From a virus: a stretch of DNA of 32,253 bases. The translations under genes were made by a program, and so were the position numbers. The notes under the pieces are model-generated. The model worked only from the letters and a program-made list of their open reading frames with translations, had not been told where the DNA came from and did no database searches. The number at the start of each line of letters is the position of its first letter. The stretch's first letter is position 1. Below are positions 1-32,253 of this stretch, piece after piece. Location of the stretch: the IMG/VR virus record IMGVR_UViG_3300017719_000088, positions 1 through 32,253 of that record; one strand, written 5' to 3'.

Positions 1-1004
1 AATTTATCACGCTCAAATCTGTATTTTGATATAGGACATTCTATAAAACCTTCATTTTGGAATTGGCTCCATATCTCGTTTATGTAAGTTTGAATCTTTT
101 TAAAGAATTCTAAATGTTGGTATTGTTTAAAAACACCCCCATAAAGCTGTTTGAATGTTAATTCTTTCGCTTTTTTATAGTCAACGTTATAAAGTCTCGC
201 AAATGATCTATGAATATCGTCATCACCAAAGTTATAATGAATAAGGGAGCTAGCAAGAGTAGGATGATAAGCTGAAATGTCAATTTCAACCAATCTATCG
301 TTTTCAGGTATGAATGTTTTTCTGGTTCCATTTTCTTTATTTAATGCTGCAAAGTTAACCCCTCCAAAACGGTTTGAAGGTCTTGTTGTTGTTGTTCTGT
401 AGTTATATTGTGTGTAGACTCTATCTCCGCAATCTTGATTGAAGTGTTCTTTAAAGAGTTCTCTTTGAACTCGTAAACCATTCCTTTCGATGGAGTTGAA
501 TACCAATGGTACTCTGCTATTGTAAAATTCGTTGATTGGTGCATTAAAATGTTGTTTTAAATTATTATAATTTTTTTCACACGTTTCGTAATGTTTAACG
601 ATAGGAACTATTCTGTTAATATCCAACTTATCTTTAACTCTTTGTGATAATATTTGGTGTGCTTTAGTAGTTTCCATCTCATATTCGGGAGAAGCTAAAG
701 AAACATCTATAATGTTCCTATGCACAAAATAGTGTAAGAATTCCTTCTTACCCCAAACATACAATGTATCATAGCTACTAATTAATTCAGCAATATACTC
801 ACTGTTTAACGGCATAGATTCGCTATGGTTTATTGAAATAATATAGCCCTTATGTGCATTCATAGGATGTACATATATTAAGGATACTTTATTAGTTACA
901 GGATGAGTTTTATAAGAATATGGTATAACTTCTATATAAGCTTCTTTGTAACCTTTATTGTAAAAACCTTTTAGTTGGTCTGTATTTTCAATTAGCCAAA
1001 ACAA
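1..1004 (-). CDS. Family A DNA polymerase, N-terminal part (gene runs off window)
   Basis: Replicative DNA polymerase of the Pol I/T7 type; about 334 codons are visible and the C-terminus lies outside the window. Read on the minus strand, the frame contains the family A signatures in order: TTTRPSNRFGGVNFA (about 330-380, equivalent of the TGRLSS..NLQ region), motif A as VEIDISAYHPTLA (about 255-295, catalytic Asp), and a motif B/O-helix as KAKELTFKQLYGG (about 135-175), where Lys, Phe and Tyr-Gly match the Lys/Phe/Tyr-Gly of E. coli Pol I. Motif C is expected beyond position 1. The upstream 190 or so residues should be the exonuclease region, but no convincing DxE motif is visible. No ATG, GTG or other TTG precedes the conserved sequence; the best start is TTG at 1004, four codons before LIENTDQL, after an in-frame TAG at 1008-1010. 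The first ATG (863) would cut into conserved-looking sequence. It follows the tail genes directly with a 24-base gap. Confidence 0.88.
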   Translation of the reverse strand, partial: MFWLIENTDQLKGFYNKGYKEAYIEVIPYSYKTHPVTNKVSLIYVHPMNAHKGYIISINHSESMPLNSEYIAELISSYDTLYVWGKKEFLHYFVHRNIIDVSLASPEYEMETTKAHQILSQRVKDKLDINRIVPIVKHYETCEKNYNNLKQHFNAPINEFYNSRVPLVFNSIERNGLRVQRELFKEHFNQDCGDRVYTQYNYRTTTTRPSNRFGGVNFAALNKENGTRKTFIPENDRLVEIDISAYHPTLASSLIHYNFGDDDIHRSFARLYNVDYKKAKELTFKQLYGGVFKQYQHLEFFKKIQTYINEIWSQFQNEGFIECPISKYRFERDK

Positions 1005-1028
1005 TAACTAAATATACGAATAGTATTT

Positions 1029-1874
1029 TTAATATCCACCTCCTCCTCCACTACTTGGGGAAGATTGAACAGATGGAGATATTGTTCCACTAGAAGGAAC
1101 AATAAAATTAGGTTTTAATGGAATTAAAATTAATTCAGGCCCATCTCCATGTTCTTTTCCTGTCATAATTTTACCATCAGACATTATATGGTAATATCCT
1201 ATATAATTGGTTCTATTAGGCAATAAAAGTTCTCCTCCTTTAGTATATAAAAAATCTTCTTTTTCTCTATTTACTTTTAAAAATTGGTTAAAATTTTTCC
1301 AATTATATTTTTTTTCAAAGTTTAAAATATTACTAACATTTGCTTGTGCAACTGAGGATTCTCCAGGACTTCTTAAATACCAAATTAAATTTGCTACTTC
1401 ATATAAATTAAAAGCTACTTTTGGGGATAAATCTATAAATTGATTATAAACTTCTTTAGATATTTCAATATAAGAATTTTGGTTTACTTTTTTAGCAAAA
1501 AATCTTGTAGCATATCCTTTTGAAATATTATTTTCATTAGGAATAAAATAATAACTTAAAGGAGGGTTAATATTTGGAGGAGTTTTAGAAGCATTAGTTA
1601 ATAAAGAATAAAGTTCATTTTCGTAAGATTCAAACCTTGTATCAGGACCTTCAATTGTTTCGGCTTCATCAAAATATAATTGAAATTCATTATTATCAGT
1701 TGTTGGTTTTGGTTTAATTAACTCAATTAAAACAGTATCATTAGGGCTATTAGCATAATATTTTCCATCTGATGTTGAAAAATAAATACCATAATAAAGA
1801 GCATTAGTACTTTTATAAGCTAAATCTCCATTACTTACTAAATTTACTTCTACTTGTGATGATGGAAAATACAT
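1029..1874 (-). CDS. Putative virion/baseplate-associated protein, 281 aa
   Basis: Function not recognised with certainty. It is the last gene of the baseplate run, starting 3 bases after the M15 peptidase stop, so it is probably co-transcribed and virion-associated. Two similar segments stand out: LYYGIYFSTSDGKYYANS near residues 26-43 and YIGYYHIMSDGKIMTGKEH near residues 224-242. Both follow a Y-x-G-x-Y...SDGK pattern, which recurs in structural proteins of marine tailed phages (recollection, not searched). The C-terminus is low complexity (Ser/Pro rich) and ends GGGGGY, a tail similar to that of the LysM-like protein encoded at 6083-6421. There is no signal peptide or membrane segment. 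It could be a hub accessory, tail fibre adaptor or cell-wall-contact protein; the assignment is by context. Confidence 0.75.
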   Translation of the reverse strand: MYFPSSQVEVNLVSNGDLAYKSTNALYYGIYFSTSDGKYYANSPNDTVLIELIKPKPTTDNNEFQLYFDEAETIEGPDTRFESYENELYSLLTNASKTPPNINPPLSYYFIPNENNISKGYATRFFAKKVNQNSYIEISKEVYNQFIDLSPKVAFNLYEVANLIWYLRSPGESSVAQANVSNILNFEKKYNWKNFNQFLKVNREKEDFLYTKGGELLLPNRTNYIGYYHIMSDGKIMTGKEHGDGPELILIPLKPNFIVPSSGTISPSVQSSPSSGGGGGY

Positions 1875-1877
1875 AAT

Positions 1878-2603
1878 TTATGGTTTTAAATTTTGAATAT
1901 CTATAGGACAATACCCTTCTACTAATTTTTTTTCATCATTCCATCCCGAAGTTTTTCTACCAAAAGTTTTAGCTTTACCTGGGTTATAAACAAAATGCCA
2001 ATTTTCTCCTTTAATATTTAAACCTGCCCAATACCAACCATAATCTATCCCAAACCATTTCATCCAACATTGGACTTTCTTTTTCATTTTATTAGTATTA
2101 CCTGTAAGATCTATTGCTACCCCTAAACCATGATTAGAAGTTCCAGGACAAGCTGCAGCATACCCTGATCCTGTTAAAAATCGAGCTTTGCCTGGGCCTT
2201 GTTGTCCTGTTTTAATCCATTTGCTTTGATCTACAACATTATATTGACCATTGTAGTCTCTATATGCCGAGATTGGAGAAGCAAAACTTGGCTTTAAACC
2301 TACTTTTTGCATAGCTTTAACAGCTTCAATAAAAGCATCAGCTGCATCTTTTTGTAATTTATATGTTGCAAAATGGTTACCAATTCCAGTTAAATATTTT
2401 AATTCTGATTCAGGTAGGTTTCCATTAGTTCCCGTATACTGGTCTGGTGGGAGAGGGAATGTTCTGTTTCTTTTATCAGTATAAGACTCTAAAATATTAA
2501 CATCAAAATTTTTAAGTTTTTTTACATAAGTAGATTCTGAGGTTGATGGAGAAACAATCCCAAATCCTGATTTACTAATAATTTTACCTGTATTAATAGC
2601 CAT
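1878..2603 (-). CDS. M15-family peptidoglycan peptidase (VanY/L-Ala-D-Glu endopeptidase-like), probable tail-associated
   Basis: A zinc metallopeptidase expected to cut peptide bonds in peptidoglycan stem peptides. The M15 metal and catalytic residues are visible: SNHGLGVAIDL gives His158 and Asp165 (HxxGxAxD), and GENWHF gives Glu200 and His203, matching the H-D-E-H pattern of VanX/VanY. The catalytic domain covers about residues 90-212; the first 70 or so residues are an unassigned N-terminal extension. It starts 3 bases after the hub-gene stop and is followed after 3 bases by the 281-aa gene, so it sits inside the baseplate operon rather than beside a holin. No holin, signal peptide or transmembrane segment is seen. 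The position suggests a baseplate-carried wall-penetration enzyme, replacing the lysozyme domain of T4 gp5, but a role as lysis endolysin cannot be excluded. Confidence 0.88.
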   Translation of the reverse strand: MAINTGKIISKSGFGIVSPSTSESTYVKKLKNFDVNILESYTDKRNRTFPLPPDQYTGTNGNLPESELKYLTGIGNHFATYKLQKDAADAFIEAVKAMQKVGLKPSFASPISAYRDYNGQYNVVDQSKWIKTGQQGPGKARFLTGSGYAAACPGTSNHGLGVAIDLTGNTNKMKKKVQCWMKWFGIDYGWYWAGLNIKGENWHFVYNPGKAKTFGRKTSGWNDEKKLVEGYCPIDIQNLKP

Positions 2604-2606
2604 AGT

Positions 2607-5600
2607 TTATTTAGTTAAAACAGATTTACTAGTTGCTAAAGTAGCTAAACTAGTTTTCCATTGGTTACTACTAATTTTATGGTTAACTCCTGTAACTATA
2701 AAATCTAATGTTTCTTCATAATTTGTAGGAAGAAAATCAGTATTTACTTTTAACCTATTATATATTTTAAACCCACTCATTCCTTCCATATCTATAGATA
2801 AGTTAAAAGGAATAAAACCTATTGAGGATTCAACAATTCCTTTATCTTCAGGATCTTCACTTAATGTAACTTCGGCTTGGGCATATTTATAAAATTCTTT
2901 AACAATTTTTGAATTATTTTTTATAAATTCATCGTTAAAAGTTAAAAAAGTAAAATCTCCTTTTTTGCTTTCTGTAAATCCTTGGGATTGAAGTCCTAAT
3001 AAAGAATTAGTAGCATAATTATCAATTACAGATTTATTTTCTGCTTTTAACTGTTCTATAGGAGATAAATCTGAAGAATCAGAAGAATCAGGAGATGTTA
3101 AATTATTTTTAAATCTATCTGTTATGCCTAAATTCCATTTGGAAAATGCTGTAGCCTCAGTTCCTGGTACTGATCCTTTTGATGTTGCCCCTATAGTAAT
3201 CATAGTGGCATATTCTTTACTAATTTTAGTAGTAAATCCTACATTAGTAACAAAACTAGCTTTATTGCCACTATAGCCAAAGACTTCTAGGGGAACTTGT
3301 TGGTCTACTGCTGCAAATTTGTCAGGAAATATGTTTTTTGCATTTGGTATCGGGGTTTGATCTCTAATTACTAATTTTTGTTTATCATTTACAGTAACTT
3401 CTAAATTATTTACTCCTCCTAAACATTCGCTAATACTATCACATATAGATTGTATAAAATCAAATAAACTTACCATTTCTCTTTTATCAGCTAATTTTGT
3501 AAGTAATTCTTCAATCATATAAAAATTTATATAAACATTCATTAAATTTCCATAAGTACCTTCTTTATTACTTTTAATAAAACTTCTTAAACCTCGATAC
3601 AGAGTTCCAGTTTCGTTTTCACTTATATAAATATTATCGTTTCTAATTATAACTTTTCTAGGGTCTAAGCTGTATTGAGAATCTATGGCATAGCAAATGT
3701 TTTCCATTTCATCCGTATCAATCCCTACCATAGGAGGTTTTCCTTCTGTATCAATACAGGTAATATTTACATCTCTTAAATAAGATAATAATTTTCCAAA
3801 TTGAATATAAAAACTTTTATCTACATTTGTAATATTTAATCTAACGAAATCTGTCTGAGCCGTGCCTAATCTTTCTCCTTTATTACTGTAAGGAAAATAA
3901 TGTTCGCCCCCATCAGTTGTTTTTCCTTTTTTATATATAGGATAACCTACTTCTTTATTCCATTTTTCAACTAATTCATTATCGTTTTCTTGACACGGGT
4001 TCATAGTATTTCCTACAACTAAATCACCTTCTCCATCTTGAAAATTATTTTTTATTGATGGTCTTGTTTCTAATGTAGGAAAAGTTACTAAATCTTTATC
4101 TGCGTAATAGTCTATAACACCATCTTTAGCTTCTTCTGAGGAATCAGTATCAGGTTCATAAAAACTTTTAATTTTATAAAAATATTTAAAGAAATTTCCT
4201 CTTAAACTTTTTTCTTCTGCAATTCGAGTAAACTCTAATAATTCTTTTTTTCCAGCTTCTTTTTCTTGTTCTTCTGCTTCTGCTGCTTCTGCTGCTTCTT
4301 TAAAAGCAGGATCATCCTCACCACCAGCTAGATCATATCTTTTCATTTCACCATAAATAAAACTTTTAAAAAAATTAAAATCATCTACCCCACATTCGGA
4401 TAATATAGATTTTTGAAGTGGGGTTAGTTTAAATGTTTGACCTCCACCTTCAACAATATCATTTGTATCCTCTAATGAGTTTGGTCTATTAGCTGTTGCC
4501 AAATTTACAAACCCTAAAGGTACACGATTTATTAAATCTAAATCTGGGTTATTACTACCCTCATACCCACTTAAAACTAATTGTCCTGAGAGTCTTTTAG
4601 GGTCATATCCATTATCATTTGTTTCATTTGTAACTAACGCATCTGCTCCATTTATGGATGATGTAGCTACTGAACCTGATATTTCTCCTGTATCTGTTAT
4701 GTATTTCCAATTATAAGGGATATTTTTTTCAGGAATTTTTTCTCGACTATGGTGTTTTACTTGTTGGTTATTATCTATTATAAGATGTAAATACCTCTTT
4801 TTTTCTTGGAGAATTTGAAAATAATTCTGTAGTGCTACTATGTAATATGTACCAATTATTTCCCAGATTCTACTTTGAAAATTAGTACCCTCTTTAACTT
4901 TACCAAAAAATTTATCAATATTTTTTTGTTTTTTATTAACTAAATCTTTATTTTCTTCTGTTAGATCAAGAGGATTTTCTTGGAATTGATAATTAAAACC
5001 TATAGTAGGTCTAGGTGGTAAAACTTCACCTTTTGTACGAAATTTATCATTGTATATTCTATTAACTATATCAATATTTCCTTTTTTTAAATCGAGTTGA
5101 ACAGAATTATAAAAGGTTTGCAAAGCATCTTCTAACCCAGGGTATAAAATAGCATAAAATTGGTTTAGACTAGCTTCATTTTTTATAAATTGAGTAGATT
5201 GTAATTTTATTTTGCTTAATTTTTCATTAGCGCCTTCCCCAGTACTTACACTAATACCTAAAGACTCTACTATATCTCCTAAACTTATTATTTCAATTTT
5301 ACAATTATAGGAGCCATCAGTTTCAAAAGTCCAAGAAAAATTAGATACAGTACCAAACATAGCATCATAATTTCCTCTTGTTTTTTCCCTATGCTCTTCT
5401 ATAAGTGGGATAAATTTAGTATAATCAGAATTATTAAATTTATCATTAAAAAAATGAGTATCTATTAAAGATGCCGGTTGGTTTACTAAGCTTGGGATAG
5501 ATAAGTTGTCATTCCAATACTTACTATGGCCCCATTCTAATAAGACAGTATAACCTAACCTCATATAAAGACAATCTATAATTTCTAATTGGTTTCTATT

Positions 5601-6071
5601 AAATACTTTAATAGTAAGAGTAGCTTTTTTAATAGAACCTCTATTTAAATCCTTAATATCTACATCAATAAGACCTGGCATAGGGGAATATCCAAAATCT
5701 GTACCATCTACACCATAAGCTACACGGCCCCCTTTTCCTACTCCTTGATATTGGTTTTGGGAATATTTTTTATTTCCCTCTTTATCGGTACTTTCACTAT
5801 AAGAAGTTATAGAATTAAACAAAACATATTCCATAGCTAACTGCTTTCCTGTAGAAATACTGTTTAGCATTTGGTTGTTTTTTGCTGTAAGTAAAGCTAA
5901 TCTTTGATCATTAATTTCTACTCCAGAGGCTAATTTAACCCACCCATTATTAGAATTTAAATAAGCTATTTCTTCAGAAGTTCTATTAGATTTTTTACCG
6001 TAAATTTGTTGCCTAGCATCTATTTGGCTATTTACATATGGTTCAAATGGTTCGCCTATTAAATTCCCCAT
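2607..6071 (-). CDS. Large baseplate hub protein (gp27-type, inferred), 1154 aa
   Basis: Very large structural protein in the baseplate position. The N-terminal part contains DVDIKDLNRGSIKKATLTIK followed by a stretch ending in LGYTVLLEWGHS (about residues 138-183), a pattern known in hub proteins of T4-like marine phages. The C-terminal 100 residues (FIPFNLSIDMEGMSGFKIY, then FIVTGVNHKISSNQWKTSL) look like the terminal domain of gp27-type hubs, where a beta-rich domain ends with V-x-H-x-I...W-x-T. The middle holds Glu/Ala-rich, probably helical sequence (EAAEAAEAEEQEKEAGKK, about residue 590) and an Asp/Ser linker. No lysozyme domain is visible; the following gene supplies a peptidase instead. 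It lies 11 bases after the LysM-like gene and 3 bases before the M15 gene, indicating one operon. The hub call rests on context and motif resemblance. Confidence 0.75.
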   Translation of the reverse strand: MGNLIGEPFEPYVNSQIDARQQIYGKKSNRTSEEIAYLNSNNGWVKLASGVEINDQRLALLTAKNNQMLNSISTGKQLAMEYVLFNSITSYSESTDKEGNKKYSQNQYQGVGKGGRVAYGVDGTDFGYSPMPGLIDVDIKDLNRGSIKKATLTIKVFNRNQLEIIDCLYMRLGYTVLLEWGHSKYWNDNLSIPSLVNQPASLIDTHFFNDKFNNSDYTKFIPLIEEHREKTRGNYDAMFGTVSNFSWTFETDGSYNCKIEIISLGDIVESLGISVSTGEGANEKLSKIKLQSTQFIKNEASLNQFYAILYPGLEDALQTFYNSVQLDLKKGNIDIVNRIYNDKFRTKGEVLPPRPTIGFNYQFQENPLDLTEENKDLVNKKQKNIDKFFGKVKEGTNFQSRIWEIIGTYYIVALQNYFQILQEKKRYLHLIIDNNQQVKHHSREKIPEKNIPYNWKYITDTGEISGSVATSSINGADALVTNETNDNGYDPKRLSGQLVLSGYEGSNNPDLDLINRVPLGFVNLATANRPNSLEDTNDIVEGGGQTFKLTPLQKSILSECGVDDFNFFKSFIYGEMKRYDLAGGEDDPAFKEAAEAAEAEEQEKEAGKKELLEFTRIAEEKSLRGNFFKYFYKIKSFYEPDTDSSEEAKDGVIDYYADKDLVTFPTLETRPSIKNNFQDGEGDLVVGNTMNPCQENDNELVEKWNKEVGYPIYKKGKTTDGGEHYFPYSNKGERLGTAQTDFVRLNITNVDKSFYIQFGKLLSYLRDVNITCIDTEGKPPMVGIDTDEMENICYAIDSQYSLDPRKVIIRNDNIYISENETGTLYRGLRSFIKSNKEGTYGNLMNVYINFYMIEELLTKLADKREMVSLFDFIQSICDSISECLGGVNNLEVTVNDKQKLVIRDQTPIPNAKNIFPDKFAAVDQQVPLEVFGYSGNKASFVTNVGFTTKISKEYATMITIGATSKGSVPGTEATAFSKWNLGITDRFKNNLTSPDSSDSSDLSPIEQLKAENKSVIDNYATNSLLGLQSQGFTESKKGDFTFLTFNDEFIKNNSKIVKEFYKYAQAEVTLSEDPEDKGIVESSIGFIPFNLSIDMEGMSGFKIYNRLKVNTDFLPTNYEETLDFIVTGVNHKISSNQWKTSLATLATSKSVLTK

Positions 6072-6082
6072 AACTTTTTATT

Positions 6083-6421
6083 TTAGTATCCACTCCCACC
6101 TGTGTTTGATGAAACATTAGTTTGAGTATTGATATTTTGATATTGTATTTCTGTTGGTGTTGGGTTAGCAGGAATTCTAATTTGTGATCCTACTGGGGGT
6201 GTCAATGACCCTTTGCTTAAATTTCCGTTAGCATTAGCTATAACCCACCATAATGAAGAATCTTGATAAAATTGAGAAGCTAAAGTATCATACCTATCTC
6301 CTATAGTAGTAAAAACATATACATCATCTTCTGATCTTGGTATTTCGGGATAACGTACAGTTTGGTACATTTGTTTACCTCTGGGTGATTTTATTTTTGG
6401 TATGTTTAAATATCTATTCAT
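6083..6421 (-). CDS. LysM-domain baseplate protein (gp53-like)
   Basis: Small protein of 112 aa with a LysM-like fold over about residues 30-85: YVFTTIGDRYDTLASQFYQD, then SSLWWVIANANG, then VGSQIRIPANP. This is the pattern (threonine/gly/asp start, tyr-asp-thr-leu-ala helix, WW-x-I-A-x-A-N, then a GxxIRIP strand) seen in T4 gp53-like wedge and gpX-like tail proteins. In phage tails such domains bind or scaffold the hub, and some may contact peptidoglycan. Its ATG overlaps the TGA of the preceding 675-aa gene (ATGA), indicating translational coupling. The C-terminus is Ser/Asn/Gly rich and ends GGSGY, resembling the end of the 281-aa protein downstream. Confidence 0.82.
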   Translation of the reverse strand: MNRYLNIPKIKSPRGKQMYQTVRYPEIPRSEDDVYVFTTIGDRYDTLASQFYQDSSLWWVIANANGNLSKGSLTPPVGSQIRIPANPTPTEIQYQNINTQTNVSSNTGGSGY

Positions 6422-8445
6422 TTTTGTTTCGAATATAAATTATCTAATGTAGTAAATTGTTTATCTTTTGGGCCTCCTCCTTTATCATCTCTAGCATTTG
6501 CTAAGCTTACAGGTACATAATTGTTATTATACCCATTAGTTAATTCAATATAACGCTGAGGTCCGTAAGTAGCAACCTCATTTCCATCTTTTCCAAAAGT
6601 AAGTTCTTGTTTTTCTGGTCTAAATCTGTGGATTGGGGTAAACTTCATATCAACATTTACTATGTGAGGCATTTCTTTAACTGTTGAGTCACTACCACCT
6701 TCAGTATTTATTCCTATTTCCCAAGGTGATTCTTGAGGAACACCTAAACCTAAACTACCTATAAAACCAGGTAATTCATAACACCAACCTCCTAAAGTAA
6801 GTTGTATTAAAGGACCTCCCATGTAACCATAATCACTATATGTAGGAGCTAAATTAGAAGCTAGAAAGTTTAATTTTTTATATTGAGCCATTAATTCAGG
6901 TTTAGACTGAGCTGCTACTGTAAATCCTATACTAATATCTCTACTAAATCCTCCATATTTATAAAATTCTTCTCCTCGACCCATAAAAGATTGACCTGTC
7001 CATTTTGCACCGTAATTGTCTGAAAAGCTATTTATAAAAGCTCTAAAATGTATAAACTGTTTTTTATTAGGATTATTTTTATTAAGAGCTGCTATTCTAA
7101 ATTTTACTAAATCGTTCTTTTTAATACCATCCTTTTCTCTTACCTTTTCACTTTCATATATAGGTTGAAAATTAATTTCATCTACTACTGAAACCTTAGA
7201 ACTTATTATTTTACCTTTAACATAATTTTTTCTGTCTCCACTTTGACCAGGTGATGTCATATGAACCCTTGAACCTTTTGTTCCTTCTATAGTTTTACCA
7301 TCAGCAGGAACATAAGAAGGAGCTATACCCATTATATATTTAGAATTTGGGTTATCTATAATTTTTGTTCTAAAATCTTGTTGAAATGAACCTGGGTTAA
7401 TTGTATTAGTTAACCTTTCATTTCCTATTTGCTCCTGAGTGTAAACAACAGTACCATTATCATATATTCTACTAGATTTATTTTGAGCAAAATTGTTTAA
7501 AGATTGAAGTAAAGGATATACTGTAGTATCTTTTATTACAAAAGAACCTGATTGGTTAGCATTTATATAACTTCCTAAAGGGGAAGCAAACTCTTCTAAT
7601 GAACCTGTTAATTGGCCCGAAGAACTAGCTTTATTAAATTTAGAAGATACTGTACTTGAATTTTCAAGATATACTTTGTTTACATCTATGTCATTAGATT
7701 TTCCTTTAAAAACTGAATAGCCTTTTTCAAAAAACTCACTATTTTTAAGTTTTGGATTATTTAAACCTGTTCTTTCTTCAATAGAAAATATTGGAATATC
7801 TGTTTTTCCTATTCCTAATATAGATCCAGGACCACCACCATAAGATAAAAGATCATTATTTACTGGTGAAATATTATTATACCCACTAGTAGTTGTAATT
7901 GGTTGGTCTTTAATTTTAGTATTATGTAATTCAACTAATCTATTAGTAAATCCATTAATTCCTCCTTTAACTTTCTCTTTAACATCTTTATCTGTATATG
8001 TTCTTAATGATCCAGGACTTCCAGGAATTGGATTTAATCCTTGTTTGTTAAGATGAACACCTGCAATATTAGTTATAGATTGAGCTAAAGTGCTTAAAGG
8101 AGTATAGACACCTTCATTTGGTTTTAAATTAGCTTGAGTTTCTACTCCTGTTTGAGATAATAAATTTTGTTTAGCTATAAATAAAAGTCCACTTGGAGAT
8201 TTTAAATCAAAAAAATATTTAGCTAATCTAGCAGCATCTGTTACAGCCGATGTAGCCGCAGCTGTTCCTCCTCTTAATAAAAAGTCTTTATTAGCCGCAG
8301 TAAGGCCCGCATTGGTGGGTTTAGCATTCTCTATATCTTTTTGGATATAAGGTTGTCCGCTATACCCCTCATCAACCCTATCTTTACTATATTTTAAAGA
8401 TGTTAAATCGCTTTTAAGATAACGTAGTGTAGACTGTGTAGACAT
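6418..8445 (-). CDS. Baseplate/tail-tube-like structural protein, 675 aa
   Basis: A virion protein between the tape measure and the hub. The first 430 residues are Asn/Ser/Gly rich and of unknown fold. The C-terminal 200 residues carry a pattern common in phage baseplate proteins with a tube-like beta-barrel: GAKWTGQSFMGRGEEFYKYG, FSRDISIGFTVAAQS, ELMAQYKKLNFLASNLAPTY, GGPLIQLTLGGWCYELPGFI and a strand ending MKFTPIHRFRP. Tube-type domains of this kind occur in T4 gp48/gp54 and related initiator proteins; assignment to one of these is inference. It begins 3 bases after the 102-aa gene stop and overlaps the LysM gene by 4 bases, so it belongs to the same operon. It is most likely the adaptor between the hub and tail tube. 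Confidence 0.72.
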   Translation of the reverse strand: MSTQSTLRYLKSDLTSLKYSKDRVDEGYSGQPYIQKDIENAKPTNAGLTAANKDFLLRGGTAAATSAVTDAARLAKYFFDLKSPSGLLFIAKQNLLSQTGVETQANLKPNEGVYTPLSTLAQSITNIAGVHLNKQGLNPIPGSPGSLRTYTDKDVKEKVKGGINGFTNRLVELHNTKIKDQPITTTSGYNNISPVNNDLLSYGGGPGSILGIGKTDIPIFSIEERTGLNNPKLKNSEFFEKGYSVFKGKSNDIDVNKVYLENSSTVSSKFNKASSSGQLTGSLEEFASPLGSYINANQSGSFVIKDTTVYPLLQSLNNFAQNKSSRIYDNGTVVYTQEQIGNERLTNTINPGSFQQDFRTKIIDNPNSKYIMGIAPSYVPADGKTIEGTKGSRVHMTSPGQSGDRKNYVKGKIISSKVSVVDEINFQPIYESEKVREKDGIKKNDLVKFRIAALNKNNPNKKQFIHFRAFINSFSDNYGAKWTGQSFMGRGEEFYKYGGFSRDISIGFTVAAQSKPELMAQYKKLNFLASNLAPTYSDYGYMGGPLIQLTLGGWCYELPGFIGSLGLGVPQESPWEIGINTEGGSDSTVKEMPHIVNVDMKFTPIHRFRPEKQELTFGKDGNEVATYGPQRYIELTNGYNNNYVPVSLANARDDKGGGPKDKQFTTLDNLYSKQK

Positions 8446-8448
8446 TTA

Positions 8449-8757
8449 TTAAATTCTTCCCACTCCTTCATCAGGTGCACTGTTTTTATAAGTACCTTGA
8501 GCAAAAGTATTATTAATAGAAGGTGTTTGACCATCTCTATTAGGTGCTAAAGGTGTAATTCCCTCTAAGTCTAATTCAGAAGGTGCTGGTTTTCCTAATA
8601 TTTCAGGATTACCATTTATTGAGTAGTCAAAATGTAGTTTTGATAAAGATTTATCTCCTATAATAGCATCTCTTTCGCGTTGTAAATCCGCAGAGTTACC
8701 TCCTTGACCAGCTCCAAAAGTAGATCCATTTTGTAAAAATTTTTCTTGTATTCCCAT
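8449..8757 (-). CDS. Small conserved-context virion protein, 102 aa, unknown function
   Basis: No family recognised. The protein is Gly/Asn/Pro rich with little hydrophobic core (GSTFGAGQGGNSADLQRERD near the N-terminus, DYSINGNPEI in the middle, APDEGVGRI at the end), which suggests an extended or disordered peptide that folds on a partner. It sits between the tape measure and the 675-aa baseplate protein, 3 bases before the latter. The 29-base gap before its ATG contains the recurrent ATATTTATAATA element (8770-8781), so it may head a transcript that carries the hub genes. A baseplate plug or assembly factor is possible, but this is guesswork from position. Confidence 0.7.
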   Translation of the reverse strand: MGIQEKFLQNGSTFGAGQGGNSADLQRERDAIIGDKSLSKLHFDYSINGNPEILGKPAPSELDLEGITPLAPNRDGQTPSINNTFAQGTYKNSAPDEGVGRI

Positions 8758-8769
8758 GATTGTTTGTTT

Positions 8770-8781
8770 TATTATAAATAT
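8770..8781 (-). promoter_or_regulatory. Recurrent AT-rich element (candidate late promoter)
   Basis: Minus strand ATATTTATAATA, perfect copy, ending 12 bases before the ATG of the 102-aa gene. One of seven identical 12-mers in intergenic gaps of this window. It contains TATAAT on the coding strand and TATAAATA on the opposite strand. Confidence 0.55.
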
Positions 8782-8786
8782 TTAAG

Positions 8787-11321
8787 TTATTGAACTTTAC
8801 GTTCAGATTGGTTGATTTCTTCTCCTACTTTATTTCCGTTCATTTCTATTACTGGGGATTTGGCTAGGATTTGTCTGTTTATGTTTATTAAAGTTCTTAC
8901 TTCTGCTATTAAAGCTGCACTTCCTCCTCCTGCTCCTCCACCTTTTTCACCTTTTTTATTCATTGCATTAGCTGCTCCAGGTGCTGCTATTAAATCATCA
9001 TTTGGAGATAATTCAAATAATCCTCCTTCTTTTGTAGATACTTGTGTTTTACCATCAGCTGGGGACATCATATCACCAGCTTTACTATAATATTGATATC
9101 CTAATGCTGTTGCTGCTATGGCTGCGGCTATACCTAAAGCAGGACCAACAACTGGAAGACCTCCAAGAGCATTAAAAGCTTTCATAGCCATTTCTGAAAT
9201 TAGCCCAAATAACCCTTTTCTCTGTTCATTTTTCTTTCTTTTTTCCATTAATAATGCTATAGCATCATATCCTTGTTTTATTTTTTGAATTGCTATTATA
9301 GAACCATAACCTATAGCTATAGAACCTACTATGGCTTGCATTAAACTTAACTGTTCATTAGCTCCTGTAAATATTCCTATTAAACCTGAAACTGAATCTG
9401 TAATATATGTAATCATATCTGCTACAGCAGTAATAGCTGGTACCATAATATCTGCTATAGGTTGAACTATTGCTAAAATAGGTTCTGCTAAAGCAACAAA
9501 TAATTCTTGAACTTTCATCATAGTTCCTTCAAGTTTTTCTGCTGCTGAAACTGATTCTAGTTGAGCTGCTAAATTATCATTTCCTATTTCAGCTGCTGCT
9601 GCTTCTTTAGATAAACCATCAGCTCGCAATTTATTATATTCCTTTTGAGCATCACTCATACTATCAAATCCCGCACTTCTTACAGCTTCTAATTTTTCTT
9701 GCTCTTTAATCATCCCTGCTAACTGGTCTCTGTTCATTCCTAAAGCTTTAGCTGCTGCCTCTTGTTGAATGACATTATCAGTAGCAAAAGCATTCATAAT
9801 AGCCTCATTTCCCATTACCTCTTCAGCTACTTTACCCATGTCTCCTCTTAATGCTGCTTCTCTTGCTTTTTCTAAATTAATTTGTTTACCTAGTAATAAT
9901 TCTGCCTCAAGTTCTGCTTGAATTGAACTTTCAAAATCTAATAAACTAGAAGCTATACCTTCAACTTGTGCCATATTAGAACCTAAGGCCTTAACTGACA
10001 TTACTTGTTTAGTAAGTTCTTCAGTACTGCCTTTAAAAGTCATGAATACAGCATTAGATGTTTTAGATATAGCCTCTTGAACTTGTTTTACACTCATTTG
10101 GAGACCTTTTTCTTTATTCATCTCCATAACTGTAAGTGTTTGTGTTTTTAATATATCTTTAACACCTTTTCCAGTTTTCATAGCTTCTAAGGCAAATGTC
10201 CCTTGAGCTTCTTCTGATAGACCTGTTCTTTTAGCTATGGAAGTCATATCTTCTGCTAATTTTCCAGTAAATTTTGTTGATTGACCAAAGAATTTATTTA
10301 AAGTTCCTTGGGTTTCCATTAAGGCTTTAGAAGAAACTACTACATCATTACTGCTTCTAGCAATTTCATTCATTTCACCCCTTATAGCAAGAGCATTTTG
10401 ATATGATATACCATTGTTTTTAGCAAATTCACCTGATGCTTTATCTACTTCTAAAACTGATTTGACTAGTAATCCAAAACCCATTTGCATAAGATTAGCA
10501 AATGACGCTGCTTCTTTTAAATTACCTAATACACCTTTTAAAGTATCTTTAAATACATTTGATTCACCCTTAGTTTCTATAAATTTCTTTTTAGCCTTGT
10601 CTATAGCATCTGCTATTCCTAATGATGGAATTCCTGCTTTTTGTAAAGCTTTATCTAATCCTGCAGCGGCTCGACCTGCAAAACCTATTTTTTTAGCAAA
10701 ATCATCTTCTAATTGAATTCTCTCTTCTAATTTATCATTTAACTCTTTTATAATATTATCTTCATCTCTTAAAAGTCCCAGTGCAGCTACAGCTGCATCT
10801 GCGTCTTTACTTCTACCATCTTCTCTTAATTTATTGATTTTCTCTTGAGCAGTTTTAGTTAAGTCTCCATTTTTTTTCAGACCCTTACCTAGTTTTAAAT
10901 CTGAGATTAAACCTTTAGCAGCTTCTGAAGCTCTTTCTTTCTCAGCTTTTATCTTTTCCTGCATAGATAAAAGTTGCTTTTTATTAAAAGATGAAATATT
11001 TGACTCTTCATTAGCTAATTTATTAGCTTGAGCAGTCATACCCTTTAAACCTTTAACCATTTGGTTTTGATTAGAGTATTGTTTAGTAAGTTCTCCTGTA
11101 ATATTCTTTAGCTGTTCAGCCATGTCATTAAAGCTTCTATTAGCTTTTCTGACTTCTTCATTTATGTCTTTTTGGAGTCTTTTAAAATCCTCTTCGGCAT
11201 TTACTCCTTCTTTAATTCCTTCAGCTATTCTTTTATAATAAGCTGCTCTTTTTTCATTTAATCCAACAGACTCTTCTAAAAGGTCATTAATTTTTTTTAT
11301 TTCATCAGCATTTTTAGACAT
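8787..11321 (-). CDS. Tail tape measure protein, 844 aa
   Basis: Scaffold that sets tail tube length and is ejected during infection. Length, composition and position fit: residues 1-270 are Lys/Glu rich and probably coiled coil; the centre is Ala/Met/Gln rich with typical tape-measure helices (EMNEIARSSNDVVVSSKALM, IMNAFATDNVIQQEAAAKAL). The region from about residue 610 to 680 is hydrophobic and membrane-like, and LPVVGPALGIAAAIAATALG (about 722-741) is a good transmembrane candidate. After it comes the segment GGLFELSPNDDLIAAP, a type of sequence often near the end of marine T4-like tape measures, then a Gly-rich linker and an amphipathic C-terminus. It lies 31 bases downstream of the small chaperone ORF, the usual order chaperone-chaperone-tape measure. 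The start ATG at 11321 follows a perfect recurrent element in the gap. Confidence 0.9.
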   Translation of the reverse strand: MSKNADEIKKINDLLEESVGLNEKRAAYYKRIAEGIKEGVNAEEDFKRLQKDINEEVRKANRSFNDMAEQLKNITGELTKQYSNQNQMVKGLKGMTAQANKLANEESNISSFNKKQLLSMQEKIKAEKERASEAAKGLISDLKLGKGLKKNGDLTKTAQEKINKLREDGRSKDADAAVAALGLLRDEDNIIKELNDKLEERIQLEDDFAKKIGFAGRAAAGLDKALQKAGIPSLGIADAIDKAKKKFIETKGESNVFKDTLKGVLGNLKEAASFANLMQMGFGLLVKSVLEVDKASGEFAKNNGISYQNALAIRGEMNEIARSSNDVVVSSKALMETQGTLNKFFGQSTKFTGKLAEDMTSIAKRTGLSEEAQGTFALEAMKTGKGVKDILKTQTLTVMEMNKEKGLQMSVKQVQEAISKTSNAVFMTFKGSTEELTKQVMSVKALGSNMAQVEGIASSLLDFESSIQAELEAELLLGKQINLEKAREAALRGDMGKVAEEVMGNEAIMNAFATDNVIQQEAAAKALGMNRDQLAGMIKEQEKLEAVRSAGFDSMSDAQKEYNKLRADGLSKEAAAAEIGNDNLAAQLESVSAAEKLEGTMMKVQELFVALAEPILAIVQPIADIMVPAITAVADMITYITDSVSGLIGIFTGANEQLSLMQAIVGSIAIGYGSIIAIQKIKQGYDAIALLMEKRKKNEQRKGLFGLISEMAMKAFNALGGLPVVGPALGIAAAIAATALGYQYYSKAGDMMSPADGKTQVSTKEGGLFELSPNDDLIAAPGAANAMNKKGEKGGGAGGGSAALIAEVRTLININRQILAKSPVIEMNGNKVGEEINQSERKVQ

Positions 11322-11331
11322 AAAGAGTGTT

Positions 11332-11343
11332 TATTATAAATAT
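11332..11343 (-). promoter_or_regulatory. Recurrent AT-rich element upstream of the tape measure gene
   Basis: Minus strand ATATTTATAATA, perfect copy, ending 10 bases before the tape measure ATG, in the 31-base gap after the small chaperone ORF. Confidence 0.55.
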
Positions 11344-11352
11344 TGGAAAATA

Positions 11353-11553
11353 CTATTTTTTAGCCCTTTGTGTAGTATAGCTCGATTTTTTAGATTGATC
11401 TTGAAATGCTTTTTTCATATGTTCTGGAAGAGGATCTCCCATGTTAGCAGAAGTAGAATTATCACCTGTTTGGGCATTATCCATAGCCTTTTTTTCTTCT
11501 TGCCTAAATTTAACTATTTTATTTACAGTAAACCGTCTTAACCAGATAGGCAT
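11353..11553 (-). CDS. Second tail assembly chaperone ORF (downstream part of a probable +1 frameshift product)
   Basis: The ATG-initiated form has 66 aa (MPIWLRRFTVNKIVKFRQEE...), but the same frame stays open upstream to a TGA at 11665-11667. The extra 37 codons read like real protein: QEYRVNLFTTLHDLVFHSGG then GYDYYTVYN directly before MPIWLRRF. Between the TGA and this ATG there is no ATG, GTG or TTG, only one CTG. The extended frame overlaps the 3' end of the gp26-like gene, in +1 relative to it, and lies immediately upstream of the tape measure gene. This is the arrangement of G/GT-type tail chaperones. A slip near GGG TTT CTT TGG would give a fusion of about 339 aa. Alternatively a 66-aa protein is made from the ATG. 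The C-terminal half is charged and Ser/Gln rich, probably flexible. Confidence 0.72.
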   Translation of the reverse strand: MPIWLRRFTVNKIVKFRQEEKKAMDNAQTGDNSTSANMGDPLPEHMKKAFQDQSKKSSYTTQRAKK

Positions 11554-11629
11554 ATTGTATACTGTATAGTAATCATATCCTCCACCACTGTGGAAAACTA
11601 AATCATGTAATGTAGTAAATAAATTTACT

Positions 11630-11664
11630 CTATATTCCTGAGTCAGGCCAAAGAAACCCGGCTG
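11630..11664 (-). other. Candidate +1 programmed frameshift window
   Basis: The end of the gp26-like gene reads, in codons, GCC GGG TTT CTT TGG CCT GAC TCA GGA ATA TAG. The +1 frame opens after TGA at 11665-11667, so a shift must take place in these 35 bases. TTT C allows tRNA-Phe to re-pair on TTC, and CTT T permits CTT to TTT re-pairing as in the RF2 (prfB) site CUU U. No stop codon sits directly in the A site there, so this would be a non-stop-driven slip. A -2 shift reaches the same frame and cannot be excluded. Confidence 0.5.
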
Positions 11665-12373
11665 TCATAGGGACGACAGCATCCTCCTCTACACCATTTT
11701 CACCCATATAATCAAATTTCATTTGAATATCAGGTTGAGTTTCTCTAATATGTTCTCTAAGTGCCCTAGAATCTCTAGCTAACATATAATTGTCTACGAA
11801 ATCTCTAATTATTTTATTTTCTGATTCTCCGTTAACTGATAAAATCATGTGTTTTAACCTAGTTGATAATTCAGGAGATGCTTGTTTATCTAATTTTTTA
11901 AGGCCTTTAACTTCAGCATCTATTTTCTTCTCATCTCTATTAGTTAAGATTTTATAAGTAATAGCAGTATTTGTATGAGGTAAGGTATAAGCAAATTCAT
12001 TTTTTCCTTCTACCATATCACCTTCTTCTAAAAATTTAGTTTCTAAAATTGTTAAATCTATTGAAACATTTTCTCCCTTGTACATAAAATCATAATCTTT
12101 ACCATATCCTAAAATACGTGCAGCTACTAATATAGCATTTCTATCTCCTACAATCATTTCATCGTAGTTTACTTTAGACATGATTAAAGATTTAAGTAAT
12201 TTATCTACTACGTTTCCTTGTTTAATATAGTTTTGATTTGTTAGTATATCTTCTTCTTTAGCAGTCATGTATTTCATTTCTACTTTACCTTCAGATAAAG
12301 GATTGTCTTTAGGATATATTAAACCTTTTGATGGTAATTCTACTTCTTCAGTAGGGAATTTAAATTCGCTCAT
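11630..12373 (-). CDS. T4 gp26-like baseplate hub / tail assembly chaperone
   Basis: Matches the T4 baseplate gp26-like family (PF12322 type) by recognisable sequence: EVELPSKGLIYPKDNPLSEG near the N-terminus, then VEMKYMTAKEEDILTNQNYI, KQGNVVDKLLKSLI, and GDRNAILVAARILGYGKDYD (residues about 79-98). The C-terminus, VVPMTAGFLWPDSGI, has the family's terminal hydrophobic F(L/F)WP. In T4-like phages this protein is needed for baseplate hub assembly; in marine relatives it occupies the tail chaperone position before the tape measure. It is preceded by a terminator behind the tube gene and a recurrent element 26 bases before the ATG, so it probably heads a transcript. Its 3' end overlaps the open +1 frame of the next ORF. 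Confidence 0.85.
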   Translation of the reverse strand: MSEFKFPTEEVELPSKGLIYPKDNPLSEGKVEMKYMTAKEEDILTNQNYIKQGNVVDKLLKSLIMSKVNYDEMIVGDRNAILVAARILGYGKDYDFMYKGENVSIDLTILETKFLEEGDMVEGKNEFAYTLPHTNTAITYKILTNRDEKKIDAEVKGLKKLDKQASPELSTRLKHMILSVNGESENKIIRDFVDNYMLARDSRALREHIRETQPDIQMKFDYMGENGVEEDAVVPMTAGFLWPDSGI

Positions 12374-12399
12374 AATCTTTTATTTGTTATAACTTAATT

Positions 12400-12411
12400 T
12401 ATTATAAATAT
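12400..12411 (-). promoter_or_regulatory. Recurrent AT-rich element upstream of the gp26-like gene
   Basis: Minus strand ATATTTATAATA, perfect copy, located just after the terminator at 12418-12446 and 26 bases before the ATG. Terminator followed by element is what a transcription-unit boundary would look like. Confidence 0.6.
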
Positions 12412-12417
12412 CAATAT

Positions 12418-12446
12418 AAAAAAGGAGCTTGACATAGCCAAGCTCC
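12418..12446 (-). terminator. Intrinsic terminator after the tail tube gene
   Basis: Minus strand GGAGCTTG, loop GCTATGT, CAAGCTCC, then six T. The 8-bp perfect GC-rich stem is striking in this AT-rich genome. It ends transcription of the tail tube gene (stop at 12471-12473). Confidence 0.92.
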
Positions 12447-12470
12447 CTTTAATAAAATATTTAAGTTTTT

Positions 12471-12959
12471 TTAGAAATTTAATACTGCGTAGTCTATTGA
12501 TACTTCAATTGATAAATTGATTGCTGAATCTACTGTATCCCAGTTATATTCACCAAAGTTAGTATTAGTAATAAATGCACCTTTTAATATCCATTCTGAA
12601 ACAATATCACCTACAGGTCCTAATACATTAATAGTTAAATCTTTTTTATAAAAATCAGAATAACCATCTCTACCTGTTACTGATTCGTGATGTAATCTTA
12701 CCCATTCCATAGTTGCTTGTGCGCCTGAAGGAGTAATTGGATCAAATAACGTCATTGTAACATTTTGCCATGTTGATTTTCCTTTAACTTTTCTTTCAAC
12801 ATTAATGTGATTTAAAGTTACTACACCTTGTTGTAATGTTACAGCACTAACTTGCTTAATTAAGTAGCTAGGTATTCCATCCATATATAGGATAAACCTA
12901 TTAGCTTGTTTGGGTTCAAACGCTGTATAAAATATTTCATTGGGATTTATTACTGCCAT
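12471..12959 (-). CDS. gp19: Tail tube protein (gp19-like)
   Basis: Forms the inner tube of the contractile tail. At 162 aa it matches T4 gp19 (163 aa). Family features are FEPKQANRFILYMDGIPSYL near residues 14-33 (the N-x-F-x-x-x-I-D-G-I-P element), VTLNHINVERKVKGKSTWQN at about 47-66, MTLFDPITPSGAQATMEWV at about 69-87, and the closing strands of SEWILKGAFITNTNFGEYNW. It comes 45 bases after the sheath gene, the same order as T4 genes 18 and 19, and is followed by a strong terminator. A perfect recurrent element lies in the gap before its ATG. As in T4, high expression of the tube protein is expected, in line with its own element and terminator. Confidence 0.95.
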   Translation of the reverse strand: MAVINPNEIFYTAFEPKQANRFILYMDGIPSYLIKQVSAVTLQQGVVTLNHINVERKVKGKSTWQNVTMTLFDPITPSGAQATMEWVRLHHESVTGRDGYSDFYKKDLTINVLGPVGDIVSEWILKGAFITNTNFGEYNWDTVDSAINLSIEVSIDYAVLNF

Positions 12960-12977
12960 TTTTTATCGTTTATTTCT

Positions 12978-12989
12978 TATTATAAATAT
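12978..12989 (-). promoter_or_regulatory. Recurrent AT-rich element upstream of the tail tube gene
   Basis: Minus strand ATATTTATAATA, perfect copy, ending 18 bases before the tail tube ATG in the 45-base sheath-tube gap. Confidence 0.58.
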
Positions 12990-13004
12990 CTAATTCTTTA
13001 ATTT

Positions 13005-14999
13005 TTATGCTGGGAAAGTAGCTCCAGTTGGTAATATGTTGAAATCTAGGTATATAAATTCAGCTGTTTTAGTTGGCTGTAAATATATTTGTCCAATTAA
13101 TTGATTTCTATCTATTACATCTGGTGTATTATTACTTTCATCCATTACAACTTTAAAAGCATATAATCCTTGTCTTTGTTGAACACTTTCTAAATATGGG
13201 TTAACTTGTGTTAAAAAATTATTTCTAGTAGCTATTGTATTAGCTTCAAATACTAAATTATCTGCTATTTGAGAAATGTAATTCTTAAGAGCGATTAATA
13301 ATCTTCTAACATTTACTCTATCTAAAGCACTAGCTTTTTTCTGCATAGTTTTTTGTCCAAATACTACTACTCCTGTGTTAGGGAATGTAGCTATCGGATT
13401 AACATTGTCTTGGTATAAATCATCTCTATTACCATTTGTTAATTTTCTTTCAGCTCTAACAACAGTTCCTAAACCACCTCTGTTTAATCCAGCAGGTGCA
13501 AACCATGCTTCTCCTGCTCTATCATTAAATGCATATACACCTGGCATCATTGTTGAAGCTGGTACCCAAACTAATGATCCTAAATCTGGATCAATTGTTT
13601 GTAACCAAGGCCAGTATGAAGCTGCATATGAAGTATCTCTTCCAGCTGCTTGTTCAATTACTGAGTTAATTCCTATTCCATATCTTACACCATCAATTAC
13701 TGCTATATTATCACCTCTAAAAGTAGCATTGTTAATCATTGTACTAATAGGTCCAGCATAATCTTTATCGTATAAACCTGGTGCTGTAATTAGATTATAT
13801 CTAAAAGCATCTCTATTAGCTAATAGTTGTAATGAAACTGAATAGTTATCTGCTACTAACCCTTGAGTATTAGATGAGTTAATATTTTCATAAAAATTAG
13901 CTACTTTAGGATCAAATGCTGTGCCTGTAGCTCCTGAAAATTCACCTTGTCCTGCTTGAGGAATAGATGCAGTATAAGCTGCTTTAGCAGATCCATCATT
14001 ATCAAAATAGTTTAATGTTTTAGCTGCTACTGATTTAACTCTTACAAAATTACTTTTTGTGTTAAATGAACCTTGATCAGCAATATAATATTCATTACTA
14101 GAAGGATCTTGAGTAACTACTTGTTTTGAATTACCAATTATTTTTTCTATATAATTATTTGAATTTGGATCTAATGATAATCCTGTCCAAGTTTCTAATA
14201 TAGTTCTAGAAGTAGATGTATCATTACCTCTTCTAATTAATAAGTTAAATGTACCAGAAGCTGAGTTTGGTGAAACTATTTCCCATCTTAAATTGTCTTT
14301 AGTACCATTTATTAATGTTCCATTTGAACCTGTAGCTCCTGCACTGTTCATAATAGAACCTTCACTTAATGTTTCTAATTCGAAAGCTGATTGATTTACT
14401 ATGTTATCAGCTACTAAAGTAAGGGTTAAATCTGTACCATCTGAATCTGTTGCTCCTAAAGATTGTGAAGTAAATATAATTTGATCTCCTATATCAAATG
14501 TTCCTACTGCAGCATCTAAAACAATTGAAGATATACTTTCTGAATTAGCTAATACAAATGAAGCTGTAACATTTACATTATCTGCCTTAACGGCACTTAC
14601 ACTACCACCCGCACTTCCAGTTGCATTAAATACACTTTTAGTAACACCACTTAAAGTTCCTAATACTCCACTTTCTACATTATTAGGAATTGCTGTACTA
14701 ATTGCGGAAGTATAAGAACCTGATACTATCCTAGTTACTAATAGTGAATCTCCTCCTTGTTGAAAATAATTATATGCTGAGATTGAAGTAAAGTAAGTGT
14801 ATTCTGCACTACCACTTTCTATTACAGCACCAAATCTATTTTGATAATCTGAATAAGAAGAAACTACTGTTGGTATTCCTACTGGTCCTTTAACTGTAGG
14901 TCCTAATATAGCTGCTCCTGCTTGTACTGGTTGTCCTGAGATAAATGATGAATCTGTTTCTCTTGCTAATACACCAGGGGATAATAATACTTCTGCCAT
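13005..14999 (-). CDS. gp18: Contractile tail sheath protein (gp18-like)
   Basis: Main sheath subunit. Length of 664 aa is close to T4 gp18 (659 aa). The N-terminus LLSPGVLARETDSSFISGQP with AAILGPTVKGPVGIPTVVSS and YNYFQQGGDSLLVTRIVSG is the classic sheath core beginning. The C-terminal core domain includes WFAPAGLNRGGLGTVVRAER, LYQDNVNPIATFPNTGVVVF, GQKTMQKKASALDRVNVRRL and VFEANTIATRNNFLTQVNPY, then the closing strands FIYLDFNILPTGATFPA. The middle (about residues 120-350) is a Ser/Thr/Asn-rich insertion corresponding to the exposed protease-resistant domains of gp18. It is upstream of the tube gene and has a variant recurrent element 19 bases before its ATG. Confidence 0.97.
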   Translation of the reverse strand: MAEVLLSPGVLARETDSSFISGQPVQAGAAILGPTVKGPVGIPTVVSSYSDYQNRFGAVIESGSAEYTYFTSISAYNYFQQGGDSLLVTRIVSGSYTSAISTAIPNNVESGVLGTLSGVTKSVFNATGSAGGSVSAVKADNVNVTASFVLANSESISSIVLDAAVGTFDIGDQIIFTSQSLGATDSDGTDLTLTLVADNIVNQSAFELETLSEGSIMNSAGATGSNGTLINGTKDNLRWEIVSPNSASGTFNLLIRRGNDTSTSRTILETWTGLSLDPNSNNYIEKIIGNSKQVVTQDPSSNEYYIADQGSFNTKSNFVRVKSVAAKTLNYFDNDGSAKAAYTASIPQAGQGEFSGATGTAFDPKVANFYENINSSNTQGLVADNYSVSLQLLANRDAFRYNLITAPGLYDKDYAGPISTMINNATFRGDNIAVIDGVRYGIGINSVIEQAAGRDTSYAASYWPWLQTIDPDLGSLVWVPASTMMPGVYAFNDRAGEAWFAPAGLNRGGLGTVVRAERKLTNGNRDDLYQDNVNPIATFPNTGVVVFGQKTMQKKASALDRVNVRRLLIALKNYISQIADNLVFEANTIATRNNFLTQVNPYLESVQQRQGLYAFKVVMDESNNTPDVIDRNQLIGQIYLQPTKTAEFIYLDFNILPTGATFPA

Positions 15000-15018
15000 T
15001 TTATAATGAATTAATTTT

Positions 15019-15030
15019 GTTTATAAATAT
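15019..15030 (-). promoter_or_regulatory. Variant recurrent AT-rich element upstream of the sheath gene
   Basis: Minus strand ATATTTATAAAC; it differs from the perfect copies only in the last three bases. It sits 19 bases before the sheath ATG. Confidence 0.5.
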
Positions 15031-15059
15031 TACAAAAGTTATTAAAAACGCAATTATTT

Positions 15060-15359
15060 TTAAACTGCTTTAGATTCTTCGTTAACTTCTGTTATTTTTC
15101 CAGTTTGCAAATCTATATTAACCTCTCCATATTTTTCTTTTATAGTAGATAAATGGTTAGTATAAACTTCTTCTGTTTCTTTTATTTTTGACTTAATTTC
15201 CCATTTTTGCTCTTCTAGAGTTAAAATTTGAAATTCCGTGTTTCCTAATTGAGCTAAATTTTCTAAATTAGAACTTCTACAATCCATAAAAACTTTAAGT
15301 TCTTCTTGAGTAATTGATTTTTCTTTTGTAACTGTTTCTTTTGTAACTGTTTTTGTCAT
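15060..15359 (-). CDS. Small coiled-coil protein, 99 aa, unknown function
   Basis: No family recognised. The sequence is Lys/Glu/Thr rich; the first 16 residues are a TVTKET-type repeat, and residues 17-75 are probably helical coiled coil (ITQEELKVFMDCRSSNLENL, LEEQKWEIKSKIKETEEVYT). It lies between the S74 fibre and the sheath gene and has a near-perfect recurrent element touching its ATG. Similar short helical proteins (61, 63 and 73 aa) accompany the fibre genes upstream. A fibre or tail assembly helper is possible; the evidence is only size, composition and place. Confidence 0.78.
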   Translation of the reverse strand: MTKTVTKETVTKEKSITQEELKVFMDCRSSNLENLAQLGNTEFQILTLEEQKWEIKSKIKETEEVYTNHLSTIKEKYGEVNIDLQTGKITEVNEESKAV

Positions 15360-15371
15360 GATTATAAATAT
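15360..15371 (-). promoter_or_regulatory. Variant recurrent AT-rich element next to the 99-aa gene start
   Basis: Minus strand ATATTTATAATC, immediately followed by ATG. If it were a promoter -10 box, transcription would begin inside or at the gene start, so this copy argues for leaderless transcripts, a different start, or a role other than promoter. Confidence 0.4.
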
Positions 15372-15403
15372 TAATTATTTGTTTTAAAATGTTAATATAA
15401 GAG

Positions 15404-15429
15404 AAAAAAATAAATAATCCAAATTATTT
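15404..15429 (-). terminator. Possible AT-only terminator after the S74 fibre gene
   Basis: Minus strand AAATAAT, loop TTGG, ATTATTT, then a T-rich tail of seven T. The 7-bp stem has no GC pairs and overlaps the fibre stop codon (15424-15426), so it is a weak candidate. Confidence 0.4.
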
Positions 15430-16662
15430 TGAATGTTTTGATTTAAGTTCGTCAATTTGTTTTTGTTGTTCTCTTATAGCTTCAATTAATAAGGGAACTA
15501 TTTTTTCATACCTTACTGCTTTATAACCGTTTTCTCTTGTTGTTACTACTTCAGGTAATATTTCTTCTATTTCTTGTGCTATTACTCCTACATCATGACC
15601 TTCAAACGAATGAACTTCTTTTTTCATCTTTTCATCTGTGGCTTTCCAGTCAAATTCAACACCTCTAATTTTATCTATTTTATCTAAGGCATTAGGAATA
15701 GGTTTAATATATTTTTTTAATCTAATATCAGAAGTAGAAAATGCTACTATATCGTTTGAAGCATCTATTCTACCATTTGTAGTGGAATTATTTATAGAAC
15801 CAATAGCGAGTGATCCATTAGATACTCTTAAATCATTGTTAGTACCCCCAGGTCCACCTCCAATTGAAATTGTCCCTGCTGGGGCTGTTAAATATAATAA
15901 GCTAGAGTATACAAATAAAGAATAGCTTGTAGTACCAATATTAATACCACCACTAAATACTGGTGAATTTGAAAATGTTTTAACTCCTGCAATTGATTGT
16001 ACTCCTGATGTTTGAACTAAAGAATTTAAATTAGAAGCTCCTGTTCCTCCTTTGGATACTGCTAAAGTACCTGAAAGGTCACCTAAACTTAAATCATTAT
16101 TAAATTCACTTAAATCTAAACTAGAAAGAGATGTAACTCCAGTTCCTCCATTTCCTTCAGGTAAAGTGCCTGTTACATTCGAAGTTAAACTAACAGATAT
16201 CGATTCTAATGACCATGTACTAGCATTACCTGCTACTCCTTCACTAGCATAATTAAATCTTAAAAATTTACCATTATCAGAAGAACCACCTGTAAGACTA
16301 GTAGCTGAAGATTGGGCAGAAGTTTGACCTCCTCTTACAATAATAGAATTAGTATTAACCGAAACTAAACTATCTAATTTTATTTTATCTGAAGATGACA
16401 TACTACCTGCTGCAGATGTTGTTGCTGCACTAATACTAATTGCAGGTGCTGTGCCTCCTGAGGATACTATAGGTGTAGTTCCTGTTACACCTGTTACTGT
16501 ACCTCCTCCACCACCTGAAAATGATGCTGTTAGCTTAATATTGTTATTTGAATCTAGGGTTAATACTTTAGTCCCTGTATTATCTTCTGTAAGACTTGTT
16601 AATTTTAATGTAGTAAGTTCTCCAGAACCCCCATTAAGTAAGATTTTTTTCCAGTTTGGCAT
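15424..16662 (-). CDS. Tail fibre with C-terminal S74 self-cleaving chaperone domain
   Basis: A 412-aa fibre whose C-terminal 105 residues (about 308-412) form an intramolecular chaperone of endosialidase type (peptidase S74). The domain starts FSTSDIRLKKYIKPIPNAL; the Ser-Asp-x-R-L-K signature marks the expected self-cleavage position just before Ser311. It continues through GHDVGVIAQEIEEILPEVV and YKAVRYEKIVPLLIEAIREQ to a coiled-coil end. In known members this domain trimerises the fibre and is then released. The N-terminus MPNWKKILLNGGSGEL matches the opening of three other fibres here (WKK-x3-x-GS), which suggests a common attachment site. The middle is Ser/Gly/Thr rich with SGTLAVSKGGTGASNL-type beta repeats. 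It follows the 63-aa gene with an 83-base leader containing a perfect recurrent element. Confidence 0.93.
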   Translation of the reverse strand: MPNWKKILLNGGSGELTTLKLTSLTEDNTGTKVLTLDSNNNIKLTASFSGGGGGTVTGVTGTTPIVSSGGTAPAISISAATTSAAGSMSSSDKIKLDSLVSVNTNSIIVRGGQTSAQSSATSLTGGSSDNGKFLRFNYASEGVAGNASTWSLESISVSLTSNVTGTLPEGNGGTGVTSLSSLDLSEFNNDLSLGDLSGTLAVSKGGTGASNLNSLVQTSGVQSIAGVKTFSNSPVFSGGINIGTTSYSLFVYSSLLYLTAPAGTISIGGGPGGTNNDLRVSNGSLAIGSINNSTTNGRIDASNDIVAFSTSDIRLKKYIKPIPNALDKIDKIRGVEFDWKATDEKMKKEVHSFEGHDVGVIAQEIEEILPEVVTTRENGYKAVRYEKIVPLLIEAIREQQKQIDELKSKHSK

Positions 16663-16732
16663 AATTTTTTAGTTTGCGGTTAGGTACTTTTATTAAAGTC
16701 TACTCCTCGATTAAGAGGCCAACAAATTAATT

Positions 16733-16744
16733 TATTATAAATAT
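16733..16744 (-). promoter_or_regulatory. Recurrent AT-rich element in the leader of the S74 fibre gene
   Basis: Minus strand ATATTTATAATA, perfect copy, one base after the 63-aa gene stop and 70 bases before the fibre ATG. The remaining leader (16663-16732) holds two weak hairpins (CCTC/GAGG and ACTTT/AAAGT) whose role is unclear. Confidence 0.5.
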
Positions 16745-16745
16745 G

Positions 16746-16937
16746 TTATTTCCTTTTTCCTGGTGGTGTAGAAGGCTTTTCTATTTTAGCTTCCCCCATT
16801 TGGATGAAATTTTTAGTTTTATCTTGTAGGTCTACTAACATTCTAGCATCCCCTCCACTTACTTGAATCATCATTAAAGCAGAGTAAATATATTTTAATT
16901 CTTCTATTGTGTATTGCTCTCCTTGAAATTGTAACAT
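16746..16937 (-). CDS. Small helical protein, 63 aa (paralogue-like to the 61-aa protein)
   Basis: Unknown function. It is helical, with LQFQGEQYTIEELKYIYSAL at the start, then GGDARMLVDLQDKTKNFIQM, and a basic, Pro-rich tail ending PPGKRK. It aligns by eye with the 61-aa protein at 19703-19888: both have a short helix, a Gly-x-x-A-x-x-(L/V)-x-x-LQ-x-K motif near mid-length, a second helix with Asn-x-I, then a Pro- and Lys-rich tail ending in basic residues. It is 6 bases downstream of the 73-aa gene and upstream of the S74 fibre. A fibre-associated helper is suggested only by repeated pairing with fibre genes. Confidence 0.7.
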   Translation of the reverse strand: MLQFQGEQYTIEELKYIYSALMMIQVSGGDARMLVDLQDKTKNFIQMGEAKIEKPSTPPGKRK

Positions 16938-16943
16938 ATATTA

Positions 16944-17165
16944 TTATTTTTCTAGTTTTTCTAAAGAAAAATATTGATCCTGTAATTTTAAAATTAAATT
17001 ATACATGGTTTCAATGTCTTCACCTTTAAATGAAGTTTCTTTAACTAGATTTAATATAATACTAAGTTCTTGTTTGTCCAAACTATTTTTTGGAAATTCT
17101 ATTTTTGTTTGGTTAGATGTTTTTTCTTTTAATGGTTTTGTATTTACAAAATCTCTTAATCCCAT
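16944..17165 (-). CDS. Small protein, 73 aa, unknown function
   Basis: No family recognised. A basic N-terminal segment (LRDFVNTKPLKEKTSNQTK) is followed by two probable helices, LDKQELSIILNLVKETSFKG and EDIETMYNLILKLQDQYFSL. The Phe-x-Gly turn followed by a helix ending K-L-Q-D-Q is a pattern seen in small ORFs of marine phages (recollection only). It is separated from the 400-aa fibre by a strong terminator, and no recurrent element is visible in its 72-base leader. It probably pairs with the 63-aa gene 6 bases downstream. Confidence 0.68.
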   Translation of the reverse strand: MGLRDFVNTKPLKEKTSNQTKIEFPKNSLDKQELSIILNLVKETSFKGEDIETMYNLILKLQDQYFSLEKLEK

Positions 17166-17178
17166 AACTTTATATTTT

Positions 17179-17210
17179 AAAAAGGACTGTAGTTTTTTTA
17201 TCCAGTCCTT
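17179..17210 (-). terminator. Intrinsic terminator after the 400-aa fibre gene
   Basis: Minus strand AAGGACTG, 13-base loop, CAGTCCTT followed by further T residues (T5 in all with the stem end). The 8-bp stem is perfect and lies 27 bases past the fibre stop. Confidence 0.82.
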
Positions 17211-17237
17211 ATATTTGTTTTTATTAATACTATTTAT

Positions 17238-18440
17238 TTAAACGTAAATGAAAGCTTTATTTAATGACCTATTTACCCATACATGACCAATACCATTTCC
17301 TCCACCATATTGTGGTCTATCTGGAAATTCGCCTGTATTTGTAGGATCGGATGTATCAGATTTTACTACTTGCATTGTAAACGCAGAAGCTCCAATTCCT
17401 CCTTCTAAATTTGATACTGTACCTTTTGATGGAAAACCCCATTGCCCTGAATATGTACCGGTTTGGGGAGATAATGATTTATTTGAAATATCTATTGTAA
17501 AAGCAACGTTATCACTTCCTGCACTATTTTGGGCTACAATAAACCCACCATCAGAAGCTGCTGCTGGATCTGTGTCATTTAATAAAAAAGTATCATCTTT
17601 AATTCTTAAAGTACTTGCATCTATAAATGAAGCTGTACCTTCAACTCTTAAATTTCCTGGAAATTTTACTTCTGATGTAGCATCTGCTATAGTTAATTCA
17701 TTAGCACCAACACCGTTAAATAATGTTATATTACCCGAACCAACTGTAATACCTTCTAACTTACTAACATCTAATCTTGTACCTCCTAAAGATAAAATTC
17801 CACTACTATTTGCAACATTACCTATAACAAATCTGGCATCTGTACTTCCATTGCCAATAGCAGTATTTGGAATATTAGTAAAAGCTCCATTTAATTGAAT
17901 AGTACCTGTATTAGTAGTAATATTTCCAAGAGCACCGTTTTTATCAACAGATTCTAATCCTACACCATAAGAAGTTGAATTACTTGATGCACTAATTGCA
18001 GTTAAAGTACCATCAACATTAGTTTTCCCTAATGGGTTATCAACAACAAAATCATAAAGGCCATCTCCTGTAACTAGTGCAGGTTCACCATTAGTAACTG
18101 CCGCAGTTTCCATTGTAAGTTGAACAGCACCACCACCTGGTAGGGTAATTGAAAGAGTTGAACTATTAGCTGTGTTAATAGTATCAATACTTGCTGCTGC
18201 ATCATCTGCCCACAATAAAGCTTTAGGAGTAGTATCAGAAACTGATAAGATTTGTTGACTAGTTCCAATAGGAACTCTTTCTAGTCTTCCATTATTATCA
18301 CCCCCTAGTAAATCACCATCTGTTGGAGTAGCTCCATCTAAGTTAAATCCTCCAGAAGCAACGGCTAATTTTGTGTCTATAGTAACACTGGAAAACTTAC
18401 CAGCACTACCGGACATCATTATTTCTCTATAAACTGCCAT
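17238..18440 (-). CDS. Tail fibre protein, 400 aa (WKK/GTASF fibre family)
   Basis: Member of a fibre paralogue group encoded here. The N-terminus, MAVYREIMMSGSAGKFSSVT, is a diverged form of the WKK(V/I)LLSGSAAAFS opening of the other fibres. The body is Ser/Thr/Asn/Gly rich, beta-repetitive and without Cys, as expected for a trimeric fibre shaft. At about residues 268-300 it has the shared module GNLRVEGTASFIDASTLRIK with DDTFLLND, then an Ala/Gly-rich turn (AAASDGGFIVAQNSAGS). The C-terminus ends in a short aromatic strand, NKAFIYV, comparable to the YMYV and IWIYA ends of its paralogues. It is followed by a strong terminator. Receptor binding is inferred; no enzymatic domain is visible. 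Confidence 0.82.
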   Translation of the reverse strand: MAVYREIMMSGSAGKFSSVTIDTKLAVASGGFNLDGATPTDGDLLGGDNNGRLERVPIGTSQQILSVSDTTPKALLWADDAAASIDTINTANSSTLSITLPGGGAVQLTMETAAVTNGEPALVTGDGLYDFVVDNPLGKTNVDGTLTAISASSNSTSYGVGLESVDKNGALGNITTNTGTIQLNGAFTNIPNTAIGNGSTDARFVIGNVANSSGILSLGGTRLDVSKLEGITVGSGNITLFNGVGANELTIADATSEVKFPGNLRVEGTASFIDASTLRIKDDTFLLNDTDPAAASDGGFIVAQNSAGSDNVAFTIDISNKSLSPQTGTYSGQWGFPSKGTVSNLEGGIGASAFTMQVVKSDTSDPTNTGEFPDRPQYGGGNGIGHVWVNRSLNKAFIYV

Positions 18441-18476
18441 ATTCTTTAATTTTAATTAGTTAATAATTATGTAGTT

Positions 18477-19574
18477 TTAAACGTACATATACACTGCATC
18501 CGCTTGATTAGAAACACTATTATCTATAGCAATGTTTCCATATCCTTGAGATCCTCCATATACTGGATCTGATTGTCCTGGAGTATTACCTGAGTAATTT
18601 CCACGTTGTATAATTGTAGCATAATGATCTATTGAAGGAGTTGAACCATCTGTTTGGGCTGCTTTAAATCCCCATCTACCACCATTAGTATTATCATATC
18701 CAAAAAATTCACCTTGACCTGAAGTGCCTTGTTGTACTATAAACCCACCAGCAGCTGCTGCTTGTGATCCAGAGTTTAATAAAATTATTTTATCTTCTAC
18801 TTGTAATGTTTCTGCGTCTGTAAACGAAGCAGTACCTTCAACTCTAAAGTTACCTGGGATAACTACAGTTGATGTATCATCTCCAACGGTTAATGTGAAT
18901 GCCCCTACACCATTTGCTAAACTTCTATTACCTGAAGCAAATCCAATTCCTGTTAAACCATTAAGAGTAAGAAATGAATCTCCTAATGCTTTTGTATCAC
19001 TACCAATTGTAATTTGACCTAAACTAGATAATTGAGAATTTGTAATACTACCTAAAGTACCTGTTAGTGCTATAGTTCCTGTGCTTGAAATAGTACCACC
19101 TGAAAGAGAAAGACCATTTTTAGATGTAGTACCTGCTGTAATTGAAGTTATTGTACCAGCATTATTACTAAAATTTAAAGAATAATAATCATATGCCTGA
19201 TCTCCTGTAATTAAGTTAGCATTGCCGTTACCAACACCACTAGCTGTAACAGCTGTTAGTGTTTTTGAAGTTGTACCAGTAATTAATAAAGTTGAGGAAT
19301 TTGTAGATGTTAAAGCTGTTACTCCACCTTGATCATCAGTTCCCCAATGAGGAAAACCATCACCATCTACTTTTAGAACTTGTCCTGTTGCTCCAATATT
19401 TAATTTTGTAAATTCATTATTAGTTGCTGCTGAGGATGAATAATATAAAATGTCTCCATCTGCGTATGTGGTTTGACCTGAACCCCCACTTGCAAGACCA
19501 AGTGCTGAGTCAATTGTTACTGTAGAGAAAGCTGCAGCACTACCTGATAACAATACTTTTTTCCATGTTGCCAT
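18477..19574 (-). CDS. Tail fibre protein, 365 aa (WKK/GTASF fibre family)
   Basis: Fibre paralogue with the clear anchor-like N-terminus MATWKKVLLSGSAAAFSTVT, identical in plan to the 475-aa fibre. The shaft is Ser/Thr/Gly rich with short beta repeats. The shared module is GNFRVEGTASFTDAETLQVE followed by DKIILLNSGSQAAAAGGFIV (about residues 240-280), then RWGF, and the protein closes with ADAVYMYV. Its 5' leader and the terminator in front of it resemble those of the 475-aa gene at the base level, suggesting gene duplication with regulatory sequence. It sits 36 bases upstream of the 400-aa fibre start. Structural role inferred from composition, paralogy and context. Confidence 0.84.
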   Translation of the reverse strand: MATWKKVLLSGSAAAFSTVTIDSALGLASGGSGQTTYADGDILYYSSSAATNNEFTKLNIGATGQVLKVDGDGFPHWGTDDQGGVTALTSTNSSTLLITGTTSKTLTAVTASGVGNGNANLITGDQAYDYYSLNFSNNAGTITSITAGTTSKNGLSLSGGTISSTGTIALTGTLGSITNSQLSSLGQITIGSDTKALGDSFLTLNGLTGIGFASGNRSLANGVGAFTLTVGDDTSTVVIPGNFRVEGTASFTDAETLQVEDKIILLNSGSQAAAAGGFIVQQGTSGQGEFFGYDNTNGGRWGFKAAQTDGSTPSIDHYATIIQRGNYSGNTPGQSDPVYGGSQGYGNIAIDNSVSNQADAVYMYV

Positions 19575-19604
19575 AATTGTAAAATTTTAATTTATTTTTA
19601 TTTT

Positions 19605-19639
19605 AAAAAAGTGTTGTATTATCAGTTTTAAAATACAAC
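19605..19639 (-). terminator. Intrinsic terminator after the 61-aa gene
   Basis: Minus strand GTTGTATT, loop, AATACAAC, AC, then six T. The 8-bp stem is perfect. It resembles the hairpin at 21492-21510 (GTTGTAC...GTGCAAC), which also precedes a WKK-type fibre start. Confidence 0.75.
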
Positions 19640-19660
19640 ATTATTTATTAGTTTAATATC

Positions 19661-19672
19661 TATAATAAATAT
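19661..19672 (-). promoter_or_regulatory. Variant recurrent AT-rich element between the 61-aa and 365-aa genes
   Basis: Minus strand ATATTTATTATA, one base different in its core from the perfect copies. It lies upstream of the terminator at 19605-19639, so its use for the 365-aa gene is doubtful. Confidence 0.35.
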
Positions 19673-19702
19673 GTGAAAAGATATAAAATGTTATAAAAAA
19701 TA

Positions 19703-19888
19703 TTATTTCTTTTTATCTTTTAGTTGAGGAGGGCCAGCAGATATTTCAGCTGTAGTTTCTTCTTCTACTTTTAATATTTCATTCTCTACTTTTACTTGTA
19801 AATTCGCTACAAATTGAGCATTTGATCCTTTTATGTCTATTACATTTAAAGATGATCTTAAAACTTGTAATTCTTGTAATTCAAACAT
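19703..19888 (-). CDS. Small helical protein, 61 aa (paralogue-like to the 63-aa protein)
   Basis: Unknown function. Leu/Glu-rich helices (FELQELQVLRSSLNVIDIKG, then VANLQVKVENEILKVEEETT) and a Lys-rich tail ending LKDKKK. Shared layout with the 63-aa protein at 16746-16937: Gly-x-x-A-x-x-V-x-x-LQ-x-K, Asn-x-I, a Pro-containing linker and a basic tail. It lies between the 475-aa and 365-aa fibres, with a terminator on each side, so it seems to be a monocistronic unit. Two imperfect copies of the recurrent element occur in its 133-base leader (about 19905-19932). Assembly factor for neighbouring fibres is a guess. Confidence 0.7.
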   Translation of the reverse strand: MFELQELQVLRSSLNVIDIKGSNAQFVANLQVKVENEILKVEEETTAEISAGPPQLKDKKK

Positions 19889-19968
19889 TGATTTTAATTT
19901 TGTAAATTATTATAAATTATAACATAAATATTGTTTTTCTAAAATCCAAATTATTTTTAAAAAAAGAT

Positions 19969-20000
19969 AAAAAAAGGGTTAACTAATTAAAGCTAACCCT
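19969..20000 (-). terminator. Intrinsic terminator after the 475-aa fibre gene
   Basis: Minus strand AGGGTTAGC, loop TTTAATTA, GTTAACCCT and then a run of T. The 9-bp stem has one G-T wobble. It begins 22 bases after the fibre stop. Confidence 0.9.
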
Positions 20001-20021
20001 TGTAATTATTGTATTTTGATA

Positions 20022-21449
20022 TTATGCATATATCCAAATATCATTACCTGTGGCATCATTTGTAGTATAAATGTTACCTGTTTTACTATAATCAGTACCT
20101 GCAAGAGTTGCAATTGCTGATGGAGTATTTGCAGTGCCTGGAGCTATTACAGCAGCCATAAAAGCATCTGGAGAAATTGATGTTGAATTAAATGGTACAT
20201 CTTTTGCAACAACCCATCTATTATTAACATTAGTTTCTGCACCTGATGAATCTTTATAAGCGAAAGCATGGCCTTGACCTCCATTAGCAGTTGAATCTTC
20301 AATTACAATACCACCATCTTGGCCTGCATTAGATCCTGAACCTAATCCAATGAATTGATCCTTAACTAATAGGTTTTCTGAACTTTCAAATGAAGCTGTA
20401 CCTTTTACTCTTAAATCACCTTCAACAGTAACTGTATCAGTTAAAGCATTTCCTAAAGTTACATTACCTGTAACACTTAAAACATCCATTCCTACTGTTC
20501 CTGTAAAAGTTGGACCTGCTAAATTAGCTTTCAATGCTAAATCAGTATCTAAACCACTAACTTGAGATTGAGCAATACTATCTGCACTAGCTGCACCTAC
20601 TATTGTATCAGCAGAAATTGAATTTCCTAATGAAGTTGAAGAACCAGCGATTGTAATAGCACTGCTTACTAATTTTTCATTTGCAATTGAACCACCTAAC
20701 ATACCGTTACTAATACCTAATGCCTTAACTCGTAAAGTATCTGTACTAACTTCAATAGATGAATCATCAACATTAACGCTTAATGCTGTACCAGCACCAC
20801 CTGCTAAACCAGCACCTGCTACTGAAGTGTTTAATTGAGTTTCAGTAATTCCTGCAGCTGTTACACTAACTGTTGGGGTTGCTGTATCTGGATCAGTAAC
20901 TGTGATAGCAGTTCCAGCATCAATACCTGTAATATCACCTGCATTTGCATCTGAAAATATTGCATTACCATTACCATCTATAGATAATACCTGACCTTGT
21001 GTTGCAGTTGATGCAGCTGTTAATCCATCAATTGCTGCTTGTCTAGTTGCTGCACCTGTACCACCACTACCAATTGCTAGTGTTGCAGATAATCCTGCTG
21101 CATTACCACTTGTGTTTTGGTTACCTGCTGAATTAACACCTGGTAAGTTAATATCTGCTGTACCATTAAATGATACACCACCTATGCTTCTTGCAGTTGC
21201 TAAAGCTGTTGCTGTTGCCGCATTTCCACTTGTGTCCTGATCACCTGCTGAATTAACACCTGGTAAGTTAATACTTGTTGATCCATCAAATGCTACACCA
21301 CCAATGTTAACTGATGCTGCTAAAGCTGTTGCTGTTGCCGCGTTACCACCTGCATCACCTGTAATTGCACCTGTTATTGTTGCGTCTACTGTTAACCCAG
21401 CTAATTCTGCTGATGAACCGGAGACGACTACTTTTTTCCATGTTGCCAT
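20022..21449 (-). CDS. Tail fibre protein, 475 aa, with 40-residue repeats
   Basis: Largest of the medium fibres. N-terminus MATWKKVVVSGSSAELAGLT is the shared anchor-like opening. Residues 35-118 contain two full 40-aa repeats and the start of a third: SGNAATATALATARSIGGVS then FNGTADINLPGVNSAGNQNT. This is a pattern known from tail fibres of many tailed phages (ATALATAR-x-I-x-GV-x-F-x-G). The shared module GDLRVKGTASFESSENLLVK with DQFIGLGSGS lies near residues 346-375. The protein ends with NDIWIYA. Composition is Ala/Ser/Thr/Gly rich with no Cys and few aromatics, as for a fibrous trimer. It has terminators at both ends. Host-receptor binding is inferred. Confidence 0.86.
   Translation of the reverse strand: MATWKKVVVSGSSAELAGLTVDATITGAITGDAGGNAATATALAASVNIGGVAFDGSTSINLPGVNSAGDQDTSGNAATATALATARSIGGVSFNGTADINLPGVNSAGNQNTSGNAAGLSATLAIGSGGTGAATRQAAIDGLTAASTATQGQVLSIDGNGNAIFSDANAGDITGIDAGTAITVTDPDTATPTVSVTAAGITETQLNTSVAGAGLAGGAGTALSVNVDDSSIEVSTDTLRVKALGISNGMLGGSIANEKLVSSAITIAGSSTSLGNSISADTIVGAASADSIAQSQVSGLDTDLALKANLAGPTFTGTVGMDVLSVTGNVTLGNALTDTVTVEGDLRVKGTASFESSENLLVKDQFIGLGSGSNAGQDGGIVIEDSTANGGQGHAFAYKDSSGAETNVNNRWVVAKDVPFNSTSISPDAFMAAVIAPGTANTPSAIATLAGTDYSKTGNIYTTNDATGNDIWIYA
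21096..21347 (-). repeat. 120-bp tandem repeats coding 40-aa fibre repeats
   Basis: Within the 475-aa fibre gene the string CCTGCTGAATTAACACCTGG (plus strand) occurs at 21124 and again at 21244, exactly 120 bases apart, and AAAGCTGTTGCTGTTGCCGC also recurs with the same period. The repeat is coding, in frame and imperfect. Confidence 0.85.
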
Positions 21450-21486
21450 AATTTTAAATTTTAATTATTGTTTTTTTTTTGTTTTT

Positions 21487-21510
21487 AAAGTGTTGCACTC
21501 CGTGTACAAC
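21487..21510 (-). terminator. Possible terminator after the 304-aa gene
   Basis: Minus strand GTTGTAC, loop ACGGA, GTGCAAC (7 bp with one G-T wobble), then ACTTT. The U tail is short, so termination may be weak. Confidence 0.5.
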
Positions 21511-21529
21511 ATTATTTTTAAATTTCTTC

Positions 21530-21541
21530 TATTATAAATAT
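21530..21541 (-). promoter_or_regulatory. Recurrent AT-rich element after the 304-aa gene
   Basis: Minus strand ATATTTATAATA, perfect copy, 5 bases past the 304-aa stop and upstream of the weak hairpin at 21487-21510. The 475-aa fibre ATG is 80 bases away. Confidence 0.5.
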
Positions 21542-21546
21542 ATAAT

Positions 21547-22461
21547 CTATTGTATTCCTACATAAAAGTTTGAACCAGAGTAAAACATTCCTCCTTCTAC
21601 TGCTGTAGGTTCATTTTCCATTTCTCCTAGCACAAAAACACCGTCATTATTGACTTTTGCTACTTCTATACTTCCACTTTTTATTAAGAATATATCACTT
21701 GAGGTTGAGCCGGTTATCTGAAAACTACCACTTAATTTAGTTAATCCAGCATCATTAAATGTAAATCTAGGACTACCTCCTAAAGCTGAACCACCGTCGT
21801 TAAATTGAATTTCTGTATCTGATCCTCCAGGAGTTGCTCCTCCTGCTACTGTTAAATCAAATGTAGTACCATCATTTTTTTCAAAGGTTAATGTGCTACC
21901 TGCTACTGAACCTGTTTTTAAAGATTCACCTATTGAGGCACTAGCAAATTTACCTACATATTGGTAAAGTGAAATTTTATAAGGTGTTGAATATGATCCT
22001 GCTCCTGGATCTTGAATAGATAAAATTCCTGTAGTATAATCAAAAATCCAATCTATATCATCTGTAGGGGGAACATTATTTCCTCCTGCATCTTTTAAAG
22101 TAGCTACATATGCAGGTCCGTATTTGTCACTTATAAAATTTCTTTGTAGTAAATTTTCATTTATTGTGACTCTATCTATACTAGTACCAGGAGTAAAACC
22201 TGACCCACTAGCGAAATAAAATGCAGAATCTGCATATCCTAATAAAGGAGCTAAAGTAAATTCTGTATATTGCTTTGCTACACCTGCTAAAACAGCTGTG
22301 CCTGGAGTTGATGATACATCTTCAGCCCATATTTCAGTAGTACTAATATTGATAGTATTAGCTCCTAATTCATTATAGAATTTTTTAGCTGTGGTAGTAA
22401 ACTCTTTATTTATAAGAGTTCTAAAGGATTTATCAATTTTAGTTTGGTTACTTAGAGCCAT
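21547..22461 (-). CDS. Fibre/adhesin protein, 304 aa, paralogue of the 1044-aa N-terminus
   Basis: The first 175 or so residues align closely by eye with the start of the 1044-aa protein encoded just upstream: SFRTLINKEFTTTAKKFYNE versus SFRALINREFTTTAKKFYNE, also GVAKQYTEF and LLQRNFISDKYG versus YLQRNFISDKYG, and DDIDWIFDYTTGILSIQ versus DDIDWLFNYQTGILTIQ. This region is presumably a virion-attachment domain. Next comes SVAGSTLTFEKNDGTTFDLT, which matches a segment in the 682-aa fibre. The C-terminal 100 residues are a beta-rich Ser/Gly tip ending SGSNFYVGIQ. It may be a short fibre that uses the same baseplate site as the 1044-aa fibre. A terminator separates it from the 1044-aa gene upstream. 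Confidence 0.82.
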   Translation of the reverse strand: MALSNQTKIDKSFRTLINKEFTTTAKKFYNELGANTINISTTEIWAEDVSSTPGTAVLAGVAKQYTEFTLAPLLGYADSAFYFASGSGFTPGTSIDRVTINENLLQRNFISDKYGPAYVATLKDAGGNNVPPTDDIDWIFDYTTGILSIQDPGAGSYSTPYKISLYQYVGKFASASIGESLKTGSVAGSTLTFEKNDGTTFDLTVAGGATPGGSDTEIQFNDGGSALGGSPRFTFNDAGLTKLSGSFQITGSTSSDIFLIKSGSIEVAKVNNDGVFVLGEMENEPTAVEGGMFYSGSNFYVGIQ

Positions 22462-22482
22462 TTATATTATATTACTTAATTT

Positions 22483-22513
22483 AAAAAACCAGCACCAGAT
22501 TTCTCTGATGCTG
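22483..22513 (-). terminator. Intrinsic terminator after the 1044-aa fibre gene
   Basis: Minus strand CAGCATCAGA, GAAA tetraloop, TCTGGTGCTG, G, then six T. The 10-bp stem has a single G-T wobble and a stable tetraloop, 22 bases past the stop. Confidence 0.93.
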
Positions 22514-22534
22514 ATATTATTTTACTTATACTAA

Positions 22535-25500
22535 TTAAGTTAAACTTAATTGAGTTAAATATTTATTAGCTAATTGAGCTGAGCTAAATCTTACTAATAA
22601 TACAAGTTTTGCTGATGCTCCTAAAGTATTAGATCCCATAGAACAGTTACCTGATAGTTCTCCTAATGTTCCACCAACTTTAAGTCCACGTACTGCTGCT
22701 GTAGCTGTTGCTCCTGAATTATCAGGAATAGATTTGTTTCCATTTGTAGAAAGTGCTGCTACTGCAAAATCATATACTATAGTAGGAACTCCTGTACCAC
22801 CTGAAAAATCTTCTGGTCTAGCTGCTATTATTTCTATATCAGCTCCACTTCCCCAAGCACCTAAATTATTTCCAAATCCAACTTGACCAAAAGTATATGT
22901 GTTTATATCTTGGTTTGCTTGTGATCCTGGGAATGCAAATTCTCTCCAGTAGTATTGATCTCCAGTTCCAAATGATGAATAAGTACCTCCAGCTGCCGTA
23001 TCATCTCCACCTACTAGTCTACCATTTCTAACTTGTAGATTTCCATCTACTAATGCTGCTGATGAATTCCATCCTCCAATTGAACCATTCCAAGCTGTAA
23101 GTCTTTTACTTTCACCTAAGAAATATTCTATTAAATTTGCTGCTGGGTCAGATGTATATGAGTTTACAAAATATGTATTATTTAAAGTAATAGAATTTGA
23201 TGTTACACCATTACTTCCTTTACCAGGTTTAAGAACTTTAATAGTTGCTGTAGGTGCACTTAATTCTCCTGTAGAATTTGTTGCTGGTAAATCAGCAGTA
23301 AGTGGTCTATCTATTGATAATGACATTTGAGCATCATGTGCTGGAATATCACCTGCCTGGCTACCTGTAGTTTCATTAGTAAAATAATCTGATTGATATA
23401 CTACATTTTCTGTTTCTGTACCTAAATGATTTCCATAAACAGGATTAAACATATTATCAGCAGTAAATGGTATTGAGAATGTAGCTGCTTGTAAGTAATC
23501 AACTCCACTTATTTGTTTTAAAGTAGTTGCACTAGTAGTTACAGCTCCTGGTGTTACTGTTTGAGTTGGGTATTCATTTGAATCTCCAACCCACCAAAAT
23601 TGTCTTTCATTAGTTATTCCTGCTCCATTATCTGCAGATATTTTAAATTTATAAGATCCTGAATCTGCTAAAGTTGTTATAATTTGTGCATTTGCTTTAG
23701 CCCAGAAATAATTAATGTTGTTATTAGTACCAAATTGTGCTAAATTAAATACTCTTATAGCACCTGTTGTAGAACTACCTCCTGCACCAATTCCTGTTAA
23801 AGCTTGAATACTTAATACAGCAGCATCACTTGCATGTGCTATACTACCTGTTACACCACCTGGTATAGATGATGTATCTAATTGTGCCTTAGTACCTGCT
23901 CTAAATCTAGTAGATGTATCAGCTGTAGATAAAGTAACACTTGGGTCTGTTATAAAAGCTATTGAATCACCTGCTACTTTTCCTACATACCATTTTGCAC
24001 TTTCTAGTCCTGATGGTAAATAACCATTAGTAGTAGATTCACCTGTTAAAGAGGTTGAACCTAAAATGCCTGCTTTATTTGGAACTAATGATGCGAAAGT
24101 TACACTAATTTCATCCATTGCTTGTGCTAATGAAGTAGCACTTGTAAATGAATCAAAGAAACCATCAGCATAGCTGTTATCTACAGGTGAACCAATATTA
24201 ATTGATTGACCACTTGCTTGGATTGGAATAGCTGTTGAACTCGATACTATTAAAGATCCTGTTATTTCTAAATCATTAGTAGTATTAAATTTAGAACCAG
24301 TTTGAACAAATACACCTCCTGGATCAGCTTCTAAAGCTGCTATAGAAGCAGAAACATTTGTTATATCACCTAACACTAATGTTCCTGTTACACTAGCATT
24401 TCCATCAACTGTAAGACCACTAAAACTAGCAGCACTTCCTGATACAATAATTTTTGACCATTTATCTGTATAAATCCAAGAATCATTACTTGAATCTACA
24501 AACATATTACCTTCTTGGTTATATGATGCTGGGATATCTGCAATTATAGATCCACTTATAGTAAGAGGCATGTATGCATCTGGATCATATCCTGCTGCAG
24601 TTAAAGGATCAAATGAACTTGTTACTGCCCATCTATTTTCAGTTGAATCATAGGCAAATAATTTACTTTTACCGTCTGCTGCTTGTTCTACAGCTATACC
24701 ACCATCACTAGCTGCTGCAGAGCCTGATGCTAATAAAATATATTTATCTTTTACTGATAAGTTTGTTGAGTTTGTAAATGATGCTGTTCCCGCTACTTGT
24801 AAATTTCCTGATAATGTTAAATTATCACCTGTTGCATCAGTTGCTAAAGCTGCTGCTGTTGCTGCATTTGTAGCATTTGCTACTGCTCCATCTACATTTC
24901 CTCCTGCTACATAAGATGCTGTTTGAGCAGTTACTACATAAGAAGCTGTTTGAGCAGTTTCAACATAACTAGCAGTTTGAGCTAGTGTTACATAAGATGC
25001 TGTTGCTGCTGTACCATCTAAATCTCCTTGGAACGAACTTGTTATAGAATCAGCAATAATTGAACCCGTTACTTGTAAATCATTTGTTGTAGCAAAAAAT
25101 GAACCTGTTTGAACAAATATACCACTTTCACCACCTGCTGATTCACTTAAAAATGTACCTACATATTGGTATCCAGATAATTGCATATCTGTATAGTTGT
25201 ATGTACCTAAGGAAGAAGATTGAATTGTTAAAATACCTGTTTGGTAATTAAATAACCAATCAATATCATCTAGTGGGTAAATATCTTCTCCACTTCCATC
25301 TTTTAAGGTTACGGCATAATTTGCACCATATTTATCACTTATAAAATTTCTTTGTAAATAGTCAATGTTTATAGTTCCTCTATTTACTTCATCACCAGGT
25401 GTCCATCCTGATCCACTAGCTACATAAAAAGCTGAGGTAGTATATCCTGCTAAAGGTGATAAAACAAATTCTGTATATTGTTTTGCTACACCTGCTGAAA

Positions 25501-25669
25501 CTGCAGTAGATGGGGTTGAAGATACATCCTGAGACCATATCTCAGATGTGTTCATGTTTATTGTATTAGCTCCAAACTCATTATAGAATTTTTTAGCCGT
25601 GGTGGTAAATTCTCTATTTATGAGGGCTCTAAATGAAAAATCGTTTTTAGTATCAATTGTTAAGGCCAT
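22535..25669 (-). CDS. Large mosaic tail fibre/adhesin, 1044 aa
   Basis: A mosaic of modules seen in neighbouring genes. Residues 1-175: attachment-like domain shared with the 304-aa protein. Residues 185-256: GSFFATTNDLQVTGSIIADS and four TASYV nonapeptide repeats, shared with the 1110-aa protein. Residues 288-330: GNLQVAGTASFTNSTNLSVK module shared with the medium fibres. Residues 397-422: SWIYTDKWSKIIVSGSAASF, which joins a fibre-type C-terminal end (NDSWIYT) to a fibre-type N-terminal start (WSKIIVSGSAA). Residues 489-1044: a domain of about 550 aa shared with the 682-aa fibre (INIGSPVDNSYADGFFDSF, FLGESKR, NLQVRNGRLVGG, VLLVRFSSAQLANKYLTQL). No enzymatic motif is visible. It ends in a strong terminator. 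Confidence 0.86.
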   Translation of the reverse strand: MALTIDTKNDFSFRALINREFTTTAKKFYNEFGANTINMNTSEIWSQDVSSTPSTAVSAGVAKQYTEFVLSPLAGYTTSAFYVASGSGWTPGDEVNRGTINIDYLQRNFISDKYGANYAVTLKDGSGEDIYPLDDIDWLFNYQTGILTIQSSSLGTYNYTDMQLSGYQYVGTFLSESAGGESGIFVQTGSFFATTNDLQVTGSIIADSITSSFQGDLDGTAATASYVTLAQTASYVETAQTASYVVTAQTASYVAGGNVDGAVANATNAATAAALATDATGDNLTLSGNLQVAGTASFTNSTNLSVKDKYILLASGSAAASDGGIAVEQAADGKSKLFAYDSTENRWAVTSSFDPLTAAGYDPDAYMPLTISGSIIADIPASYNQEGNMFVDSSNDSWIYTDKWSKIIVSGSAASFSGLTVDGNASVTGTLVLGDITNVSASIAALEADPGGVFVQTGSKFNTTNDLEITGSLIVSSSTAIPIQASGQSINIGSPVDNSYADGFFDSFTSATSLAQAMDEISVTFASLVPNKAGILGSTSLTGESTTNGYLPSGLESAKWYVGKVAGDSIAFITDPSVTLSTADTSTRFRAGTKAQLDTSSIPGGVTGSIAHASDAAVLSIQALTGIGAGGSSTTGAIRVFNLAQFGTNNNINYFWAKANAQIITTLADSGSYKFKISADNGAGITNERQFWWVGDSNEYPTQTVTPGAVTTSATTLKQISGVDYLQAATFSIPFTADNMFNPVYGNHLGTETENVVYQSDYFTNETTGSQAGDIPAHDAQMSLSIDRPLTADLPATNSTGELSAPTATIKVLKPGKGSNGVTSNSITLNNTYFVNSYTSDPAANLIEYFLGESKRLTAWNGSIGGWNSSAALVDGNLQVRNGRLVGGDDTAAGGTYSSFGTGDQYYWREFAFPGSQANQDINTYTFGQVGFGNNLGAWGSGADIEIIAARPEDFSGGTGVPTIVYDFAVAALSTNGNKSIPDNSGATATAAVRGLKVGGTLGELSGNCSMGSNTLGASAKLVLLVRFSSAQLANKYLTQLSLT
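24908..25006 (-). repeat. TASYV nonapeptide-coding repeats in the 1044-aa fibre
   Basis: Four in-frame 27-base units coding TASYV-x-x-AQ. The units are diverged at the base level, and the flanking sequence closely matches the block downstream of the repeats in the 1110-aa gene. Confidence 0.85.
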
Positions 25670-25687
25670 TTTATTATTGTTTTAATT

Positions 25688-25699
25688 TATTATAAATAT
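25688..25699 (-). promoter_or_regulatory. Recurrent AT-rich element upstream of the 1044-aa fibre gene
   Basis: Minus strand ATATTTATAATA, perfect copy, overlapping the last base of the 682-aa gene stop by one position and ending 18 bases before the next ATG. Confidence 0.55.
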
Positions 25700-27747
25700 T
25701 ATGAAGTTATAGCTAATTGCATATTAGTTAGAAAGTTATTTGTAAGATCTGGGCTTGAATATCTAACCCATAATATTACATTACCAGATGCTCCAGTTGT
25801 AGTATTAGATAAAAATGTCCAGTCTCCACTTAAAGCTTTTAAAGTACCTATTTTAGCACCATATATGTTACTTACTACGGGTCCTACAACGGCAGCTCGT
25901 GCTAAATCAAATATTTTGGATGATGTTAATCCTCCTGTAATTTCTTCTACTACTATTATTGCTGCTTCTAATCCTGCATTTCCTGAATCCCAATTTTGTA
26001 GTTGAGTAAATCCAGTTGCTGATAAATTAAAATTACCATTGGATTTACCATTACCTAAACCACTTTCAAATAGTCTAAAATAATTTTGTTGTGAAGCAAA
26101 TCCAGAATAATCACCTCCACCTGCAGCATTTGCTCCTACTAATCTACCATTTTGAACTTGTAAAGCTCCATTATTTAATGGATTTGAAGATACCCAGGTG
26201 GGAGTATTTAAATTTGTGTATCTTTTAGATTCACCTAAAAATGGTTCATTTGTAGCAGTAGCGGGATCACTAACATAAGAATTAACTTTTTCTGGGGATA
26301 AAGTGTAGGAAGCGTTATATGTTCCAGTTTTTCCTGGTTTAGTTACTGCTACAGTTCCTGTTGGAGCATTTTGTCCTGAACTTAACCCAGCTGATAAAGT
26401 TGGATTAACTTCTAATTCTAATATATCTCCAAATTGAGGAGTATCAGATACTTTACTACCTGTAGTTATATTATTATCAAAAGTATAAGCAGAACTAAAA
26501 GAAAATTGATTTAAATTGTAAACAGGATTAAATAAATCACTTCCTGTAGAAGGTATATTAAATGTTGCTGTTTTTAAATATTTTACACCACTTAAATCAT
26601 TATAAGTAACTGAACCTGAAGTAATAGTACCAGTTGTTACTGATGGATCAGCATAAGTACCTAAGTAAAAATATTGTTTTTCTACACTTTGACCTGCTTC
26701 TTGATCCGCTAAAAGCTGATACTTATATGAGCCTGTATCTGCCATTGTATGTGCAATAGTAGCTGCGCCTTTTACCCAAAGATTATTAAAAGTAACTAAA
26801 GATATAGTTAAAGCTCCTACAGTACCATTGCCAGTATTTAAAGCTTTTATGCTAAGTGAAGCTGGATCACCTTGTGCTGTTATACTAGCTGTTACTCCTC
26901 CTTCTAATACATTACTTGGATCAAAATTACTTTTCTTACCTGCTGGGAATGTATTTGTTGGTGAAGATAAATTTACTGCTGCTATAGTTGATAATCCATT
27001 ACTTACTAATTGATTAGCTGTATAATCTACATACCAATCTGATGCGATTAATCCTCCTGCTAAATAACCTGAATATAATGTTGAAGGATTAGCCACTACT
27101 AGTTGTTGACCTGTTAAAGCTACTGCTTTAGCTGGTGCTAAATCTGCAAATGCTTCACTAATTTGATCTAATGCATTTGCTAATCTTGTATTTTCATTAA
27201 ATGTTGAAAAGAATCCATCTGAGTATACATTATCAGAGCCTTCAGGTGTACCAATATTAATGGATGGACTTGAACCTGTTACTGTTAATGAACCTGATAT
27301 TTGTAAAGATGAAGTTGTTTCAAATGTTCCAGATACTCCTGTAGGTGTAAATATTCCACTGCCTCCACTTCCTCCAGGTAAAGCAACATCAAATGTTGAA
27401 CCATCACCTTTGGTAAAAGTCATTGTAGTACCTGCTACAGATGCAGTAGTAAGTAATGAACCTGTGTCTGATGATCCTCCTGCAGTTGGAAAATTAAAAG
27501 GTGCCCATGAAGCTGAATCTTCAAATCCTGGGTAACCTGGGGTTACAAATGCTAAAAACTTACTGGCTATATAAGCTTTATCAACATCCTGAGCATAAGC
27601 TATTTGACCTTCCTCTATTCTAGTAGGATCAACATCAAATATAGCTGATGCAGAATCTATAGTTATCCAAGCACCCCTTACAAACGTGGCTGCTGTAAAT
27701 GCTCCTGTTGAACCTGCTCTTTCGTAAAAATTAGTTGCTATTGCCAT
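25699..27747 (-). CDS. Large tail fibre/adhesin, 682 aa
   Basis: A fibre with an N-terminal domain of its own (about residues 1-90: FVRGAWITIDSASAIFDVDP, EEGQIAYAQDVDKAYIASKF, SASWAPFNFP). This is followed by SVAGTTMTFTKGDGSTFDVA, also present in the 304-aa protein, and a Gly/Ser linker (ALPGGSGGSGIF). From about residue 160 to the end it matches the C-terminal half of the 1044-aa fibre: SINIGTPEGSDNVYSDGFFS, DTGSYKYQLLADQEAGQ, FLGESKRYTN, GALQVQNGRLVGANAAGGGD, and a last strand VILWVRYSSPDLTNNFLTN. The shared half is probably a receptor-binding or trimeric beta-structure domain used with two different attachment domains. It starts 13 bases after the 1110-aa gene stop, with no recurrent element or terminator there, so the two genes are co-transcribed. 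Confidence 0.85.
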   Translation of the reverse strand: MAIATNFYERAGSTGAFTAATFVRGAWITIDSASAIFDVDPTRIEEGQIAYAQDVDKAYIASKFLAFVTPGYPGFEDSASWAPFNFPTAGGSSDTGSLLTTASVAGTTMTFTKGDGSTFDVALPGGSGGSGIFTPTGVSGTFETTSSLQISGSLTVTGSSPSINIGTPEGSDNVYSDGFFSTFNENTRLANALDQISEAFADLAPAKAVALTGQQLVVANPSTLYSGYLAGGLIASDWYVDYTANQLVSNGLSTIAAVNLSSPTNTFPAGKKSNFDPSNVLEGGVTASITAQGDPASLSIKALNTGNGTVGALTISLVTFNNLWVKGAATIAHTMADTGSYKYQLLADQEAGQSVEKQYFYLGTYADPSVTTGTITSGSVTYNDLSGVKYLKTATFNIPSTGSDLFNPVYNLNQFSFSSAYTFDNNITTGSKVSDTPQFGDILELEVNPTLSAGLSSGQNAPTGTVAVTKPGKTGTYNASYTLSPEKVNSYVSDPATATNEPFLGESKRYTNLNTPTWVSSNPLNNGALQVQNGRLVGANAAGGGDYSGFASQQNYFRLFESGLGNGKSNGNFNLSATGFTQLQNWDSGNAGLEAAIIVVEEITGGLTSSKIFDLARAAVVGPVVSNIYGAKIGTLKALSGDWTFLSNTTTGASGNVILWVRYSSPDLTNNFLTNMQLAITS

Positions 27748-27760
27748 TTTTTATTTTTTT

Positions 27761-30700
27761 TTAAGGTGTTGCTTGAGTATCAGGCATTAAATAATATCTT
27801 GTATTTGCTCCGTTTTGTGAATATAAATAAACCATTCCCCAATCACTGTTACCATCTACTGGATTTTCTGTTGTAAAATAATATACATCTCCAGGCTCTG
27901 AACCTGGTATAGCAATATCTTTTAAATAAACATAATATCTATTTGCAACTGGTGTACTTGCTGGAGGAGCACCATCAAATATATCTGCTGGTTTTCCTGC
28001 TTGAGCTGATGAGGATGGGAATATTAATAAAAATCTTTTATTATTTCCATCATCTCCAAAATTAGAATATCCTAAAGTAGAAATACCATTATTAGAGGCA
28101 TCTGATAAAGTTGTTAATGCTTGATCATGGTATAATGTAGCTGTTCCTGTACTACCTCCTGTATTTGTAAATGAAGAAGCACCTAATGACCCACTCATTA
28201 AATCATCTATAAGGCTACCAGCTGTAATAACACCTGAGCTATCCCCTAAAACTGCGGGGAATGCTGCCGCAGCATTTCCTGTATATCCTGTCCAACCATA
28301 TAAATAAGTTTTAACTTGTACATTTCCTAAAGTTAAAGTTCTAGCATAAGTTTGAGTAGATCCATAACTATCAGTAACAACTTCATTATAACTAAATGAT
28401 CTTCCATTTGCTTCAGAATTAACTAATTGGATTTGCCATGATGTTCCATTTCCATTTTGAGAAACTGGGTTTAGTAAAGCTGCATCTGCACCAGTTAATG
28501 TTAAAACATAAGGTGTATTATTTTCAGGACTATCCTGAATAGTAATATTACATATATTAGTACCTGCATTTTGAGGTGCATTTAAACTAATAGGAGATCT
28601 AGATGAAATTGTAGGTGCCTGATTAGCTGTTACTATAACTGAATATGCTTGTTTATTTTCTGTTCCAAATGTATTAGAAGCTGTGATTGAAAAATCTATT
28701 GTAGCTGGTGTAAAATATGAAGCACTAATATTAGCATTAGCTGACATTCTTTGTTGATTAGATACTTGTGTTAAAGAAAATGGTGAAGATGGATTTATTT
28801 GCCAACTTACTGTTTCATTTTGAACATTATAGTTTGTTGATAAAAATGCTTGTGTTGTGATGCCATTTGAATTAGTAGCTACTATGTCATTAATTTCCGC
28901 GGATTCGTTAATATATGGTCCTGCACTCCAATTATCATTTATAGCTGGTGCTACATCATCTTTAACTTGAATTGTTACATCAGCTGATACTATTGTAGGA
29001 TCAAATGTATCTTTAACTGAAACTGTATAAACATAAGTATCAATTAAATCAGAATTAAGGTATACACCTGGTTTTCTTCTAAAATATCCCGTTGAATTCA
29101 TGTCAAATGCTTCTTCAGTTGGATCTGATTGACTTGTACCTGAATATGTTCCTAGGGTAACAGGATTTCCATCTACACTAAGTGATTTTAGGACTGCACT
29201 GACAAATATTGTAGTAGTTCCATTTGGGTTTGAAACTCCTACTTGACCAGCGTTTCTATAATAAGAATTAAATAAACCTAAACTATTACTAACATTTTCA
29301 TTTTCATTTATTCCATTAGGATTATTTAATGTTTGATTATTAATGTTAGGTGGTTGATTATCTCCTACTCTGATTTCATAAGGTAAATAAGTTATAGCTT
29401 CGGGGTCTTGTGAAGGATAGTGCTCATCACTAGCTGTCAACGCAAAATTATAAGTTTGTTTTGTATCATAATCTAATGAAGCTGTAATTTGAGTTAAAAC
29501 TACATTATTAGCATTAACTGTTAAACTAAAATCCTTTTTAAAAGCTGCAGATAATGATCCTGTGTTTATAGTAATAGTATCACCTTGTGCATCTGTAACG
29601 TATGTAGTACTTTTAACTCCAGGTCCTGAACTTTCTGCTAAAGAAGAAGTTTCACTAGTTATTGCATTTCCTGCTAAGCTATTTTCTCTCCATACTGGGG
29701 CAGCATTTGGAATAATTTGAATATAAAGAGTTTTATCGGTAAATAATCCTAAAGTATCAGTTGCTCTAACTGGTAAAGCTGCTGCATCATACCCTTGAGA
29801 TGAATCAGTATTCATTGATTCAGTAGCTTCAACATTAAAATAAATTTGGTTAGCGCCTTCTATTCTAAATTGATCTGCTGTATATGAGCTTTGTGTTTGA
29901 ACTGTTACAGCTTGACTTTCAGCATCTGATGTATTTATAGTGCCTACTAAAGAACCACTTGGGGTAAATTCTTGTATACCTAAATAACTTGTAGAATCAA
30001 TAGTAGGAGCTGTATTAGCAAAGTATACTTTTTCTATGAAATCTGTTAAACCATTTGCTCCAAAGTTTACATTTCTAATCCCTACAGGTTGATCTTGATT
30101 TGTTACTACTCTATTACCATCAAAAGGAACAAATGAAGCAGATTCAGCTAATGAAGCAGATTCAGCATAACTTGAAGATACTTCTTTTGTAATTTCTACT
30201 AAAGCTTCTAATGCGTATGAAGCTGTTAAAGCATACGAACTTGAAACTGCATTTAAAACATATGATGCAGTTTGTGCAGTTGTAACATAACTAGCAGTTT
30301 GAGCTAGTGTTACATATGATGCAGTTTGTGCAGTTGTAACATAACTAGCAGTTTGAGCTAGTGTTACATATGATGCTGTCGCTGCAGTACCATCTAAATT
30401 TCCTTGAAATGAACTTGTTATAGAATCAGCAATAAGTGAACCTGTTATTTGTAAATCATTTGTAGTAGCAAAAAATGAACCTGTTTGTTCAAATATACCA
30501 CTTCCGCCTCCACTACCACTTGAATAAGATAAAATCTTAATAGAACCACTCATATTAGGATGAGAAGTACATTGGTAGTAAAGTTGATCAGGTGCATTAA
30601 AAGGAACATTCCAAGTAAGTATAGCTCCACCAGCTGCACCATTATTAGTTACACCTGCATTATAAGGTGTACCTGATCCTCCTGAAGGTGCATCTGTTTG

Positions 30701-31093
30701 TATTTGAAATGGATGCTGTCCTGCAGTGTTATCATTTGCAAATTTATAATCTTGTCCTCTTACTAAAGTTATTTCTGGGTCTGAAGCTGGATTTGGAAAA
30801 CCGTCTCCTGAAAATACATAATCATTATTTCCACTAGCTCCTAAAGACCATTCAGCAGCAAATCCTGAACTTCCTGCACTACCACTAAGAAGAGACCATC
30901 CTGAATTTGATCCTACAGATTGAGTATCATTTAAAACATATACCTCTTGTGTGGATTGTTGATATACAATAAGACCAGGATATGTGTTAAACTCATTTAA
31001 AGCTAATCTTGCATTTTGATCAACTACTGTAATCCTTGAATCAATGGGGTCTTGACTTGTTATCGTAAATCCTGCTGGTACTACTACTGCCAT
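27761..31093 (-). CDS. Large adhesin with cupredoxin-like domain, TASYV repeats and cadherin/Ig-like repeats, 1110 aa
   Basis: The first 75 residues resemble fibre-attachment domains (VVDQNARLALNEFNTYPGLI then VYQQSTQEVYVLND and GWSLLSG). Residues about 80-188 look like a plastocyanin-type domain: His127 in GQHPFQIQ and the cluster YYQCTSHPNMSGSIKIL giving Cys175, His178 and Met181, the four ligand types of type 1 copper sites. Residues about 190-300 are the GSFFATTNDLQITGSLIADS block plus TASYV nonapeptide repeats shared with the 1044-aa fibre. From about residue 410 to 880 there are several cadherin/Ig-like repeats (QTYNFALTASDEHYPSQDPE, DTYVYTVSVKDTFDPTIVSA, ATIDFSITASNTFGTENKQA). The C-terminus is an Asn/Gly-rich tip. 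It starts 11 bases after the upstream gene stop. A tail adhesin is inferred; copper binding is untested. Confidence 0.84.
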   Translation of the reverse strand: MAVVVPAGFTITSQDPIDSRITVVDQNARLALNEFNTYPGLIVYQQSTQEVYVLNDTQSVGSNSGWSLLSGSAGSSGFAAEWSLGASGNNDYVFSGDGFPNPASDPEITLVRGQDYKFANDNTAGQHPFQIQTDAPSGGSGTPYNAGVTNNGAAGGAILTWNVPFNAPDQLYYQCTSHPNMSGSIKILSYSSGSGGGSGIFEQTGSFFATTNDLQITGSLIADSITSSFQGNLDGTAATASYVTLAQTASYVTTAQTASYVTLAQTASYVTTAQTASYVLNAVSSSYALTASYALEALVEITKEVSSSYAESASLAESASFVPFDGNRVVTNQDQPVGIRNVNFGANGLTDFIEKVYFANTAPTIDSTSYLGIQEFTPSGSLVGTINTSDAESQAVTVQTQSSYTADQFRIEGANQIYFNVEATESMNTDSSQGYDAAALPVRATDTLGLFTDKTLYIQIIPNAAPVWRENSLAGNAITSETSSLAESSGPGVKSTTYVTDAQGDTITINTGSLSAAFKKDFSLTVNANNVVLTQITASLDYDTKQTYNFALTASDEHYPSQDPEAITYLPYEIRVGDNQPPNINNQTLNNPNGINENENVSNSLGLFNSYYRNAGQVGVSNPNGTTTIFVSAVLKSLSVDGNPVTLGTYSGTSQSDPTEEAFDMNSTGYFRRKPGVYLNSDLIDTYVYTVSVKDTFDPTIVSADVTIQVKDDVAPAINDNWSAGPYINESAEINDIVATNSNGITTQAFLSTNYNVQNETVSWQINPSSPFSLTQVSNQQRMSANANISASYFTPATIDFSITASNTFGTENKQAYSVIVTANQAPTISSRSPISLNAPQNAGTNICNITIQDSPENNTPYVLTLTGADAALLNPVSQNGNGTSWQIQLVNSEANGRSFSYNEVVTDSYGSTQTYARTLTLGNVQVKTYLYGWTGYTGNAAAAFPAVLGDSSGVITAGSLIDDLMSGSLGASSFTNTGGSTGTATLYHDQALTTLSDASNNGISTLGYSNFGDDGNNKRFLLIFPSSSAQAGKPADIFDGAPPASTPVANRYYVYLKDIAIPGSEPGDVYYFTTENPVDGNSDWGMVYLYSQNGANTRYYLMPDTQATP
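30258..30365 (-). repeat. Perfect 54-bp tandem duplication (TASYV nonapeptide repeats)
   Basis: Two exact copies of a 54-base unit, 30258-30311 and 30312-30365, each coding two nonapeptides of the form TASYV(T)xAQ. A partial third copy follows. Exact identity suggests recent slippage or recombination. Confidence 0.95.
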
Positions 31094-31104
31094 TGTCTAA
31101 TTAT

Positions 31105-32253
31105 TTAAAATATTAATTTATAAGTTGCTGTTAATCCTGGAGAAGCTGCGTATTGTTTAACAATTGTTCTGTAAACTTTATACGCTGGTTGTCCATTATT
31201 ATCAAGTACAATATTACCTGCATCAAAAGAAGCACTATAATTAGCTCCATTAATATCAAAACTGTCTAAATCATCTACGGATCCATCATATATTACATAT
31301 TGATATAATAATCCTTGCCAATTTATATTAACAAATTGATTGTTTATTTCTGATTTGGTATTTTTTCCTTTATCAATAGTTCCAATAGAACCTCCTAATG
31401 AAGTATCCCATGATTCTATATCTAATAATTCATTATAAGTAAAACTAGGTTGAGCACTTGCTCCGTATCTTAAACTTCTTACTTTTTTATATGTTGTAAC
31501 AGCTGAAACAGGTCTAGCAGCTGCAAAATTACTTGGTTTTAATGCGGGATCATTATCTGAACCATCTACACCTGAAGATGAATAATCCGCAGAAGCTGAA
31601 ATTAAGATATTGGAAGTTGAAGTGTCTACTACTGTTCTTGGTGGTGCAATGTTGGTAGCTAAAGTTCCAGTTGCATATACCCAACCATTAGCACTTCCTA
31701 GTGTAGGTATAAAATCTATACTACCCGTTGCTCCTAATTCTATTTCATTAGTACCTCCAAAAGTACTAGTTGTTCCTAATTGTACATCAGGTGTAAATGC
31801 TATTGAAGGTGCTGTAGGGTTGGATTTAGCTAAAGTTTCAGAATCAGTTACTACTTTATAATCTATAACACCATCTGCAGGATTACTTGAAGTTACTTCT
31901 AATCTATAACTTCTAGATCCTGTTGTTGTTGGGGAAATTGATAAACTTGTTCCTGTATCTCCTGTTGCTCTTACTCCTGTACTACCTACTGTGGTTTCAA
32001 ATAAAGAAGCACTTATTAGTGTGTAGCCTCCTAAACTAAAATTACCTACTACAGTGTAAGCATCTTCTACTTTACCAAATCTATCTGTAATGAAACCATT
32101 TATATTTAATGCCGGTGTTGGTGCAACTGGTATACCAAATAAAAATGTTAAATCCCCTGCTGCGTATGTAACAGTAACATCTGCGTCAAAATCTTTTACT
32201 ATAATATTGTTTATTACTTGAGAACCAGAAGAATCAAATGTAATATCAGTTCC
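31105..32253 (-). CDS. Virion fibre/baseplate protein, C-terminal 382 residues (5' end outside window)
   Basis: An open frame runs from the right edge to TAA at 31105-31107; no start is in the window. Composition is Ser/Thr/Gly/Ala rich, beta-rich, without Cys, like the fibre proteins that follow. Recognisable stretches include TDITFDSSGSQVINNIIVKD, LTFLFGIPVAPTPALNINGF, GSLYTLISASLF-like strands (GGYTLISASLFETT), a helical segment SWDTSLGGSIGTIDKGKNTK, and a C-terminal RTIVKQYAASPGLTATYKLI. No family is assigned. The end lies 11 bases before the ATG of the 1110-aa adhesin, so both are likely on one transcript. It may be a baseplate-proximal fibre or a baseplate wedge protein; the missing N-terminus would decide. 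Confidence 0.78.
   Translation of the reverse strand, partial: GTDITFDSSGSQVINNIIVKDFDADVTVTYAAGDLTFLFGIPVAPTPALNINGFITDRFGKVEDAYTVVGNFSLGGYTLISASLFETTVGSTGVRATGDTGTSLSISPTTTGSRSYRLEVTSSNPADGVIDYKVVTDSETLAKSNPTAPSIAFTPDVQLGTTSTFGGTNEIELGATGSIDFIPTLGSANGWVYATGTLATNIAPPRTVVDTSTSNILISASADYSSSGVDGSDNDPALKPSNFAAARPVSAVTTYKKVRSLRYGASAQPSFTYNELLDIESWDTSLGGSIGTIDKGKNTKSEINNQFVNINWQGLLYQYVIYDGSVDDLDSFDINGANYSASFDAGNIVLDNNGQPAYKVYRTIVKQYAASPGLTATYKLIF

Follow-up and report, generated by a model that had tools for sequence, protein, structure and literature searches.

Frameshifting in tail assembly chaperone genes is classical and mostly of the −1 type (PMC5009743). In phage lambda, the G and GT proteins arise from overlapping ORFs located between the tail tube and tape measure genes; the second ORF has no start of its own, the two products have a common N domain, and the shift is −1 on a slippery heptamer (PMC5009743). 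Atkins et al. (2016) described G-T frameshifting as widely conserved in long-tailed phages 'except T4' (PMC5009743). Among myoviruses, the Vandenendeviridae and Andersonviridae make TAC-N and TAC-NC via a conserved poly-T site, by −1 on GTTTTT (PMC12846349), and the same paper cites Vladimirov et al. 2022 for poly-T −1 signals in the TAC-N genes of T4-like phages (PMC12846349). The +1 frame is reached by −2 slippage in a tail gene of the contractile-tail phage Mu (PMC5009743), and a +1 shift is predicted to join two ORFs between tail tube and tape measure in haloarchaeal myoviruses of the HF1 group, where the motif is TTT-CGC, and in HSTV-2 (PMC7230728, PMC5009743). The bacterial RF2 gene (prfB) shifts +1 from CUU_U to UUU, with UUU_U in a minority of RF2 genes (PMC5009743). 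T4 itself has separate and divergently oriented genes for gp26 and gp51, and separate genes of the 26/51 type are also found in 44RR, Aes508, DK-13 and others. Judging by its title, a study by Vladimirov, Gautam and Davidson (2022) reportedly assigned the tail chaperone genes of T4-like phages, with gp26 and gp51 as the T4-like TACs, and suggested a mechanism other than frameshifting. With that study considered by title only, we found no description in the literature of a conserved +1 site in a T4-type chaperone. To our knowledge, few bacterial examples of +1 frameshifting have been reported and no general motif has emerged from them.

The window, by which we mean the whole stretch of DNA analyzed, is a 32,253-base IMG/VR virus record in which nearly all tail genes lie on the minus strand. 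Between the tail tube gene and a tape measure candidate it carries a putative chaperone pair (12373–11353). We read this pair as one tail assembly chaperone made in two lengths, the long form via a +1 frameshift, and on the strength of sequence comparison we give this reading a probability of roughly 92%. The initial annotation had proposed such a fusion of a gp26-like protein with a chaperone domain before the tape measure, and the proposal survived every comparison to which the sequences were subjected. The locus contains the following features:

14999–13005, minus strand: tail sheath protein (phrog_23, E = 2.5e-66)
12959–12471, minus strand: tail tube protein (gp19-like), the gene upstream (phrog_4542, E = 3.4e-19)
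12373–11630, minus strand: gp26-like zero-frame ORF, the putative short form (TAC-N), 247 aa, ending ...AGFLWPDSGI (phrog_150, E = 1.5e-10)
11664–11353, minus strand: start-less open +1 frame, 103 codons and a stop
11656–11648, minus strand: candidate frameshift site TTT CTT TGG, zero-frame Phe-Leu-Trp; YTT_TGG (or TAC) in 123 of 125 non-redundant relatives
11653–11650, minus strand: predicted slip tetranucleotide CTT_T; P-site CUU to UUU, A-site UGG (Trp) to GGC (Gly)
11649–11356, minus strand: +1 domain GLTQEYR...RAKK, 98 aa, the putative C-terminal domain of TAC-NC (codon-position pattern, weak phrog matches, model)
11632–11630, minus strand: zero-frame stop TAG that ends the short form
11553–11551, minus strand: first ATG of the +1 frame (codon 38), within MPIWLR
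11321–8787, minus strand: tape measure protein candidate, the next gene downstream, an 844-aa ORF at the tape-measure position

The coordinates bore out the basic observations of the initial annotation, namely a +1 frame that stays open for 37 codons before its first ATG, has no canonical start and overlaps the gp26-like gene. The overlap with the end of the gp26-like ORF is 32 nt, and its sequence GGG TTT CTT TGG CCT GAC includes the GGG TTT CTT TGG that had been pointed out. Before the ATG at 11553, the +1 frame is devoid of any ATG, GTG or TTG. When CTT_T is read as one step, the two frames join into a fusion of exactly 339 aa, as against the earlier estimate of about 339 aa, and in-frame CTTT occurs only once in the gp26-like gene. 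The added domain starts at GLTQEYR (11649), 32 codons ahead of the ATG; all 37 upstream codons are indeed open, but the first few precede the slip point and would not be translated in the +1 frame. In Immutovirus, the order of tube, pair and tape measure is identical and the counterpart of the tape measure candidate is annotated as tail tape measure protein. The position between tail tube and tape measure fits a tail assembly chaperone locus.

With lambda G/GT the locus shares its placement, the overlap, the start-less second ORF and the common N domain; it differs in that the shift would be +1 on YUU_UGG, and the proteins belong to the T4 gp26/gp51 family rather than to lambda G/T. Its N domain shares homology with gp26 and with the N-terminal portion of gp51, and the long form would likewise consist of an N domain and about 50–100 further residues, encoded here by a single gene with a frameshift whereas T4 uses two genes. 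The RF2 site CUU_UGA_C offers the same P-site slip tetranucleotide (CUU_U or UUU_U) and the same direction. The likeness to RF2 noted initially holds for this P-site element; it does not extend to the A site, which in the window family is the sense codon UGG (121/125) and not the stop UGA, nor to a Shine-Dalgarno-like stimulator, of which there is no conserved example here, and the product is an assembly protein rather than an autoregulatory one. The haloarchaeal loci are alike in layout and predicted shift and come from archaeal viruses, with TTT-CGC in place of YTT_TGG in the HF1 group. Vandenendeviridae and Andersonviridae share the TAC-N/TAC-NC output from a T-rich site in a myovirus and differ in direction, while Mu shares the +1 destination and differs in the route.

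Scans with several gp26-type queries identified 185 loci holding the gene, 125 of them non-redundant at 95% over the junction, with divergence within the family down to 37% identity. The site and an open +1 frame past the gp26 stop are retained in 123 of the 125 non-redundant relatives, and this arrangement and its conservation exceed chance. The near-invariant site is [U/C]UU_UGG_CCU, represented by UUU_CUU_UGG in the window and by UUU_UUU_UGG in most relatives. TTT TTT TGG is found in 104 loci, TTC TTT TGG in 7, TTT CTT TGG in 6 (the window, its close kin and Flavobacterium phage immuto), CTT TTT TGG in 3 and TTT YTT TAC in 3, the remaining 2 sites being broken; these loci are kin, so the counts are not independent events, and the site types require 11 changes in total on the tree. 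Positions 2–3 of the slip codon and the fourth T are essentially invariant across the 125 relatives. The TTT CTT TGG part of the slip motif originally put forward is thereby upheld and its GGG, which is not conserved, is dropped, the conserved unit being YUU_UGG_CCU. The added +1 frame has a median length of 78 codons, and the −1 frame is closed after one codon in 101 of 125 loci.

The arrangement is present in two isolates, Flavobacterium phage immuto and phage Mel-JY01, and in a Flavobacteriales MAG contig. Public annotation misses the fusion: the second ORF of immuto is given as 36 aa from an internal ATG, and that of Mel-JY01 starts from a TTG before the site (L081:4839-4949, L082:4737-4973). 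Public records that cut the C domain short or assign it an arbitrary start can thus be corrected.

The invariant GGCCTGA at the site encodes W-P-D/E in the zero frame and G-L-T/N/S in the +1 frame, so its invariance is largely fixed by two-frame coding and needs no special reading. In many relatives, the zero-frame stops (TGA, TAG) at 11630–11645 and equivalent positions are by-products of the conserved +1 residues PEYR (CCTGAATATAG). Tryptophan accounts for 28 of the 30,249 upstream codons of these genes, compared with 121 of 125 codons at the site; as far as codon counts go, this enrichment fits a slow A-site codon, without proving it.

The +1 frame evolves as a protein well before its first ATG. 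Among 177 pairs of relatives, the stretch from the gp26 stop to MPIW has 244, 201 and 1214 differences at codon positions 1, 2 and 3, respectively, the third position thus exceeding either of the others about fivefold, as expected if, in the words of the initial annotation, the frame 'reads like protein' upstream of the ATG. Over the same stretch, 954 synonymous differences were counted versus 403 non-synonymous ones. Constraint is weaker past MPIW (1501 synonymous versus 1536 non-synonymous), indicating that the domain is better conserved ahead of its first ATG than behind it. The upstream codons and GGGTTTCTTTGG, whose conservation in related phages had been suggested as a check, are conserved at both the protein level and the base level.

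These patterns bear on whether the downstream ORF could instead be a separate gene, started from a canonical or near-cognate codon and overlapping gp26 only incidentally. Between the upstream +1 stop and MPIW, 34 of the 125 loci, the window included, contain no ATG, GTG or TTG, and in about 50 loci that stop lies just a few codons before the site. Nor is any start conserved: 18 of the 125 relatives have Leu or Phe in place of the MPIW ATG, and starting there would remove the most conserved part of the domain. In the predicted domain this ATG falls between helices 2 and 3, with the first two helices upstream of it, and it is probably not the gene start. An internal CTG start at the junction was rejected, as the codon is CTA, CTT or CTC in 30 of 125 loci. 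The absence of a Shine-Dalgarno sequence at the +1 ORF is no counter-evidence to a separate start, because the gp26 starts lack one too, being Shine-Dalgarno-like in only 4 of 125 loci; such starts are as expected for phages of Bacteroidota, the hosts that we infer from immuto and the Flavobacteriales contig. Support for a separate gene comes from two loci, L181 and L185, which carry an ATG-started C-domain gene and correspond to the relatives with their own ATG that the initial annotation had named as a possible refutation. Such relatives do exist, yet both have lost the slip site (TTC TTG TAT in L181, TTC CTT TGG CCA in L185). Their +1 frame is shut after about 10 codons, and the C domain begins from a new ATG 3–5 bases past the gp26 stop (L181, 2700–3100; L185, 2700–3000). 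In the N-domain tree, a quick tree with SH-aLRT support only, the two are sisters and join immuto, which has the frameshift arrangement, in a strongly supported clade of 62, all other members of which have it as well. Their nested position means that the split arrangement is derived and, together with the loss of the slip site, turns these separate ATGs into support for frameshifting. From their gene layout, the C domain can evidently be made as a separate polypeptide in L181 and L185. A separate gene across the family would also leave the base-level constraint on the T run and on the base preceding it without explanation, and we judge it very improbable. A sequencing indel or a decayed gene, for which nothing speaks beyond the split frame itself, has a negligible probability: more than 170 independently assembled loci show the same split frame, as do the sequenced isolates immuto and Mel-JY01, and this recurrence refutes the indel considered at the outset.

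The natural variants reveal the direction and the point of the shift. The second codon of the pair is the sole one able to slip in every variant, and +1 re-pairing on UUU is workable in all of them. At UUC_UUU_UGG, the site of a clade that forms one side of a supported branch in the N-domain tree, the first codon is unable to re-pair at +1, and −2 slippage would put the Phe-tRNA on UCU with a mismatch at the middle position; both −2 and a slip on the first codon are therefore excluded in this clade. Elsewhere, −2 slippage as in Mu would reach the same frame with one extra residue, and UUU_UUU_U does allow −2 re-pairing of the Phe-tRNA, but at the TTTCTTT sites the Leu-tRNA would come to lie on UUC. 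We consider −2 quite improbable for the family; from the earlier formulation '+1 (or −2)', +1 is kept and −2 falls away, for the UUC_UUU_UGG clade at the least and, on the simplest view, throughout. Slippage of RNA polymerase on the T run, leaving some mRNA with one U fewer, would be the other route to the +1 frame, and seven consecutive T are indeed present in 106 of 125 relatives. A run of seven T is short for transcriptional slippage. Moreover, a C interrupts the run in about 15% of relatives (TTTCTTT in the window and Immutovirus, TTCTTTT, and others), leaving 3–6 T (3 in the window), and the arrangement is unchanged. Selection appears to act against an eighth T, the opposite of what such slippage favours, and we regard this explanation as extremely improbable.

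Base composition around the run is consistent with a +1 shift on the second codon. The slip codon ends in T in 124 of 125 loci, compared with 80% TTT among the other Phe codons of the gene; since only the zero frame translates this third base, coding for the zero-frame protein does not account for its fixation. Codon use predicts a T before the run in 73 of the 125 loci, yet only 3 have one; all 3 belong to the UUC_UUU_UGG clade, whose site cannot give rise to the −1 heptamer U_UUU_UUU. None of the 106 loci with UUU_UUU has a preceding T, although in-frame TTT TTT at other places in these loci follows T more often than any other base (65/125). This avoidance of T suggests selection against −1 (backward) slippage, and we did not encounter an X_XXY_YYZ heptamer (U_UUU_UUN or the like) leading into the −1 frame. 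Immediately ahead of the run (11657 in the window), C or G is present in more than 90% of relatives, A being common before TTT elsewhere, and an effect of the E-site codon is possible. Of the 90-nt segments folded from 10 relatives, nine had z values from −1.8 to +0.8 and one had −2.6, with no stimulatory RNA structure recurring among them. The alignment of the 125 relatives contains no conserved upstream Shine-Dalgarno-like element or purine run, so neither kind of element would account for the efficiency of the presumed shift.

In the mechanism that we propose, most ribosomes would produce the gp26-like short form of 247 aa. Some would slip one base forward while the peptidyl-tRNA occupies the second member of the Phe-Phe/Leu codon pair (CUU in the window, UUU in most relatives) and the A site awaits Trp UGG, the tRNA re-pairing with UUU. 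Reading on in the +1 frame (GGC CUG ...) would then add the 98-aa helical domain and yield the 339-aa long form. By analogy with lambda G/GT, coating of the tape measure protein may fall to the short form and recruitment of tail tube subunits to the rare long form.

The N domain is linked to T4-type baseplate assembly proteins by several comparisons. All 55 aligned relatives match phrog_150 (baseplate hub), and the AlphaFold model of the N domain (pLDDT 91) has T4-type baseplate hub (assembly) proteins as its best Foldseek matches, with a TM score of about 0.8. A chain of homology leads from the window family to distant homologues (1e-72) and from these to T4 gp26 (7e-12); compared directly by profile, the whole N family matches T4 gp26/gp51 weakly (E about 0.01), so that the link runs through intermediates only, and PF12322 scores 22.3 bits on the window protein, under the cut-off of 24.5. 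Searches of the PDB by sequence and by fold gave no match to the N domain, and the 50–130 kb part of Synechococcus phage S-PM2 contains no recognisable homologue.

T4 gp51 comprises a gp26-like domain (PF12322 over residues 1–201) and an extra C-terminal part, to which hhalign matches the +1 domain weakly and in the right register (E 0.004, probability 3.5%). Among 55 members of the +1 domain, 15 match phrog_634 (T4 gp51), the best at 0.011 and below threshold; phrog_634 and phrog_32580 (tail assembly chaperone) are the two families matched by most members, in every case below threshold. The +1 domain matches the +1 domains of Thornevirus-like phages at 5e-10. It is modelled as three helices, with pLDDT 85–94 over the first 60 residues, and a fold search with the C domain returned no significant match. 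From the N-domain homology, these weak similarities and the position between tail tube and tape measure, we infer that the short and long forms would be TAC-N and TAC-NC, equivalent to T4 gp26 and gp51.

Tail chaperone frameshifting is a known class, and a +1 form fixed in the T4 gp26/gp51 family appears to be new to it. Whereas T4 has stood out among long-tailed phages as the acknowledged exception to chaperone frameshifting, a large and mostly uncultured set of aquatic phages very probably does express T4-type chaperones by frameshifting, in the forward direction. The family provides more than 100 natural variants of one +1 site, natural losses included, and counts immuto as a cultured member.

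More distant gp26 homologues also show changes of frame, which were read by eye in single genomes and serve as a lead only. Loci with overlapping +1 or −1 ORFs (L083–L088, L191 and L192) come from RM378, Streptococcus phage GXN1, Listeria phage LIS04, huge phages and Atu_ph07, and their slippery codons vary, UUU_CGU among them. At the same Phe-Phe point, +1 changes fall on TTT TTT TGG in RM378, TTC TTT CGT in GXN1, GAG TTT TTT AGT in LIS04 and TTT CTA TTC in LR756508, and −1 changes on TTTTTTC in Atu_ph07 and LR756511. Tentatively, and with more doubt than confidence, we suggest that the Phe-Phe end of the T4-type chaperone may be an old recoding point at which expression of the long form has changed repeatedly: by +1 on YUU_UGG (the window family and RM378), by +1 on UUU_CGU or UUU_U (Thornevirus-like phages), by −1 on U_UUU_UUC (Atu_ph07, LR756511), by split genes (L181, L185) and by duplication with a hard-wired fusion (T4 26/51). 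Under this suggestion, the T4 pair would derive from a frameshifted ancestor, of which the ...EFFELL end of gp26 would be a relic, and a single Trp codon would set the pace of frameshifting in the window family, making the chaperone ratio responsive to tryptophan supply.

Elsewhere in the window, 15424–16662 encodes a tail fibre-like protein whose C terminus (about residues 291–411) matches end domains from numerous families of long tail fibre and baseplate wedge proteins and is perhaps a self-cleaving chaperone domain. Additionally, a 241-aa protein encoded at 1878–2603, far from the tape measure gene, matches internal positions 923–1073 of a tape measure family of 1948 positions, perhaps through a shared enzyme domain.
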